A stretch of DNA of 64,000 bases from Coriobacteriia bacterium. Lineage in GTDB: Bacteria > Actinomycetota > Coriobacteriia > Anaerosomatales > PHET01. Below the pieces are notes generated by a model. That model was not told the DNA's origin. It made no database searches and was given only the letters and a program-made list of their open reading frames with translations. The stretch spans positions 62,001 through 126,000 of the forward strand of contig JAXMKZ010000059.1 of the NCBI GenBank assembly GCA_034370385.1, in the 5' to 3' direction. Shown in pieces: positions 1 through 64,000 of the stretch. Made by a program: the position numbers and the translations under genes. Position 1 is the first letter of the stretch. Each line of letters starts with the position of its first letter.

Positions 1-238
1 GGAACACCACGAGAATGTCGGAGAACAGAATCGCCGCGTCGACACCGATCAGGTCCACCGGCTGCAGCGTCACCTCGACTGCGAGCTCAGGGTTGTAGCA
101 CATTTCGAGAAAGCCGCGCTTCTCGCGGATGGCCCGATACTCGGGCATGTACCGGCCGGCCTGTCGCATCATCCACACAGGAGTGCGCTCGGTCGCCTCG
201 AGGCGCGCGGCGCGCAAGAAGAGGTCGTTCATCGCCAT
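1..238 (-). CDS. hemE: Uroporphyrinogen decarboxylase, N-terminal part (runs off the window)
   Basis: Heme biosynthesis enzyme that decarboxylates uroporphyrinogen III to coproporphyrinogen III in the cytosol. Only the first 79 codons are inside the window. My translation contains the family signature [17 protein letters not shown] close to the N-terminus, then the [16 protein letters not shown] stretch typical of HemE. I chose the ATG at 238 because an AAAGGA ribosome site lies about nine bases upstream; a second ATG six bases further in (232) is too far from it. The gene is transcribed away from acs, with a hairpin in between. Identity is secure from the signature, but the C-terminus cannot be judged. 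Confidence 0.93.
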
Positions 239-311
239 CGGTTTGGATCCTTTCGTGGGGCATGCATGAGGAGGGCGCCCATGGGCGCCGAGCGTTCATC
301 ATACCACGCAC

Positions 312-347
312 GAAGGCCCCACTTCCCTCGCAGAGAGTGGGGCCTTC
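312..347 (-). terminator. Hairpin terminator downstream of acs
   Basis: Twelve-base perfect inverted repeat (arms 312-323 and 336-347, GAAGGCCCCACT type) with a 12-base loop. It lies 25 bases past the acs stop and before hemE. No strong T-run follows, so it may be an imperfect or bidirectional terminator. Confidence 0.65.
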
Positions 348-371
348 GAGTCGGAACGACGATGTGCGGAC

Positions 372-2363
372 CTAGTGATCCGGGGCGGTATCCACGATCG
401 TCTGGACGATCGACGGATCCGCCAGAGTGGAGATGTCACCGAACGCATCCAAGTCCCGCTCACCCGCGGCTACCTTGCGCAGAATACGGCGCATGATCTT
501 GCCGGAGCGGGTCTTGGGCAGCTCGGGGACGAAGTGCAACCGATCGGGGCTGGCAATCGGTCCGATTTCGTTGCGCACGTGACCGACGAGCATCTTCCTC
601 AACTCATCGTTGGGTTCTTCGCCGGTCTTGAGGATGACGTAGGCGTAGATGCCCTCGCCCTTGATGTCGTGCGGGAAACCGACGACGGCCGCCTCGGCCA
701 CCCGCGGGTTGCTGACGAGCGCGGATTCAACCTCTGCCGTGCCCATACGATGCCCTGAGACATTGATGACGTCGTCCACGCGGCCAAGCAGCCAGTAGTT
801 GCCGTCCTCGTCCTGGCGGCACCCGTCACCGGTGAAATACTTACCGGGGAAGGTCGTGAAGTAGACCTCCTTGACGCGAGCGTTGTCAGGGTCACCCCAC
901 GTGCCGCGCAGCATGCCCGGCCACGGGTACTTGATGCACAGGCGTCCGCCTGATCCGCACGGGGTCTCAGACTGGTCCTCGTTGAGAATGATTGGCTGGA
1001 TTCCGAAGAACGGTCTCGTCGCAGAGCCAGGACGCATGGGTGTGCAACCCGGCAGGTTCGTGATCATATGGCCACCGGTCTCGGTCTGCCACCACGTGTC
1101 GACGATCGGAATCTCCGAGCGACCGATGTTGCGCCAGTACCACAGCCACGCCTCGGGGTTGATTGGCTCGCCGACGGTGCCCAGAACGCGAAGGCTCGTC
1201 AGGTCGTACTTGGCAGGCCACTCCTCACCAGACTTCATGAGGGCACGAATGGCGGTAGGCGCGGTGTAGAACTGGTTCACGCCGTGCTTCTCGACGATGT
1301 TCCAGAAGCGGCCCGCGTCCGGATACGTGGGCACCCCTTCGAACATGAGGGAGGTGCCACCGAGGCTCAGGGGACCGTAGACCACGTAGGTGTGGCCCGT
1401 GACCCAGCCGATGTCAGCCGTGCAGAAGAAGACGTCCTCGTCGTGATAGTCGAACGTGTACTTGAACGTCATGGTCGCGTAGAGCAGGTATCCGCCGGTG
1501 GTGTGAAGGACGCCCTTCGGCTTTCCGGTCGAGCCGGAGGTGTAGAGGATGAAGAGCGGGTCTTCAGCATCCATCCACTCGATGTCGCAGTGCTTGGCGA
1601 TATCAGGGCTGCGAATCTCCTCGTGGTACCAGAAATCGCGACCGGGCTCCATGTCGACGCGGTTCTGGGTGCGCGAGACAACGATGACGCTCTCGACGCA
1701 GGGGCATTCGTGCAAAGCCTCATCGGCCATCGCCTTGAGGGGGACGAGGCGTCCACCACGAACGCCTTCATCAGCGGTGATGAGCATCTTGCACGACGAA
1801 TCCTGGATGCGATCACGCAGCGCCTGAGACGAGAAGCCCCCGAAGACGATCGAGTGAATCGCGCCGATGCGTGCACAGGCGAGCATAGCGATGGGGAGCT
1901 CAGGGATCATCGGCATGTAGATGGCGACGCGGTCGCCCTTCTTGATGCCGTGCTTCTTCAGCACATTGGCGAAGCGGCACACCTTGTAGTAGAGCGACTG
2001 GTAGGTGTAGATCTTGCTGCGGCCTTCGTCGCTCTCCCAGATGAGCGCGGCCTTATTGCGACGCCATGTCGTCAGATGGCGGTCGAGGCAGTTGTACGCG
2101 ACGTTGGTCTTGCCGCCCTTGAACCACTCCACGCGCGGAGTGTCGAACTCGTAGGAGAGGACGGTGTCCCACTTCTTCTCCCAGTGGAGGTACTCCTCGG
2201 CCATCTCGGCCCAGAAACCCTCGGGATCGTTCACCGAGCGGTCGTACATCTCCTGGTACTCATCCATCGACTTGATCCACGCGCGCTCGGACACCCAGGC
2301 GGGCGGGTTGATGACCTGCGAAACACCCGCCATTGACTCGATGGCGACAGACTCGTCAGTCAT
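372..2363 (-). CDS. acs: Acetyl-CoA synthetase (AMP-forming)
   Basis: Activates acetate to acetyl-CoA through an acetyl-AMP intermediate. The 663-residue protein has the usual length for the family. The N-terminal ACAS domain is followed by the P-loop-like [11 protein letters not shown] at about 274-284. A C-terminal TRSGKIMRR holds the catalytic lysine (about K622) that is acetylated in known Acs enzymes. The start is the ATG at 2363, which has AAGGAGGA about five bases upstream. The reading frame stays open for another 92 codons upstream, but that part has no homology and poor codon use, so I treat it as leader. The gene stands alone behind a long structured leader, which suggests its own regulation. 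Confidence 0.96.
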
Positions 2364-2743
2364 ACCGTCCTCCTTCTCGTTTCTCGTGGTACGGCGATCA
2401 GACCTGAAGCATTCCGACCGATGTACCCCTATGAACAGGACGGTCCCCCGTAGGGACCGCAGGACCCATAGTAGGGGTGCTACCCGTCTGTCTTGCCTCC
2501 CGAAACGGGTTAACGGCGCGTCCTCGTCGGTCAACGGCACCCAGAGGTCTTGTGCGAGGGGTGGCCGGAGGAGTATCTTCTTCTCGTTGACAGGTTTCCC
2601 TTCCCTCACAACGCCGCTTCCGGGGGATCCGGACGGCAACCGGCTAATGGGCGACAGGCGACCGGCATCGCCCGTACTGGCGGACTTTCCTAAGGACCGC
2701 CCGCCCGACTGAGACTCAGGGGTACTTAGCAGGGAAGGATTGA
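2364..2743 (-). promoter_or_regulatory. Long 5' leader of acs with a strong stem-loop
   Basis: About 380 bases separate the upstream terminator from acs and hold no convincing gene. On the minus strand the most obvious element is a two-part stem-loop at 2425-2478. The outer stem pairs ACCCC-TATG with CATA-GGGGT around a three-base bulge, then comes a symmetric 7x7 internal loop, then an inner CGGTCCC/GGGACCG stem. It ends about 60 bases before the acs start codon. Further upstream (2580-2720) are several GC-rich complementary segments. I could not match this to a known riboswitch class, and I see no clean -10/-35 promoter. Confidence 0.45.
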
Positions 2744-2773
2744 GGAAGCCCCGGCCCGAAGGCCGGGGCTTCC
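2744..2773 (-). terminator. Strong hairpin terminator after the ASKHA gene
   Basis: Thirteen-base perfect stem (GGAAGCCCCGGCC and its complement) closed on the minus strand by a UUCG tetraloop. It lies 29 bases past the stop of the gene at 2802. The T-containing stretch TCAATCCTT follows on the minus strand. Confidence 0.85.
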
Positions 2774-2801
2774 GTCTATTCTGGAGACGGCATCAGTGCC
2801 A

Positions 2802-4232
2802 TCAGAGATGCTGCGGTGCCAGCCGGACCGCGTCGAGCAGACGTTCAGCGAATCTCGGGTCAGACGCCAGTCCGACGTGATGCGCCTGTTGTAGGTACCC
2901 GCGCACCGCACCCAGGTCGCCCGAGAGAGCGAGCTTGGTTGCACCGCCCAGTGACGCGTTGCCGGGCGCACTCAGGACCTGTCCCACCTCAACGGGCATC
3001 ATGCCGATGGCGACGAGGTCAGCCGGGCGCAGCGCGCCACCGAATGCACCCGCGACCCACACCCGCGACAGCGACTGCGCGCTGAGGGCCGCCGCAGAAA
3101 GGACTCCCTGCACCGCTACGAATACGGCGGCCTTGGCCAGCTGCAGCTCCCGGATATCGAGCTGGGTGAGGAGTGCGTCCTCTTCCGGCCCCACCGAAAC
3201 CACCCGTACGCCATTCTCGTCCAAGCTCACCCCGACACCATCTGGTCGAATCAATCCGTCTTCGTCCAGTATGTCGGCACGTCTGAGGTCGGCCAGAGCG
3301 GCGACCACCTCAGAGCCGCAGAGACCGGCGACCCCTTCGAAAGCGGGGCCGGCAGCAGCGGAAGCCACCGTGAGGTTGTCGCCGACAAGGAGCGCGACCT
3401 CGGCGTTGGTGCCGACGTCTACCAGCAGCACCGGGCTGTCAGCGCCCGCTGCGGCCAGGAACTCCAGTCCGGCGAGTACGTCGCCACCGACGAAAGACCC
3501 GAGGGGAGGTACCAACATGACCTCAGCCTCAGAATCGAGCCCCCGAATCTTCGAGGCTTCCATTGACGATGGAATCACCGGGGCAGCGTACGGTGCAACC
3601 GACAGCACCGACACGTCCGCCTGCACAAGCAGCGCCGCCATCGCGGTGTTTGCCGCAATGACCACCCGCTGCACGTTCTCCGCCTGACCCCCCGATGCGA
3701 CCTCCAGGGCGGAGGCCACGCTCTCGGACGCAGCGACTGAGAGCGCCGCGGCATCCCCTCCAAGCGCAGCGGTGATTCGAGTGATGACATCAGCGCCGAA
3801 AGACCTCTGCCGATTGGGAACCGTCGCCATGCCGATCTGGCGCCCGGTGGCGCGGTCGACGACGACGACGGAGACGTTGGTGGTTCCGAGGTCGACCCCG
3901 GCGACAAGCGCCGCGCGCCCACCGCCGGAGATCTCCGCCGACATCGCAGCGGGCGCAACCAGCGGTCGCACGACGACCGGCCCGACGACCTGTGAGCGAC
4001 ACGCGAGTCGGACGCCCGACGGGGCCCGCTTCAGTCCGGCCCGCTCCTGCTCATCGGGCTCACCCAACTCCCCCTCGATGACGCGCACTCCGCAGGTTCC
4101 GCACACCCCGCGACCGCCGCACGGCGCGTCGAAGGTCAAACCTGCCGCGCGCGACGCCGCCAGCACGGACGTCCCCTCCTCGACCCATGCGGTTGCCCTC
4201 GAGGGCAGAAATGACACCGGGCACAGCGGCAT
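2802..4232 (-). CDS. 2Fe-2S/ASKHA protein, RACo/DUF4445-type corrinoid activator
   Basis: 476 residues. The N-terminal plant-type ferredoxin domain has C38-x5-C44-x2-C47 and C78 placed to bind a 2Fe-2S cluster. It is followed from about residue 110 by an ASKHA-type ATPase core opening with GVDLGTTN. Relatives (RACo, RamA and DUF4445 proteins) use ATP to reductively reactivate Co(II) corrinoid methyltransferases. This copy is shorter than the 600-plus residues usual for RACo, so the linker region seems reduced. It starts five bases after the HIT gene stop, implying an operon with HIT and xseAB. No corrinoid protein or methyltransferase is visible in this window, so the substrate is unknown. 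Family call firm, exact role inferred. Confidence 0.85.
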   Translation of the reverse strand: MPLCPVSFLPSRATAWVEEGTSVLAASRAAGLTFDAPCGGRGVCGTCGVRVIEGELGEPDEQERAGLKRAPSGVRLACRSQVVGPVVVRPLVAPAAMSAEISGGGRAALVAGVDLGTTNVSVVVVDRATGRQIGMATVPNRQRSFGADVITRITAALGGDAAALSVAASESVASALEVASGGQAENVQRVVIAANTAMAALLVQADVSVLSVAPYAAPVIPSSMEASKIRGLDSEAEVMLVPPLGSFVGGDVLAGLEFLAAAGADSPVLLVDVGTNAEVALLVGDNLTVASAAAGPAFEGVAGLCGSEVVAALADLRRADILDEDGLIRPDGVGVSLDENGVRVVSVGPEEDALLTQLDIRELQLAKAAVFVAVQGVLSAAALSAQSLSRVWVAGAFGGALRPADLVAIGMMPVEVGQVLSAPGNASLGGATKLALSGDLGAVRGYLQQAHHVGLASDPRFAERLLDAVRLAPQHL

Positions 4233-4237
4233 TCGGG

Positions 4238-4591
4238 TTACTCGCCTTCGAACCTCACCATGCCGGGAGCCATCGCACGGCCGCCGAGCACGTGTACGTG
4301 TACGTGGCCGACCAACTGCCCGGCGTCGCGGCCGTTGTTGACGATCACCCGATACCCCGACTGCTCGACGCCCTTGAGGCGTGCGACCTGCGGCACGGCA
4401 GCCATCAGGGCACCTAAAAGCTGCTCACTCATGTCGTCGCCAAGGGTCACGTGGTGCTCACGCGGAACGACGAGGGTGTGTACCGGCGCCTGCGGCGAGA
4501 TGTCATCGAACGCGATGACATGGTCGTTCTCCCACACCACTGTTGAGGGGATCTCACCCGCGACGATCTTGCAGAAGACGCAGTGGTCCAT
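4238..4591 (-). CDS. HIT-family nucleotide hydrolase (HinT-like)
   Basis: A 117-residue protein with the histidine triad HVHVHVLGG near residues 96-104, the nucleophile being the middle His, and an N-terminal Cys pair (HCVFC) that binds zinc in many relatives. HinT proteins hydrolyse adenosine phosphoramidates and aminoacyl-AMP-like compounds. I chose the ATG at 4591, which has GGGAG about six bases upstream. A GTG two codons earlier would overlap xseB in a GTGA junction and is also possible. It sits in a tight operon between xseB and the ASKHA gene. Confidence 0.92.
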   Translation of the reverse strand: MDHCVFCKIVAGEIPSTVVWENDHVIAFDDISPQAPVHTLVVPREHHVTLGDDMSEQLLGALMAAVPQVARLKGVEQSGYRVIVNNGRDAGQLVGHVHVHVLGGRAMAPGMVRFEGE

Positions 4592-4593
4592 GC

Positions 4594-4836
4594 TCACTCC
4601 CTCGCCTCGCTCGCATCATCGGGCTCGATCTCTCCGATGAGCATGGTCACCTTCTGTTGTGCGTCGGCGAGCCTTGTCTGGAGTGCCTTGAGCAGCGCGA
4701 CTCCTCGCTCGTAGCGCTCAAGGCTGTCCTCAAGCTCGAGTTCGCCGCTTTCCAACTCCGCGACTATCCCCTCCAGCTCGGCGAGCGCCGCCCCGAAGGG
4801 AAGGTCCGTCACATCCGGACGCGAGACCTCATCCAC
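4594..4836 (-). CDS. xseB: Exodeoxyribonuclease VII small subunit
   Basis: An 80-residue, mostly helical acidic protein (FGAALAELEGIVAELESGEL...LEDSLERYERGV) of the size and pattern of XseB. It coats the large subunit to form exonuclease VII, which degrades single-stranded DNA into oligonucleotides. The start is a GTG at 4836 with GGAGAG a few bases upstream. The gene overlaps the end of xseA by eight bases, so translation is probably coupled. Confidence 0.92.
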   Translation of the reverse strand: MDEVSRPDVTDLPFGAALAELEGIVAELESGELELEDSLERYERGVALLKALQTRLADAQQKVTMLIGEIEPDDASEARE

Positions 4837-6106
4837 GATTCTCTCCGTTCGTCACGTCATCCACAGTACATGCGATGACACCGTCTGACACGCGCACATT
4901 CAGGTGATCGCCCCGGGACACCTGAACGACACTGCGAACCACCGTTCGTCCATCAGCACCGAATGCGGCGGCCCATCCCCGCGACAGGATACCCAGTGGG
5001 GAGAGATCCTCAAGCCGAGCTGCGAGTACCGCTGGCCGGGCACTGGTGCGTTCGAGCAGCCTCGGTCCGACCGTGACCAGTCTCTGCCGGGCGTGCCCGA
5101 CGCGCTGCAGATCGCGCGAGATGCGCTCGGGAATCGCTCGTCGCAGCCGCATGGAGGCCAGATCGATCGCCTGACTCGCTGGTCCCAAGACGGCATAGGG
5201 ATCCGATAGCGCCGGGCGCTCCGCAAGCCGGAGCAAGCGATGCTCATAGCGCGAGACACGGTGATGAAGCGCATGCGCCAACGATCGTCGGTCTCGATCG
5301 AGCATCTTCGATACGTCTTCCATCGCCGGCGCCACAGCCTCGGCAGCCGCCGTGGGCGTCGAGGCACGCACGTCGGCGACCATGTCGGCGATAGACGTGT
5401 CCGGTTCATGTCCGATGCCGGTCACGACGGGCACCGGGCTTGCGGCCACAGCACGCGCTACCGCCTCTGAGTTGAACGGCATCAGGTCCTCGTAGCTTCC
5501 GCCTCCCCGGACCAGGAGCACCACATCGGGGCCTGCATCACAGGCCGTGCGTAGCCCGCCTACCAGCTCACGTTCCGCGCCATCGCCCTCGACTTGGACG
5601 CCCGCCACCAAGACCTCGGCCAGAGGATATCTGCGACGCAGCGTCCGCAGCACGTCGTGGATGGCCTTGCCACGCGGTGAGGTCACCACCGCGATGCGCT
5701 GCGGATGGCTCGGTAGCGCTCGCTTACGCTCGGCGCGCATCAGCCCTTCCGCTTCCAGGCGTCGGGCGAGTTCTGCAACCTGCAGGCGAAGTCGGCCTTC
5801 GCCGGCCAGCTCCAGGCGCCTGACGGTGAACTGCATGCGGCCCTTGGGAACGTACGCCGAGAACTGCCCGGTCAACTCGACGAGCATGCCGCACCTCAGT
5901 GAGATGCCGGATCCGTCGTAGACGTCGCGCCACATGAGACAGGGCATCGCCGCCGAACCGTCACACACGGTGAAGTAGGCCGCCTTGTACCCCGGCTTGT
6001 CGTTGAACTCCGAAACCTCGCCGACGACGCGGACCCGTACGGCCTCGAGCGCGCCCTTGGCTCGGTTCATCGCTTCTGTCACCGACAGCGCACGGTCCTG
6101 CTCCAC
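4829..6106 (-). CDS. xseA: Exodeoxyribonuclease VII large subunit
   Basis: 425 residues, normal length. An N-terminal OB-fold (about 1-100, VRVVGEVSEFND...) is followed by the catalytic domain with the hallmarks IAVVTSPRGKAIHD, VVLLVRGGGSYEDL and VVTGIGHEPDTSIAD. A coiled-coil region and a C-terminal segment with LSPLGILSRGWA complete the family layout. With XseB it makes the ATP-independent exonuclease VII. The start is a GTG at 6106 preceded by GGGGAGAG. It is the first gene of the xseA-xseB-HIT-ASKHA operon. Confidence 0.96.
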   Translation of the reverse strand: MEQDRALSVTEAMNRAKGALEAVRVRVVGEVSEFNDKPGYKAAYFTVCDGSAAMPCLMWRDVYDGSGISLRCGMLVELTGQFSAYVPKGRMQFTVRRLELAGEGRLRLQVAELARRLEAEGLMRAERKRALPSHPQRIAVVTSPRGKAIHDVLRTLRRRYPLAEVLVAGVQVEGDGAERELVGGLRTACDAGPDVVLLVRGGGSYEDLMPFNSEAVARAVAASPVPVVTGIGHEPDTSIADMVADVRASTPTAAAEAVAPAMEDVSKMLDRDRRSLAHALHHRVSRYEHRLLRLAERPALSDPYAVLGPASQAIDLASMRLRRAIPERISRDLQRVGHARQRLVTVGPRLLERTSARPAVLAARLEDLSPLGILSRGWAAAFGADGRTVVRSVVQVSRGDHLNVRVSDGVIACTVDDVTNGENRG

Positions 6107-6183
6107 GCTTCTCTCCCCTCGCTCCCCGCGATTCTACCCAGGGTCTCTGACATCGCGTGAAACGACCCGAGACGCGATCTGGT

Positions 6184-6861
6184 TCAGTCCCGACGCGCCA
6201 GACCGAAGTAGTACACCAGGTTCAGAAGTGAGATGAGGGCGGCCGCGACGTAGGTCAGGGCGGCCGCATTGAGAACCTGGCGAGCACCGGAGATCTGATC
6301 GGGCGAGACCATCCCGATCGTCTCGAGGTTCGCAATGGCCCGCTTGGACGCATCGAACTCAACGGGGAGCGTCACGAGCTGGAACAGGACCGCGAACGAG
6401 TAGGCGATGATCCCGAGCCACAGAAGACCCGTGATGCTCGTGAACAGCCCCAACAAGATGAGTATGCCCGCCGACGAGGAGCCGAAGTTCACCACCGGCA
6501 CGAGGGATGTGCGCACCTTGCCCCACACGTATCCCTGCTCATCCTGAATGGCATGTCCTGCCTCGTGCGCCGCCACGCCCGCAGCGGCCACGCTCGGCTG
6601 AGCGTAGACCGCCTCAGAGAGCGCAAGCTTCTTGGACCGCGGATCATAGTGGTCGGTCAGCTCTCCGGGCACCGCAACGATCTCAACGCCGGACAGACCG
6701 GATGAGTTGAGTATCGCGCGGGCGACGTCGGCTCCGGAGCGACCGGTCGAAAGAGGTACATGACTCCACTTGCGAAACGTCGACTTGATGTAAGCCTGAG
6801 TCGCGAAACCCAGTCCAACGGACACGACCATGATCAACAGGTAGGTGGGGTCGAGAAACAT
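6184..6861 (-). CDS. Membrane zinc metallopeptidase (YugP-like)
   Basis: 225 residues. A first membrane segment at about 6-24 is followed by a soluble part with HEAGHAIQD at 99-107, the zinc-binding and catalytic HExxH motif. Three further hydrophobic segments lie in the C-terminal half. This matches the neutral zinc metallopeptidase family (YugP/Peptidase_M-like), predicted to face the membrane. Substrates are unknown. The gene stands alone between xseA and rnd. Confidence 0.88.
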   Translation of the reverse strand: MFLDPTYLLIMVVSVGLGFATQAYIKSTFRKWSHVPLSTGRSGADVARAILNSSGLSGVEIVAVPGELTDHYDPRSKKLALSEAVYAQPSVAAAGVAAHEAGHAIQDEQGYVWGKVRTSLVPVVNFGSSSAGILILLGLFTSITGLLWLGIIAYSFAVLFQLVTLPVEFDASKRAIANLETIGMVSPDQISGARQVLNAAALTYVAAALISLLNLVYYFGLARRD

Positions 6862-6928
6862 CTTTCCTCCGTCATCGGCGCGTAAGGCAGCTTGAGATGG
6901 CGTCTGAAGCGAGTGCCGTGCCGCTCGC

Positions 6929-8074
6929 TCAGTCTCCCTCCTCGATCATGAGTTCTCCATCGTGGATCGAAAGCTTTATCTCACCGTCAAGCAGTCGCGT
7001 CAGCTCGCGACCGATCATGTCTTCCCGCCACCCGGTAAGGAGCGGATGATCCTCTCGGTCTCCCCCCGCTAGACGCTCGAGATCGTCGCGCGAAGCCAGC
7101 AGGGGCATCGCGACGCCGTTCTCTCGAGAGCGGCGTCGGACCACAGCCACCATCAGGTCGACCGCTGCGTCGACGTCGCCGACCAGACGCTTGCGCTTGC
7201 CAAGTGACGGCAGGTCATCCTCGGCAACCGCCAGACCACGAGCGACCGCCTCGAGAAGCCCGGGCGTCGAACCACGCCCCACCTTGTCCGAGACACCACG
7301 AATAGCTTGCAGATCGGCGGGCGTGCGCGGTGTGCGGCGAGCGACCTCCACGACGCTCTCGTCGCCCAGCACCCACCGCTTGGGGATATCGCGCCGGATC
7401 GCTTCGAGTTCTCGCCATGCAGCGACTTCGCGAGCCACGCCAAGCTGTCGTCGGTTCAGCGACGATATCCGCTTCACGCGTCGCCACTGATCCTCAGGGA
7501 CGATCAGGTAGGTCGCCGGGTCCTCGAGTCGCGCGAAGTCATTCGAGAGCCACAGCAACCTGCCGCCCTCGGTGAGCTTGCGGGTGAGCGCCTCGTAGGC
7601 AGCCGGAAGGTAGCGCACGTCATTGAGCGCGTACTCCACCTGAGTGGCGGTCAGCGGACGACGCGACCAGTCCGTGAAGGAGTCGCCCTTGTCAAGCTTG
7701 ACACCGAGCAGCTCACTGATGAGTGCCCCGTACCCCACCTGCTGCGGGAACCCGCCGAGCGTCGCCGCTATCTGTGTGTCGAACACGGGGGCGGCCGCTG
7801 AATCCGTGAGTCGGTAGAAGATCTCCAGATCCTGGCTACCGGCATGCAAGATCTTCACGATTCCGGGATCGGCCAGTAGGTCGAGGAAGGGCGAGAGGTC
7901 ACTCACGGCCAGGGGGTCGATGATGGCCGCGACGCTCTCATTCGCCACTTGAATCAGACACAGCTTTGCGAAGTAGGTCTTCTCGCGCATGAACTCGGTG
8001 TCAATCGCGAGAATGCGTGAAGATCCGAGTATCGCCACCAGTTCGTGCATCGCCGAATCGTCGGACACGAACAT
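6929..8074 (-). CDS. rnd: Ribonuclease D
   Basis: 381 residues. The N-terminal DEDD 3'-5' exonuclease has ILAIDTEFMRE (D25, E27), ILHAGSQDLEIFY and YALNDVRYL. The C-terminal half carries an HRDC domain (AWRELEAIRRDIPKRWVLGDE). RNase D trims the 3' ends of tRNA precursors and other small RNAs. I chose the ATG at 8074 with AGGA about nine bases upstream; ATGs at 8095 and 8122 are in frame but give unconserved extra residues. It is divergent from the lipid kinase gene. Confidence 0.93.
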   Translation of the reverse strand: MFVSDDSAMHELVAILGSSRILAIDTEFMREKTYFAKLCLIQVANESVAAIIDPLAVSDLSPFLDLLADPGIVKILHAGSQDLEIFYRLTDSAAAPVFDTQIAATLGGFPQQVGYGALISELLGVKLDKGDSFTDWSRRPLTATQVEYALNDVRYLPAAYEALTRKLTEGGRLLWLSNDFARLEDPATYLIVPEDQWRRVKRISSLNRRQLGVAREVAAWRELEAIRRDIPKRWVLGDESVVEVARRTPRTPADLQAIRGVSDKVGRGSTPGLLEAVARGLAVAEDDLPSLGKRKRLVGDVDAAVDLMVAVVRRRSRENGVAMPLLASRDDLERLAGGDREDHPLLTGWREDMIGRELTRLLDGEIKLSIHDGELMIEEGD

Positions 8075-8187
8075 CTCGCGTGTTCCTGCGCGCATCGAAC
8101 TCCGTCTCGTCGGGAATCTCATCTACTATGGGCAGGGTAGACCAGCCGGGCGCCCCTGACGAGGCGCCCCCTATTTCCCGGAGAAAC

Positions 8188-9123
8188 ATGCCGTCTCGAA
8201 TCCTCGTGATAGTGAACAGCCGCGCGGGCAACGTCGGCCCCGGGCTCTACGACTTCATCAGCGCCATCGGACTCACCGGCGCGGAGACAGTGGTGCGATT
8301 CGCAAGCCAGGATCAGTCACTCGAAGGCCTCACGACTGACGCCGCCCAGTTCGACCGGATCGTCGCGGTCGGGGGCGACGGCACGTTCTCGACCGTGGCC
8401 TACGAGACACGCGACCTGCACGTTCCGATTCTGGCGTACCCGGCCGGAACGGCGAACCTCCTACCCATGAACCTCGGGCTGCCGTCTGATCCCGCCTCGC
8501 TGGCCAAGCTCGCGCTTGAGGGAACCGCTGTCCCGTTCGATCTGGGAGAGCTCATCTTGCCGAATCCCCGCGGCGATGCGGACCATCTCGGATTCGCCAT
8601 GATCGCCGGCGCCGGTTTTGACGCCACAATCATGCAGGCCGCACAGCCGCTCAAGTCGACGCTCGGCGCCGCGGCCTACCTGCTGGCGGCGGTGTCGAAC
8701 CTTGCGCCGACCGTCTCTGACTTCGAGCTGGTGCTTGACGGCGAGCACATCCACACCAGCGGCATCGCGGTCCTACTCGTGAACTTCGGTCGCATCCAGT
8801 TCGACCTGAGCCTGACCCAGGGAGGCGATCCCCAGGACGGCAAGCTCGAGGTCGTGGTGCTGCGCTCCAAAAGCCTGGCAGGCCTCATCCCCGTGGTCTT
8901 TGCCGCGATGCTCGAGCGCATCATCGAAGGATCTGAGCGCGATCCCAGCGTCGACGTGTACCTGGCTTCCGAGGTCGAGGTGAGCGCGTACCCGCCCTTG
9001 GCGATGCAGTACGACGGCGACCTGCTGCCGACACTCACACCGTGTGCGGCGCGGGTGCTCCCGGCAGCCACCACGCTGATCGTCGGCGACAGCTCCCCCT
9101 ACCGCGAGCCAGTCGGTTCCTGA
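8188..9123 (+). CDS. Diacylglycerol/lipid kinase family protein (YegS/DgkB-like)
   Basis: 311 residues with the DAGK catalytic fold: ILVIVNSRAG at the N-terminus, the nucleotide-binding GGDGT at 62-66 and AYPAGTANLLP at about 83-93. Family members phosphorylate diacylglycerol or related lipids at the membrane. The start is the ATG at 8188 with CCGGAG six bases upstream. The open frame runs back to 8017 through the rnd start but is not used. One of few plus-strand genes here; its true lipid substrate is not predictable from sequence. Confidence 0.9.
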   Translation: MPSRILVIVNSRAGNVGPGLYDFISAIGLTGAETVVRFASQDQSLEGLTTDAAQFDRIVAVGGDGTFSTVAYETRDLHVPILAYPAGTANLLPMNLGLPSDPASLAKLALEGTAVPFDLGELILPNPRGDADHLGFAMIAGAGFDATIMQAAQPLKSTLGAAAYLLAAVSNLAPTVSDFELVLDGEHIHTSGIAVLLVNFGRIQFDLSLTQGGDPQDGKLEVVVLRSKSLAGLIPVVFAAMLERIIEGSERDPSVDVYLASEVEVSAYPPLAMQYDGDLLPTLTPCAARVLPAATTLIVGDSSPYREPVGS

Positions 9124-9163
9124 CGGCCGGCAGACAGCGCCTGGGCCTCAGCGGCCTTCACAC

Positions 9164-9203
9164 GACGGTGACGGCCCCGGCGGGCGCCAGAACCGTCACC
9201 GTC
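9164..9203. terminator. Hairpin between convergent genes
   Basis: Eleven-base perfect inverted repeat GACGGTGACGG/CCGTCACCGTC with an 18-base loop, between the 3' ends of the plus-strand lipid kinase and the minus-strand cytochrome gene. It probably terminates transcription from both sides. A run of five A follows on the plus strand rather than T, so strength is uncertain. Confidence 0.6.
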
Positions 9204-9230
9204 AAAAAGAACCTCGAGAGCGCCGAAGCG

Positions 9231-9566
9231 CTACCTCGTCGAAAGGTAGTCGATGATCTGAGCCTTCTCGTCTGCGCTGATGACGAGCCCGTTCTTCTCC
9301 ATGCGCTCCACGTTGGTGGTCCATCCAGCCGCATCGTAGGAGGCATCGTTGACCCTATCCAGGGTGTGGCACATCCTGCACTTCTGGGCGACAAGCGCCT
9401 CACCCGGACTGGCCTCCGCAGGGGCTTCTGCAGGGACCTCCGCAGGGCTGGTCTCGGCCGCAGGCGGCGGGGTGGTCGGCTCGGACTCGGAACCGCATCC
9501 CGCGACGGAGAATAGAAGGGCGAGCGACAACATCAGCCCAGCTGCCAAACTGAGAACACGAAACAT
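9231..9566 (-). CDS. Small c-type cytochrome lipoprotein
   Basis: 111 residues. The signal peptide ends in a lipobox (SVAGC, Cys24), then comes an Ala/Pro/Glu-rich tether (about 28-56), then one heme-binding motif CRMCH at 63-67. M89 (VERME) is a candidate distal ligand. It should be a membrane-tethered, extracytoplasmic electron carrier. The start is the ATG at 9566 behind a near-perfect AAGGAGG. The frame stays open to 10019, but that is an overlap with the protease gene. The encoded CcdA could supply the thiol reduction its heme attachment needs; that link is inferred. Confidence 0.88.
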   Translation of the reverse strand: MFRVLSLAAGLMLSLALLFSVAGCGSESEPTTPPPAAETSPAEVPAEAPAEASPGEALVAQKCRMCHTLDRVNDASYDAAGWTTNVERMEKNGLVISADEKAQIIDYLSTR

Positions 9567-9649
9567 AGCAACCTCCTTGGAAGACACCGCTGTACCCTGC
9601 TTGTCTTGCGACCTATGTACCCCTGCGCACTGAACTCGCATCACGTCGA

Positions 9650-10468
9650 TCACCCGAGCGTGTATGCCGCGCCCTCGACATCGAGTATGCCCCTGAGATC
9701 CGACACGTGAGTCGCCAGCCCGACGTTCAGGAACTGCCGCTCGATGACCGGCTGCCCGTCCGATGCCGGGTAGCGGGCGTCGAAGCCAAGATCCAGATGA
9801 GCGGTCTGCGACTGGATACCGATGATCCGTCCCGCCGTGTCGAGCAGCGGTCCGCCCGACTGTCCCTTCAGCCCCGGAGAGGAGGTTTCCACGAACGTCA
9901 CCTCCGCCCCGTCGACCGAAGTGCGCCGGTTGAATCGCGAGATGATGCCGTCGAGCGCGAACCGTGGCGCGGGGAATGCGTTCTTCGCAAGAGCGAATCG
10001 GTTCTCGTCGCCATCCCACGCCGCTTCCACCGTATGGAACGGAAAGCCCAGTCGGCAGACCGACTCGCCCTGCCTGAGGGGGGCAGTGTCAGTGTCGCGA
10101 AGCACCGGTGCGACCGGGAGCCAAGCGGGGTCGAAGGGCTCGAGTCTGCCAATGGCAAGATCGGCGGCACGGTTGACGCGGCCCCCGACCAACTGAGAGT
10201 TCGCCGCCGGGTTCAGCGCCCAGATCTCTGTGCGTTCGGTCACGAGCTCAGCAGACAAGGGTCGCCCCGGGTCCGCGGCCGCCTGTTCGGCGGATCGCAT
10301 AGCGGCGAGCATCTCTTCAACGATGTGAGCTGATGTGACCACCCAGCCGTCGGAGTTGATGACCACGAAGCTGGCGACAACGGTGAATACCGACCCGTCG
10401 GCGCGACGTCGCAGCCCCACGTAGGGAAAGGTGAAACCAGATGCGACATCGATGGCTTCGGCGAACAA
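9650..10468 (-). CDS. Trypsin-like serine protease domain protein
   Basis: 272 residues with a chymotrypsin-fold triad visible as His48 (VVTSAHIV), Asp103 (AADLAIG) and Ser204 (GQSGGPLLD), as in DegP/HtrA-type enzymes but with no PDZ domain. I see no signal peptide or membrane segment, so it is cytosolic or exported by an unseen route. The best start is a TTG at 10468 with GAGGAAGGG upstream. The open frame continues through the tRNA-Val gene and cannot be coding there. It is followed by the cytochrome lipoprotein gene 83 bases downstream. Confidence 0.82.
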   Translation of the reverse strand: MFAEAIDVASGFTFPYVGLRRRADGSVFTVVASFVVINSDGWVVTSAHIVEEMLAAMRSAEQAAADPGRPLSAELVTERTEIWALNPAANSQLVGGRVNRAADLAIGRLEPFDPAWLPVAPVLRDTDTAPLRQGESVCRLGFPFHTVEAAWDGDENRFALAKNAFPAPRFALDGIISRFNRRTSVDGAEVTFVETSSPGLKGQSGGPLLDTAGRIIGIQSQTAHLDLGFDARYPASDGQPVIERQFLNVGLATHVSDLRGILDVEGAAYTLG

Positions 10469-10534
10469 GGCGATCCCTTCCTCTTCGCGATTCCCTGAGG
10501 ATACAGGAGTGAGTCCGGCTCCCCGTAAACAGAA

Positions 10535-10570
10535 GACCCGCCCACCGCGTCTTTTCGCGGGTGGCGGGTC
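10535..10570 (-). terminator. Terminator of tRNA-Val
   Basis: Long GC-rich inverted repeat (GACCCGCC...GGCGGGTC, continuing with one bulge) around a short A/T loop, 11 bases past the tRNA-Val 3' end. TTCTGTTT follows on the minus strand, as expected for an intrinsic terminator. Confidence 0.8.
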
Positions 10571-10581
10571 GTGTCTGTGAA

Positions 10582-10656
10582 TGGTGGGCGCTAGAGGATT
10601 TGAACCTCTGACCCCTTCCGCGTCAAGGAAGTGCTCTCCCCCTGAGCTAAGCGCCC
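10582..10656 (-). tRNA. tRNA-Val (GAC)
   Basis: Folds as a complete cloverleaf. The acceptor stem is GGGCGCT/AGCGCCC, the D arm is TAGCTCAGGGGGAGAGCA, the anticodon loop TTGACGC gives GAC, and the T arm contains GGTTCAAATCC. The 3' CCA is encoded. Confidence 0.96.
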
Positions 10657-10805
10657 ATCTGTGATGCGACGTTGTCCGTGAGGACAGCGAACGATAGTTT
10701 ACCAAAGCAGGCGGCGATGCCTAGACCCTAATCTGCCGAGCGGCTAGGACCGCTCCAAATTGTTCTTGCGCCACCCATACCCAATCGCTAGACTAGCCGT
10801 TGCGC

Positions 10806-10881
10806 GCGGACGTGGCTCAGTTGGTAGAGCACAACCTTGCCAAGGTTGGGGTCGCCGGTTCGAATCCGGTCGTCCGCTCCA
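10806..10881 (+). tRNA. tRNA-Gly (GCC)
   Basis: Complete cloverleaf with acceptor GCGGACG/CGTCCGC and anticodon loop TTGCCAA (GCC) on a CAACC/GGTTG stem. The T arm contains GGTTCGAATCC, and CCA is encoded. It is the first gene of a plus-strand tRNA pair. Confidence 0.96.
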
Positions 10882-10893
10882 TCGCACCTCGAC

Positions 10894-10939
10894 GGAGGTC
10901 GGTCTTAGTGGCCCGAATGGCCCGATGAGGCCGACCTCC
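10894..10939 (+). terminator. Hairpin between tRNA-Gly and tRNA-Cys
   Basis: Nine-base arms GGAGGTCGG/CCGACCTCC enclose a second small inverted repeat (GGCCCGAATGGCCC region). It lies 13 bases after tRNA-Gly and is followed by GCTGTTTG. It is a terminator or a processing hairpin between the two tRNAs. Confidence 0.55.
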
Positions 10940-10972
10940 GCTGTTTGACACGGCGCTCGGCGCCACCAATAG

Positions 10973-11046
10973 GGCGACGTGGCCAAGTGGCAAGGCAGGG
11001 GCCTGCAAAGCCCTTATCCCCAGTTCGAATCTGGGCGTCGCCTCCA
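10973..11046 (+). tRNA. tRNA-Cys (GCA)
   Basis: Complete cloverleaf with acceptor GGCGACG/CGTCGCC and anticodon loop CTGCAAA (GCA) on GGGGC/GCCCT. The T arm contains AGTTCGAATCT, and CCA is encoded. Confidence 0.96.
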
Positions 11047-11057
11047 GACTCTGCACA

Positions 11058-11085
11058 CGGCCGACCGGCGCGTACCGGTCGGCCG
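11058..11085 (+). terminator. Terminator of the plus-strand tRNA pair
   Basis: Eleven-base perfect stem CGGCCGACCGG/CCGGTCGGCCG with a six-base loop, 11 bases after tRNA-Cys and followed by TTCGCTGT. Confidence 0.8.
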
Positions 11086-11180
11086 TTCGCTGTCACGGAG
11101 ACCGTTTCGGGTCACTTTGCTACACTCACCCGCGGCGCCACTAGACCACCGGCGACACCAACTCCTTTGAGGGGAGCCCT

Positions 11181-12392
11181 GTGCGGATCGGATTCTTCAC
11201 CGATACCTACACCCCCCAGATCAACGGGGTGGTCACGTCGATCCAGCTATTCAAGGACGCGCTGGAACGCCGTGGGCACGAGGTGTACGTGTTCGCCCCC
11301 ACGCCTGAACACGAGGCCGACGGGGTCCGGGTCATCCGATTTCCGTCGCTCCCCTTCGTCTTTCAGCCTGAGATGCGGCTTGCAACGCCAATCTCCATCG
11401 AGGCCCTGCGGATTCTTGATGCCGTCGACTTGGACGTCGTGCATTCGCACGACCCGTTCGCGATCGGTCTCTACGGACTGAACGTCGCCCGTCGCGCCAA
11501 GATTCCCTACGTGCACACGTACCATACGCTCTACCCCGAGTACGTCCACTACGTGTGGGAGACCCGCCTCACCCGAAAGCTCGCCGAACGACTGTCTCGG
11601 GATTTCTGTCAGATGTGCACGTCCATCATCGCCCCGTCCACGAAGATAGAGCTGCACCTGCGCGACTGGGGTGTGCGAGTACCGATCGACGTCATAGCCA
11701 CGGGCGTCGACACCCGCCGTTTCGCCGCTCCGACCCCCGAGGCGCTCACCCGAATGGAAGCGCGCATACGGCCCCGCCCCGGAGACCGCGTTCTTCTGTT
11801 CATGGGTCGATTGGGACGAGAAAAGAACGTCGAGCTGCTCCTGCGTGCGCTGTGGCACACCAGGAACGCACGCATCCGACTGGTGATCGCCGGCGATGGA
11901 CCATACCGAGGCGAACTGGACTCGATCGTCGAAGAGCTCGATCTGGGCGACAGGGTCACCTTCGTGGGGTACCTGGACCGTGAGGACGTCGTGGCCGCGT
12001 ATCACCTTGCCGACGGCTTCGCCTTCGCATCCACAAGCGAGACCCAAGGCCTCGTCATCGGCGAAGCGATGGCGGCATGTCTGCCGATAGTCGCCGTCGA
12101 GGACCGCGCCGTCGAGGACTTTGTCATCGACGGCCGGACCGGGCTCATCACCCCTGGACGGGCCGAAGACCTCGGACACGCATTCGACGCGCTCCTCGCC
12201 GACGACGAGCGCCGAGTACGATTCGCGCATGCCGCCTGCGAGCGCGCCGGCCACTTCTCGATCGAGCACCAGGCGGAGAGGCTCGAGCACCACTACGAGC
12301 GCGCAATCAACGACTACCGCCCGCGGCGTCGTCTGGCGCTACCCTTGCGGCGCAAGAGCGCCGGCGGCGATGCTGTCAGCCCGCGTACTTGA
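11181..12392 (+). CDS. GT4 glycosyltransferase, diacylglycerol glucosyltransferase-like
   Basis: 403 residues with the two-domain GT-B fold of family GT4. The N-terminus is FFTDTYTPQINGVVTSI; then come HSHDPF, the linker GVDTRRF, and the nucleotide-sugar domain with MGRLGREKN and E-T-Q-G-L-V-I-G-E (ExxxxxxxE). This N-terminus is typical of enzymes that glycosylate diacylglycerol or phosphatidylinositol in Gram-positive membranes. The start is a GTG at 11181 with GAGGGGAG upstream. It stands alone and its last 17 bases overlap the convergent small gene at 12376. Acceptor not determined. Confidence 0.88.
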   Translation: MRIGFFTDTYTPQINGVVTSIQLFKDALERRGHEVYVFAPTPEHEADGVRVIRFPSLPFVFQPEMRLATPISIEALRILDAVDLDVVHSHDPFAIGLYGLNVARRAKIPYVHTYHTLYPEYVHYVWETRLTRKLAERLSRDFCQMCTSIIAPSTKIELHLRDWGVRVPIDVIATGVDTRRFAAPTPEALTRMEARIRPRPGDRVLLFMGRLGREKNVELLLRALWHTRNARIRLVIAGDGPYRGELDSIVEELDLGDRVTFVGYLDREDVVAAYHLADGFAFASTSETQGLVIGEAMAACLPIVAVEDRAVEDFVIDGRTGLITPGRAEDLGHAFDALLADDERRVRFAHAACERAGHFSIEHQAERLEHHYERAINDYRPRRRLALPLRRKSAGGDAVSPRT

Positions 12393-12528
12393 TCTGAACG
12401 CGCCGTGCCTGCTCGAGACGATTCAGTCCTCGTTCAAGATCGCGAGGATCACGGATGTTCTCCACCGCCCATTTGACGATATCGGTGGGAACGTTGGGGA
12501 AGCGCTTGCGCGCCTGCGCCAGGGTCAT
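12376..12528 (-). CDS. Small 50-residue protein of unknown function
   Basis: I read a complete 50-codon frame, too short for usual gene finders. It begins MTLAQARKRFPN, contains IVKWAVENIRDP, and ends RVQIKYAG with a TGA stop. An AGGAGTAGCC ribosome site lies directly before the ATG at 12528, and third positions are GC-rich as in its neighbours. It is predicted to be all helical, basic at its ends and without a signal or membrane segment. It overlaps the convergent glycosyltransferase by 17 bases. I do not recognise the family. Confidence 0.6.
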   Translation of the reverse strand: MTLAQARKRFPNVPTDIVKWAVENIRDPRDLERGLNRLEQARRVQIKYAG

Positions 12529-12627
12529 GGCTACTCCTCTTGTGCTACGACTACTGCTACGACTGTGCTGTGTTCACTGACCCAACAACCATCAGTCTGA
12601 ACCTGAGGTCGAGGTTCGTCAAGCTCA

Positions 12628-12655
12628 AAGGGCCCGGGATCTCCCCCGGGCCCTT
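12628..12655 (-). terminator. Terminator of the TM2 gene
   Basis: Eleven-base perfect inverted repeat AAGGGCCCGGG/CCCGGGCCCTT with a six-base loop, 28 bases past the stop of the gene at 12684. Confidence 0.8.
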
Positions 12656-12683
12656 CTACAACCTTGCGAACTGCGGAAACAGG

Positions 12684-13292
12684 CTAGAACCACGCCTTCC
12701 TGCCTGCGACGTACATGGCGTAGAACTCCTCGTCGGTCTTCGTCAGATACATTATTCCCTCAACGAGGCCGATGATCGAAGGTATCCATGCGAGCATTCC
12801 GAACGAGATCAGCGAGACCGCCAGAAGGATGATGCCCTCCTTGTTGTAGCCGAGGTAGAACTTGTGGATGCCGAAAGCACCCAGCAAGATCGCAAGTATT
12901 CCAGCTACGACTTTCTGCTTGTCCCCCGCCGGAGCCACCGGGGCAGCGTAGGTCGGCTGCGGAGGAGCGGTCGGGGCTACATAGCCAGGCATCGGCGGGG
13001 CGGGCGGAGGGGCGTACTCCGGCTGCGGCGGTGCGGGCGGCGGGGCGGCAGCCGGTGCGTACTCCGGCTGCGGCGGTGCGGGCGGCGGGGCGGCAGGTGT
13101 GTACTCCGGCGCGAGTGGGGCAGGCGGCGGGTCCGGTATCGGGTCTGCCGCCGGAACGGGAGCCTCGGCCACTGACTCGGATGGCTCCATCATCGGTGCG
13201 GGGGCATCGGGCTCAACCGCCGGCGCCGCCTCGACGGCGGCATCAGGCTCACCTGGCAAATCGGGCGTGGGGGCATTGCTCTCGTCTGTCAT
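12684..13292 (-). CDS. TM2-domain membrane protein with Pro-rich N-terminus
   Basis: 202 residues. The first 120 or so are acidic, then Pro/Ala/Tyr-rich with repeated PPAPPQPEYAP units. They are followed by a TM2 domain: a KQKVVAGILAILLGAFG membrane segment, a GIHKFYLGY turn, a second segment, and a Trp-containing WIPSIIGLVEGI. TM2 proteins are small double-spanning membrane proteins of unclear function. The start is the ATG at 13292 with GGGAGG upstream. The Pro-rich part is encoded by a 45-base tandem repeat and may differ in length between strains. Confidence 0.85.
   Translation of the reverse strand: MTDESNAPTPDLPGEPDAAVEAAPAVEPDAPAPMMEPSESVAEAPVPAADPIPDPPPAPLAPEYTPAAPPPAPPQPEYAPAAAPPPAPPQPEYAPPPAPPMPGYVAPTAPPQPTYAAPVAPAGDKQKVVAGILAILLGAFGIHKFYLGYNKEGIILLAVSLISFGMLAWIPSIIGLVEGIMYLTKTDEEFYAMYVAGRKAWF
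13012..13096. repeat. 45-base tandem repeat inside the TM2 gene
   Basis: Two copies of a 40-base identical core start at 13012 and 13057, a period of 45 bases (15 codons). A partial, diverged third unit begins near 13101. The repeat stays in frame and encodes the PPAPPQPEYAP motif. Confidence 0.85.
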
Positions 13293-13378
13293 GGTCCCTC
13301 CCGGGAGTCGCGGTACCCATAGCACTTCTATAACCCACCAAGCCCGAAGACTAACCCTCGAGAACCGAGAATCCCCCT

Positions 13379-14002
13379 TCAGGCGCGGTCTTGCTCGCCG
13401 TCTCCCCATCGGGTGAACAGCGCATGTTCGATTCCGAGCACATCGAGAACCTTCCCTGCCATGAAGGAGACCATGTCATCGATGCTCGAGGGCCGCTGAT
13501 AGAACGCGGGCATCGCCGGGACGATGATCGCTCCCGCCTCGGTGAGGGCGGTCAGTGAGCGTAGGTGCACGAGCGACAAGGGTGTCTCACGTGGCATCAC
13601 CACGAGTGGTCGGTGCTCCTTGAGCGCCACATCGGCGGCCCGCTGAGCCAGATCTGACGCCAGGCCGGCAGCGACACTCGCACAAAAGCCCATGCTTGCC
13701 GGCGCCACGATCACGGCATCCAGCTGGTGAGATCCGCTCGCGATCGGGTCGAACAGGTCCTGCGGCATCGCGACTCTGAGCCGGTCCACTCCCGGTAGTT
13801 CGAGGAAGGAACCCAGGGCCGTAGCCGCCGTAGCCGCATCATCGGACGGAAGTTCGAAGCCGAGTTCGTAGGCGCATACCTCCCGACCCGCCGTGGTCGC
13901 GCAGAACACGACCTCGTGTCCCAACACGAGGAGCTGCTCGGTGATTCGCATGCCATACGCGCTTCCCGAGGCACCGGTCATGATGAGTGCGATGCGTGCC
14001 AT
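13379..14002 (-). CDS. ubiX: Flavin prenyltransferase UbiX
   Basis: 207 residues with the flavoprotein signature MTGASGSAYGMRI at the N-terminus and the MPRETPLSLVHLR loop that binds dimethylallyl phosphate. UbiX prenylates FMN to make the cofactor of UbiD-type decarboxylases. It lies 17 bases after ubiA, in the order ubiD-ubiA-ubiX, so it should supply prenyl-FMN to the UbiD encoded next to it. In menaquinone makers using the futalosine route these three act at the end of the pathway; which quinone is made here is inferred. Confidence 0.95.
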   Translation of the reverse strand: MARIALIMTGASGSAYGMRITEQLLVLGHEVVFCATTAGREVCAYELGFELPSDDAATAATALGSFLELPGVDRLRVAMPQDLFDPIASGSHQLDAVIVAPASMGFCASVAAGLASDLAQRAADVALKEHRPLVVMPRETPLSLVHLRSLTALTEAGAIIVPAMPAFYQRPSSIDDMVSFMAGKVLDVLGIEHALFTRWGDGEQDRA

Positions 14003-14019
14003 GCGTTCACCCCTGTTCG

Positions 14020-14928
14020 TCAGGAGAGCAACCGATCCACGAACGCACCGGTGCCCACTACCACGGCGATAATCCCGTTCACGGTGAAGAATGCCGCGTC
14101 GACGCGGCTCAGGTCATCAGCTCGCACGATGAGGTTCTCGTACCCCAACAGCACGGCCGCGACAGCCACACCGGCGAGCCATGCCCACCCGGCCTCGGCG
14201 AGCCATCCACCGGTGGCCAGCAGAACGATGGTGAGCACATGCGCGATGCGCGTCTGCACCAATGCTGCAGGCACCCCGTAGTCGGCGGGCATGGAGTGGA
14301 CCCCGTCACGCCGGTCGCACTCGACGTCCTGCGTGGCGTAGATGATGTCGAATCCCGCCGTCCACAGCAGGACACCCAGTCCGAGGACCCATGGCGCCGG
14401 ATGGCTGATGGAACCGCCCACAGCGACCCACCCTCCCACCGGAGCAAGGCCCAGACACAACCCGAGCCAGTAGTGACACAGGGGCGTGAAGCGCTTCGTG
14501 TAGGGGTAGATCGCGAACGCGATCAGGGGAATCGGCCACAGCACGTGGGTGATGGGCGCGAGCTGCCACACCCCGACCAGGTACGCGGCGAGCATGACTC
14601 CCGTGAAGAGCCAGAGCTCCCAGGCCTTGATGAGGCCCGCGGGAATCGCACGGCCCGCCGTGCGCGGATTGCGTGCATCGATCTCTTTGTCGATAGCCCG
14701 ATTGAGTACGAACGCGAACGCCCGCGCGCCCACCATCACTACGGTGATCCACACGAGGTCCGCAGCCGTCGGCCACTGGTCCGCGCCGACACCGGCCCAC
14801 ATCGCCCCGTAGAGGGCGCCGATGTAGGCGTAAGGAAGCGCGAACACCGAATGTTCAAACTTCACCAGCTCGAGGAAGACCTGGACCTTCGAGGGTGGGC
14901 GCGCGGCCACAGCCATCTTCTCGCTCAC
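14020..14928 (-). CDS. ubiA: UbiA-family aromatic polyprenyltransferase
   Basis: 302 residues with eight or nine membrane segments and both Asp-rich motifs of the family: NRAIDKEIDARNPRT in the first half and ATQDVECDRRDG in the second. It attaches a polyprenyl chain to an aromatic acid during quinone synthesis. I chose the GTG at 14928, which overlaps the ubiD stop as GTGA and has GGAG eight bases upstream. An ATG at 14916 is an alternative. Coupled translation with ubiD supports a shared pathway, probably menaquinone. Confidence 0.92.
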   Translation of the reverse strand: MSEKMAVAARPPSKVQVFLELVKFEHSVFALPYAYIGALYGAMWAGVGADQWPTAADLVWITVVMVGARAFAFVLNRAIDKEIDARNPRTAGRAIPAGLIKAWELWLFTGVMLAAYLVGVWQLAPITHVLWPIPLIAFAIYPYTKRFTPLCHYWLGLCLGLAPVGGWVAVGGSISHPAPWVLGLGVLLWTAGFDIIYATQDVECDRRDGVHSMPADYGVPAALVQTRIAHVLTIVLLATGGWLAEAGWAWLAGVAVAAVLLGYENLIVRADDLSRVDAAFFTVNGIIAVVVGTGAFVDRLLS

Positions 14929-16409
14929 AGACCGAGCTCCGCCCACAGAGCGTCAACGCGTGCCTTGACCTCGGGGTCCATCTCCAAGGCATCCGGCCAG
15001 TCACGTTCGTGGCCCTCCCCCGCGATCGGGCGGGTCGCGTCGATGCCCATCTTGAAGCCGAAGCTCTCGAAGTTGGATGAGTGGTCGAGCCGGTCGAGCG
15101 GCCCCTTGCTTATGAGGATGTCACGGCTCGGATCGACGTTGTTGAAGCAGCGCCACGCCACCTGGCTGTAGTCATGGCAGTCGACGTCCTCGTCCACGAC
15201 GATGACGTACTTCGTGAACATCATCTGACCCATCGACCAGGCGAAGTTCATCACGCGAAACGCCTGCCCGGCAAACTCCTTGCGAATCTGGAAGATGGCG
15301 CAGTTGTGGAACACCCCTTCAAGCGGCAGGTCGTAGTCGACGACCTCAGGCATCATCGCCTTGACCACCGGCAAGAAGATGCGCTCGGTGGCTTTGGCGA
15401 GGTAGCAGTCCTCCATCGGCGGTCGGCCTACGATCGTGGTGGGGTAGATCGCGTCACGGCGCATCGTGATGGCCTCGACGTGGAACACCGGGAAGTAGTC
15501 AGCAAGCGAGTAGTAGCCCGTGTGATCCCCGAACGGACCTTCCCACCGCGTCTCTTCCAGATCGCACCATCCCTCGAGGATGATCTCTGCGTGCGCCGGC
15601 ACGAGAAGGTCGTTCGTCACGCATTTGACGACCTCAACGGGCTCGCCACGCAGGATGCCTGCGAACAGGTACTCGTCGATCATCGGCGGCACCGGAGCGG
15701 TCGCTGAGAAGATGGTGACCGGATCGGCCCCGAGCGCCACCGAAACGGGAATGCGCTGTTCGCCGGAGTCCTTCCAGGCGCGGAGATTCTTCGCTCCGTC
15801 GTGATGCTCATGGATGTGCAGGCCGGTGGTGTTCTTGTCAAACACTTGGAGCCGGTACATGCCCACGTTCGGGCGCCCCTTGAGGTTGTTCGTCACGACG
15901 AGGGGAAGCGTGATGAACGGCCCGCCATCCTCAGGCCATGTCGTGAGCACCGGGAGTTTGCCCAGATCCACGTCCTCGCCGCGCAACACGACCTCTTGGA
16001 CCGGTGCGCGCTTGATCTCCTTGGCCCCCGCTGTGGCGAGATCCTTGAGACCCATGAGCACATCGAGCTTGCCCTTCATGCCAGCAGGCATGTCGAGGGG
16101 CAGGAGCTCCATGAGCTCGCGCGCCTTCGCATCCAGATCGCGCCAGGTACCCGTCTCGGCGTCAGCACCGAGCGCCCACGCCATGCGGTCGTAGCTGCCC
16201 ATGAGGTTGATTGCGACAGGCATCGAGTACTGCTCGCCGGTCTGGCGGTTCACGGGATTCTCGAACAGCAGTCCCGGCCCGACCTGTTTGCTCACGCGGT
16301 CCGCGATCTCGCAGATCTCCAGGTTGGGGTCGACGGGTGTGGTAATACGCCGCAGCTGGCCCCGCTGCTCGAGCAGGGTCATGTACTCGCGAAGATCCTT
16401 GAACGCCAT
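14925..16409 (-). CDS. ubiD: UbiD-family prenyl-FMN-dependent decarboxylase
   Basis: 494 residues, normal length. It begins FKDLREYMTLLEQRGQL and carries the cofactor and substrate region typical of UbiD (GIDATRPIAGEG near the end, DEDVDCHDYSQVAWR). The enzyme removes the carboxyl group from a prenylated aromatic acid. AAGGAGG lies ahead of its ATG, inside the end of the preceding phosphatase gene, with only three bases between the genes. With UbiA and UbiX it forms a complete prenylation-decarboxylation module. Confidence 0.95.
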   Translation of the reverse strand: MAFKDLREYMTLLEQRGQLRRITTPVDPNLEICEIADRVSKQVGPGLLFENPVNRQTGEQYSMPVAINLMGSYDRMAWALGADAETGTWRDLDAKARELMELLPLDMPAGMKGKLDVLMGLKDLATAGAKEIKRAPVQEVVLRGEDVDLGKLPVLTTWPEDGGPFITLPLVVTNNLKGRPNVGMYRLQVFDKNTTGLHIHEHHDGAKNLRAWKDSGEQRIPVSVALGADPVTIFSATAPVPPMIDEYLFAGILRGEPVEVVKCVTNDLLVPAHAEIILEGWCDLEETRWEGPFGDHTGYYSLADYFPVFHVEAITMRRDAIYPTTIVGRPPMEDCYLAKATERIFLPVVKAMMPEVVDYDLPLEGVFHNCAIFQIRKEFAGQAFRVMNFAWSMGQMMFTKYVIVVDEDVDCHDYSQVAWRCFNNVDPSRDILISKGPLDRLDHSSNFESFGFKMGIDATRPIAGEGHERDWPDALEMDPEVKARVDALWAELGL

Positions 16410-16412
16410 CTC

Positions 16413-18110
16413 TTACGCCTCCTTGGAGGAGTGAACGCGGACTAGGGGATGATACCGTCCCACGACATAGGTCAGCGCGGGTGAAAGCAGAACAGCGGCT
16501 CCCAGCGCGGTGATCTGCACGAGATCAAGGTCGCACTTGAACCCCCACATGAGATCGGGAAGTCGCCACGTAGGCTCAAGTCCCCATGCCCACAGGAACC
16601 ACGCGACCTGCAGCGCGAGCGTCAACTGGGTCACCACGACGGCAAGCGGGCCGAGCACGAGCCATCCGGGGAGATAGCGCCCGGACGGCTGCTTGGGATG
16701 ACGGCGCAGCAGCGGATACACGGCGGCGGCCACCACCGCAGCTACCAGACCGGCGATGGCGGCTTCGATGAGCCTCGTGTTCATCCACGCCTCGATCAAG
16801 TCCTCCGAGTTGAACGACGAGAGCGACCACCGATTGCCGTGAACGACGAAGAACAGGATGTTGTAGACCGCGTAGTAGGCCGCCGAGCCACAGATTGCAG
16901 CGACGAAGGCCCTCCACGATGCCACGAGGACGAACAGCAGCGTGAGCACCGAGGCGATCGCAAGCTGCACCCCTTGGCCAGAAAGCCGCCCTGCACGGTC
17001 CGCCGCAAGCCGCGCATCGGACACATCCTGCAGGTACTGGGTCGTGACCTCAGCCGTCGCCGTGGGCGGCAGTTGACGATCGTAGGCCACCCCCGCAGGT
17101 CCTGCAATGACCTCGGCATAGGCACGCGCTGCGGCGTTTCGTTGTGCCTGAGACGCCAGTACCCCAGCGGCGGATGAGGTCGCGAGCGCACTGTCCAGCG
17201 TCTGGCCGGTCGCGTTGCGTGGCGATGGGAAGCCTGCCATGACAGCGACGGTCGGCGCGATGTCTTCGAGACGCGCCTCGCCTTCGAGGACCCGGACGCC
17301 CTCGCCGGCGATCACACCTGGTACGGAAACCACCTCCGGCTCCCACCCGCCGTGACCACCGGTGTCGATGTGGCCGTGATCCGCCACCACCACGAAGGCG
17401 GCCCCGGTGCCCTGCGTCTGCTCGACAAGTCGGCGCAGATCCGTGTCGACGCGCCCGACCATCTGGGCGTACTCAGGACTCCCGCCGCCGAAGCTGTGCC
17501 CCACCTCATCGACATCGGGAAGGTGAAGCAGCACGAAACGCGGCTTCTTCTCACGGATCAGCCGGAGGGTCTCATCGATATATCGTCCGCTCAGATACTC
17601 CTCGGACCAGTCCAGGAAGAAAGAGCCCGTCGCCTGCCGCGCCGCGGGATACAGCGTCGCGATGTCGCTCGGACCCACGACGACGTAGGGAATCTTGGCC
17701 TGATAGGCGGTGTCCAGCAGCGTCTCGGCTCGGATTCGTCCCTCATGCCAGTTCGTCACCACACCGTGCACATCTTGACGCGTGCCGGTGAGGACAGTGG
17801 TCCAGTTGGGGTAGCTCAACGAAGGCTGGGGGGCTGTCAGGATCAGCGAGGCACCATAGTCCCGCAGCGACTCCAGCGACGACATCTCCCGTGAGGCATC
17901 CTCGCGTAGCCCGTCGACGATGATCAGAATGACGCTCTCGGCGACGGGCGGGCCCGCGTAGGAGGCAGGAAGATCGCTTGCCAGGTAGGGTGTCTGATAG
18001 TCGACGATTCCGTCCCAAGCTTCCGACGCCATATCGTATGCGCCGTACGCGAGGGTCAACGAGCCGAGCACCATGAGCGGAATCGCGAGCCACAACAAGA
18101 ACGTCCTCAT
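16413..18110 (-). CDS. Membrane-anchored alkaline-phosphatase-fold phosphodiesterase
   Basis: 565 residues. After an N-terminal membrane anchor (about 5-25) comes an extracytoplasmic type I phosphodiesterase/phosphatase domain (about 57-310). Visible metal and catalytic residues are D66 (IIVDGLRED), probable nucleophile T104 (YPNWTTVLTG), DVDEVGHSF, ADHGH and GGHGG. A C-terminal part holds about five membrane segments. The layout recalls bacterial relatives of phosphoethanolamine transferases and nucleotide pyrophosphatases. The gene lies three bases after the HAD gene and three before ubiD, so all are probably one transcript, although no quinone-related role is known. Substrate unknown. Confidence 0.85.
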   Translation of the reverse strand: MRTFLLWLAIPLMVLGSLTLAYGAYDMASEAWDGIVDYQTPYLASDLPASYAGPPVAESVILIIVDGLREDASREMSSLESLRDYGASLILTAPQPSLSYPNWTTVLTGTRQDVHGVVTNWHEGRIRAETLLDTAYQAKIPYVVVGPSDIATLYPAARQATGSFFLDWSEEYLSGRYIDETLRLIREKKPRFVLLHLPDVDEVGHSFGGGSPEYAQMVGRVDTDLRRLVEQTQGTGAAFVVVADHGHIDTGGHGGWEPEVVSVPGVIAGEGVRVLEGEARLEDIAPTVAVMAGFPSPRNATGQTLDSALATSSAAGVLASQAQRNAAARAYAEVIAGPAGVAYDRQLPPTATAEVTTQYLQDVSDARLAADRAGRLSGQGVQLAIASVLTLLFVLVASWRAFVAAICGSAAYYAVYNILFFVVHGNRWSLSSFNSEDLIEAWMNTRLIEAAIAGLVAAVVAAAVYPLLRRHPKQPSGRYLPGWLVLGPLAVVVTQLTLALQVAWFLWAWGLEPTWRLPDLMWGFKCDLDLVQITALGAAVLLSPALTYVVGRYHPLVRVHSSKEA

Positions 18111-18113
18111 GTA

Positions 18114-18824
18114 TCAGCCCTCCAGTCCCAGTACGGCCTCGAGATCGTCGAGGGTGGTGAGGACGCGCTCAGGAGCTTCGGGGGGCACCGGCAGCCCATG
18201 ACGATCGATGAGCACGGGCGTCATTCCCACTGACATCGCCCCGAGCACGTCGGCATAGTGGTGGTCGCCGACGTGGGCAGCCTCTGACGGCGCCACGCCC
18301 ACGCGTTCGCATGCCAGCTCGAATATACGCGGGTCGGGCTTGTGCAGACCGACGTGCGCCGACGAGATGATGACATCCAAATGGCGAGAAAGACCCAGCC
18401 CTTCGATCAACCCGCCAAGCCGGCGATCCCAGTTCGATATGAGGCCCAGCGCCAAGCCGGCCGAAGAGAGTCGTTCGAACGCCGGCTCAACATCTTCATA
18501 GGCTCTCCAGCGGTCGGCGGAACCGAACTCGTCATACACGCGCAGGGCGATTCTCTCGGCGTCCAGATCGATTCCGAGACGGCGACAGAGCAGTGAGTAC
18601 ATGCCGACCCATACCTGCGACGTCTCCTGCTCGCTTGTCCAGAATGTATCGTCCGTACGGTATCGGTCCTCGTAGTACTCGTCCACGAGCGGAAGAAGCG
18701 CGTCAATGGCCGAGAGGTCCCTCAGGTGCCCCTCGTCGGCGAGCACCTGTCTCACAACTTCCGACACGCTGGGGAACGGAGCGAGCAACGTATTGCCCAC
18801 GTCGAAGAAGACTGCCTTCAGCAC
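18114..18824 (-). CDS. HAD-family hydrolase (subfamily IA)
   Basis: 236 residues. Motif I is FFDVGNTLL, in which the usual second Asp of DxD is replaced by Gly. Motif II is LISNWD, the Lys is in HKPDPRIFE and motif III is AHVGDHHYADV. The D-x-G form is seen in several HAD groups and may mean altered chemistry. The start is inferred as the GTG at 18824, directly before the conserved core. No good ribosome site is visible, and the longer open frame upstream looks non-coding. First gene of the series leading to ubiX. Confidence 0.83.
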   Translation of the reverse strand: MLKAVFFDVGNTLLAPFPSVSEVVRQVLADEGHLRDLSAIDALLPLVDEYYEDRYRTDDTFWTSEQETSQVWVGMYSLLCRRLGIDLDAERIALRVYDEFGSADRWRAYEDVEPAFERLSSAGLALGLISNWDRRLGGLIEGLGLSRHLDVIISSAHVGLHKPDPRIFELACERVGVAPSEAAHVGDHHYADVLGAMSVGMTPVLIDRHGLPVPPEAPERVLTTLDDLEAVLGLEG

Positions 18825-18915
18825 GTCGACACCGTGGCGCAGAGGGAGACGCGGCAGGCAGGTCCGGTGCTCGTTCGGTGACCCGCTCGTTCCACGTCTT
18901 CCTCCCCCCGAGACG

Positions 18916-20016
18916 TCACAGCGCTGCAAGAACGCGGTCACAGATGGCGCGCGTCGCCCCGGGTCGACCGAGGGCTGCGGCGGCGGCGGCGACCTGCGCG
19001 AGTCGCGGTGGGTGGGACGCAAGATAGCGACACTTCTCCACGACGTCATCCTCGTCACGCGCCAGCAGCACCGCTCCCCAGTTGACGAGAAAATCGGCGT
19101 TGAACAGTTCCCTCGCCGGTAGGGGATTATAAAGGACGATCGGCAGTCCGCATGCGAGGGCCTCACCGACACGTGGAGAGCCTGCCGGGGCGACGAGCGC
19201 GTCTGCGGCACTCAGGGCACTACCGTATCGACGGGTCTCGCTCACGACGGCCACCGAGCCCGTTTCTGCGGCCGCAGCATCGAGCCTGCGCCGCACGCGC
19301 GGCTCTCCGGCGGCCAATGCGGCGACTTGGATGCCCGACGCCGCCAGCTCCGATACCACGTCACGGCTTGCGTTGAGAATCCCGGTTCCGGCGACCGCGA
19401 CGGTGAAACGGTCGGCAAACCCGAGTTCCGTCGCACACGCCGCTCGCGAAGCGCGGCCGATCACTCGATCGTGTACCGGGGTCCCGGCCACGACGATCCG
19501 GTCGTAGGGGAACCCACGGACGACCAGATCGTCGCGCGCTTCACCCGTCGGAACGAAGAGCAGGTCAACCTTCGGGTGCAAGATCAGGTGATGGGCCGAG
19601 TAGTCCGAGATCACTGCAGCCACCAGTGCATCGACACTCGGCCGCGATTCAGCGAACGCGGCCGTCGCGATGGGGCAGGTCGAGACGACCGCGCGCGCAC
19701 CCGTCTGTGCCCACTGCAAAGCGGCAGCCGGAATCCCCCGCCGCCGCGTCTCCTCGATCAGAGCGCCGTCCTGCGGTGCATCGGCCAGGCTACCCGCGAA
19801 CCCCGGAAAGAACTCCGGTGTCTGCTGGTAGGCGAAGCGCGCCAGGACACCCAGATTCGGCATCTCCCGATCAAGGAAATCGAGGGTGTCCACGCGCACG
19901 TCACCGGCACCGGACTTGAGGCCCGCGGCAAGCGCCTCGGCGATCGCCTGAGAGGGGCCACCGTAGGATGAATGGGTGACCAACACGCGCCGGGATGAAT
20001 CGCGTCGTCTTGGCAT
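18916..20016 (-). CDS. MurG/MGDG-synthase-like glycosyltransferase
   Basis: 366 residues with a GT-B fold. The N-terminal MGDG_synth-like domain opens RVLVTHSSYGGPSQAIAEAL and contains LDFLDREMPN. The C-terminal donor-binding half has VAGTPVHDRVIG, DALVAPAGSPRVGEALACGLP and IVLYNPLPARE. Relatives transfer sugars to diacylglycerol or to lipid-linked muropeptides at the membrane face. The ATG at 20016 overlaps the stop of the STAS-HATPase gene by one base (TGATG), so it is translationally coupled to a signalling operon. Acceptor lipid not predictable. Confidence 0.8.
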   Translation of the reverse strand: MPRRRDSSRRVLVTHSSYGGPSQAIAEALAAGLKSGAGDVRVDTLDFLDREMPNLGVLARFAYQQTPEFFPGFAGSLADAPQDGALIEETRRRGIPAAALQWAQTGARAVVSTCPIATAAFAESRPSVDALVAAVISDYSAHHLILHPKVDLLFVPTGEARDDLVVRGFPYDRIVVAGTPVHDRVIGRASRAACATELGFADRFTVAVAGTGILNASRDVVSELAASGIQVAALAAGEPRVRRRLDAAAAETGSVAVVSETRRYGSALSAADALVAPAGSPRVGEALACGLPIVLYNPLPARELFNADFLVNWGAVLLARDEDDVVEKCRYLASHPPRLAQVAAAAAALGRPGATRAICDRVLAAL

Positions 20017-20801
20017 CAGCTGACACCGGCGCGATGCTTCGTCAAGCGCACCAGGGTGCCACCCGACGGCGCTTCACCGTACTCGACTCTGTCCATCAGC
20101 GCCCGCATGAACATGACCCCGCGTCCTCCGGGGGCATACAGATCGTCGCTGTCCTTAGGGGCGCCGTTGAACCCCGGTCCGTTGTCCGTGACCTCGAAGA
20201 CGACCCGGTCGCCAAAGGCGACCACCCTCACGCGCACAGCGGCCTTTCCGCTCGTCGGTGCGCCGTGGCGAATGGCGTTGGCGAGCGCCTCACCCAAGGC
20301 GACCTTGACATCGAACAGTGCCGCCTCAGGCAATCCCAAAGATCGGAGCGAGTCGGCGATCACCGAGCGTGAAGCCGAGAGATGGTCGACGTCGGCCTCG
20401 ATGTCGAACTCCTGCTCCCAGAGTGGTTCGGAGTCCGGCTCACCCAGTTCCAGGCCCTCGAGAGCTTCTGCAAGCGAGGATGATGTGGAGATGCTCGAAG
20501 CGACAGCCGCAAGCCCCGACAGCTCAAGGATGCGAGACACGTCCCGATTGGCTCCCGCCAGTACCAATCTGCCGCCGGCCGGTCGAAGACGATGATCCAG
20601 CCACACGAGCAGTCCCAAGGCGGTGCTGTCGGCATAGTCGACTTCGGACAGGTCCAAGACCAGATTCGCGCACCCGCCCTCAAGTACACCGACGAGTTCA
20701 CGGCGAAGCTCCGGCACGACAGCGATATCAAGATCGCCGCTGAGCCGAACGACGCATGCCCTCGGTCCTAGTTCGTGGGTTAGTTCATGATTGGAGGTCA
20801 T
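20016..20801 (-). CDS. STAS-HATPase fusion: anti-anti-sigma and anti-sigma-kinase domains in one protein
   Basis: 261 residues. Residues 1-110 form a STAS domain with the phosphorylatable Ser in YADSTALG (S59). Residues 130-261 form an RsbW/SpoIIAB-like GHKL kinase with N-box GEALANAIRHG (E171, N175), TDNGPGF (206-211) and GGRGVMFMR (225-233). In Bacillus these are separate partners that switch a sigma factor; here both are in one chain. The gene lies 12 bases after a SpoIIE-type phosphatase that could dephosphorylate S59, and no sigma factor of that kind is adjacent. The output is therefore unclear. Confidence 0.9.
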   Translation of the reverse strand: MTSNHELTHELGPRACVVRLSGDLDIAVVPELRRELVGVLEGGCANLVLDLSEVDYADSTALGLLVWLDHRLRPAGGRLVLAGANRDVSRILELSGLAAVASSISTSSSLAEALEGLELGEPDSEPLWEQEFDIEADVDHLSASRSVIADSLRSLGLPEAALFDVKVALGEALANAIRHGAPTSGKAAVRVRVVAFGDRVVFEVTDNGPGFNGAPKDSDDLYAPGGRGVMFMRALMDRVEYGEAPSGGTLVRLTKHRAGVS

Positions 20802-20813
20802 GGGGCTGTCGGG

Positions 20814-23800
20814 TCACTCCTTCTTGTCGGCGTCGCCGAGCACGCTGCACACCTCGACGGCAAGTATGGCGATGTCGTCGCGCAACTCGCCGCTCACGAA
20901 ATCCTGTACCGCCGCGAGCAGTCGGGAGGCCAGTTCCTCTACCGTGGCGCCGCCGACCATGGCTGCGGTCACGCGCTCCTCTCCGAAGAACGTATTCCCT
21001 TGTCGGGCCTCGGTGACTCCATCGGTGTAGAGCAGGAGCCGATCCCCTGCGACGAAATCGACCTCGTTCTCATCGAACTCAACCTCAGCTATCGCGCCCA
21101 ACAGCGGACCTGTGGGGCCCAGCATGTCCAAGGACCCATCCGCCCGCTGAAGTATCGCCGCCGGGTGCCCTCCGTCCGCCCACGACAGACGCCCGCCCAC
21201 CACGTCGTACCTCCCGACCCACAACGTCACGATCTGACTCGGGTCACCGGACTGCGCTGTCATGCGGTTGACCTCAGTGGTGACGCTTCCGGGCATCAGT
21301 CCCGCCGCGACGAATGCCCTGACCGCGTACTTGATCATCGAGGTCTTCGTCGCGGCCTCAACGCCCTTGCCGCACACGTCGGCGATAGCCAACCAGATCG
21401 CCCCATCGGACGCCCTGAACAGGTCGTAGTAGTCGCCGCCGATATCGGTATCCAGACCCGCAGGCTCGTAGACGCTCGAGGTCGTGACCTCAGGGAAATC
21501 GGGCAGCGCCTTGGGGAGGATCGACTGCTGCAGCACGTGCGCCACCTCATGTTCGCGGCTGTACATGCGCGCTGTGTCGATCGCCAAAGCCGCCTGGGAA
21601 GCGAACGTCTGCATGATGCTCATGTCCTCGTCGCTGAACGCCCCGGCAGCCTCTGCCAGCACCATGAGCACGCCGATCGAGCGGCCACGCGCCAGCAGCG
21701 GCACAGCGAGCAACGAATTGAGCCCCTGCGACGCCGCGCTGCCGGCCACACCCCCCATTCCAAGCGAGAGGCTCGGCAGTGAGACAGGGGTCCGCGATGC
21801 GAACACACGCCCGGGCAGATCCTGTCCGGGCTCGAGCTCCAGCGCAACGATATGCGCGGGGACAACACCACGTACCATCGCGGTTCCGAGCGTGCGTCGC
21901 CTGCTGTCGTACGACCAGAGCATGACCGCTTCCGCCGAGAGGATCTTCTGAACGACCTCGATGACGCGGTTGAGCACGACGTTCACCTGGAGTTCCGACG
22001 CCACGTCCTGGCTGATGCGGAAGATGGTCTCGAGATTGGCCGCTCGGGCAAGCGCACGTTCGTAGAAGTAGGCATTCTCGAGCGCCAGTGCGACTTCGTC
22101 TGACAGGGCGCGGGCGATGTCCATGCTGCCCGTGTCGGCGCCTTCGGTCATGAATACCGCCAACGCGGCTCCATGGTCGCTCTCGAAATCGATCGGAACG
22201 AGCATGAGCAGCTCGCCATCATGATCGTCGAGGGCCCTGTCGGTTGCGAAGTCCTCTCCTCGCTTGACGATGACCGTGGCGCCATCCGGCTGGAGATGGA
22301 GCTGCGCGATCGCCACCAAGGAATCGTCCTCGCCCGCGTTGGTCGACGGAGCCAGCCCGAGGACGGCACGGTCCACGATCACGATCCGTGCCGCGCTCGC
22401 ACCGAACAGGTCGGAGATGATCTCTTCCACGATGCCGAGCGACGCAGCCAACGTCGCGGGTCGCACAAGCTCCTCTGCAACCGCACGCAGCGCCTCGGCA
22501 ACGTGCCTCGACTCGCTCTCGATCTCGAACAGGCGTGACGTCTGGACGGCGACCGCCGCCTGAGCGGAGAAGGTCCGCACCATCTCGATCTCGGCCTCAG
22601 TGACTTCGTCTTCCGAGTCGCGGAGCATGACCACGAGTCCGAGTGCCTCATGACCGGCCACGAGCGGCGCCGCCAGCGCCGAGCGGGCCGAGCTGGCCAG
22701 ACCGGGAAGCTCGTTGGCAAGCTGTCCGGGGTTTGCGGAGTACGTCACGGGACCCGTGCTGCCCAGAGCCTCAACAAGCCAGCCCCCCGTCGATGTGTCG
22801 ACGGTACTCACGCTCGACATGCCGATGCCGCGCGCGCGAACGGGAACCAATCGGGCACGCTCGTGATCCAGCAGGTAGACCGCTGACGCGCCCGGCCCGA
22901 CGATGTGACCCATCGCCGATAGAATGCCGTCCAGAACCTGGTCGAGCCGGGACGCACTTGCCAGCAACTGGGAGAGATCGTGCAGTGCATTGAGACGCAG
23001 CGTGACCTGATTGAACGCCTGGGCCACTCGACCGATCTCATCATCGGTCTCCGAGATCGGCAGCGGTTTGACGTACGCGCCGGATGCGGCGGCCCGCGCC
23101 ACCCGCTCGAGATCCTTGAGCGGCTTGACCAGTTGTCGAGTCACGTTCCAGGCGAGCGCCACGCCCACGAGCCCGCCGAAGACAAGAACCATGAAGAACG
23201 GGGCCACCGTCATGAACGAGGCTCGGGTGTCCGCCGCCGCCGGCTCAGCTGCAGCCACTCGCCAGTCGATTCCGGTAGCTCCGCGGATGTCACTGTAGAA
23301 GCCCGAGTACCGCTCACCGCTCGCAACAGCGAACGTCACGCGGCCGATGCCATTACCTGCCGGCTCCCAACGAGCGCCTTCCAGCCGGGGCGCCGCGCGC
23401 TGCCCCGCGAACCCCGCCAGTTCACCCGAGTCGATCAGCACCATGAGGCGTCCTGGCTGATTGCGGACCGCGGCCGCCAGCGCGCGCTCGATGAAGTCGT
23501 CGTTGAGCCGTGCGAGCACGACGACCGGCGAACCCCACGCAGTCGCCGTCGTCCTGGTGACCCAGATGGCGTGCTCGCCATCTTCCGTCTTGAAGCTCGC
23601 GAAGCCCGTGGATCCCCTGATGGCATCCTTGTACGCCCTGAGGGCGCGAACCTGTCTTGACGACAGACGATCGGGAGAGCCTGCGAGGCTTCGCGCGGTT
23701 CCAGCCTCCACCACCATCATGCGATCGAACATGCCGCCGCCACCTGCCGGCAGCGAAGCGACGGACGAGACCAGCTCCATCTCGGTCTTCGATGCGGCAG

Positions 23801-24035
23801 CGGTCGCGCTCGTGCGCTCGATGACCTCGTCGGCGGCAAACAGGCGCTCGTTGATGGCGTCCTCGACAAGCTGTACTGCCACCAGATCGCGGGCGTCGGC
23901 CCGCTCCGAGGCGAGATTCGACGTGGTGATCATGGCCACCACCGCAGCGGCGAACACCGTCGCGATGCCGACGGTCAGGGTGGCGCGAACGACTCTCGCC
24001 GAAAGCCCTTGTGAAGCGCGCGGACGTCTGACCAT
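20814..24035 (-). CDS. Transmembrane sensor with three GAF domains and a SpoIIE/PP2C phosphatase
   Basis: 1073 residues. In order: membrane segment (about 14-37), extracytoplasmic sensor region (about 40-265), second membrane segment, HAMP (LVKPLKDLERVARAA, about 296-350), three GAF-like domains (about 355-515, 525-690, 695-835) and a PP2C phosphatase. The phosphatase shows DIGGDYYDLF, IADVCGKGVEAA and LLYTDGVTEARQ, which carry its metal ligands. It should dephosphorylate a STAS Ser in response to outside and cytosolic signals, most obviously the product of the next gene. GAGGGAG precedes the ATG at 24035. The GAF ligands are unknown. Confidence 0.92.
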   Translation of the reverse strand: MVRRPRASQGLSARVVRATLTVGIATVFAAAVVAMITTSNLASERADARDLVAVQLVEDAINERLFAADEVIERTSATAAASKTEMELVSSVASLPAGGGGMFDRMMVVEAGTARSLAGSPDRLSSRQVRALRAYKDAIRGSTGFASFKTEDGEHAIWVTRTTATAWGSPVVVLARLNDDFIERALAAAVRNQPGRLMVLIDSGELAGFAGQRAAPRLEGARWEPAGNGIGRVTFAVASGERYSGFYSDIRGATGIDWRVAAAEPAAADTRASFMTVAPFFMVLVFGGLVGVALAWNVTRQLVKPLKDLERVARAAASGAYVKPLPISETDDEIGRVAQAFNQVTLRLNALHDLSQLLASASRLDQVLDGILSAMGHIVGPGASAVYLLDHERARLVPVRARGIGMSSVSTVDTSTGGWLVEALGSTGPVTYSANPGQLANELPGLASSARSALAAPLVAGHEALGLVVMLRDSEDEVTEAEIEMVRTFSAQAAVAVQTSRLFEIESESRHVAEALRAVAEELVRPATLAASLGIVEEIISDLFGASAARIVIVDRAVLGLAPSTNAGEDDSLVAIAQLHLQPDGATVIVKRGEDFATDRALDDHDGELLMLVPIDFESDHGAALAVFMTEGADTGSMDIARALSDEVALALENAYFYERALARAANLETIFRISQDVASELQVNVVLNRVIEVVQKILSAEAVMLWSYDSRRRTLGTAMVRGVVPAHIVALELEPGQDLPGRVFASRTPVSLPSLSLGMGGVAGSAASQGLNSLLAVPLLARGRSIGVLMVLAEAAGAFSDEDMSIMQTFASQAALAIDTARMYSREHEVAHVLQQSILPKALPDFPEVTTSSVYEPAGLDTDIGGDYYDLFRASDGAIWLAIADVCGKGVEAATKTSMIKYAVRAFVAAGLMPGSVTTEVNRMTAQSGDPSQIVTLWVGRYDVVGGRLSWADGGHPAAILQRADGSLDMLGPTGPLLGAIAEVEFDENEVDFVAGDRLLLYTDGVTEARQGNTFFGEERVTAAMVGGATVEELASRLLAAVQDFVSGELRDDIAILAVEVCSVLGDADKKE

Positions 24036-24122
24036 GGCTCCCTCAACGACGCAGCGAGTGCGGCGAACCTATCAATCGTACCCGAAAGACGGTCCGGCGC
24101 GCAGCGCCTCAGAGCCACGCGA

Positions 24123-24866
24123 TCATTCGTTGAGCGTCGGCAGATCGAACTCAATGGCCGGGATGGACTGCGTCAACCACGCCGCCACAGCTCCGAACTG
24201 ACCGGTGACTATCAGCAGGCCAATCACGATGAGCAGACTCCCGGCGATGCGATTCATCACCAACGAGTGCCGGTTCAGCCACTTCAGAAGCCCCGTCATG
24301 CGCCCGAACAGCAGTGCGACCGCTATGAACGGCAGACCGAGTCCCATCGAGTACGCCAGCAGAAGCAGCGCGCCCGAAGCGACACTCGCCGACGAGCCCG
24401 CCATCGTGAGTATGGTGCCCAGAATGGGTCCGACACACGGCGTCCAGCCCGCCGCAAACGCAGCACCCATGACGAACGCGGCACCGCGCCCGAAGGAGCG
24501 GGAGCGCCCGAGGTCCATGCGGGCTTCGCTATAGAGCCACGGAACCTTGATGATGCCGAGCATCAACACGCCGAACGCGATGACAGCGGCTCCCGCGACC
24601 ATCTCGATGATCTCCCGATACTCCGTCAGGAACTGACCCAGCACCGACGCCGTCGCGCCCATCGACACGAAGACGGTGGAGAAGCCCAGCACGAACAGCA
24701 CCGCTGGCACCACGACCTTGATGCGAGACGCTCCACCCGAGAGCTCGGCGCTCGTCAACCCGGTCATGAACGAAAGGTAGGCGGGAATCAGCGGGAGCAC
24801 GCAAGGTGAGAGAAACGACAACACGCCGGCGAGAAACGCCACGCCAAGAGCAACTACCTCAGACAC
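24123..24866 (-). CDS. ccdA: CcdA/DsbD-type thiol-disulfide membrane transporter
   Basis: 247 residues with six membrane segments. It carries the paired conserved cysteines of the family, in LSFLSPCVLPLIPAYL near the N-terminus and GWTPCVGPILG in the middle. CcdA passes electrons from cytosolic thioredoxin to thiols outside the membrane, for example for cytochrome c maturation. The start is a GTG at 24866. Its promoter carries a CsoR-type palindrome shared with thioredoxin, so the electron donor and the transporter would be co-regulated. Family firm; regulation inferred. Confidence 0.93.
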   Translation of the reverse strand: MSEVVALGVAFLAGVLSFLSPCVLPLIPAYLSFMTGLTSAELSGGASRIKVVVPAVLFVLGFSTVFVSMGATASVLGQFLTEYREIIEMVAGAAVIAFGVLMLGIIKVPWLYSEARMDLGRSRSFGRGAAFVMGAAFAAGWTPCVGPILGTILTMAGSSASVASGALLLLAYSMGLGLPFIAVALLFGRMTGLLKWLNRHSLVMNRIAGSLLIVIGLLIVTGQFGAVAAWLTQSIPAIEFDLPTLNE

Positions 24867-24927
24867 TGAGCACCACCCTTTGGGAAGAACCGGTCGCGAC
24901 GAACACGCTTCGCACGTTCGAGACGCT

Positions 24928-24957
24928 ACTATACCCTATGGGGTATACGTTGTGCAA
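24928..24957 (-). promoter_or_regulatory. ccdA promoter with CsoR-type operator
   Basis: On the minus strand, TTGCAC (24952-24957), a 17-base spacer and GTATAG (24929-24934) form a -35/-10 pair. The palindrome ATACCCTATGGGGTAT, within 24930-24947 when its flanking T and A are included, fills the spacer and the -10. A repressor bound there would block RNA polymerase. The half-sites match the other two operators at 31897 and 32944. Confidence 0.75.
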
Positions 24958-25011
24958 CGACCGTGGTTCAGTAAGACCGTCCCCCAAAGCGCGTGCCGCC
25001 ACACCAGAACG

Positions 25012-25230
25012 CTACAACTGAGCCGCCTCGTAGCCGACCACGCGGATGGCGGCGATGATCTCGTCGATGGTGACCCGATCGTCGTCGTAGGACACGAGGG
25101 TCGTCCCGTCGACATGGTCCGTCTTGCTCGACTCGACCCCCGGCACGTCAGCAAGAGTCATGTCGATCAGCATCGAACACGAACCGCAGTGCATCCCTGA
25201 AGTGCTCAGCGTGACCGTCTTCGAAGCCAT
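25012..25230 (-). CDS. Heavy-metal-associated (HMA) metallochaperone, CopZ-like
   Basis: 72 residues forming one HMA domain with the metal motif GMHCGSC (C15, C18). The family binds Cu(I) or similar soft metals and hands them to P-type ATPases or regulators. It lies four bases after the zinc-ribbon gene and before ccdA. No copper ATPase is in the window, so its partner is elsewhere, or it may serve the CsoR-family regulator. Its transcription would start at the sigma-54 promoter at 25512. Confidence 0.9.
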   Translation of the reverse strand: MASKTVTLSTSGMHCGSCSMLIDMTLADVPGVESSKTDHVDGTTLVSYDDDRVTIDEIIAAIRVVGYEAAQL

Positions 25231-25234
25231 ACGT

Positions 25235-25465
25235 TCACTCGCCCCCCTTGATCGGCCCTGTCAGAAGGCTGCCGTTGGACCCGTCAGCCCTCTCCGTCGT
25301 CTGGAGCGCTCCGCAGTGAGGGCAGAGCCGCCAATCGGTCCTGACCGGACCGTCGCACTGGGGGCACGTCAACCCGACGCCCGGAGTCACTGCCGAACCG
25401 TCGCGCCCAGAGAGCCCGAAGATTCGATCCAAGACACTTGTGACGAAGGCGGGCGGTGTCTGCAT
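25235..25465 (-). CDS. Small double-CxxC zinc-ribbon protein
   Basis: 76 residues. A hydrophobic/amphipathic N-terminus (FVTSVLDRIFGL) is followed by one zinc ribbon with CPQC at 34-37 and CPHC at 48-51, then a polar Gly/Ser tail. I chose the ATG at 25465; a TTG two codons earlier is possible. It is the first gene after a perfect sigma-54 promoter and lies four bases ahead of the HMA chaperone, so a metal- or redox-related role is plausible. I do not know a function for this family. Confidence 0.75.
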   Translation of the reverse strand: MQTPPAFVTSVLDRIFGLSGRDGSAVTPGVGLTCPQCDGPVRTDWRLCPHCGALQTTERADGSNGSLLTGPIKGGE

Positions 25466-25495
25466 GGACAAGGGACTCTCAGACGAAGGTGAACT

Positions 25496-25518
25496 GCTTG
25501 CACTACGTCAGTGCAAGC
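25496..25518. repeat. 23-base palindrome overlapping the -12 element
   Basis: Perfect nine-base arms GCTTGCACT/AGTGCAAGC separated by ACGTC. It covers the -12 box and expected start site of the sigma-54 promoter, 31 bases ahead of the zinc-ribbon gene. It could be a repressor operator, a hairpin in the 5' end of the transcript, or a weak terminator of the upstream regulator gene; no T-run follows. Confidence 0.8.
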
Positions 25519-25527
25519 GATGTGCCA
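25512..25527 (-). promoter_or_regulatory. Perfect sigma-54 (-24/-12) promoter
   Basis: On the minus strand the sequence is TGGCAC-ATCGC-TTGCA, an exact match to the TGGCAC-N5-TTGCW consensus with GG and GC ten bases apart. It lies just past the stop of the NtrC-type activator gene. The start site would be near 25501, giving a leader of about 36 bases to the zinc-ribbon gene. Confidence 0.85.
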
Positions 25528-25543
25528 GCGGCAGACCCTCGCC

Positions 25544-26893
25544 CTACAACCCGAGACGTTGCATGCGGGCTTCAAGCGTCTTGGTCGTGAGTCCCAGAAG
25601 CTTCGCGGACTTGGGCAGGTTCGAACCGGTGCGGTCGAGTGCCTGACGAACGAGGTCGAGTTCAACCTCTTCAAGGTTCGTCCCGTCTTCCGGCAGTACG
25701 AAACCGCAGCTCGCCCGCCCCGCACTGACGACACCGGAACGGACCTCTGCAGGCAGGTCGTCGACTCCTATCTCATCGCCGTGGGACAGGATGACCATGC
25801 GCTCGATCGTGTTCTCCAACTCGCGGATGTTTCCGGGCCACTGGTAAGAGGCGAGCGCCTGCATCGCCTCACCTGAGATCACCTTGCTACCCGCGTTCGA
25901 CTTCTCAAGAAAGTGCGCCACCAGAAGCGAGATGTCGCTTGAGCGCTGGCGCAGCGGGGGCAAGGTCACGGGGACGACGTTGAGGCGATAGAAGAGGTCC
26001 TCGCGGAATCCGCCATCGACGATCAACTGCTGCAGATCCTGGTTCGTAGCGGCGACGATACGTACGTCGACGTCGATGGAGCGCGTTCCGCCGAGCCGCT
26101 CGAAGCGTCGCTCCTGCAAGACGCGCAGGAGCTTGACCTGAGTCGCCGCCGAGATGTCGCCGATCTCGTCGAGGAAGATGGTCCCGGTGTTTGCCAACTC
26201 GAATCGCCCGGGCTTGCCTGTCATGGCGCCGGTGAACGCGCCCTTCTCGTAACCGAAGAGCTCGCTCTCCAGCAGCGTCTCGGGCAACGCGCCGGCAGAC
26301 ACGGACACGAACGGCTTCGTGGCTCGCTCCGAAAGATTGTGGAGGGCGCGTGCGATAAGCTCCTTGCCCGTGCCCGACTCACCGTAGATCATGACGGTCG
26401 CGCTCGTCGGAGCCACTTTGTGCACGGTCTCAAGGACCTCAAGCATGCGCTGATCCGACGCTACGATTCCTTGAACATCGTACTCACGCCCGATCTCTTC
26501 GCGAAGGCGTTCGACCTCAGCGGCAAGGTCCCGGTACATGAGCGCTTTGCTGATGGCGAGCTTGAGCTCCTCCAGGTCGAAGGGCTTGGTGAGATACTCG
26601 TTCGCTCCGGCCTTCATGGCATCAACCGCCTGCTCGACGTTGCCGTGTGCCGTGAGCATGATTATGGGGAACGAGACGCCTTTGCCCCTGAGGCGGCGCA
26701 GAACCTCCATCCCGTCCGGAGCAGGCATGCGATGGTCGAGGACCATGAGGTCAGGCTCGAAGTCGGCAGCGGCCGCAAGCGCCTCCTTGCCGTCAGACGC
26801 CTCGGCGACTTCGAACCCCTCAGCGGTGAGTGCCTGCCCGAGCACCCACCGCATATTCTTCTCGTCGTCGACTATCAGGATTCTCTTCTGCAT
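25544..26893 (-). CDS. NtrC-family sigma-54-dependent response regulator
   Basis: 449 residues. The receiver domain has phosphoacceptor D53 in [11 protein letters not shown]. The AAA+ domain has Walker A GESGTGKE (171-178) and the sigma-54-contacting GAFTGA loop (218-223). A C-terminal Fis-type helix-turn-helix ([22 protein letters not shown]) completes it. It should open sigma-54 promoters when phosphorylated by the kinase encoded next to it. I set the start at the ATG at 26893 (GGGGAG upstream); a longer frame to 26983 overlaps the kinase and is not used. First target candidate: the promoter 17 bases beyond its stop. Confidence 0.95.
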
Positions 26894-26906
26894 GCGCTCC
26901 CCGTCC

Positions 26907-28430
26907 CTATTCCTTGAATACCGCAGGCATCGAGACCGTGAAGGTCGTGCCCCGCTCCGACGATTCGACTTCGATATGACCATCGTGCTCGTCGATGATG
27001 CGATGGACGATCGTCAATCCCAGTCCGGTACCGTCCGCCCGCTTCGTGAAGAAGGGGTCGAACACCTTCGTGATGTCCTCATCGGCGATTCCCGGTCCCG
27101 TGTCCGCCACCGTGACCACCACGTAATCTCCGTCGGACTCCGCGAAGATGCCGATGTTGCCGCCTTCTTCATCCATAGCCTGTACCGCGTTGGTCACGAG
27201 GTTCAAGAAGACCTGCTTGAGCTGATCCGGATCACCATAGACGGGTGGCAGCCCCTCAGGCCGCGCGTACGATATATGGACGCTGGCCTGCTTGGCGAAG
27301 CGGCTCGTGAAGAGCACGACGTCCTCGAGCACCCCGGCGAGGTCGGTATCCACCAGTGTAGGCTTGCTTGGCCTACCAAAATCGAGCAGCGCCTTGATGA
27401 CCCTGTCCAGCCGGTCGATCTCCTGCTTGATCACCCCGGCTGCGACGTGGATGCGCTCCTTATCACACTGGGCATCCTCGAGCAGCTGCACACTTGCCCG
27501 GATCACCCCCAGCGGGTTGCGTACCTCGTGAGCCACACCCGCAGTGAGCTCGCCCATCGCGGCAAGACGGTCTGCTCGAATCAGCTGATCGGTCAACGTA
27601 CGGATGTCGGAGACATCTTCGAGGGTGACGACCGCCCCGAGAATCGATCCCCCGACGGCCCTCATGCGCGAGGTTGACACCTGAGCATGGACGACTCGCC
27701 CGATCGGCGTGACGAACGTCGCCTCACGATGAGCCATGGGCACGCGCCCGGACAGCACCTTGGCTACGTCACTTGCAATCCCTCCGTCTTCACGGAAGAG
27801 AATCTCGATCGGCCGGGGAACCATCTGGGTCTCCGTCATGCCAAGCATCCGCTCCGCGGCGGGATTGGCCGTGGCGATAGAGCCATCGGGCCCCACGGTA
27901 AGCACTCCCGAAGTGATCGAGCGCAAGATCGAAGCGGTGTAATCCTGCACGTTGATGAGCTGGATGGCGCGCTCTTCGAGCTTCTTGTACGCCTCCTCCA
28001 ACTGCGATGAGACCTGCTGCAGGTCACTGGAGCGGCGCACCTCTATGTCGCGCAATGCGCCGAACAGCAGACCGAGCGCGACGAACGAGATCATCTCAAG
28101 CCAGGTGTCGAATCGACTCACTGACCCACCGAGCATCAGGGACACGTGCGCCCCGTACAGAACGGCTGAGATGACCCCGGTGATCAGCCCGCCCCGTCTT
28201 CCGAACACCCAGGCCGCGTAGATGATCGGAACGAAGTACAGGCGACGGTAGAGCATGTGAAGCGGGAGGCTCCTCGCCGGAGTGAACATGTGCAGAAGCG
28301 TCACGAAGACGATCATCACGCTGATGGCGACAATCGCTCGTCCGGCCCGCCGACGCTCTTCGTGGTCGATGTCGCGCTGCGGTCCCGATTCCCGACCTGC
28401 GCCGGCCAAACCGCTTTTCTGCGGCGTCAT
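26907..28430 (-). CDS. Membrane PAS-domain sensor histidine kinase (NtrB-like)
   Basis: 507 residues. Three or four membrane segments at about 30-125 have little extracytoplasmic sequence. They are followed by a linker coiled coil, a PAS domain (about 155-265), HisKA with the phosphorylated His in AGVAHEVRNPLG (about 293), and an HATPase (NLVTNAVQAMDEEG, VADTGPGI, GTGLGLTIVHRI). The signal is probably sensed within the membrane or by PAS. The ATG at 28430 overlaps the rpoN stop by four bases, and the response regulator follows 13 bases later, giving a three-gene operon. Confidence 0.94.
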   Translation of the reverse strand: MTPQKSGLAGAGRESGPQRDIDHEERRRAGRAIVAISVMIVFVTLLHMFTPARSLPLHMLYRRLYFVPIIYAAWVFGRRGGLITGVISAVLYGAHVSLMLGGSVSRFDTWLEMISFVALGLLFGALRDIEVRRSSDLQQVSSQLEEAYKKLEERAIQLINVQDYTASILRSITSGVLTVGPDGSIATANPAAERMLGMTETQMVPRPIEILFREDGGIASDVAKVLSGRVPMAHREATFVTPIGRVVHAQVSTSRMRAVGGSILGAVVTLEDVSDIRTLTDQLIRADRLAAMGELTAGVAHEVRNPLGVIRASVQLLEDAQCDKERIHVAAGVIKQEIDRLDRVIKALLDFGRPSKPTLVDTDLAGVLEDVVLFTSRFAKQASVHISYARPEGLPPVYGDPDQLKQVFLNLVTNAVQAMDEEGGNIGIFAESDGDYVVVTVADTGPGIADEDITKVFDPFFTKRADGTGLGLTIVHRIIDEHDGHIEVESSERGTTFTVSMPAVFKE

Positions 28431-29821
28431 CGACGGCGCCTGGCCCAGCTCGGCTCGATGCTGAGTTCCTCGCGGTACTTGGCGACGGTGCGACGGGCGA
28501 CCGTCACGCCCTCATCGGAAAGCAGCTCCGCAAGCTTCTGGTCAGACAGCGGCTTGGCGGGATCCTCCTCCTTGACCAACTCGCGTAGACGGCTCTTCAC
28601 GGTCGTCGCCGCCACGTCCATCCCACTCGACGTCCGATAGCCACCGCTGAAGAAGTGCTTGAGTTCGTAGAGCCCATACGGCGTGGCCATGTACTTGCCT
28701 GTGACTCCGCGAGAGACGGTGGATAGATGGACGCCGATCTCAACGGCGACGTCCTCCAGACGCAGGGGCCGCAGCGGTCCCTTGCCGTCTTCGAAGAAGT
28801 CGCGCTGCACCTCCATGATGATCTCGGTGATACGGCTGACCGTGTCCTTACGCCGGTCCACATTCCGGATGAAACTCTCAGCCGAGCGGATCTTGTCCTT
28901 GAGGTAGCGCCGCGTCTCGTCGTCGGCGTTCGATCCGCTCTTGAGCATCGCCCGGTATCGCGGCGAGACCCGCAGAGTGGGCAGCGCTTCGTTGTTCGGG
29001 ATGATGAGCCACTCATCGTCGAAGCGCCGAAGCGTGACGTCAGGCACGATGTAGCCGGGCGATGGGCCCGGCGAGAACGCGCCGGCCGGCCGGGGGTTGA
29101 GAACCTTGAGAACTTCGACCAGCCTGCGTACCTCATCCTCGTCCACGTGGAGCGCGCGCGCGATCTTGCGGAAGTGATTCGACGCGACATCGTCGAGATG
29201 ATTCCTGACGATGGTCATCATGAGCGGCTCATCTATGCCGAGGAACTCCAGCTGCAGGCAGAGCGCCTCGCTGAGATCCCGAGCTCCGACGCCGGGAGGA
29301 TCGAGCTGCTGCACGGCACGCAACCCGGCCTCCGCTACGGTCGATGAGACTCCGACCAACGCCGCGATCTCGTCGAGCGAGCCGGTGAAGAAGCCGTCCC
29401 CATCAAGGGAGCCGACCACGGCCATCGCCGCATGTTCGACATCCTCATCCACATCGAGCAGCGCGACCTGATCGAGCAGGTAGTCGTCAAAACTCTGAAT
29501 GCCGCCGACGTAGTCCTCGGTGTTGGTCTGCTCGGCGTTGGGATCGCGCGGCGCCGTGGCGCCGAGCTGGTCGAGGTCCTCATACATCTCGAGCCACTCG
29601 TCCCAGGAGCGCTCGTCGTCGCGCGCGTCTTCAGGCTGATCCTCGCCCTCTACCGGCTCGGATTCTGTCTCGTCGACCTCGAGCACCGGATTCTCGAGCA
29701 TCTCCACTTCGACCATCTGCTGAAGCTCGGCGACGGGCATGGCGAGGATACTCAGCCCTTGGTAGACCTGGGGCGAGAGGGTGACCTTCTGTCGCAAGTC
29801 AGGACGCTGCGAGAGTTCCAC
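28427..29821 (-). CDS. rpoN: RNA polymerase sigma-54 factor
   Basis: 464 residues with all regions. The N-terminal activator-response segment (MELSQRPDLRQKVTLSPQ...LENP) is followed by an acidic linker (about 50-90), the core-binding domain, a helix-turn-helix, and an RpoN box ARRTVAKYRE (442-451) that reads -24 promoters. The start is a GTG at 29821 with AAGGGGG upstream. The gene leads an operon with a kinase and an NtrC-type activator. Sigma-54 is rare in Actinobacteria, so its presence is notable if the lineage call holds. Confidence 0.96.
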   Translation of the reverse strand: MELSQRPDLRQKVTLSPQVYQGLSILAMPVAELQQMVEVEMLENPVLEVDETESEPVEGEDQPEDARDDERSWDEWLEMYEDLDQLGATAPRDPNAEQTNTEDYVGGIQSFDDYLLDQVALLDVDEDVEHAAMAVVGSLDGDGFFTGSLDEIAALVGVSSTVAEAGLRAVQQLDPPGVGARDLSEALCLQLEFLGIDEPLMMTIVRNHLDDVASNHFRKIARALHVDEDEVRRLVEVLKVLNPRPAGAFSPGPSPGYIVPDVTLRRFDDEWLIIPNNEALPTLRVSPRYRAMLKSGSNADDETRRYLKDKIRSAESFIRNVDRRKDTVSRITEIIMEVQRDFFEDGKGPLRPLRLEDVAVEIGVHLSTVSRGVTGKYMATPYGLYELKHFFSGGYRTSSGMDVAATTVKSRLRELVKEEDPAKPLSDQKLAELLSDEGVTVARRTVAKYREELSIEPSWARRRR

Positions 29822-29872
29822 TGCCCACCCCCTTTGCCGTCCGCAACGGTGGTCGACGCAAGTGCGCCGCCA

Positions 29873-29888
29873 TGCAAAAAGTATACCG
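29873..29888 (-). promoter_or_regulatory. Candidate sigma-54-type promoter upstream of rpoN
   Basis: Minus strand reads CGGTAT-ACTTT-TTGCA. The invariant GG and GC are ten bases apart, the -12 TTGCA is perfect, and the -24 keeps GG with a TAT that fits the looser GGYRY form. The start would lie about 40 bases before the rpoN GTG. The same bases include TATACT, which could instead be a sigma-70 -10, although no -35 is evident. Confidence 0.55.
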
Positions 29889-29968
29889 CTGTGCCCGCCT
29901 CTTCTCCCGCTGCATCAGGATTACTCCACCAAGTGCGCAGAAGCGCAGGGCAAACAGAGCCGTCGCGC

Positions 29969-30934
29969 TCAGTCCGGTGGCGGCAGTATGGGCGCGGGAT
30001 CACGCTCAGGCAGCTGCACGATGGCGATCGCCGCGAGAACCAGCAGACCACCCAGCAGCTGTGCAGCCGTCAAGGACTCACCGAAGAGCACGAACGCGCC
30101 GATACCGGCAAGCGCCGGCTCCACGGTGGAGGTCACCGTCGCGTTGGTGGGAGGGATGTACTTGAGCGCCATGAGGAACGCCGAAAACGGCACCACGGTG
30201 CTCACTACCGCAAGAAAGACGACCGCGGCCAAGGATTCGGGCACCGCTAAGAGCTGAATCGTCGACTCGGGGCCCAGCACGAGCAACCAGAACAGCGAGG
30301 CGAACCCAAGGCCGTACACGAGCGTCGTGTAGGGCGTGAACCGCTTGGCGGCGACACTGCCCATGAGCGAGTAGGCGGCGAAGAAGACGGCTGAGGCCAG
30401 CCCCCATGCAACTCCGGCCGGTGACACCACCAGGCCCTCTCCTCCGATCGCGCCGACAACGAGCGCGCATCCCGTCACCGACAGCGCCACTCCCGCCGGC
30501 AGCGACCACGTCCATCGATGCTTCATGAACACCACGCCCACGATAAGGACGAGGACCGGCGCAAGGTACTCCAGAAGGATGGCTGTGGCCACGTTCGTGA
30601 GCGAGATGGTCTTGAAGTAGGTGTAGTGGACCGCCGCCAGACCGACAACGCCGAAGACGGCCAGGAACGGAAGGTCCTTCGGCCTCACAACGAGCGCCTC
30701 GCGCCTGAAAACAAGCAGGTACGCGAGCAGGATCACGCATGCCGCGAACGCCCGCCCGGCGGAGAGTGCCGTCGGGTCGATCGTGATCCCCAGCGGGGGA
30801 ACGGGCCACGCGGCGGTCTCGGCGGTCGCCTCGGTGAACAGCCACTTCGCCGTGAGACCGCCGCTGGCCCAGCACGCCGCGGCAAGTAGGACCAACCCGT
30901 AGCCGCGCATGCGGACGGCCCGCGCCTCAGCCAC
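29969..30934 (-). CDS. EamA-family (DMT) transporter
   Basis: 321 residues with ten membrane segments arranged as two EamA repeats; the second repeat has the family-typical ending ATVTSTVEPALAGIGAFVLFGE. Members export or import amino acids, sugars or other metabolites, and the substrate cannot be read here. A GTG at 30934 overlaps the CDF gene stop by eight bases. An ATG at 30910, which starts right at the first membrane segment, is equally plausible. Confidence 0.88.
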   Translation of the reverse strand: MAEARAVRMRGYGLVLLAAACWASGGLTAKWLFTEATAETAAWPVPPLGITIDPTALSAGRAFAACVILLAYLLVFRREALVVRPKDLPFLAVFGVVGLAAVHYTYFKTISLTNVATAILLEYLAPVLVLIVGVVFMKHRWTWSLPAGVALSVTGCALVVGAIGGEGLVVSPAGVAWGLASAVFFAAYSLMGSVAAKRFTPYTTLVYGLGFASLFWLLVLGPESTIQLLAVPESLAAVVFLAVVSTVVPFSAFLMALKYIPPTNATVTSTVEPALAGIGAFVLFGESLTAAQLLGGLLVLAAIAIVQLPERDPAPILPPPD

Positions 30935-31871
30935 GGGCGGAGGTCTGTTCGCGCTCGGTCTTGGTGGCCTGATACTCGTCGTAGGGTTCGAGGTGCGCTA
31001 TGACGTCAACGACCTGGGGAAACGCGGCGCCGATCGCGCGTTCGACGTTCTCGGCGATCTCATGACCATCGGCCACGCTGCGCGTCTCGTCGACCTGAAC
31101 ATGGAGGTCGACGTAGACAGCGGACTCCGACCCCCTCGTGCGGATGTGGTGGCATCCAAGCACTCCCGCAACGGCAAGAACGCACGCGCATATCTCATCG
31201 GTGGATATGCGCGCGGAGTCTGACAACGTGGCACTGGCCTGGCGAAAGACCGCGACGGCCGTATACACGATCATGGCCGATACCAGCAGCGCGACGACCG
31301 GGTCGGCTTGAGGGAAGCCGGCTTTGACCATCACGAGTGAGAGGATGACCCCCAGGCTCACGAAGATGTCAGAGCGGGTATGACTGGCGTCGGCGATCAG
31401 GATCTCGGAGCCGAGCTCCCGCCCTACCCGGCGCTCCCACGTGCTCACGCCGATGTTGACCGCCAGAGTAGCGATCATGACAGCGAACGAGACCGCATCG
31501 ACCTGGGGTGGGCTGACGGCCCCCGAAAGCTGCGACAGGGCGCTGGAGCCGATGCGGTATGCGGCGAACGCGAGCATGCCCGCGATGGCTGCCGAGGCGT
31601 ACGATTCGAACTTGTCATGCCCATAGGGATGGTCGCGGTCCGCCGGCCGGCCGGCGATGGCCATGCCCACGAGCCCGATGACGTTGCTGGCCCCGTCGAA
31701 CAGCGAGTGAAAGCCGTCGGCCTGCATGGCCGCCGACCCGGAAACCGTACCCCACCCGATCTTGGCGAGCGCGACGCCGACGTTCAAGGCGAGCACGGCC
31801 CACAGGACGGTCCGAATACGCTTGACACGCAGCGTCCCGGCCTCGCTGTCCGATGGTCTCGTGTATCCCAC
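30927..31871 (-). CDS. Cation diffusion facilitator (CDF) metal exporter
   Basis: 314 residues with six membrane segments. Metal-site motifs are ADGFHSLFDG in segment II and DASHTRSD in segment V, followed by a cytosolic ferredoxin-like ZT domain (VYVDLHVQVDETRSVADGHEIAENVE). CDF proteins use the proton gradient to export Zn, Fe, Mn or Co. I chose the GTG at 31871, with GGGGAGG nine bases upstream; the longer frame would start inside the operator. Divergent from the CsoR-family repressor, with a shared palindromic operator between them, which suggests metal-responsive control. Confidence 0.9.
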   Translation of the reverse strand: MGYTRPSDSEAGTLRVKRIRTVLWAVLALNVGVALAKIGWGTVSGSAAMQADGFHSLFDGASNVIGLVGMAIAGRPADRDHPYGHDKFESYASAAIAGMLAFAAYRIGSSALSQLSGAVSPPQVDAVSFAVMIATLAVNIGVSTWERRVGRELGSEILIADASHTRSDIFVSLGVILSLVMVKAGFPQADPVVALLVSAMIVYTAVAVFRQASATLSDSARISTDEICACVLAVAGVLGCHHIRTRGSESAVYVDLHVQVDETRSVADGHEIAENVERAIGAAFPQVVDVIAHLEPYDEYQATKTEREQTSARG

Positions 31872-31887
31872 CTGGTCGTTCCTCCCC

Positions 31888-31916
31888 TTGTGCCACATAC
31901 CCCTAGGGGGTATCAT
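31888..31916 (+). promoter_or_regulatory. csoR-like promoter with operator shared with the CDF gene
   Basis: TTGTGC (31888-31893), a 17-base spacer and TATCAT (31911-31916) form a promoter for the repressor gene. The palindrome ATACCCC-TAG-GGGGTAT (31897-31913) fills the spacer. On the minus strand TTGAAC and GTATGT, also 17 bases apart, could serve the CDF gene, so one operator would control both. Confidence 0.78.
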
Positions 31917-31960
31917 CGTTCAAGAACAACCCATTCAAGGTATCAGAAGCGGAGACTGTG

Positions 31961-32263
31961 ATGACTGACTCACCGGAAACCACCGTCATCTCCGATGAGG
32001 AGCAACGCAAGGCCATGGTGAACCGGCTGAAGCGCCTGGAGGGACAGATTCGCGGCCTTCAGACGATGATCGAGTCCGGTCAGGAATGCGACGCGATTCT
32101 CACACAGGTCATGGCTGCAAAATCCGCGCTCAACCAAGTGGGACTGCACATCATCGGGCACGCCATGAAGAACTGCCTCATCGACGAAGAAGCCGCCACG
32201 CGCGAGGAGCTCATCGACGAGGCGATCAAGGTGTTCCTCAAGTACTCATCCTGTGTGAAGTAG
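31961..32263 (+). CDS. CsoR/CstR-family (DUF156) metal- or thiol-sensing repressor
   Basis: 100 residues, all helical, with the family core VNRLKRLEGQIRGLQTMIE. The sensing cysteines are C43 and C72, 29 residues apart as in CsoR and CstR. By gapless comparison with Mycobacterium CsoR, the copper-binding His position (68 here) is Ala, and a His sits one residue earlier (H67). Sensing could thus be of copper with altered geometry, of another metal, or of persulfide as in CstR. I chose the ATG at 31961 (GGAG seven bases upstream). It lies just downstream of its likely operator. Confidence 0.9.
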   Translation: MTDSPETTVISDEEQRKAMVNRLKRLEGQIRGLQTMIESGQECDAILTQVMAAKSALNQVGLHIIGHAMKNCLIDEEAATREELIDEAIKVFLKYSSCVK

Positions 32264-32289
32264 GCGCCTCGAGCGCCTTCAGACGCTGT

Positions 32290-32328
32290 CGTGGCCCCGC
32301 GACTCGATCGCCGTCGGGGCCACGTTTC
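32290..32328 (+). terminator. Terminator of the CsoR-family gene
   Basis: Ten-base stem CGTGGCCCCG/CGGGGCCACG with a 15-base loop followed by TTTCAT, 27 bases after the repressor gene stop. Confidence 0.8.
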
Positions 32329-32372
32329 ATGTCACGTAGGGTCCTGCCCTCCGACCGGAGGGCGCCCTAGCC

Positions 32373-32582
32373 TCAAGTGAACCGGCTGCCACCGCAGCTC
32401 GCTGTGGAAGCGCTTGAAGTCGTCGTGCACGTTCCTGACCCGAGAATCCCACCGCCGACACCTCGGTCGATCTGGGTCGAATCGCACTCGGGACACAGCA
32501 GGTCCTCGTTACGCAGAAGGCGCATGAGGAATCGGTCGAATTGATGACCGCACGAGCGGCACCTCAGCTCGTACGTGGGCAT
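32373..32582 (-). CDS. FmdB-family zinc-ribbon protein
   Basis: 69 residues beginning MPTYELRCRSCGHQFD, the hallmark of the FmdB family, with cysteines C8, C11, C30 and C33 for one zinc site and a Gly/Ser/Thr-rich tail. Called a regulatory protein in formamidase operons, but its true role is unknown. Its ATG directly abuts the thioredoxin stop (TAGATG), so the two are co-translated and should share the thioredoxin promoter. Confidence 0.9.
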   Translation of the reverse strand: MPTYELRCRSCGHQFDRFLMRLLRNEDLLCPECDSTQIDRGVGGGILGSGTCTTTSSASTASCGGSRFT

Positions 32583-32906
32583 CTAGACCCCCAGACCAAG
32601 CTCTTGGGACAGGGCATCCGCTCCCCTGGCACCTACCACTTGGGCCACCAACTTACCGCCATCGAATTTGGCGATCGTGGGGATGCTCATGACCCCATGC
32701 TCGACGGCGATGTCTCTGGATTCATCGATGTTGAGCTTGACGAACGCAACAGCGTCACCCGCTCGAGAGGCCAACTTGTCTATCTCAGGAGCGACCATCC
32801 GGCACGGACCACACCAAGGTGCCCAGAAATCAACGACCACCGGCACATCGGACTCCAGCACCTTCTCGCGCCACGTACTTGCATCCACATCGATCGCACT
32901 GCTCAT
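32583..32906 (-). CDS. trxA: Thioredoxin
   Basis: 107 residues with the active site WCGPC (C32, C35) in FWAPWCGPCRM and the cis-Pro loop MSIPTIAKFDGG. It reduces cytosolic disulfides and is the natural electron donor for CcdA-type transporters. Its promoter holds a CsoR-type palindrome also found ahead of ccdA. It is co-transcribed with the FmdB gene. Confidence 0.96.
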   Translation of the reverse strand: MSSAIDVDASTWREKVLESDVPVVVDFWAPWCGPCRMVAPEIDKLASRAGDAVAFVKLNIDESRDIAVEHGVMSIPTIAKFDGGKLVAQVVGARGADALSQELGLGV

Positions 32907-32940
32907 TGGAGACTCCTATCCTTGGTGATTCTGCGTGCTT

Positions 32941-32970
32941 CCTTTATACCCCATGGGGTATCCCGTGGTC
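32941..32970 (-). promoter_or_regulatory. trxA promoter with CsoR-type operator
   Basis: Minus strand: TTGACC (32965-32970), a 17-18-base spacer, then GTATAA/TATAAA (32941-32947), a near-consensus sigma-70 promoter. The perfect palindrome ATACCCC-AT-GGGGTAT (32944-32959) covers the spacer and -10. It also lies 69 bases ahead of the divergent ferrochelatase-like gene and could affect both. Confidence 0.82.
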
Positions 32971-33027
32971 AAGCACCGAGAGCACTGGCTGCGCTCGCAT
33001 CGAGTATCATCGCCATCAGGAGGAGCC

Positions 33028-34257
33028 GTGGATCCAGGGACCGCGTGGTGGATAGCACTCGTTGGGGGCGCGCTGTTGGCCGGCGCCTCGGTGACGGCGG
33101 TGCTTGTCGCGCCCCGTCGGACTGAGGCGCTCTTCGCCGTCTTGGGAGCGCTCGTCGCCGCAGCCGCCCTCACATCGTTCGCCGCCATCGTGGGAACCAC
33201 CCCCCGCGTCAACGTCGCCCTGTACGCGTTCACCTTCCTCTTGGCCTTCGCGGGGGGCGGCTACGCTCTGGCGTCCACCCTGCTTCTCTCATCGGTGCGC
33301 CCGCCGGCGCCGGCACAGGCGACTGAGACCGCGAACGAAGACCCGCGACCCGCCGTCATCATCTGCCGGTGTGTTGAGCCGGAGTCCTACGCGTTCTCGA
33401 GCACGGCGAGCATGCTTGACGGCCTGGCTTCAGAGGGACTTCTGGAGCCGTCGGTCGGGACACTGCCCCTGCTGTTCTTCGCCCAGAAGGCACGCTACCG
33501 GTTGGCCGGCGGCGCGAGTCAGGGAGTCCGGGACCTCAGCACCGTGGCCGCCCGGCTCCAAGACTCGATGAGAGAGGTGAACCCGTCGGTGACCTGGGCC
33601 ACCTGCAGCGGGGCCGCCCGCCTGGCGGTGCGGGTTTCGCAGGCTGTGTCCGCCGGCCACCGACGCATCGTCGTGGTCGATCTTTCCGTGGCTCCCGGCA
33701 TCCACTTCGAGCGAGCTGTGGCTGAGGCCGATGCGGTGTGCGCGTCCGCTCCCCACACGTCGATCGTTCACACCACCTGTATGCGCGACGCCGATTCCGT
33801 GCTGCGCCACCTGGCGAACCGGATCCTCGCCGCATGCAAAGGCGAAGCGGACAGCGGCGTGGTGCTGGTAGGAATCGGACAGCCGCGCGAGCGGGCGACC
33901 CTGGACCCCCGGTTCGGCGAGCGCGAGACGTCGTTTCTCAACCGACTCAAGATGATCCTGCGCGACGAGGGGATGTCGGGCGATCACGTGCGCATCGCGT
34001 GGTCCGAGTGGGAGGAGCCCGATGTCACCCAGGAGGTGCGCCACCTGGCAGCACTCGGGTGCACCCGTATCCGCGTGGTGCCGGCGACGCGCCCGATAGA
34101 ATCGCTCGCCACCTCCTCGGACCTGCGCGCGGCGATTCGTGCGTCACGTCTCGACGAATCCGCCGAGGTCATGATCATGCCCGCATGGGGAAGTGAATCC
34201 CCGGTGGTGGGGGCTATCGCGGATTCGGTGAGGCGCGCGCTCAGAGACGACCAGTAG
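33028..34257 (+). CDS. Membrane-anchored ferrochelatase-like protein, active-site residues lost
   Basis: 409 residues. Three membrane segments (about 6-28, 33-55, 62-85) precede a soluble part (about 105-409) that follows the ferrochelatase pattern: ARYRLAGGAS (155-164), like the YRxIGGxSP of HemH; VVVDLSVAPG (215-224), like the VVLPLYPxxS strand; VLVGIGQP (279-286), where HemH has SAHGLP; and VVPATRPIESL (350-360), where HemH has VPxGFVSDHxETL. The catalytic His and Glu are thus not conserved. The start is a GTG at 33028 behind AGGAGGA. Homology is my own pattern match; activity as a chelatase is unlikely, and heme or tetrapyrrole binding is possible. Confidence 0.6.
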   Translation: MDPGTAWWIALVGGALLAGASVTAVLVAPRRTEALFAVLGALVAAAALTSFAAIVGTTPRVNVALYAFTFLLAFAGGGYALASTLLLSSVRPPAPAQATETANEDPRPAVIICRCVEPESYAFSSTASMLDGLASEGLLEPSVGTLPLLFFAQKARYRLAGGASQGVRDLSTVAARLQDSMREVNPSVTWATCSGAARLAVRVSQAVSAGHRRIVVVDLSVAPGIHFERAVAEADAVCASAPHTSIVHTTCMRDADSVLRHLANRILAACKGEADSGVVLVGIGQPRERATLDPRFGERETSFLNRLKMILRDEGMSGDHVRIAWSEWEEPDVTQEVRHLAALGCTRIRVVPATRPIESLATSSDLRAAIRASRLDESAEVMIMPAWGSESPVVGAIADSVRRALRDDQ

Positions 34258-34993
34258 ACTCCGCCTCGGCGTGCGGCGCCTTGCAGCGCTCCCAGTTCAG
34301 CGCCTGGAGCTGTCGGATGCGCGGGTAGTTACGCGCAAGCCGCCATACGAACGACAATCCTTGGGGGCGCGAGTCGGCGCGCGTTTCGAGTTTCAGGATC
34401 GACTGCCGAAGCTCCTCAGCTGTCGAACCGCGGAAGAGCGTGAAGCCCTTACCGACCGCCTCAAGGTAGTGAGCATCACTGCCCCCGGTTGCCGCTATGC
34501 CATGACCGCCGGCAAACATCTTGGCGGCCAGGCTGTTGGCCCAGACGAGGAAGGGTAACGAGTTGTAGATCTCGAGGGCGTGGAACGCCCAATCGTTTAC
34601 CGCGTCCGCCAGCAGGTTGCGCCCGAACGGCCCGAACACGCCCTGGCTCGAGAACGGGTGGGCGATGATCGCGATGCCGCCCTGGGCCTCGATCGCACGC
34701 ACGGTATCTCGCGAACTCATGCCTGCCGGGATGGCCTCGGTCAGATACAGTCCGAGGATGTGGCCCTCGCGCGACGAGACCTCTTCGCCGACGATGACTT
34801 CGAAGTCATACAGCTCGGCCAGGGACTGGGCGAACAGCGCGCCCTCGATGGTGTTGTGATCCGTGATGGCGATGACGTCGAGGTCCGTGCGGTTCTGCAC
34901 GAACTCCATGATCTGGGGAACACTCGCGGTCCCATCGGAATGGTCCGAGTGAATGTGTATGTCGGCCTTGCCCCAAGCCTGAGACGATTTCAC
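34241..34993 (-). CDS. PHP-domain phosphoesterase
   Basis: 250 residues with the metal motifs of the PHP fold: ADIHIHSDHSDG (residues 10-21), AITDHNTIEGA, IAIIAHPFS and TGGSDAHYLEAVG. PHP enzymes hydrolyse phosphate esters such as nucleoside 3',5'-bisphosphates or histidinol phosphate. I chose the GTG at 34993. A longer frame from an ATG at 35116 has a good ribosome site but is full of codons rare in this genome (ATA, AGA, AGG, CTA, TTG), so it looks untranslated. It overlaps the convergent ferrochelatase-like gene by 17 bases. Confidence 0.85.
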   Translation of the reverse strand: MKSSQAWGKADIHIHSDHSDGTASVPQIMEFVQNRTDLDVIAITDHNTIEGALFAQSLAELYDFEVIVGEEVSSREGHILGLYLTEAIPAGMSSRDTVRAIEAQGGIAIIAHPFSSQGVFGPFGRNLLADAVNDWAFHALEIYNSLPFLVWANSLAAKMFAGGHGIAATGGSDAHYLEAVGKGFTLFRGSTAEELRQSILKLETRADSRPQGLSFVWRLARNYPRIRQLQALNWERCKAPHAEAESTGRL

Positions 34994-35177
34994 GCGGTGA
35001 GTTTCCCCTTCATCGAGGACCCATGAGGTCCGATTGTGCACCCAAGGGCACCCATCTAGCAAGCCGCTGACCAAAACCGCGCACTCTCTGTGTATCGGCC
35101 AGAAAGTCCTCGACATGAGCCCCTCCCGCCGCTCGCGGACAGCCCGCTGTCGGTGCGCACAGCTCAACCCGCCTCGA

Positions 35178-36335
35178 TCAGCGGACCCGTGCCCACTGCT
35201 CGAGCCGCGAAACGCCCTCATGAAGCCGGTCGAGACCCGTCGCATAGGAGAAGCGCAGGAATCCCTCGCCCCCGGCTCCGAAGTCGATGCCCGGCGCACA
35301 CGCCACCCCTGCCTCCTCCAGCAAGCGCCCCGTCAGGGCCAGGGAATCCTCGCCCCAACAGCGCGCATCGGCGAACACGTAGAAGGCGCCGCACGGCTCG
35401 CAGTCGATCGTCAGCCCGACACGTCGAAGGGCCGGCACAAGGAATCGACGGCGCTCGTCATAGAGATCGCGCATGCGCACGACATCATCCTGCGCCTGCG
35501 TCAGCGCCACGACGCCCGCCTGCTGAACGAACGCGTTGGCCGCGAGAAAGAAGTTCTGCTGGATCTTCTCGGCGGACCTCACGTACTCGCGCGGTGCGAT
35601 GAGATAGCCGAGGCGCCACCCGGTCATCGCGTACGCCTTTGAGAAGCCGTTGAGCACAAAGGCGCGATCGGTGAACTCAAGGATCGAGTGCTCCGCGCCG
35701 CAGAACGTCAGGCCGTGATAGATCTCATCACTGGCGATGTGAACGCCCGTGCGCTCCGCGAGATCCGCGAGCGCCATCAGGTCTTCACGGCTCAGCACCG
35801 CACCGGTCGGATTGCTCGGCGAGGTGATCATGATGGCCCGCGTGCGAGGCGTGATAGCGGCCTCGAGCTCATCGAGGTCGTAGCGAAACCCGTCCCGCGC
35901 ACGCACGCGCAGCATCTTGGGCACTCCGCCCAGGAATGACACGTAGTTGGGGTATGCGGGATAGCACGGATCGGGCATCACGACCTCGTCGCCCGGATCG
36001 AGCAGCGCGCCGAACAGCAACAGCATCGCCGGGCTGGTGCCTTGGGTGACGACGATGTCTTCAGGATCGATGCCGACGTCGTATGCGGCGCGGTAGTGAT
36101 CACGGATCGCCGCGCGCAGATCGGGGAGCCCGAGCGACTGGGTGTAGTGCGTCGAGCCTGAAGCCATAGCCTCCTCGGCAGCCCGCGTGATCACGTCAGG
36201 CGTCGGAAAGTCCGGGTCGCCGATCTCAAGGCGGACGATATCGCGCCCTGTGGCCTCGAGTTCCTTCGCCCGCGCAACTACATCCATGACGACGAACGGT
36301 CGGATCGCCTCTGCACGACGGGAGATGGGTGTCAT
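35178..36335 (-). CDS. PLP-dependent class I/II aminotransferase
   Basis: 385 residues of the aspartate aminotransferase superfamily. Visible are LEIGDPDFPTP, the SPSNPTG substrate loop, DEIYHGL and the PLP lysine in GFSKAYAMTGWRLGY. The last part carries the conserved Arg in FLRFSYA. The exact amino acid is not predictable; the DPDFPTP/NPTG pattern suits the AspC/Ala aminotransferase group. The ATG at 36335 lies 16 bases after the radical SAM gene stop. The frame continues upstream as a shadow of that gene. Confidence 0.93.
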   Translation of the reverse strand: MTPISRRAEAIRPFVVMDVVARAKELEATGRDIVRLEIGDPDFPTPDVITRAAEEAMASGSTHYTQSLGLPDLRAAIRDHYRAAYDVGIDPEDIVVTQGTSPAMLLLFGALLDPGDEVVMPDPCYPAYPNYVSFLGGVPKMLRVRARDGFRYDLDELEAAITPRTRAIMITSPSNPTGAVLSREDLMALADLAERTGVHIASDEIYHGLTFCGAEHSILEFTDRAFVLNGFSKAYAMTGWRLGYLIAPREYVRSAEKIQQNFFLAANAFVQQAGVVALTQAQDDVVRMRDLYDERRRFLVPALRRVGLTIDCEPCGAFYVFADARCWGEDSLALTGRLLEEAGVACAPGIDFGAGGEGFLRFSYATGLDRLHEGVSRLEQWARVR

Positions 36336-36351
36336 GCGCTCGCCAGTCCTC

Positions 36352-37626
36352 TCACGGTTCGATTCGGGCCCGGTAGATGGCCGCCGCAGCACTACCCAGT
36401 TCCTCGAGACGGCGCAGATCAGCGTAGCCGATATCGGGGGTGGCGATGAGTTCGTGGGGCGGCTCAGGGTCGTAGGCCAGGCCCAGCTCGTCCGCACGTC
36501 GCCACAGTTCGGTGCCTGGTAGCACGTGGAGCGTCGACAGCTGAACCTTGCCCGGGTCAAGGCCGATGGCGAAGTCGATGCCGGCCAGCACATCGGCGGC
36601 TGTGTCACCGGGAAGACCGACGATGAGATCGCACTCCACCGAGATGCCGGCCGTCCGGCAGGCGGCAACACCCGAGGCGAACCTTTCGCGATCGAACGAT
36701 CGGTTGCACGTCTTGAGCGAGCGCAGGCCCACGCTTTGGGGCCCCGTCTCGACGCTGACGACCCCGGACTGAGCCAACAGGGCGGCCTGTGGGGCATCGA
36801 CACGCTCGATGTCGACCTCGATGGTGTGCAGGCGAACGCCTCGTGCGGCGAACGGCGAAAGAATCTCACTCAGGCGCTCGAGCCTGTCAGGAGTCAAGTT
36901 GAACACCGGGTCGATGAAGCTGAACGACTGCATACCCGGCACCGATGCGACCGCTTCCACGTCGGCGGCTATCCGGTCCCATGAGAACGAGCGAATACGG
37001 GTCAGCCCCTTGCCCTCGTAGCAGTACGCGCAGCGGTGCGGACAGCCGCGATAGGTCTCGATGTACGCCGAACCGTCGGTTGCATGCGTTCGGCCCTGAA
37101 AGGGGGAAGCGAGGGTGTCGAGATCATCGACGGGTGCAGACTCCGGCCCGTGCACGATGACGCCCCCGACGCGGGCACTGACGCCTGGCACGCTACCCAG
37201 ATCGCCTCCGCGCACATACGAGTGGAGCACGTCAGCTAGCGCCCGTTCGCCTTCGCCACGCGCCACCACATGGATGTAGGGTCGGGCAGCGAGCACGTCA
37301 TCGGCGATCGGACCAACCTCCGGCCCTCCGACGACGATGATCGTGTCGGGCAACGCCGCAACGATCACCCGAGCGGCCTCGTACACGTGCCGCGCAGTCC
37401 AGCAGTAGACGGGAAACGCGACCACCTGGGGCACAGGGTCGAGCGCGAGCACCCGATACGCCGTCCACCAGGCGTCCGAGGAGATATCGACATCGATTCT
37501 GGCGAGGGCCACGTCAGCCAAGCGCGGGTCGACGCGAACCGAGGCCTCGAGATAATCGACGGCCAGCGAGCGATACCCCGGAGTCGTCACCCCGACGAGC
37601 GCGACCCTGAGGGAACTGCGAGTCAT
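36352..37626 (-). CDS. B12-binding-type radical SAM protein
   Basis: 424 residues. The N-terminal Rossmann-like B12-binding-type domain (about 1-165, VGGPEVGPIADDVL) lacks the DxHxxG cobalamin motif. It is followed by a radical SAM core with C195-x3-C199-x2-C202 (CPHRCAYC) binding a 4Fe-4S cluster, then ETGPQS and DLIVGLPGDT. Such proteins methylate or rearrange poorly activated carbons. It overlaps the preceding small gene by four bases (ATGA), so the two probably work together. Substrate unknown. Confidence 0.9.
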   Translation of the reverse strand: MTRSSLRVALVGVTTPGYRSLAVDYLEASVRVDPRLADVALARIDVDISSDAWWTAYRVLALDPVPQVVAFPVYCWTARHVYEAARVIVAALPDTIIVVGGPEVGPIADDVLAARPYIHVVARGEGERALADVLHSYVRGGDLGSVPGVSARVGGVIVHGPESAPVDDLDTLASPFQGRTHATDGSAYIETYRGCPHRCAYCYEGKGLTRIRSFSWDRIAADVEAVASVPGMQSFSFIDPVFNLTPDRLERLSEILSPFAARGVRLHTIEVDIERVDAPQAALLAQSGVVSVETGPQSVGLRSLKTCNRSFDRERFASGVAACRTAGISVECDLIVGLPGDTAADVLAGIDFAIGLDPGKVQLSTLHVLPGTELWRRADELGLAYDPEPPHELIATPDIGYADLRRLEELGSAAAAIYRARIEP

Positions 37627-38336
37627 TCTCCGACCTCGATCTCGGCCCACGCGCGGTGAGCCCACTGCGGCGCCATCGCGAACAGGTCTCCCGAAACCGA
37701 AGCGGCAAGCCCGTGAACCGCCGCCGTATCGAGTGCGGCGAGAACGAGGGGGCCGTCGGCCTCGCGGCACGCGGTCGCGTCGAGGTGGACCGCAACCGCG
37801 CCGAGCGAGGCGAGCCACGCGACAGCACCCGCTGCACCTCTGGCGTTGTGCCGACACACCGGCACCCGTCCCGTCACCGCGACGCGGAGGCCGTCGCGCG
37901 CCGCTGCCGCTACGAACGCGCGAACCCCGCCATCGCAGGCGGCCGCCAGGCCGCTGCGCCCGGAGAGGCGGTCGTGTTCTTCACCGGCAGCCAGCACGAC
38001 CACTTCCAGGTGCCGCACTCCGGCTGCCAGGATGCCGACTGCGTTTGCACCCGTTGCGAGCGCGCCACCGTCGGTGCGCAGCCGCAGCCTCACGACACCA
38101 GCCGCCACCGCCTCGGCGATCAGTTGCGGCAGCGCCGGATGCGCGAAGGGCTCGAAGCCCACGAACGTCACGTTGGGTCCGGGTCCACGTGACCACGATC
38201 CGGCTGCCGCGGTGATCTCACGCGCGACCTCCGACGCATCCCGCGGCGAGGCAGTCAAGCCGGTGGACGAGTCGGTGCACCGCGTGCACGCAACGAGTCC
38301 ACCTTCACCGATGGCGATCTGGGCGAACGTGATCAC
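37623..38336 (-). CDS. Small radical-SAM-like companion protein
   Basis: 237 residues. Near the start is a CTRC pair (C17, C20) in VACTRCTDSSTG, then NVTFVGFEPFAHPALPQLI and VRLRLRTDGGAL, which resemble the strand order of a radical SAM barrel (xxGGEPxLxP, LRTNG). The full CxxxCxxC motif is missing, so it may not bind a standard cluster. I chose the GTG at 38336 (AAGGAGG 11 bases upstream). It is coupled by a four-base overlap to the B12-type radical SAM gene and may act as its partner or scaffold. Low certainty on family. Confidence 0.6.
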   Translation of the reverse strand: MITFAQIAIGEGGLVACTRCTDSSTGLTASPRDASEVAREITAAAGSWSRGPGPNVTFVGFEPFAHPALPQLIAEAVAAGVVRLRLRTDGGALATGANAVGILAAGVRHLEVVVLAAGEEHDRLSGRSGLAAACDGGVRAFVAAAARDGLRVAVTGRVPVCRHNARGAAGAVAWLASLGAVAVHLDATACREADGPLVLAALDTAAVHGLAASVSGDLFAMAPQWAHRAWAEIEVGE

Positions 38337-38370
38337 GGACTGACAGGCCTCCTTCTTCGCACCCAGCAGT

Positions 38371-40128
38371 CTAGCGGACGGAAGATCCTGCACGCCTGAG
38401 GCATACGATTGCGATGTCGTCCGTCCGTCGGCCGCCTGAGAAGCTCTGGACCGCAGAATCGATGGCTCTGACGGCCGAGGCGACATCCCTGCCGCCCGAC
38501 TCCGCGGCCGCACGCATCAGGCGTGCCTCGCCGAAGAATTCGCCCGCCTCGTCACGCGCGTCAGTCACGCCGTCCGTGTAGAGCACCAGCAGGTCGTCCT
38601 CGCCCAACTCGAACGATCCCTCCTCGTACGCCATGTCCGAAAACGCTCCGACCACCGGCGACGCACACAGGGTCTGATCCACTAAGCCTCCCGCGCGCAC
38701 GAGCAGCGCGGGCGGGTGACCCGCCTGGCAGTACGTCGCCGCACCGGACGCCGGATCGAGAACGACGAGCAGGACGCTGGCGAAGTCACGCATCCGCGCT
38801 TGGGCTAGCAACGCGGAGTTGGCTCGCGCGACGATCTGCGACGGAGACGAGGACTCGTGTGCGAAGGCGCGCACCGTGTGCTTCACAAGAGTCGTGAAGA
38901 CCGCTGCCTCGAGCCCCTTGCCCGAAACGTCACCGATCATGATTCCCACGAGGCCACCGTGCATGCGAAAGACATCGTAGAAGTCACCGCCAACCCTGGT
39001 GGTAAGGGTGGATGAGCGATAACAGTGATCGAAGATGACTCCATCGACGTCGGAGTCCAAAGTCAGAATGGACTCCTGAAGAGTCGCGGCGATCTGGCGC
39101 TCGGCGTCGAAGTCCCGTGCATTCGCATAGGCCAGAGAGAGCACGGTCGACAGGCGATTCAGATACTCGTCGATCGCGGGATCGAATCCCTCGCCTTCGA
39201 CCTCGCGTCCGAAGACGACGGCGCCGATCCACTCGCCGCGCACCCGCACGGGCACGATCAGGGCTTCGGCCAGACCCAGTGAACCGCGTAGCCACCCGGC
39301 CGATGCGCGGTGTGCGCCCAAGCGCACGACGGGCAGTTGAGATCCCGTTTGAGGATCGCGACGGGGATGATGCGGTACCTCGATGCGACGGGCGTCGATT
39401 CCATGGCCGTGCGCGACGTCGAACACCCCGTCGCGATACAGGCCGAATGCCGCGCGGTCGCAGTCAAGGTGCTCAGCCATGACCCGAAGCGCGCCGGGAA
39501 CGGTCTGCGAGAGGTCATGCGACACGGCCAGCAGCGCAGATGCCTCGGCGAGCCCGGCCTCCAACTCACGCAAGCGGCTCGTGGACTCAAAGCGACGGGC
39601 CCCAGCCAGGGCTGCCATGATCCGGTCTGCCGCCACCTTGAGCATCACACTCTCCGCATCGCTGATGAGGCGTTCACTCGACCACGCGCACTCGAGCACT
39701 CCGAAGAGCTCGCCGTCAACGAAAAGGGGTATGCCCAGCATCGCCTTGATGCCGTAGTCGTCATGGTTGCTCAGGTGCGCGGGCGTAGCGGCGACGTCGG
39801 GCGTCCACAGCAGCTCCCCCGCGGAGGCGACCCGAGCCGCGAACCCCTGATCAGCGGCCATCGAGAAGCCGATCGCTCTGGGCTCCCTGAGTCCCGACTG
39901 ATGCTTAAGGCACCACCGATCCTCGCGGAGTACGAAGAAGATCGCCGACTGGGCACCCATCACCTCGCGAAGCGCCGAGAGCACTTCGGGAATCAGGGTT
40001 GCGACGTCAACCCGGCCGACCGTGCTGGAGACGATTCTCAGCAGTCCTTCAAGCTGACGGTTGGCGGCCTCGACGTCAGCGACGAGTTCGTCCAGGTCAC
40101 GCTCGTGGGAACTCGCCAGCTCATCCAA
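38371..40128 (-). CDS. Cytosolic GAF-GAF-SpoIIE/PP2C phosphatase
   Basis: About 585 residues. A short N-terminal coiled coil is followed by two GAF domains (about 40-190 and 200-370) and a PP2C phosphatase with RVGGDFYDVFR, IGDVSGKGLEAA and VLYTDGVTDAR. There is no membrane segment. It should dephosphorylate a STAS Ser, possibly that of the STAS-HATPase fusion at 20016 or one elsewhere. The start is uncertain: the best choice is a TTG at 40128 with GAGG upstream, since the longer frame begins with non-coding-like sequence. Confidence 0.86.
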   Translation of the reverse strand: MDELASSHERDLDELVADVEAANRQLEGLLRIVSSTVGRVDVATLIPEVLSALREVMGAQSAIFFVLREDRWCLKHQSGLREPRAIGFSMAADQGFAARVASAGELLWTPDVAATPAHLSNHDDYGIKAMLGIPLFVDGELFGVLECAWSSERLISDAESVMLKVAADRIMAALAGARRFESTSRLRELEAGLAEASALLAVSHDLSQTVPGALRVMAEHLDCDRAAFGLYRDGVFDVAHGHGIDARRIEVPHHPRRDPQTGSQLPVVRLGAHRASAGWLRGSLGLAEALIVPVRVRGEWIGAVVFGREVEGEGFDPAIDEYLNRLSTVLSLAYANARDFDAERQIAATLQESILTLDSDVDGVIFDHCYRSSTLTTRVGGDFYDVFRMHGGLVGIMIGDVSGKGLEAAVFTTLVKHTVRAFAHESSSPSQIVARANSALLAQARMRDFASVLLVVLDPASGAATYCQAGHPPALLVRAGGLVDQTLCASPVVGAFSDMAYEEGSFELGEDDLLVLYTDGVTDARDEAGEFFGEARLMRAAAESGGRDVASAVRAIDSAVQSFSGGRRTDDIAIVCLRRAGSSVR

Positions 40129-40270
40129 CTCGCACGCCTCACGTTCGCCGCTATCGGGCCATCGGTTGCACCTGCGAAGGATTCTAGCGCAGACCGTATG
40201 CGCGTACGGCCAGCCGTGCGCGAAACGAAAGCAGCTCCCTCGCCTTGGCGAGAGAGCCACTGTTCAGTAC

Positions 40271-40356
40271 TGGTGTCCGAGGCGAGAGTTGAACTCGCAC
40301 GCCCTTGCGGGCACTAGGCCCTCAACCTAGCGCGTCTGCCATTCCGCCACTCGGAC
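40271..40356 (-). tRNA. tRNA-Leu (GAG)
   Basis: Class II cloverleaf with long variable arm (TGCCCGCAAGGGCG). The acceptor is GTCCGAG/CTCGGAC, the anticodon loop TTGAGGG (GAG) sits on CTAGG/CCTAG, and the T arm is GAGTTCAACTC. CCA is encoded. Confidence 0.95.
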
Positions 40357-40472
40357 ATAGGCCGTCCTATGGGACAGCGAGGGGTATTCTAGCAACCCAC
40401 TGGATGCCGCGCCACCCCTAGTCGGAGAGGGCGCTTCGGTGCCTCCGGCGCCCCGGGACCGAGCTCCCCTGC

Positions 40473-41521
40473 TCAGCCGACGGCCAAAGCGGCGAGCGCC
40501 TCTTCGTCGATGAGCGTCTGATTCAGCTTGGTGATGTCGATCGGGAACGGCTTGGCGAAGTGACACGCGGCGCGGTGCCCAGGCGCCACCTCCTTGAGCT
40601 CGGGATCGCTCTTCGAACAGATGGGCAACTGCGCGACGGGGCAACGTGTGTGGAAGCGGCATCCGCTGGGAGGATCGATGGGCGATGGCGGGTCGCCAGC
40701 CAGCAGAATGCGCTTGCGAGCATGCTGGACGTGTGGGTCCGGCACCGGCACCGCCGAGAGCAGCGACTGCGTGTAAGGGTGGTTGGGCCGCTCGTACAGG
40801 CCGCGCCAGTCGCTTATCTCCACGATCTTGCCCAAGTACATCACGGCAACGTTGTCCGAGATGTGCTGGACCACCGAGAGGTCGTGAGCGATGAAGAGGT
40901 ATGCGAGCCCCAGCTCATCCTGCAGCTTTTCCAGCAGATTGAGGACCTGCGCCTGGATCGAGACATCGAGCGCGGAGACCGGCTCGTCGCACACGATCAG
41001 CTTGGGGTTGAGCGCCAGTGCCCTCGCGATGCCGATGCGCTGGCGCTGCCCGCCGCTGAACTCGTGCGGGTAGCGGCTGATGTGCTCGGGGTTCAAACCA
41101 ACGACGTCGAGAAGCTCCTTGGCCCGCGTGAGCCGTTCGGCCGGCGTTGCGATGCCATGGATGATCAGCGGCTCCATGATCACCTCGCCCACGGTGAAGC
41201 GCGGGTTCAGCGACGCGTAGGGGTCTTGGAAGATTATCTGAACGTCTCGGCGAAACGCCTTGAGCTCTGCGGGGCTGAACGAGACGATGTCGCGGCCTTC
41301 GAACTTGACCGAGCCCCCGGTGGGCTGGGTCAGCCGAATGATCGCTCGACCGGTGGTCGACTTGCCGCACCCCGACTCGCCCACCAGGCCGAGCGTCTTG
41401 CCGGCATCCACCTCGAACGAGACGCCATCGACGGCCTTGACCACGCCCTTCGTGCGCGAAAAGGCGCCCGTCTTGACCGAGAAGTGCTTCTGCAGCCCAT
41501 CTACCTCGAGCATCGGGCTCA

Positions 41522-41522
<1 letters not shown>
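40473..41522 (-). CDS. Oligopeptide/dipeptide ABC transporter ATPase (OppF/DppF-like)
   Basis: 349 residues with Walker [10 protein letters not shown], signature [15 protein letters not shown] and Walker [15 protein letters not shown]-terminal oligopeptide-specific extension carries Cys-rich GCRFHTRCP (the 4Fe-4S-type region of Opp/Dpp ATPases). It energises the permease pair encoded upstream. The ATG at 41522 overlaps the previous ATPase stop by one base (TGATG). Last gene of the five-gene importer operon. Confidence 0.94.
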
Positions 41523-42541
<1,019 letters not shown>

Positions 42542-42543
42542 CG

Positions 42544-43524
42544 CTAGTCCTTCATCTTCACGTCTAGGGCATCGCGCACGCCGTCACCGAGCAGCGTAAA
42601 TGCTAGAACGGTGGTCATGATGGCAAGACCCGGCCAGATGACCAGCAGCGGCTGTGTCGTGATGAACGACCGGCCTTCTTCGATCATGCGGCCCCACGTG
42701 GGCGTAGGAGGCTGCACTCCAAGCCCGAGGAACGACAGCGCCGCCTCGGTCAGGATGGCCCCACCGATCGACATCGTGGCGTAGACCACGATGGGAGCGA
42801 TCGCATTTGGCGCGATGTGGCGCGCCATCAGCCGGCCATTGCTCGCGCCCAGCGCCCGTCCCGCATCGACGTAGTCATTCTGCTTGACTGAGAGGATCGA
42901 GCTGCGAAAGACGCGCGCAATGCTCGTCCACCCCAGAAAGCCGATCGTGAACACCACTGGCCAGATCGTGGTCTTGAAGCTCTGCGGGATGATCGCGAGC
43001 AGCAGGATGGCGAACAGTATGTACGGGAACGCCAGGAACACGTCGGCCACGCGCATGATCGAAGCATCGGTGATTCCGCCATAGAATCCCGAGAAGGCCC
43101 CCAGGAACAGGCCGATGATGACGGACACGCCCACCGCGAGGACGCCCACCGCGAGGGACACGCGCGCGCCGTAGATGACGCGAGCGAAGATGTCCCGGCC
43201 CAGGTCATCGGTGCCCATGGGGTGTTCTCTGGACGGCGGCTGAAGGGCCTCCTCCATCGCCTTGACCGTGTCGATCGCCGTTGGACTGCCGAAGTTCTGC
43301 GGCACCCAGAGATCCGCCGTCAGCGCCGCGAAGGCAACGATCAGAATCCACACGAGCGAGATCAGCGCGAGCTTGTTCTTCCTTAAGCGGTACCACGCGT
43401 CACCGCTCAGGGTCCGCTGCGGCCCCACCTCTTCGACTCCCGCTTCCCCGCTGCGGTCGGCCTGCGCCTCCGTGAGGACCTGGAGCTCCCTCTCCTCGGC
43501 GTGACCGGGGATGCGATCTGTCAT
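42544..43524 (-). CDS. Peptide ABC transporter permease (OppC/DppC-like)
   Basis: 326 residues. A cytosolic N-terminus (about 1-50, KNKLALISLVWI leading into the first membrane segment) and six membrane segments carry the EAA-type coupling loop (DAGRALGASNGRLMARHIAPN). The length and N-terminal extension fit OppC/DppC. Start and upstream stop overlap by one base with the other permease gene. Confidence 0.94.
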   Translation of the reverse strand: MTDRIPGHAEERELQVLTEAQADRSGEAGVEEVGPQRTLSGDAWYRLRKNKLALISLVWILIVAFAALTADLWVPQNFGSPTAIDTVKAMEEALQPPSREHPMGTDDLGRDIFARVIYGARVSLAVGVLAVGVSVIIGLFLGAFSGFYGGITDASIMRVADVFLAFPYILFAILLLAIIPQSFKTTIWPVVFTIGFLGWTSIARVFRSSILSVKQNDYVDAGRALGASNGRLMARHIAPNAIAPIVVYATMSIGGAILTEAALSFLGLGVQPPTPTWGRMIEEGRSFITTQPLLVIWPGLAIMTTVLAFTLLGDGVRDALDVKMKD

Positions 43525-44498
43525 CAGTCACTCACCTGCTTCCCGCCGTAGCGGATTCGCGGATCGAGGAAGGCGTAGCTGATGTCCACGATCAGGTTCA
43601 CTAGCATGACCGCGATGAGAATCACAACCGTACCACCGAACACAACGGGGTAGTCGCGGCCCTGAATGGCCTTGAAGATCGTGTAGCCGATCCCCGGCCA
43701 GTTGAAGACCGTCTCGGTAAGAATCGCACCGCCGAGCATGGCCCCGAGATCCAGGCCGATGAACGTCACGACAGGAATCATCGCGTTCTTGATTCCGTGA
43801 CCCCACAGTACGCGTCTGCCAGTAAGGCCCTTAGCATGTGCCGTACGTATGTAGTCCTGGTTCAGCACCTCGAGCAGCTGGCTCCGCATGATGCGCGCTG
43901 CGTACGCGGTCGAGACTGCCGCCAAGGTGATAGCCGGAAGGATGAGGTGTGCGGCCGGAGGGAACTGGGCGCTCTCGGCACCCGAGATGGGCAGGTAGAA
44001 CGCCCCGTTGGTCCATTCCTTGAGCATGATGCCGAAGAATATCTGCAGAAGCAGGCCTAGCCAGAAGACGGGCATGGCAACGAGTATCGACGTCGACAAC
44101 GTGACCATGACGTCCCAGAAGGAGTACTTCTTCACCGCCGATATCATGCCGGCACCCACACCGACGATGATCTCGATGATGATCGCGGCGAATGCGAGCT
44201 TCATCGTGTACGGATATGCCTGCTGGATGATCGCTGCGACGCTCTGCCCAGACTTGATGCTGACACCCAAGTCACCGTGCAGGAGGTCGTTGAGGTAGTT
44301 CAGGTACTGCTCGTACCACGGCTTGTCGAAGCCGTGAAGCACCTGCAGCTCTCGGTAGACTGTGGGATTGATCGCGCGCTCTCCGAACCTGAGACGGATC
44401 GGATCGCCAAGCACCGTGGTCATCAGGAAGAGGATGAGCGTTACGCCCAGGAACACCGGTATGAACTGCAGCACCCTGCGTGCGATGAAGCGGAGCAT
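43524..44498 (-). CDS. Peptide ABC transporter permease (OppB/DppB-like)
   Basis: 324 residues with the OppB-type start LRFIARRVLQFIPVFLGVTLI, a long first extracytoplasmic loop and six membrane segments. The EAA loop reads YIRTAHAKGLTGRRVLWGHGIKN. It forms the channel together with the OppC-like subunit. It follows the binding-protein gene after a hairpin-containing gap. Confidence 0.95.
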   Translation of the reverse strand: MLRFIARRVLQFIPVFLGVTLILFLMTTVLGDPIRLRFGERAINPTVYRELQVLHGFDKPWYEQYLNYLNDLLHGDLGVSIKSGQSVAAIIQQAYPYTMKLAFAAIIIEIIVGVGAGMISAVKKYSFWDVMVTLSTSILVAMPVFWLGLLLQIFFGIMLKEWTNGAFYLPISGAESAQFPPAAHLILPAITLAAVSTAYAARIMRSQLLEVLNQDYIRTAHAKGLTGRRVLWGHGIKNAMIPVVTFIGLDLGAMLGGAILTETVFNWPGIGYTIFKAIQGRDYPVVFGGTVVILIAVMLVNLIVDISYAFLDPRIRYGGKQVSD

Positions 44499-44530
44499 GT
44501 GAGGCCTTCGAATCGGGAGCTCATCGCGGC

Positions 44531-44567
44531 GGGTGGCAGGGCTCCTGCGAGCGGAACCCTGCCACCC
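44531..44567 (-). terminator. Stem-loop between binding-protein and permease genes
   Basis: Eleven-base perfect arms GGGTGGCAGGG/CCCTGCCACCC. It lies 33 bases past the binding-protein stop, inside the operon. Such stems often stabilise the upstream message or end part of transcription, which gives more binding protein than permease. Confidence 0.7.
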
Positions 44568-44599
44568 CCGTCAATCACACAGACTACCTGTGTCGAGTA

Positions 44600-46309
44600 C
44601 TACTGAGTGGCAGCGTCAGCCAACCATACGGTCTGGAAGTCGGCCAGACCCATAGCGCTGTAGGTGAGTTCGTGCACGCGATCCGAGGCGACGTGGTGGT
44701 GCTTGTAGAACATCACCGGGATGCTCGGCAGGTCGGCACCGACAGTCTTGTTGATCGCCTGGTACTTCGCGATTCTCTCGGCAGCATCAACGGTCGAGCG
44801 CGCCTCTTTTATCGGCTCGTCAAAACCGGCAGGGTTCGAGTACTTGCCCAGGTTGTTTCCGGCGTCGGTCGTGAACAGCGGATAGAGAAAGTTGTCCATG
44901 ATCGGGTAGTCGGCCTGCCAACCCGCCCGACCGATCTGGAAACTCCCGCTGTCGTACTTCTTGAGGGTGTTGGTCCAGTCGGCAGTGTCGAACGAGACCT
45001 CAAGGCCGATGGCCTGCAGGTCGGCCTGCACGAGCTGCATGACCTTCTCGTGCCCGCCGTCGTTGTTGTAGGTGACGGTGATCTCGGGAGCACCCTTGCC
45101 CTCGGGATAGCCGGCGTCTGCCAGAGCCTTCTTGGCGGCCTCGACGTCGTACTTGGCGTCCGGCCACGAGCCCGACTGGTAGCCGGCGATGCCCGGCGGA
45201 ACGATGTCGTCGGCCGGGTCACGAGTGCCCTCAAGAGCCAGATCACAAATCGCCTGGCGGTTGATGGCGTACGAAACCGCCTTGCGCATGTTCAGGTCGC
45301 TCATGACCTTGTCTTTGAGGTTGACCACGAGGTAGTAGATGCCATTCTCTGCGCCGAGAAGGACCTGCTTGCCGGGATTGGCCGTGTAGCCATTCTCCGA
45401 CTCGCCGTACTTGGCAACCGCGTCCTTGATCTTGCCCTCGCCGATCTGGGTGAAGTCGAGGTTGCCGGCCTCGAACTCGGTGAAAGCCGTGTTCGGGTCC
45501 TTGAAGATCTTGAAGTCGATGCCGTCGACGTAGGGCTTGTCCCCGTAGAAGTTCTCGTTCTGAACGACCTTGAGGTACTGGTCGCGCTTCCACGGCTCGG
45601 ACATCTTGAACGGGCCGTTACCGATCGGCATGTCGCCGAACGCGACCTTCTCGCCGTTGAAGTCGACGCCCTCTTCGACGTACTTCTGGGGCACGGGGGC
45701 GAGCGCCGGATGGGCAACGACATACTCGAAGTCGCCGAACGGGTACTTGAGTGCGACCTCGAGGGTCAGGTCGTCGATCGCCTTGAGGCCGGAAATGCCT
45801 GTGTCGCTGTTGCCGTTGTCGTCTAGGCCCTCGATCGCGGCCAGGTGATAGCTGAGGACCGAAGGATCGGGCTCACCGGTCGAGGTGTTCTTGGTCTGGG
45901 TGCTGGCGATTCGGCTCCACCCGTAGACGAAGTCGTTTGCCGTGACCGGCGTGCCGTCAGAGAACATGCCGTTCGGGTTCAGCTTGAACGTCCACACTGT
46001 CGCATCTGCGTTCGACTCCCAGCTCTCCGCTGCAGCCGGTAGCACCTTGGTCGGATCGAGCGGATCGAACGCGGTCAGCGAGTCGAAGACCGACTGTCCG
46101 ACCTGCGTTCCCTCGGACTCCTGCATATTGTAGGGGTCGATGTAGGAGACGTCTCCGACGTAGTAGGAGAGCGTCCCGCCCTTCGTCGGCTCGTTGGACA
46201 CCGGCGTCTCGCCGCCCGTCTCATTAGGTGCACAACCTCCAAGTCCGATCGACGCGATCAGCCCGATGGCTAGAACAGCGCCGAGCACCTTACGTGTGTG
46301 CCTCTGCAA
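44600..46309 (-). CDS. Peptide ABC transporter substrate-binding lipoprotein (OppA/DppA-like)
   Basis: 569 residues. The signal peptide has a lipobox (IGLGGC, Cys about 26), followed by a family 5 extracellular solute-binding domain (SYIDPYNMQES, MPIGNGPFKM, MRKAVSYAINRQAI). It captures peptides outside the membrane and hands them to the permeases. I read the start as a TTG at 46309 with GGAGG upstream. First gene of the importer operon. Confidence 0.93.
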   Translation of the reverse strand: MQRHTRKVLGAVLAIGLIASIGLGGCAPNETGGETPVSNEPTKGGTLSYYVGDVSYIDPYNMQESEGTQVGQSVFDSLTAFDPLDPTKVLPAAAESWESNADATVWTFKLNPNGMFSDGTPVTANDFVYGWSRIASTQTKNTSTGEPDPSVLSYHLAAIEGLDDNGNSDTGISGLKAIDDLTLEVALKYPFGDFEYVVAHPALAPVPQKYVEEGVDFNGEKVAFGDMPIGNGPFKMSEPWKRDQYLKVVQNENFYGDKPYVDGIDFKIFKDPNTAFTEFEAGNLDFTQIGEGKIKDAVAKYGESENGYTANPGKQVLLGAENGIYYLVVNLKDKVMSDLNMRKAVSYAINRQAICDLALEGTRDPADDIVPPGIAGYQSGSWPDAKYDVEAAKKALADAGYPEGKGAPEITVTYNNDGGHEKVMQLVQADLQAIGLEVSFDTADWTNTLKKYDSGSFQIGRAGWQADYPIMDNFLYPLFTTDAGNNLGKYSNPAGFDEPIKEARSTVDAAERIAKYQAINKTVGADLPSIPVMFYKHHHVASDRVHELTYSAMGLADFQTVWLADAATQ

Positions 46310-46618
46310 CTCCTGCCTCCCTCCGGTTCGCCAAACTCCACTAGGCGATGCACGACCGCCTTGGTCGTGTGCGCATGGCCCTACCAGCTTGCGCTTTGCA
46401 TAGAGAGAGCTTCCGCGCCCGTAGGAAACGTCATGACTGTGACCTACGACGCATAGAATGATAATCCGAATGCATAGTCTGTCGTTCGGAACCCGAGCTC
46501 TCCCCCGGATGTGCTGGCCTCATAGACATTATGTGCCCACAATTCGCCTTTCGCAAAGCAGAACGCCCGCCGCTTCGCAGCGACAGGCGTTCGTAGTCAG
46601 CGTCTATCCGGAAGGTGA
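46310..46618. promoter_or_regulatory. Intergenic region: leader of the peptide importer operon and secG terminator
   Basis: No gene seen. Near the importer side is a seven-base stem CACGACC/GGTCGTG (46351-46369) in the likely leader. An A/T-richer stretch (46440-46475) probably holds the promoter, with TATCAT on the minus strand as a possible -10 but no good -35. The secG side has a hairpin (listed separately). Confidence 0.45.
46561..46592 (-). terminator. Probable terminator of secG
   Basis: Seven-base arms GAACGCC/GGCGTTC with an inner GC-rich stem, 26 bases past the secG stop and followed by TGCTTTGC on the minus strand. Confidence 0.6.
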
Positions 46619-46861
46619 CTAGCCGTTGGGGTAGATCACCATGAACACGATGAGGCTGATCATGAAGGCGGCCGCGAACACGATCGTGATGCGGTCGAGG
46701 TTCTTCTCAATGATGCTCGTACCTGAAGCCGTCGGGCTCATGACTCCGCCGAGCATCTCCGACAGGCCGGTACCCTTGCCGGAGTGGAGAAGGACAAAAG
46801 CGATCAGTCCGATGGCCGAAACGAACCAGATGATCAACACGATGATCAGCAGCGGATTCAC
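46619..46861 (-). CDS. secG: Preprotein translocase subunit SecG
   Basis: 80 residues with two membrane segments (PLLIIVLIIWFVSAIGLIAF and a second near the C-terminus). The connecting SecG motif is LLHSGKGTGLSEMLGG. SecG is an accessory subunit of the SecYEG export channel. I chose the GTG at 46861; a GTG at 46906 would add 15 unconserved residues across a hairpin. Found after the glycolytic operon, as in many Gram-positive genomes. Confidence 0.92.
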   Translation of the reverse strand: MNPLLIIVLIIWFVSAIGLIAFVLLHSGKGTGLSEMLGGVMSPTASGTSIIEKNLDRITIVFAAAFMISLIVFMVIYPNG

Positions 46862-46879
46862 GAGAGACTCACTTTCTTG

Positions 46880-46901
46880 AGGGCGTGTACACGTACGCCC
46901 T
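46880..46901 (-). terminator. Hairpin between gpmI and secG
   Basis: Seven-base arms AGGGCGT/ACGCCCT with a palindromic GTGTACAC core, 17 bases past the gpmI stop. On the minus strand CAAGAAAG follows, so termination may be partial and secG may be read through. Confidence 0.55.
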
Positions 46902-46918
46902 AGCACGGGCGCGGTGAA

Positions 46919-48439
46919 TCAGTATAGCAGCAGACTGCGTCCCGTCCACTCATCGGGTGCCGGAAGATCTATCAGGGCCAGCAGCGTTGGTGCAACGTCG
47001 GCCAGCTTGCCGCCCTCGTCCAGCCCGCGAACGCTCTCGCAGACCGCGATGAGCGGCACACCGGTGGTCGTGTGGGCCGTGAAGGGTGTGTCACCATCGG
47101 CGTCCACCATGGTCTCTGCGTTGCCGTGGTCGGCGGTCACGAGGGCAACGCCACCCGCTGCCGTGATGGCGTCCAGCGCTCTGCCAAGGCACGTATCGAC
47201 AGCCTCGACCGCGGCCACGGTGGCCTCGAAGATGCCGGTGTGGCCGACCATGTCGCCGTTGGCGAAGTTGACGATGTACACGTCAGCTATGCCTGCAGCG
47301 ATCGCTTCGACCAGCCGCGTGGTCACCTCGGGCGCGCTCATCTCCGGCTGAAGGTCGTAGGTCGGCACTCGAGGGCTCGGCACCAGGATGCGCACCTCCC
47401 CTGTCTTGGGCGGCTCCGCACCCCCGTTCAGAAAGAACGTCACATGTGCGTACTTCTCCGTTTCGGCGATGTGCAACTGGCGCAGTCCGGCGTCCGCGAG
47501 CACGTCTGCCAGCACGTTGTCGGGCAACGACTTCGCAAACGCCACCGCGGCGGGAATCGTCGGATCGTACTCGGTGAGACACACGAAGTGCACGTTGGGC
47601 CGCACCGGCCTGACGAAGCCTTCGAAGCTCGCGTCAACGAATGCCCGCGTCAGCTCGCGTGCGCGATCCGGACGGAAGTTGAAGAAGATCACGGCATCGT
47701 CACCCTGCACACCGGCAGGTCCAACGATCGCCGGAACCATGAACTCGTCGCTCACTCCGGCCTCGTAGGACGCAGCGATCGCCGCGCGTGCGTCGTCGCC
47801 GGGAACGCCGTCACCCAGGACTATCGCCTTCCACGCCTTCTCGACGCGATCCCAGCGGTTATCGCGATCCATGGCGTAGTAGCGCCCCATCACGGTGGCG
47901 ATGGCACCGCCACCGATGGCGGTCAACCGCTGCTCGAGCTTGCTCACGAAGTCGAGGCCGCTTCGAGGAGGGGTGTCTCTGCCGTCCAAGAAGCAGTGGA
48001 TACGCACGTCTGCTGCGCCGCGCTCCACGGCTAGCTGAACCAGCGCGTACAGATGGTTCTCGTGACTGTGAACACCCCCGTCTGACACCAGCCCCATCAG
48101 GTGGACCGCCCGACCACCTGAGACAGCGGTGTCGATGGCCTCCAGGAGCACGGGGTTGCCAAACAGCGAGCGGTCCTCGATGGCCAGATCGATGCGTGTG
48201 AGCTCCTGGTAGACCACCCGGCCTGCCCCGATGTTGAGGTGGCCGACCTCCGAGTTGCCCATCTGGCCCTCAGGCAAACCGACAGCCAGTCCGCTCGCGG
48301 CCAGGGTCGTCACGGGACACGTTGCCCTCAAGCGGTCCAGGGTCGGCGTCTGGGCCGCCTCGACCGCGTTGTATCTCCCCGGCGTGCCGAACGCCAGCCC
48401 GTCCATGATGACGAGCAGTGCCGGCAGATTCTTGGTCAT
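46919..48439 (-). CDS. gpmI: 2,3-bisphosphoglycerate-independent phosphoglycerate mutase
   Basis: 506 residues, typical length. The alkaline-phosphatase-fold core has IMDGLAFG and catalytic Ser63 in GQMGNSEVGHLNIGAGR. The Mn-binding GDMVGHTG and TADHGNAE occur near the C-terminus. It interconverts 3- and 2-phosphoglycerate. It starts two bases after the tpiA stop. Confidence 0.96.
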   Translation of the reverse strand: MTKNLPALLVIMDGLAFGTPGRYNAVEAAQTPTLDRLRATCPVTTLAASGLAVGLPEGQMGNSEVGHLNIGAGRVVYQELTRIDLAIEDRSLFGNPVLLEAIDTAVSGGRAVHLMGLVSDGGVHSHENHLYALVQLAVERGAADVRIHCFLDGRDTPPRSGLDFVSKLEQRLTAIGGGAIATVMGRYYAMDRDNRWDRVEKAWKAIVLGDGVPGDDARAAIAASYEAGVSDEFMVPAIVGPAGVQGDDAVIFFNFRPDRARELTRAFVDASFEGFVRPVRPNVHFVCLTEYDPTIPAAVAFAKSLPDNVLADVLADAGLRQLHIAETEKYAHVTFFLNGGAEPPKTGEVRILVPSPRVPTYDLQPEMSAPEVTTRLVEAIAAGIADVYIVNFANGDMVGHTGIFEATVAAVEAVDTCLGRALDAITAAGGVALVTADHGNAETMVDADGDTPFTAHTTTGVPLIAVCESVRGLDEGGKLADVAPTLLALIDLPAPDEWTGRSLLLY

Positions 48440-48441
48440 TG

Positions 48442-49221
48442 TCAGCCCGCGAACGATGAAGCCGTGCGGACCATATCCGCGAAAGATCCGGCGTCCAGTG
48501 CCGCCCCGCCGATGAGCGCGCCATCGATGTCGGGCTCCGGCATGAACAACCCGATGTTCTCAGGCTTCGCCGAACCCCCGTACAGGATTCGAGTGCGAAT
48601 GGCTGCAGGTTGACCGAAGATGGCTCCCACCGTCGCGCGGATCGTGCGACACACGTCGTTGGCGGCCTCCGGCGTCGGCGTTCTGCCGGTACCGATGGCC
48701 CAGATCGGCTCGTAGGCAATCACGATGTCGCCGGCCTTCTCGGCGTCGATGCCCTCCAGCCCGGCGCGAACTTGCTCGCGTACGTAGCGCTCGGTGTCTC
48801 CTGCGTCGCGCGTTTCCAGCGACTCTCCCACGCACACGATAGGCGTGATGCCGGCCGCGAGCAGCGCGTGAACCTTCTTGTTCACGGTCTCGTTCGTTTC
48901 TCCGAACATCTCACGGCGCTCTGAGTGGCCGACGATGCAGTAGCCACACCGCAGCTCAGCCAGCATGCGCGGCGAGACTTCACCCGTGAAGGCGCCTTCA
49001 GACTCCCAGTGAACGTTCTGGGCCGCCAGTCCGATGTCCAGACGGTCCAACTCGATCACGGTCGAGACGCTCTTCAGCGCCGTGAAGGGCGGGCAGACCA
49101 CCACCTCTACCGTCGACCAGTAGGGCTGTACTCCCTCGTCGAGGTGCTGAAGCAGAATCGCTCCCTCGCCTGACGTCTTGTACATCTTCCAGTTCCCAGC
49201 GATCATCGGCCTACGTGCCAC
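48442..49221 (-). CDS. tpiA: Triosephosphate isomerase
   Basis: 259 residues with the N-terminal IAGNWKMYK, His in IVGHSERRE, catalytic Glu in YEPIWAIGTG, and LYGGSAKPENI. It interconverts dihydroxyacetone phosphate and glyceraldehyde 3-phosphate. The start is a GTG at 49221 with AAAGGGGAG upstream; the longer open frame is not conserved. Part of the gap-pgk-tpiA-gpmI series. Confidence 0.96.
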   Translation of the reverse strand: MARRPMIAGNWKMYKTSGEGAILLQHLDEGVQPYWSTVEVVVCPPFTALKSVSTVIELDRLDIGLAAQNVHWESEGAFTGEVSPRMLAELRCGYCIVGHSERREMFGETNETVNKKVHALLAAGITPIVCVGESLETRDAGDTERYVREQVRAGLEGIDAEKAGDIVIAYEPIWAIGTGRTPTPEAANDVCRTIRATVGAIFGQPAAIRTRILYGGSAKPENIGLFMPEPDIDGALIGGAALDAGSFADMVRTASSFAG

Positions 49222-49258
49222 GTCGCTCCCCTTTCCGCCTCTACGAGTCGTGCTCGGA

Positions 49259-50446
49259 TCACGCGTCAAGCAGTGCCTCAAGCCCTGGCAACGAAGCACC
49301 CTCAAGCAGCTTCATGCTCGCACCGCCGCCCGTGGATACGAACGTCACCCGGTCCTCGAGCCCGAACTTCTTCAAAGCGGCCACCGAATCGCCGCCGCCG
49401 ATGATGGAGGCGGCGCGGTTGTTGCGCCCGACGGCGATCGCGACCTCCCTTGTGCCGGTCTCGAACGGCGTCAACTCAAACACGCCCATCGGTCCGTTCC
49501 AGAAGATGGTCTTGGCTGCGGCCACCTCGCCCTTGAACAGCTCTACCGAGCTGGGCCCGATGTCGAGGCCCTTCATACCGACAGGAATCTCTTCGCGACC
49601 GACGATGCGTGTCTCCGCGTCCTCAGCGATCTCGGCCGCGACGACGAAGTCGGTCGGCAAAACGAGATCCACGCGCTTCTCCGCGGCTTTGGCAAGCATC
49701 TCCTTGGCCGGCTCGATCCAGTCCGTCTCGACGATCGAGTCGCCGACTTCGAGCCCCTTGGCCGCAAGGAAGGTGAACGCCATGCCTCCACCGATGAGAA
49801 GCGCGTCGACGCAGTCGATGAGCCGCTCGATCACACCGAACTTGTCCGAGACCTTGCTGCCACCCAGGATCGCGACGAAGGGTCGCTGGGGCTCGGCAAG
49901 CATGTCGGTCAGTGTCTCGATCTCACGGGCGAGAAGCAGGCCGGCGTACGCCGGCAGATGCGCAGCCACCCCTGCGGTCGATGCGTGTGCGCGATGCGCT
50001 GCGCCGAACGCATCGTTCACGTAGAGATCTGCGAGGGACGCGAGCTGGCCCGCGAAGTCGGGGTCGTTGCTCTTCTCTCCGGAGTAGAAGCGCACGTTCT
50101 CGAGCATGAGGATCTCACCGTCGATCATGCGGCCGACAGCGTCCTGCGCCTCCGGCCCCACTGCATCCGGCGAGAAGGCGACGTTGCGCCCGATCAACCT
50201 CTGGAGCACCCGGCGAACCGGCTTGAGCGAATACTGCGGGTCCGGAGCGCCGCTCGGTCGACCAAGATGGCTCATCAGCACCACGCGCGCGCCGTGGTCT
50301 ATCAGGTAGCGAATGGTCGGGAGCGCCGCACGCACGCGGGTGTCGTCGGTGACCGCCCCCTCTGAGAGCGGCACGTTGAAGTCCACGCGTACGAGGACGC
50401 GCTTGCCCCTGACGTCGACATCCTTGATGGTCTTCTTCGAGAACAT
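49259..50446 (-). CDS. pgk: Phosphoglycerate kinase
   Basis: 395 residues. The N-terminal substrate domain has RVDFNVPL and LMSHLGRPSG. The C-terminal nucleotide domain has ILGGSKVSDK, WNGPMGVFE and GGGDSVAALKK. It makes ATP from 1,3-bisphosphoglycerate. GGAGG precedes the ATG at 50446. Confidence 0.97.
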   Translation of the reverse strand: MFSKKTIKDVDVRGKRVLVRVDFNVPLSEGAVTDDTRVRAALPTIRYLIDHGARVVLMSHLGRPSGAPDPQYSLKPVRRVLQRLIGRNVAFSPDAVGPEAQDAVGRMIDGEILMLENVRFYSGEKSNDPDFAGQLASLADLYVNDAFGAAHRAHASTAGVAAHLPAYAGLLLAREIETLTDMLAEPQRPFVAILGGSKVSDKFGVIERLIDCVDALLIGGGMAFTFLAAKGLEVGDSIVETDWIEPAKEMLAKAAEKRVDLVLPTDFVVAAEIAEDAETRIVGREEIPVGMKGLDIGPSSVELFKGEVAAAKTIFWNGPMGVFELTPFETGTREVAIAVGRNNRAASIIGGGDSVAALKKFGLEDRVTFVSTGGGASMKLLEGASLPGLEALLDA

Positions 50447-50474
50447 ACGACCTCCGAACGAGTCAGCCAGTCGA

Positions 50475-50500
50475 ATCGGGGCCCCGGTGGGGGCCCCGAT
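50475..50500 (-). terminator. Hairpin between gap and pgk
   Basis: Eleven-base perfect stem ATCGGGGCCCC/GGGGCCCCGAT with a four-base loop, 23 bases past the gap stop. It probably ends part of the gap transcripts, which lets gap be expressed above the rest. Confidence 0.85.
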
Positions 50501-50522
50501 GCTCAGCGCGTCAACTGATCGT

Positions 50523-51560
50523 CTAGCCCATCATCAGCTTCGCGAGGTCCTTCACGCGATTGCTGTAACCCCACTCGTTGTCATACCACGACAGGCACTT
50601 CACGAACGTGCCTTCGCCTCCCATGACCATCGTCTGGCCCGAGTCGAAGACCGATGAAGCAGGGTTGCCCACCACATCGATCGAGACGATCGGGTCCTCG
50701 CAGTACTCGAGATAGCCCTTCATCGGCCCCTCGGCTGCAGCCTTCATGGCCGCGTTGATGGACTCCTTGGTCGCAGGACGCTCAAGCTGGCACACGAGGT
50801 CGACGACCGAGCCATCCGGCGTGGGGACCCGCACCGACATGCCGTCGAGCTTGCCCTTCATGTCAGGAAGCACGAGACCGATGGCCTTGGCGGCACCGGT
50901 CGACGTCGGGATCATGGACATGGCGGCGGCACGCGCGCGGCGCAGATCCTTGTGGGGCAGATCGAGGATGTTCTGGTCGTTCGTGTAGCTGTGGATGGTG
51001 TTCATGAAGCCGGCCTTCAAGCCGAATGTGTCGCGCAGCACTTTGGCGAACGGCGCAAGGCAGTTGGTGGTGCACGACGCGTTGGAGACGATGAAATGCT
51101 TCCCCGGATCGTACTCGTCGTCGTTCACGCCCATGACGATCGTGATGTCCTCGTTGCTGGCGGGTGCCGAGATGATAATCCGCTTCGCACCCGCGTCGAT
51201 GTGCGCCTTGGCCTTGGTGGCGTCAGTGAAGAAGCCGGTCGATTCTACGACGAGGTCTACACCCAGATCACCCCAGGGAAGGTTGGCCGGGTCACGGTCG
51301 GCGAGGACTCTGACCGACCGCTTGAGTCCCAGCAACTCGCCGATCGCGTTCTTCGAGTGAACGACGAAGCCGTCATCGACGACTTCGACGTCGTGGTCGA
51401 AACGGCCGTGGACCGAGTCGTACTTGAGCAGATGTGCGAGGGTCTTGGCATCGGTGAGGTCGTTGACCGCTACAACCTCGACTGCCGGATCGTTCTCCAT
51501 GGCACGAAACACCAGACGCCCGATGCGCCCGAACCCGTTGATACCGACTTTGATCGTCAC
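50523..51560 (-). CDS. gap: Glyceraldehyde-3-phosphate dehydrogenase (type I)
   Basis: 345 residues. The NAD domain begins [12 protein letters not shown]. The catalytic Cys is in [12 protein letters not shown], and the active-site His and phosphate-binding residues follow (TIHSYTNDQ). It oxidises glyceraldehyde 3-phosphate to 1,3-bisphosphoglycerate. The start is a GTG at 51560 behind AGGAGGAA. First gene of the glycolytic series, downstream of whiA. Confidence 0.97.
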
Positions 51561-51672
51561 GTGTGATTCCTCCTAGTGATCCCCGCGACCGCACCGTTGC
51601 GGCCGCCCTGAATGCATACCCATTCACTTCACGCGGAGCACCCGTGGCCCCAGCGGCGTACCCCTCGAAACC

Positions 51673-52620
51673 TCAGTCGCCGCTTTCGTGACCCGCTTGG
51701 AGCTCTTCGGCAAGCTCCTCGATGCGACGCACCCTATGATATACCGCCGATTTCGACAGCGGCGGCTCCGCCAGCTCGCCGAGCTCTCGCAAGGACACCT
51801 CGGGGTGTGCGAGGCGCAGCTCGGCCAGCTCAGCCAAGGCCGGCGGCAAGCTCGTCAGACCACGCGTCGCAGCCAGAACGCGAATTGCCTCGATCTGACC
51901 AAGTGCCGCCTCCGTGGTCTTCGCCTGATTGGCGATCTCGGCGTTGACGAGTCGGTTCACGTCGTTGCGCATGGACTTGACGATGCGCACATCCTCGGTG
52001 CGCAGAAGCGCACGGTGCGCACCGACAAGCGCCAGGAACGTCACGATGGGCTCCGCGCCCTTCAGATACACGGCGAACAGACCCCGGCGTTTCGCCACAC
52101 GGGCTTCGATGTCGAAGCGTGCCATCAGCGTGACGAGGTCCTCCGCGAAGGCCTCGGATTCGGCGGTGAGTTCGAAATGGAAGTCGCCGTGGGGGTCGGC
52201 CACGAACCCGCCGCCCAGAAACGCTCCCCTGAGGTAGGCGATCGCGCAGCAGTCACGCTTGACGAGCGCAGGATCCACGCCCTGGGACAACCCGTGCTCG
52301 CCCAAGATTCCCAAGTCGGCCAGAGCCGCCGTCAGCTTGGGCTGCGTGGGAACCGTGATCAGATAGTTGTTGGTCTTGTGCAGGACGCTACGGCGAACGG
52401 TGAGCTCGGTCTTCAGGCCGTAGACCCCATGCAGCAACTTGATGGCGTTGCGCGCGACCGGCGCGGTTTCGGTCGCGACTTCGAGCCGATAGCGCTCAGA
52501 GCCGGAGAAATGCAGCGTACCCTCGACACGGACCAGCGCCGCCAGCTGCGCCTTGCTGCAGCACGAGCGACGCGGCTCGACGCGAGAGAGTTCGTCTTTC
52601 ACCTCTGCGGTGAACGACAC
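51673..52620 (-). CDS. whiA: DNA-binding protein WhiA
   Basis: 315 residues. The N-terminal LAGLIDADG-like fold (SFTAEVKDELSRVEP, CCAIAYLRGAFLGGGFV) is followed by a C-terminal helix-turn-helix with SLRELGELAEPPLSKSAVYHRVRRIEELA. WhiA is needed for sporulation septation in Streptomyces and for cell division in other Gram-positives. The GTG at 52620 abuts the yvcK stop (TAAGTG). Conserved rapZ-yvcK-whiA order. Confidence 0.96.
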   Translation of the reverse strand: MSFTAEVKDELSRVEPRRSCCSKAQLAALVRVEGTLHFSGSERYRLEVATETAPVARNAIKLLHGVYGLKTELTVRRSVLHKTNNYLITVPTQPKLTAALADLGILGEHGLSQGVDPALVKRDCCAIAYLRGAFLGGGFVADPHGDFHFELTAESEAFAEDLVTLMARFDIEARVAKRRGLFAVYLKGAEPIVTFLALVGAHRALLRTEDVRIVKSMRNDVNRLVNAEIANQAKTTEAALGQIEAIRVLAATRGLTSLPPALAELAELRLAHPEVSLRELGELAEPPLSKSAVYHRVRRIEELAEELQAGHESGD

Positions 52621-53583
52621 TTACGCAAGCACCTCCTCAAGAACGCGCGCGAGTGCGTCGCGCGCGTGCCGTGCCGGATCGCCCGGGTCGGCCAGGTCCG
52701 CCATGACTGCGCGCACCCCCAATGCCTCGATGCGCTCGACTTGACGCGAGCCTGCGACGACAGGCTCGACATCGTAGTCATAATCGCACACCACATCGGG
52801 GGCGCATGCACCCGCATGGACGATGACGGTATCGATCGCGCCCGCAAGCCCGTGCGCCATCAGCGCCTCGACGTGATCGGCTGCGTCAAGCCCGCTCGTC
52901 TCGCCGCGAAGGTTCGCAACGTTGCAGATGTATGCCCGGTGCGCGTGCGAACTACGAAGGGCATCCGCGATGCCGGCAACCAGCAGGTTCGGAATCACCG
53001 AGGTGTAGAGCGACCCGGGACCCACCACCACTACGTCCGCATCTTCTATCGCCTCGAGTGCCGGCGGATACGCGGGCGGGGAGGCGGGCTCGAGAAACAC
53101 CCGATCGACAGCCGTCGGGTTCGCGGCGAGCAGCGCCTGGCCGGAGATCTCGACCCCCGCGCGATCGATGCCGTGGAGTTCCACGTTCAGGAGCGTGGAC
53201 GGCAAGACCGTCCCCCGTGCGTGCAGATACCCGCTGGCCACCACCACGGCCTCAGCGAAGTCACCGGTTATGTCGGTCAGGGCTGCGAGGATCAGGTTGC
53301 CCAGGGAGTGTCCGGCGAGTCCCTCACCCTCGGGGAAGCGATACTGGAACACGCGCGCCATCGCGGAGTCCTCGTCGCTTGCCAGAGCAGCGAGACAGTT
53401 GCGCACGTCGCCCGGGGGAAGGATGCCCAGCTGACGGCGCAAGACACCCGACGAACCTCCGTCATCGGCCATGGTGACGATGGCGCTTGTCGCGAAGTCC
53501 AGATCGACCAGGCTGCGCAGGACCTGCGGCAGACCGGTGCCCCCACCGATAGCGACCGCCGCGCGGCCGGTGCCGACGCTCAC
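52621..53583 (-). CDS. yvcK: YvcK/CofD-like protein (gluconeogenesis factor)
   Basis: 320 residues with IGGGTGLPQVLRSL at the N-terminus, VTMADDGGSSGVLR and ILPPGDVRNCLAAL, characteristic of YvcK. In Bacillus it binds UDP-GlcNAc and affects cell shape and gluconeogenic growth. The GTG at 53583 overlaps the rapZ stop by four bases, giving coupled translation. Confidence 0.95.
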   Translation of the reverse strand: MSVGTGRAAVAIGGGTGLPQVLRSLVDLDFATSAIVTMADDGGSSGVLRRQLGILPPGDVRNCLAALASDEDSAMARVFQYRFPEGEGLAGHSLGNLILAALTDITGDFAEAVVVASGYLHARGTVLPSTLLNVELHGIDRAGVEISGQALLAANPTAVDRVFLEPASPPAYPPALEAIEDADVVVVGPGSLYTSVIPNLLVAGIADALRSSHAHRAYICNVANLRGETSGLDAADHVEALMAHGLAGAIDTVIVHAGACAPDVVCDYDYDVEPVVAGSRQVERIEALGVRAVMADLADPGDPARHARDALARVLEEVLA

Positions 53584-54497
53584 TGATCCTCCGGCTCGCG
53601 CGGGATATCCCGATGCGACACGGTGACGCGGTATCCGCCCTTGCGCAGGTGCGCGGCTGTGGCCTCGGCAAGTGCCACGGAGCGGTGCTGCCCGCCGGTG
53701 CACCCCAGGGCGACCCCGAGGTGTGACTTGCCTTCGGCAAGGTAGCCCGGCATGACCCGGTCGAGCAGCGTGAACCACGCCTGCAGGAAGTCCGCGGTCT
53801 CCGGCCGACCCAGAACGAACTGCCTCACCGGCTCATCGAGACCGGTCAGGTGCCTGAGATCAGCGTTGTAGAAGGGATTGGGCAAGAACCGAACGTCCAT
53901 CACGATATCGGCGTCAGTGGGCGAACCGTACTTGAAGCCGAACGAAGCCACGCTCACCGACAGCGAGTGAGCGAGCGGCTCGGTGATGAACTCCCCCCGA
54001 ATACGTCGCCGCAGTTCGGCGGGGCGCAAGCCGGTCGTGTCAATCACGACATCGGCCCGCTCACGTATCGGCTCGAGCGCCTCGCGTTCGTCGGCGATGG
54101 CGTCGGCAAGCCCCGAAGCCTCGCTGCACAGCGGGTGCAACCTGCGCGTTTCCTTGAATCGATTCACCAGGGTGGCATCGTCGGCCTCGAGGAACAGAAC
54201 ACGATGTGCGACCCCCCGGTCGTGCAGGGCATCGAGTTCGCCGGCCAGTTCGTCGAAGAACTCCGCAGCGCGAACGTCAGATACGACGGCGAGACGGTGG
54301 ATTCTGCTTCCGGGAAGCGCGGCGAGATCGGTCAGCTGCGGCACGAACGAGGGCGGCAGGTTGTCGATGCAGAAGTAGCCGAGGTCCTCGAACGTGTGCA
54401 TCGCCTCGGAGCGTCCCGCCCCGGACATACCCGTGATGACTACGAACTCGGGGGCAGCCGAGGGTTCCGGGTCTTCAGATTCTCGTTTGGCGCACAT
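53580..54497 (-). CDS. rapZ: RNase adapter/nucleotide-binding protein RapZ (YvcJ)
   Basis: 305 residues. The N-terminal P-loop reads GMSGAGRSEAM with Arg in place of the usual Lys, a form I associate with actinobacterial members. DNLPP and the C-terminal GCTGGQHRSVALAE follow. In E. coli RapZ controls glucosamine-6-phosphate synthase RNA; in Gram-positives the role is less clear. I chose the ATG at 54497 with AAGGAG upstream; the longer frame is unconserved. Confidence 0.95.
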   Translation of the reverse strand: MCAKRESEDPEPSAAPEFVVITGMSGAGRSEAMHTFEDLGYFCIDNLPPSFVPQLTDLAALPGSRIHRLAVVSDVRAAEFFDELAGELDALHDRGVAHRVLFLEADDATLVNRFKETRRLHPLCSEASGLADAIADEREALEPIRERADVVIDTTGLRPAELRRRIRGEFITEPLAHSLSVSVASFGFKYGSPTDADIVMDVRFLPNPFYNADLRHLTGLDEPVRQFVLGRPETADFLQAWFTLLDRVMPGYLAEGKSHLGVALGCTGGQHRSVALAEATAAHLRKGGYRVTVSHRDIPREPEDQ

Positions 54498-54562
54498 CAG
54501 GTCTCCTTGAGACAGCGCATGGCCGGTGCGGTCAGTATACCCGCGCCCACTGACGTCGACGG

Positions 54563-57541
54563 CTAGCGCCATCCCTCGAAGCTGCGTCGCAGTGACTCCC
54601 GCGCCTCAGTGACTACGATGCGCTGCCTCTGCCAGGTCAGCGCGATGACGAGCATCGCGATGCCGATGAGGCCGAGTACGAGCCACCAGTATTCGGCGAT
54701 AGCGGAGAACGACCGGTACAACGCTATCGACGCAAGCCCCGCAGCTCCACCGAACAGGTACCAGCGCACCTTGAGACCGATGCCCGCGCCTAGGGCGATC
54801 AGTGCCATGACGACAGCAGCGAGCGAGTCCGCCAAGGCTCGGTCCGGAGCGGACTGGAGCGCGATCACGAGGGGGTATCCCACGCCTACGAGGACCGCAG
54901 CCGCATCGAGCGCATCCGGAAACGCGCGCCCCGCCTTCAGCCGAACGTAGAGGTAGCCACTGGCCATGAGATATGCGGCAAGCGGAAGGGCGTACAGGGC
55001 GGCAGGGGCACGGAAGTCCCCCACGATCGATGTCTCGAGCCAGATCGCCACGACGAACGTGAATCCCGCCGCGTAGTAGCCGGGCTCGAACCGGCGGGCC
55101 ACACTCGCCGTAAGGCCGCCTACGGCAAGCAGCAACACCGCAACCGCGTGGGGATGCGTTCCCGATTCAAGCATCATCACCGCCACGCCCAGGGCACCCA
55201 CACCGGCAACTGCTTGAGCTGCGCCCACATGCGCGAGGCGACCCGTCCGCCCGAAGCCGCGCACGAACGACAGCCCGACGAGCGCCAGCCCGAGCACCCC
55301 GAACGCCGCGACGACACTCCACTCAGACGCGGTCGTCGTCAGTGCCATCGATCCGACGATCAGTGCACCGCCGGCTCCACCTGTCAGCCACTGGGTGGAG
55401 AGCGCCCCCGAGAAGCACCATGCACCCGCTACCAGCAGCGCCGACAGGGCCAAGACGCGACCGCTTTCACCGTCGGCAAGCATCAGGAGGACCGCCGCGC
55501 TCGCAGCAACCGTGGCCGACACGGCGATCCATGCCCCCACCGATCCGGCACGACTGCGACGCACGGCGAATGCTCCACCCGCCAGGGCGACTCCGACCGA
55601 GGCCGCGATCAGCGACCCGAACGAGTGGTCGACCGTGACCCCCGAACCAGCGACGACGGCCGGGCCGACAAGCCAGCCCCCGAACACCGCAACCGGGCCG
55701 GCCATAACGGCAGAAGCGCGACTTCGAGACATGATGCCATCGGCCAAGAGAATGGCCGCAGCCAGGGCCGCCAGCACAACCGGATCCCACGGGCCGCCCC
55801 ACGGCCCTACCCGCTGCGGCTCGTGCGCGGGAAGCACCGCCGGCACCAGCACGAGGACGGCAAGGGCGGCCCGCGCGCTTACCCGGGTGACGACGCCCCA
55901 CACCACGCCATAGCGCGGCTCAAGCACCCGCCCCGACGCGAGCCACACGCCCGCAAGCCCCACGAGCGGTAGCGCGAACAGCGCGGCCGACGGCGTCGGC
56001 CATGACCACGTCTCCACCGCCGCAAGCGCTGCGAACGAGAATACCGCTCCCGCGAAGGCACTGACCGCCGAGGGTCTGATGGTAACGGAGGCCCACCATG
56101 CTGCCAGCACGCCGACGTAGGCCAGAACCTCGGTGCGTGAGATATCGAACCACGGCACCGGTAGGGACAGAGTCACTACGGGTAGAGCCGCCGAGGCCAG
56201 TACGAGTAGAACGAACGCCGCGACATCACAACTGGTCGCGGTGTCCGTCGCCCCCCGGAGAGCTGGAGTCTGCCCTTCCTGGTCGGAAAGGAGCCTCGCA
56301 GCCAACGACCACAGAGCCGCCAGACCGGCCATCACCACTATCGTCGTAGTCGGACTCGCCTCAAGCACCAGGCAGGCCTCGAGCACGGCCGCGGCCTCGG
56401 CGACCAAGCCGACGATCGAGAACGCGATCCCCTTGCCGCTCAGGCCGAGCAGGTCGTTGGCGACCGCGGCAAGTGCGAGCACGGCGACTATCCACCACGC
56501 ATGCCCCGAATCCGCCGCGGCGACACACGAAACGAACAGGGGTAGCTGAATCGCGGTGGCCGCGATCGATCCCGCAACCCTTTGGCCTTGCAGAGCCCGC
56601 CACAGCACGACCCCGCCGGCGGCCGAAACGACCGCCGCCGATGCCACCGTCAGCGCATCGGCCGTGCCCACCAAGGCAAGGTCGACGAGGAGCCCGACTC
56701 CGGCACCGGCGGACAGGATCGGCGCCGCCCACCGCAGGACCGTGGCCAGCGAGCCGACGGCCGCACGACCCTTGCCCCGTTCGGCCGCGACCTGCCAGAG
56801 GAGCGCAACGACGGCCAAGCCCGCGAGCCGAGCCGGCTCGGGGAGCCCGAGCCCTGCACCGAGCAACCACCACCATGCGATCTGCGCCGCTGCCCCGATC
56901 ACGCCGAAGAATCGCGACGCGATGCGTGCCTCGGTGTACCAATACGCGACCGAACAGATGAGGAGGAGCACGGCCCACGGCCACGGGCCCGACAGATCGT
57001 AGCCGTCGATGAGAATCCATCCGTCGAGCAAGAGCATCGCCGAGGCGACGACGGTCAGGGCGGTCGAGCCGACCACGAGCTTCAACCGGGTTCTGGCCCA
57101 CCACCCGGCGACGTAGAAACCCACGGTGAGCGCCGCCATGAATCCGAACTTCGCGGCGGTATCGAGCAGCCCCCACGCCGCGACTGAGAAGATCGCCGAC
57201 GCCACGATCACGAGGAAAGCGCCTAAGAACAGCAGAACCGTGGTCCAGTCGACCGGCTTCGGGGCAGGCTTGGTGCGGGTGGCCACGGGATGGAGCGTCC
57301 CGGTCGCCTTCATGCCCGCCACACCCGGAGTATCGCCTGAGACCGGCGCTCCCCGCGCGACACGCGGAACACCCGTCAGGGCCGCGACGATCTCTGCTCG
57401 GCGCTCCAGATAGCGCGGCGCCATGAGGTCGTAGGAAGCGCGATGGACCTCGCCCCTTTCGACTGCACGGGCGAGTTCGTTCAAGAGGAAGTCGATGCGC
57501 TCAAGTTCGGCGCGTTCGGCAGCGTGCTCGAGATCGGACAC
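54563..57541 (-). CDS. Giant polytopic membrane protein (SCO7613 C-terminal/DUF2157-like)
   Basis: 992 residues. A short charged cytosolic N-terminus (about 1-70, RIDFLLNELARAVERGE and YLERRAEIVAAL) is followed by a linker and then roughly 25-30 closely packed membrane segments to the C-terminus. This is the layout of the SCO7613-type membrane proteins common in actinobacteria. No catalytic motif is evident, and function is unknown. The GTG at 57541 has GAGGAGGGG directly upstream. It lies between mltG and rapZ and could relate to envelope biology only by position. Confidence 0.8.
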   Translation of the reverse strand: MSDLEHAAERAELERIDFLLNELARAVERGEVHRASYDLMAPRYLERRAEIVAALTGVPRVARGAPVSGDTPGVAGMKATGTLHPVATRTKPAPKPVDWTTVLLFLGAFLVIVASAIFSVAAWGLLDTAAKFGFMAALTVGFYVAGWWARTRLKLVVGSTALTVVASAMLLLDGWILIDGYDLSGPWPWAVLLLICSVAYWYTEARIASRFFGVIGAAAQIAWWWLLGAGLGLPEPARLAGLAVVALLWQVAAERGKGRAAVGSLATVLRWAAPILSAGAGVGLLVDLALVGTADALTVASAAVVSAAGGVVLWRALQGQRVAGSIAATAIQLPLFVSCVAAADSGHAWWIVAVLALAAVANDLLGLSGKGIAFSIVGLVAEAAAVLEACLVLEASPTTTIVVMAGLAALWSLAARLLSDQEGQTPALRGATDTATSCDVAAFVLLVLASAALPVVTLSLPVPWFDISRTEVLAYVGVLAAWWASVTIRPSAVSAFAGAVFSFAALAAVETWSWPTPSAALFALPLVGLAGVWLASGRVLEPRYGVVWGVVTRVSARAALAVLVLVPAVLPAHEPQRVGPWGGPWDPVVLAALAAAILLADGIMSRSRASAVMAGPVAVFGGWLVGPAVVAGSGVTVDHSFGSLIAASVGVALAGGAFAVRRSRAGSVGAWIAVSATVAASAAVLLMLADGESGRVLALSALLVAGAWCFSGALSTQWLTGGAGGALIVGSMALTTTASEWSVVAAFGVLGLALVGLSFVRGFGRTGRLAHVGAAQAVAGVGALGVAVMMLESGTHPHAVAVLLLAVGGLTASVARRFEPGYYAAGFTFVVAIWLETSIVGDFRAPAALYALPLAAYLMASGYLYVRLKAGRAFPDALDAAAVLVGVGYPLVIALQSAPDRALADSLAAVVMALIALGAGIGLKVRWYLFGGAAGLASIALYRSFSAIAEYWWLVLGLIGIAMLVIALTWQRQRIVVTEARESLRRSFEGWR

Positions 57542-57665
57542 GCGCCCCTCCTCGTGCTCCTCGACCGGTCGCCCGCGGTGCGCGGAAGCCCCCACGTCCT
57601 GAACACCAATTGTCTCACAACCGCCCCGACGCCGAAGGACGATCAGGCGCCCTCCGGAGACGCAC

Positions 57666-58763
57666 CTACGGCGCGCCTCTCTTCGCCTTCAGGAACTCGT
57701 CGTAGGTCTCCGTGAACGTCTGGGAGCCGTCCTTGCCCGTCAGCACGTAGTACAGGTACTGCGTCTTCGGAGGATGCGCTGCCGCCTTCAGCGATGCAAG
57801 CCCGGGGTTGGCGATGGGGCCGGGCGGCAGGCCGCTGCACAGGTAGGTGTTGTAGGGACTGTCAAGCTTCAGGTCCTCGTACGTGAGCGACTTCTTGCCG
57901 GGCAGCTCGTAGAGGACAGTCGCGCACAGTTGCAGCCGCATCTTCTGCTTCAGCCGGTTGTAGATGACCGAAGCGACCAGTGGACGCTCCTTGGCGATAC
58001 TCGCCTCGCGCTCAATGATCGACGCGATGCTGACCACATCGGCGACCGTCAGGTTCTTGGATTCCGCATACGCCATGTCGACTTGCTCGATGTTGGCATC
58101 GAACGCATTGAGCATCTTGTTGACGATGCCCTCGGCTGACGTGCCTTCCCGTATCTCGTACGTCGCCGGAAAGAGATATCCCTCGAGTGAGTCCTTGTAC
58201 GCGCCTTTCACGTAAGGATGCTCATCGGCAAAACGCGGCGCGCCCTTCGTCATCAGCTCGGTGAGCTCGTCCTTGCTGACACCGGTCTTGTCAGCGAAAC
58301 GCGCGGCGATCTGCCGAGCGGTGAAGCCCTCAGGGATGACGACACGGTAGGTGACGATCTCGGGACCCTTGGCGAGCACCGAGATGACCTCCTCGTTGCC
58401 CATGCCGGTGGTAAGCGCGTACTCACCCGCCTTGAGTATGCCGTCGGCCGACGACTCCCGTGCGGCGAGCCGGAACATGAGGGCATTCGGGATGACGCCG
58501 GCCTGCGACAGGATCTCGGCTATGGAAGCGGTGCTCGCACCCTTGGGGATCACGACCTCGACAGCGCTCCCCGGCTCGATGTCATGGTCCGGCTGATAGA
58601 GCGCTGCCCAGGCTACGCCTCCTGCGACGCTCGCGAGCACGAGTAGCGCCACCAGCAGCGAAGCTGCGATGCGCAGCGGACGTCTCGGTGCGCGCTGCCG
58701 AGCGCCGACGCGCGTGCGCGGCGACTCATCAGTCATGTCTGCGCCGGCCGAAGTGCGAGCCAT
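57666..58763 (-). CDS. mltG: Endolytic murein transglycosylase MltG
   Basis: 365 residues. One N-terminal membrane segment (about 30-55) is followed by a LysM-like subdomain and the YceG catalytic domain with Glu in SIIEREASIAKERPLVASVIYNRL and a C-terminal GPIANPGLASLKAA. MltG cuts nascent glycan strands and sets their length. An ATG nine codons later (58736) is another possible start. Confidence 0.94.
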   Translation of the reverse strand: MARTSAGADMTDESPRTRVGARQRAPRRPLRIAASLLVALLVLASVAGGVAWAALYQPDHDIEPGSAVEVVIPKGASTASIAEILSQAGVIPNALMFRLAARESSADGILKAGEYALTTGMGNEEVISVLAKGPEIVTYRVVIPEGFTARQIAARFADKTGVSKDELTELMTKGAPRFADEHPYVKGAYKDSLEGYLFPATYEIREGTSAEGIVNKMLNAFDANIEQVDMAYAESKNLTVADVVSIASIIEREASIAKERPLVASVIYNRLKQKMRLQLCATVLYELPGKKSLTYEDLKLDSPYNTYLCSGLPPGPIANPGLASLKAAAHPPKTQYLYYVLTGKDGSQTFTETYDEFLKAKRGAP

Positions 58764-58883
58764 GCTCCCCGAGCTCCCTACGTGTCGTATCGATCACGCT
58801 CAAGACCATAGTCTAGCGACGGCCATGCCGAGCGCCACCGATGCGTATACATCGCGACACTCTGAGTGGCTTCCGGCGACGCC

Positions 58884-60782
58884 TCACGCGCCGCTTCCAG
58901 CGGGCGGCTCTGCCGTCTGACGCGGCGTCGGTGCCCCCTGTTGCACCACCGCGAAGATCTCCTCGGCGACGTCACGCGGCACGCCGGGGACCGCCGCGAT
59001 CTCATCCACCGTGGCCTCGCGCAGCTTCTTGACGCTACCGAAATATCGCAGCAGCGCCTTCTTGCGCTTCGGACCTACACCTTCAACGTCGTCGAGCACG
59101 CTTGCCGTCATCGCCTTGCCGCGCAGCGAGCGGTGGTACTCGATGGCGAAGCGGTGAGCCTCGTCGCGGATGCGCTTCACGAGAAACAGTGACGGCGAGC
59201 CGGACGGGAGCACGACAGGTTCCCCCGCCCACGTCACGAAGACCTCCTCCTCGCGCTTGGCGAGCCCCACAAGCGGGATGTCGCTCAGGCCGAGTGACGC
59301 CAGCGCCGCCGATGCGGCGCTCAGTTGCGGCTTGCCTCCGTCGACGATCACCAGACCGGGCCGACTGCCGAAGCGCCCGTCAGCCATCCGCTCGGGTGCG
59401 AACCGCCGCTTCAAGACCTCAGACATCATGGCGACGTCGTTGGCCTCGCCCGTGTCCAGCCGCACCTTGAAGCGGCGATAGCTCTTCGAGTCAGAACGCC
59501 CGTTGGCGAAGACGACCATCGAGGCGACCGAATGAGTCCCGTGCAACGTCGAGACGTCGTACGCCTCGATTCTCAAAGGCGGCGCCGGAAGCGCCAGCGC
59601 GCTTTCCAGCTGCAGCAATGCGGCGTTGAGACGCTCCTCGTCGTAGCGCGTGCGGACCTTGAATCGCATGAGCGTGTGCTGTGCGTTGCGCTCGCCCAAT
59701 GCGAGGAGGTCGTGCTTCTCGCCACGCTGGGGGACCGTGAGCCGAACCCGTGCGCCGCGGGTCTCCGACAGCCACTCCGCGACCGCATCTGCCGCCTCGG
59801 GTAACTCGGGAAGCACCAGCTCGCGCGGGATGTCGGTGACTTCGCTGTAGTAGCGGAGCAGGAAGCCGGCGACGAGCTCTGTCATCGGCACATCGAGCCC
59901 CTTGTCGAGCACGAACTCGTTGCCGTACAAGACTCGCCCGTGACGCACGACGAAGACGTGTACGCCGGCCACGGTCTCCTCCCGAAAGAACCCGATGACA
60001 TCCATATCGAGGGGCCGGGAGCTCACGACCGTCTGCCGTTCGCGCAAAGAACGCACGGCTTGAAGCCGGTTGCGATGGCGCGCGGCGGCCTCGTAATCGA
60101 GGTGGGACGCGGCATTGCCCATCAACCGCTCCAGCTCCACCTCAAGGTCGTCATGTTTCCCGGCGAGAAATCGCACCACGCGCTCGACGTTGGCCGCGTA
60201 CTCCTCGTGCGAGACGGCGCCGACGCAGGGGCCTGGGCCCAGTCCGACGTGGTGGTCGAAGCAGGCACGCCCGATGGGAGCGCCACCCTTAGACGTGACC
60301 CGCTTCCACTCGGCGCAGGTAGCCCGGCAGATGGGGACCACCCGGCGCACCGTGTCTATCGTCTCGCGAGCAGCGCGCGAGTCGGTGTAGGGGCCGAAGT
60401 AGCGCGTGCCCGGTTTGTGCTTCTCGCGCGTGAACTTGATGGCCGGGTACGGATCGTCCAGCGTGAGCGCGATGAACGGGTAGCTCTTGTCGTCTCGATA
60501 ATCGACGTTGTACGGCGGATTGAACTGGCGAATCAGGTTCTTCTCGAGGATGAGTGATTCGACTTCGTTCGTCGTCACCACGTAGTCGTAGCTGGCCACC
60601 TGCTCCATCATGAGCGGGATCTTCTCGCGCTCGTCTTGGCCGCTCGTGTACTGGCGCATGCGTTTGCGCAGGGACTTCGCCTTGCCCACGTACAGCACCG
60701 CGCCCGCATCGTCCTTCCACAGGTAGACGCCCGGGGTGTCGGGGACGCTCTCGACCTGCTGTCGGATGGTGGGCGAGGTCAT
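58884..60782 (-). CDS. uvrC: Excinuclease ABC subunit C
   Basis: 632 residues. In order: GIY-YIG nuclease (PGVYLWKDDAGAVLYVGKAK, about 15-95), Cys-containing middle part, UvrB-interaction motif (VELERLMGNAASHLDYEAAARHRN), RNase H-like endonuclease (VIVDGGKPQLSAA) and C-terminal helix-hairpin-helix (VEGVGPKRKKALLRYFGS). It makes both incisions in nucleotide excision repair. uvrA lies two genes upstream. Confidence 0.97.
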   Translation of the reverse strand: MTSPTIRQQVESVPDTPGVYLWKDDAGAVLYVGKAKSLRKRMRQYTSGQDEREKIPLMMEQVASYDYVVTTNEVESLILEKNLIRQFNPPYNVDYRDDKSYPFIALTLDDPYPAIKFTREKHKPGTRYFGPYTDSRAARETIDTVRRVVPICRATCAEWKRVTSKGGAPIGRACFDHHVGLGPGPCVGAVSHEEYAANVERVVRFLAGKHDDLEVELERLMGNAASHLDYEAAARHRNRLQAVRSLRERQTVVSSRPLDMDVIGFFREETVAGVHVFVVRHGRVLYGNEFVLDKGLDVPMTELVAGFLLRYYSEVTDIPRELVLPELPEAADAVAEWLSETRGARVRLTVPQRGEKHDLLALGERNAQHTLMRFKVRTRYDEERLNAALLQLESALALPAPPLRIEAYDVSTLHGTHSVASMVVFANGRSDSKSYRRFKVRLDTGEANDVAMMSEVLKRRFAPERMADGRFGSRPGLVIVDGGKPQLSAASAALASLGLSDIPLVGLAKREEEVFVTWAGEPVVLPSGSPSLFLVKRIRDEAHRFAIEYHRSLRGKAMTASVLDDVEGVGPKRKKALLRYFGSVKKLREATVDEIAAVPGVPRDVAEEIFAVVQQGAPTPRQTAEPPAGSGA

Positions 60783-60805
60783 GATGCGCACGATGATACC
60801 GCGCC

Positions 60806-62020
60806 CTACCGGCCGGTGGTCGCGGGACGGGCTGTCGCCACGTCAGCCGTCGGCCCATCCCGCATGAACATCGCGTACGCGTAGGGCACGAGCGCCAAGG
60901 CGATAAGGCCGGCAGTAAGGCCGGGCGCCCATCCCGAGAAGGTGAGCAAGGTCGTGCCCAGCAGCGGCGCCACGACGCTGCCCACGCTGGTGAGGCTGTT
61001 GGACAGACCGAATGCCCCGCCGATCTCCCATGGCTTGACCGACTTCGAGAGCAGACTCGATGCCGTGGTGTTCTGTAGGGCGACCGCGATGCCCAGCGGC
61101 GTGAGGGACACGAACACCAGCGCCACCGTGGGCGTGAAGCCCCAGATCATCAGTGACACTGCAGCGACCGCCAAGCTCACGACGACGATCGAGCCCTCAG
61201 CGAACCGCTTGGTCAGGGGTCCGATGACAACCAGCTGGACGAGCAAGGAAAGCACGCCCACGTATCCGAGTATCAGGCCTGTCGTGCGCGCAGAGGCACC
61301 CAGTGAGTCCCGCGCCCACAGCGAGAAGGTGGTCTGAAAGATGGCGAACGCGAACCAGAACACGGCGCGCAGTACGAGTGCCGGACCGAACCGCGGACGC
61401 CGGAGCGCAACGAGGAGCCTTGACAGCGTCACGCCACCGCGGGGCTGAGCAGCCAAGACCGCCTTGCGCTCCTCTGAGAGGGACTCGGGCAGCCACACCG
61501 CAACAAGTATCAGGTTGAGCACAGACACCCCGGCAGCGACGAACGCAGCCGTTCCGTAGCCCCACGCGGACAGCAGCCCGCCCGCCGAAGGTCCCACGAT
61601 GAATCCGAGTCCGAACGCTGCACCGGTGATCCCAAGACCACGGGCGCGGCTCTTGTCGTCAGTGATGTCGGCGATGTAGGACTGGGCCACCGTGATGTTT
61701 CCCGCGGTCAGGCCGTCGAGTATGCGCCCCAGAAACAGCATCCACAGCGCGTTGGCGGCGCCGATGACCACAAAGCCCGCGATCGTGCCCACGATACTCA
61801 CGAGCATGAGCGGACGACGGCCATAGCGGTCGGAGAGTCGGCCCAGCAGCGGGCTGCTGATGATGCTCGCCAGAGCGTACGACGACGCCAGCATGCCGAT
61901 GGTCCAGTTGGCCGCGTTGAACTCGGCCGCATAGTACGGCAACAGGGGCAAGATCATCCCGAAGCCGAACACATTCATGAACACGACGAGGAATATCGTG
62001 ATGAACCTGCGGCGCTCCAC
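60806..62020 (-). CDS. Major facilitator superfamily exporter (TetA-like)
   Basis: 404 residues with 12 membrane segments. The drug:H+ antiporter motif A is in LLGRLSDRYGRRPLM, and a group-specific GPSAGGLLSAWG lies in segment 5 (motif C-like). Probably a drug or metabolite exporter; substrate unknown. It starts two bases after the uvrA stop, so it is co-transcribed with uvrA. Confidence 0.9.
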   Translation of the reverse strand: MERRRFITIFLVVFMNVFGFGMILPLLPYYAAEFNAANWTIGMLASSYALASIISSPLLGRLSDRYGRRPLMLVSIVGTIAGFVVIGAANALWMLFLGRILDGLTAGNITVAQSYIADITDDKSRARGLGITGAAFGLGFIVGPSAGGLLSAWGYGTAAFVAAGVSVLNLILVAVWLPESLSEERKAVLAAQPRGGVTLSRLLVALRRPRFGPALVLRAVFWFAFAIFQTTFSLWARDSLGASARTTGLILGYVGVLSLLVQLVVIGPLTKRFAEGSIVVVSLAVAAVSLMIWGFTPTVALVFVSLTPLGIAVALQNTTASSLLSKSVKPWEIGGAFGLSNSLTSVGSVVAPLLGTTLLTFSGWAPGLTAGLIALALVPYAYAMFMRDGPTADVATARPATTGR

Positions 62021-62022
62021 GT

Positions 62023-64000
62023 CTAGCCGGTCTTCTTCGGGCGACCACCGGGGCTCTTTGAAACCCCGGCCAGCTTCTCGCCGCTGATTCCGTGGCCCTC
62101 GCCCAACTCCGGAGCCGCCGTCGCTCCCCTGCCCGCCAGTACCGGCGCCAAGAACCTGCCGGTGTGACTGGCCGGGTGGGCGGCGACCTGCTCGGGCGTT
62201 CCCACCACGACGATCTCTCCGCCGCGATGCCCCCCCTCGGGGCCAAGGTCGATGATGCGGTCAGCGCACTTGATGATGTCGAGGTTGTGCTCGATCACGA
62301 GCACGGTGTTGCCCCCGTCGACAAGACGCTGCAACACGATGAGCAGCTGCCTCACGTCATCGAAGTGAAGACCGGTCGTGGGCTCGTCGAGGATGTAGAA
62401 CGTGCGCCCCGTCGATCGCTTCTGGAGCTCGCTTGCAAGCTTGACGCGCTGCGCCTCCCCGCCGGACAGGGTCGTGGCAGCCTGGCCCATACGGATGTAG
62501 CCCAGTCCGACGTCGTAGAGCGTCTGCAGCTTGCGCCTGATGGGCGGGATGTTCTCGAAGAAGTGCAGCGCCTCCTCGACGGTCATATCGAGAATGTCGG
62601 TGACCGTCTTGCCGCGATACGTGACCTGAAGGGTCTCCCGGTTGTAGCGCGCGCCCTTGCAGACCTCGCAGGGCACGTAGACGTCGGGGAGGAAGTGCAT
62701 CTCGATCTTGATCTGACCGTCGCCTTTGCACGCGTCACAGCGACCACCGGCCACGTTGAAGCTGAAGCGCCCCTGCGAGTAACCGCGCAGCTTGGCCTCG
62801 GGTGTCGAGGCGAAGAGCGCTCGGACGTCATCCCAGACGCCGGTGTACGTGGCGGGGTTCGAGCGCGGCGTACGACCGATGGGGCTCTGATCGATGTCGA
62901 TCACCTTGTCGACAGCTTCGAGGCCCGTGATAGCGCGATGCGCACCGGTACGCTTGCGGGTGCGGTAGACACGGTTGGCCAGCGCCGGGGCAAGCGTGTC
63001 GGCTATCAGTGACGACTTCCCCGAACCGCTCACACCGGTGACAACCGTGAGCGCGCCGATCTCGATCTCGACGTCGATGTCCTTCAGGTTGTGCTCGGTC
63101 GCACCGGTGAGGCGTACCGCTCCGCGACCCGGCCGCCGCCGCTCGGCCGGAACGGAGATCTCTCGCCGCCCGGAGAGGTACGCCGCGGTCAATGACTCAC
63201 CGCACGCCAGAATCGCAGCCGGAGGACCGACGCACACGATCTCGCCGCCGTGCTCTCCGGCCCCCGGCCCCATGTCAATGACGAAATCCGCTGCCCTGAT
63301 GGTCTCCTCGTCGTGCTCGACGACGATGACCGTGTTGCCCAACTCGCGCAGGCGCTCCATCGTCGCGATGAGACGTGCGTTGTCGCGCTGGTGTAGACCG
63401 ATAGACGGCTCGTCGAGGATGTAGAGCACGCCCATGAGGCCCGCGCCGATCTGCGTGGCAAGCCGGATGCGCTGCGCCTCGCCCCCGGACAGCGATGCGG
63501 TGCCACGTTCGAGTGTCAGATAGTCGAGGCCCACGTCCACGAGAAACCGCAGCCGCTCGACGACCTCCTTGACCACCCGCCGGGCGATCTGTTCGTCGCG
63601 TGCCGACAGTTCGAGTGCTTCGAAGAAGGCAAGCGAGTCCTGAGCAGCCATGATCGTGACGTCGTGGATGTTGAGCCCGCCCACGGTGACGGCCAGGATC
63701 GATGGCTTGAGTCGTGCGCCCCCGCACGTCTTGCAGGGAATCACCGCCATGTACTCCTCGAGCTTGTCCCGGCTTGCGTCGGACTCGGTCTCCTCGTAGC
63801 GGCGCATCACCGCGTTCAAGGCGCCTTCGTACCGGGAGTACCAGTGCGTCTCCCGCCCGTCGCGCGTGACGTACTCGACCTTGATGCGCGCGTCGCCCAA
63901 TCCGTTCAGCAGCCCGTCTTGCACATCGCGAGGCAGGTCCTTCCATGGCGTGTCCATGTCCGAACCGAGGTGCTTGACCGCGGCGCGAACCAGCGCAGGA
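62023..64000 (-). CDS. uvrA: Excinuclease ABC subunit A, C-terminal 659 residues (runs off the window)
   Basis: The frame stays open to the window edge ([13 protein letters not shown] at the upstream limit). Visible are a [12 protein letters not shown] zinc motif, the first ABC signature [16 protein letters not shown], the second Walker [12 protein letters not shown], the CDACKGDG...[10 protein letters not shown] zinc finger, and the second signature [15 protein letters not shown] with DEPTTGLH. UvrA scans DNA for damage and loads UvrB. The N-terminal part lies outside this window. Confidence 0.97.

Follow-up and report, generated by a model that had tools for sequence, protein, structure and literature searches.

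A probable order-wide sigma-54 circuit with protein and small RNA outputs in the Anaerosomatales

Described sigma-54 circuits and the Actinomycetota

Several bacterial systems place small RNAs under the control of NtrC-type regulators and sigma-54. In Vibrio, LuxO, a regulator of this type, acts with sigma-54 to drive several paralogous small RNAs, the Qrr RNAs (PMC3352281, PMC10162802). Pxr of Myxococcus is a structured small RNA with paralogs, and its sigma-54 promoter is located behind the gene of the NtrC-type regulator nla19 (PMC5568312). In E. coli, the two-component system QseE-QseF (GlrKR) governs the sigma-54-driven, envelope-linked small RNA GlmY (PMC6075780). Among mycobacteria, the 6C/B11 RNA carries C-rich loops that pair with ribosome-binding sites (PMC10470900). 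Sigma-54 operating with a single activator has been described in Chlamydia and Borrelia (PMC3162934). The same survey, from 2011, recorded the Actinomycetota as having no sigma-54 system, and a further publication likewise considers functional sigma-54 absent from this phylum (PMC12316311).

The window, that is, the whole 64-kb stretch of DNA analysed here (G000:C59:62001-126000), comes from a host of the order Anaerosomatales, class Coriobacteriia. This order, formerly OPB41, includes cultivated anaerobes rich in multihaem cytochromes, with 17-18 in each of two cultivated isolates, and its description makes no mention of sigma-54 (PMC9686372). RpoN exceeded the cut-off in 18 of 396 genomes sampled across the phylum, so the preliminary description of the locus was correct in calling sigma-54 rare in Actinobacteria. 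Within the Anaerosomatales, rpoN is present in 66 of 69 genomes and its neighbourhood is kept. In other RpoN-bearing families of the phylum (L292, L294, L295, L297), rpoN adjoins a related kinase with 40-48% identity; the pairing may therefore predate the order.

The rpoN cluster and its conserved promoter element

The cluster and its surroundings comprise the following features, in window coordinates:

24123..24866, minus strand: CcdA/DsbD-type membrane protein (Pfam DsbD_TM)
24932..24945, no strand assigned: CsoR-type operator TACCCTATGGGGTA, upstream of ccdA
25012..25230, minus strand: HMA (CopZ/MerP-like) metallochaperone, 72 aa, second operon gene (Pfam HMA, E 5.8e-13)
25235..25471, minus strand: zinc-ribbon protein, 78 aa, double CxxC, first gene after the promoter (Pfam Zn_ribbon_3)
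25497..25517, no strand assigned: 8-bp inverted repeat CTTGCACT-ACGTC-AGTGCAAG, overlapping the -12 element
25512..25527, minus strand: predicted sigma-54 -24/-12 promoter TGGCAC-ATCGC-TTGCA, conserved in 57 of 61 relatives
25544..26893, minus strand: NtrC-type response regulator (receiver, AAA+ with GAFTGA, Fis HTH)
26907..28430, minus strand: AtoS-like sensor kinase (about four membrane helices read from the sequence, PAS, HisKA, HATPase)
28427..29821, minus strand: rpoN, sigma-54 (AID, CBD and DBD domains; RpoN box ARRTVAKYRE)
29969..30934, minus strand: EamA transporter (domain match), a neighbour kept in relatives
30927..31916, minus strand: CDF cation-efflux transporter (domain match), a neighbour kept in relatives
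31898..31912, no strand assigned: CsoR-type operator TACCCCTAGGGGGTA, between the CsoR-family and CDF genes
31958..32263, plus strand: CsoR-family repressor, Ala at the copper-ligand His position

The rpoN, kinase and activator genes are all complete. The rpoN product surpasses the cut-offs for PF00309, PF04963 and PF04552 and scores 405 bits against 277 for TIGR02395, and its ARRTVAKYRE box is conserved across 66 sequences. The activator contains PF00072, PF00158 and PF02954, the composition of a response-regulator-type bacterial enhancer-binding protein, with GAFTGA conserved in 61 sequences. It is the only strong PF00158 protein of the host genome, the three further matches being weak. Across the 69 genomes of the order, strong PF00158 activators number one in 54, two in 11 and none in four; three of these last four are less than 90% complete, and all four are in at least 300 contigs. 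The contiguity of sigma factor, kinase, activator and target noted in the preliminary description was thus confirmed, with an activator that is the genome's only strong one. The membrane region of the kinase contains no conserved Cys, His or Met (metal ligands) among relatives, and the proposal that it is a metal sensor was rejected on this ground.

The element TGGCACATCGCTTGCA, the minus-strand sequence at 25527-25512, is the sole zero-mismatch match in the window; with up to two mismatches allowed, 13 others were found, all with two. Exact TGGCACN5TTGCW occurs at three sites in the 2.69-Mb genome, this one included, and one of the other two stands before a conserved small RNA. Since a single exact 16-mer is little proof, significance rests on conservation. 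The pattern TGGCAY-N5-TTGCR is found 8-74 nt past the end of the activator gene in 57 of the 61 order genomes with readable sequence, against a chance expectation of about 7e-5 per genome for the 100 nt behind that gene. The earlier description had read the exact consensus as a genuine promoter and had named lack of conservation in relatives as grounds for abandoning it; the reading survives this comparison. Its placement of the element just past the activator stop also holds, although the gap, counted from the stop codon's end at 25544, is 16 bases rather than 17. Taken together, these data identify the element as a predicted, conserved sigma-54 promoter.

A purine follows the -24 hexamer at each of the 131 sites, activator-adjacent and RNA classes taken together, in agreement with the textbook consensus TGGCACG-N4-TTGCW. 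Of the hallmarks of a sigma-54 promoter, GG at -24, GC at -12 and fixed spacing were found at 57 of 61 activator-adjacent and 74 of 74 RNA sites; the expected +1 about 12 nt past the -12 fits the RNA 5' ends described below. TTGCA-type matches number 0-5 per genome in the order. A search for a common activator-binding palindrome detected no shared 5-bp dyad within 320 bp upstream of 140 promoters, a result that leaves room for imperfect sites.

Order-wide, the genes run CsoR-family gene, CDF, EamA, rpoN, kinase, regulator, promoter, zinc ribbon, HMA and CcdA, with some losses and insertions. The zinc-ribbon gene has a TTG start at 25471 and an in-frame ATG at 25465, and ends 4 bp from the HMA gene. 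Its relatives encode proteins of 105-136 aa (about 115) with two hydrophobic membrane helices and a CxxC...WRxCPxCG ribbon that is invariant or almost so in 30 sequences; an AlphaFold2 model from these sequences, of moderate confidence (pLDDT 75, pTM 0.34), places helices at 6-34 and 42-60 beside a small beta ribbon. The host's copy has neither helix. Short helix-less forms are also found in L067, L068 and L070, from the order's family f16, by the look of it through independent loss. The HMA protein has the domain and a CxxC, yet scores below the NCBIfam CopZ cut-offs (47 of 91 and 45 of 95 bits).

At L054, L091, L093, L094 and L095, about 1.2-1.4 kb separate the zinc-ribbon gene, which stays 15-44 nt behind the promoter, from the HMA gene further on, and in G040 promoter and zinc-ribbon gene have moved jointly, 2.4 kb away. 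Because the HMA gene is displaced while promoter and zinc-ribbon gene stay paired, the constant target is the zinc-ribbon gene; the metal chaperone of the first proposal is not the invariant output. Neither promoter nor zinc-ribbon gene is present at the locus in G029 and G030, and in G053 the promoter that would follow the activator gene has been lost. Both G053 and G030 have rpoN and an activator, with no such promoter behind the activator and no detected copy of the RNA described below.

Three CsoR-type palindromes (TACCC...GGGTA) flank the cluster, the third at 32947-32960. The operator between the CsoR-family and CDF genes is kept in 57 of 59 relatives, and that before ccdA in 24 of 50. 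The rpoN gene, two genes downstream of the CDF-side operator, is preceded by a 66-254 nt gap with no CsoR-type box. In place of the Cys-His-Cys ligands of copper-sensing CsoR, the repressor shows Cys-Ser/Ala-Cys in each of the 59 tallied relatives, and the host version is Cys-Ala-Cys. Persulfide sensors likewise have no copper-ligand His. Since the CsoR family includes persulfide-sensing members (PMC10318464), a sulfur signal is at least as plausible as copper. With its own CsoR-type operator, ccdA is only possibly part of the sigma-54 transcript. The CDF gene, ccdA and the thioredoxin region seem to form a small CsoR/CstR regulon whose members are interleaved with the sigma-54 locus. At L150 and L160, the gene for a 67-aa ferredoxin-like protein has upstream of it a -24/-12 match that immediately adjoins a CsoR-type palindrome. 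What looks like a partner-switching module lies next to ccdA (20016-24035); it consists of a STAS/ATPase fusion protein and a SpoIIE-type phosphatase that contains GAF-like repeats.

A small RNA pair and further candidate targets

Outside the cluster, 82 site occurrences were examined, comprising exact TTGCA-type matches in the order and two TTGCT-type sites of the host genome. By a home-made gene caller, 74 of them lay outside called genes, a few being contig fragments of the same locus. The idea of a single-promoter regulon, suggested by the few TTGCA-type matches, was rejected because the other matches are mostly intergenic and recurrent. Twelve of the 74 intergenic sites, G000:C51:154717 included, precede a sequence of about 95 nt that runs convergently with pstB and has a terminator and two hairpins whose loops are rich in C. 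Twelve copies, at loci first found through promoter matches, served to build a covariance model, R1; most of the 74 RNA loci considered below came from the RNA search itself. R1 recovered the RNA in 66 of 69 order genomes, in two copies in 48 and one in 18; the 179 genomes searched from the rest of the class gave no hit, under stricter filters that could miss weak copies. Copy A adjoins pstB, and copy B is mostly upstream of a WYL-type regulator gene. The host genome carries both:

G000:C51:154603-154703 (L111): RNA copy A, promoter site present
G000:C5:236947-237042 (L244): RNA copy B, promoter site present

The promoter precedes all 74 distinct RNA loci examined (65 with no mismatch, nine with one) and none of 1287 control windows. 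It ends 11-14 nt ahead of the RNA 5' end in 72 of the 74 loci, a spacing that fits sigma-54 transcription starts and from which the predicted +1 of the zinc-ribbon promoter falls at about 25501. Compensatory changes occur at 15 of 20 base pairs, and 97% of cells are paired compared with 30-57% in slid controls, in an alignment fitted to the model.

The loops read like CUCCUCCCCCC and are complementary to strong ribosome-binding sites; they probably base-pair with G-rich sites of this kind, which would repress translation. Two hairpins with C runs in both loops correspond to the 6C design. None of the 69 genomes reaches the gathering score of Rfam 6C (RF01066), the best being 39 against 47 bits; identity with 6C was rejected for this reason, and the RNA is called 6C-like. 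The pair is previously undescribed. Among 55 window genes, two have a 9-nt loop match in the ribosome-binding region, the CDF gene and a membrane protein gene at 6184-6861, a number too small for a judgement on targets. In the CDF gene (30927-31916), the called ribosome-binding region GGGGAGGAA matches loop 1 of copy B over these 9 nt, possibly as feedback or by chance.

The neighbours of the two copies deserve mention. In many genomes copy B has as its neighbour a gene for a WYL-domain (PafBC-like) regulator; work cited in PMC6789036 connects 6C RNA with DNA damage in Corynebacterium. Copy A and pstB converge in many genomes, and transcription reading through would be antisense to the pst operon.

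Further intergenic sites of the host genome, with 0-1 mismatch to TGGCAY-N5-TTGCW, precede the genes of CcmE, of a multihaem cytochrome and of a small membrane protein rich in Cys and Met. The last of these is followed by a gene for a DsbD_2-cupredoxin fusion, and this operon lies behind the promoter in about eight relatives. The called start of the small protein is only 12 nt from the site in the host genome, compared with about 41-75 nt in relatives, which makes the candidate weaker in the host. In some relatives hemA, a radical SAM protein and cytochromes are behind the promoter. Five genomes were covered when other lineages were last searched. In G371, an RpoN-bearing member of another actinobacterial family, sites precede CcmE and a TPR membrane protein, and rpoN is beside a related kinase. 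These candidates, each represented by few sites, fit a role of the circuit in envelope copper, thiol and cytochrome maturation.

The proposed circuit and its relation to described systems

Comparison across genomes points to an order-wide sigma-54 circuit, very probably consisting of kinase, NtrC-type regulator, RpoN and both protein and RNA outputs; promoters, conservation, spacing, RNA structure and a single activator all speak for it. The circuit itself is strongly supported, and we infer its signal and the RNA targets. According to this model, the membrane-bound PAS kinase would respond to a signal, probably one arising at the membrane or from redox/envelope chemistry, by phosphorylating the adjacent NtrC-type regulator. 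This regulator, usually the sole sigma-54 activator, would then remodel RpoN-polymerase at a few near-perfect TGGCAYR-N4-TTGCW promoters, whose dependence on RpoN is predicted. Three outputs would follow: the membrane zinc-ribbon gene next to the regulator, in most cases together with that of the HMA chaperone; the two unlinked paralogous RNAs of about 95 nt, with C-rich loops that probably pair with G-rich ribosome-binding sites and repress translation; and, probably, envelope copper, thiol and cytochrome-maturation genes. The system had been called self-contained, a description too narrow for the two unlinked small RNAs that share the promoter and for the probable envelope regulon.

Other explanations have to be weighed against this model. 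That the element is a by-product of an overlapping inverted repeat or of GC-rich sequence, with no promoter at all, is scarcely credible: the 8-bp repeat does overlap the -12 box in the host genome, but it was not found in relatives, which keep the -24/-12 element, the chance expectation is minute, and the same element stands at fixed spacing from RNA 5' ends. The repeat is probably incidental and, being unconserved, was rejected as an operator or terminator. It is also very unlikely that the promoters are genuine and a second, unlinked activator drives the RNAs; the 11 of 69 genomes with a second PF00158 protein would allow it, whereas nearly all of the 54 genomes with one activator, the host included, carry the RNAs. 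A local metal-response circuit with the zinc-ribbon/HMA operon as its only target draws on the HMA gene adjoining the promoter, on the CDF transporter and CsoR-family genes nearby, and on the adjacent site being one of only one or two genomic TTGCA-type matches in many relatives. We consider it improbable, given the same promoter before two unlinked RNAs in most genomes, an HMA adjacency that is inconstant where the zinc ribbon is constant, and a sensor region without conserved metal ligands.

A closer contender accepts the same circuit and assigns it to the maturation of cytochrome c and to thiol/sulfur redox in the envelope, with copper secondary and a kinase that senses quinone, haem or redox state. 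The sites before CcmE and the multihaem cytochrome in the host, those before CcmE and the TPR membrane protein in G371, the hemA, radical SAM and cytochrome genes of relatives, CcdA and the DsbD_2-cupredoxin protein, the repressor without its copper-ligand His and the many cytochromes of the cultivated isolates (PMC9686372) are all consistent with this role. Most of these sites occur in few genomes, however, and the cupredoxin and HMA domains point to copper, so that this assignment is quite possible while falling somewhat short of probable.

As for the history of the circuit, we lean slightly towards the view that sigma-54, whether retained or acquired by the Anaerosomatales, was reduced there to a single activator and a few near-consensus promoters, with a 6C-type anti-ribosome-binding-site RNA pair as the main output. 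If true, a sigma-54 post-transcriptional circuit exists in a phylum held to lack sigma-54, and it ties envelope metal and cytochrome maturation to broad translational repression. A whole actinobacterial order of about 65% GC has RpoN, activator and conserved promoters; sigma-54 specificity looks attainable there because the promoters are almost perfect consensus and TTGCA-type matches are so few. The circuit would add a sigma-54-driven small RNA family where none was expected, offer a minimal study system, in many cases with a single sigma-54, a single activator and a few promoters, and open a first way into gene regulation in an order that has members in culture.

Among described systems, ZraSR (HydHG) and AtoSC resemble the cluster in pairing a kinase with a sigma-54 regulator, and AtoS/AtoC and ZraS/ZraR are among the best protein matches. 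The Zra system has a metal-related target. Unlike these systems, the Anaerosomatales cluster includes rpoN, its sensor has no conserved metal ligands and its scores are all under the equivalog cut-offs (for ZraR and ZraS, 378 of 760 bits for the regulator and 210 of 479 for the kinase). GlmY/QseE-QseF is likewise a two-component, sigma-54-driven small RNA system tied to the envelope, but the RNA differs and the regulator likeness is distant, below the GlrR cut-off. Actinobacterial 6C/B11 shares the two hairpins and C-rich loops, whereas the Anaerosomatales RNA remains under the Rfam gathering score; known 6C hosts have no RpoN, so a sigma-54 promoter would not be expected for 6C. Chlamydia and Borrelia also work with one activator, in different phyla, and contiguity with rpoN and an RNA output go unmentioned in PMC3162934. 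Pxr/nla19 offers both a sigma-54 promoter behind an NtrC-type regulator gene and a structured RNA with paralogs; in the Anaerosomatales, by comparison, the adjacent promoter would drive a protein operon and the RNAs are unlinked, one of them scoring 29 bits with the Rfam Pxr model against a cut-off of 80. Qrr/LuxO similarly places paralogous small RNAs under an NtrC-type regulator and sigma-54, in another phylum and with a different RNA sequence and fold; what sets the Anaerosomatales apart from it is that rpoN, kinase, regulator and protein target are contiguous and that the cell usually has no other activator.
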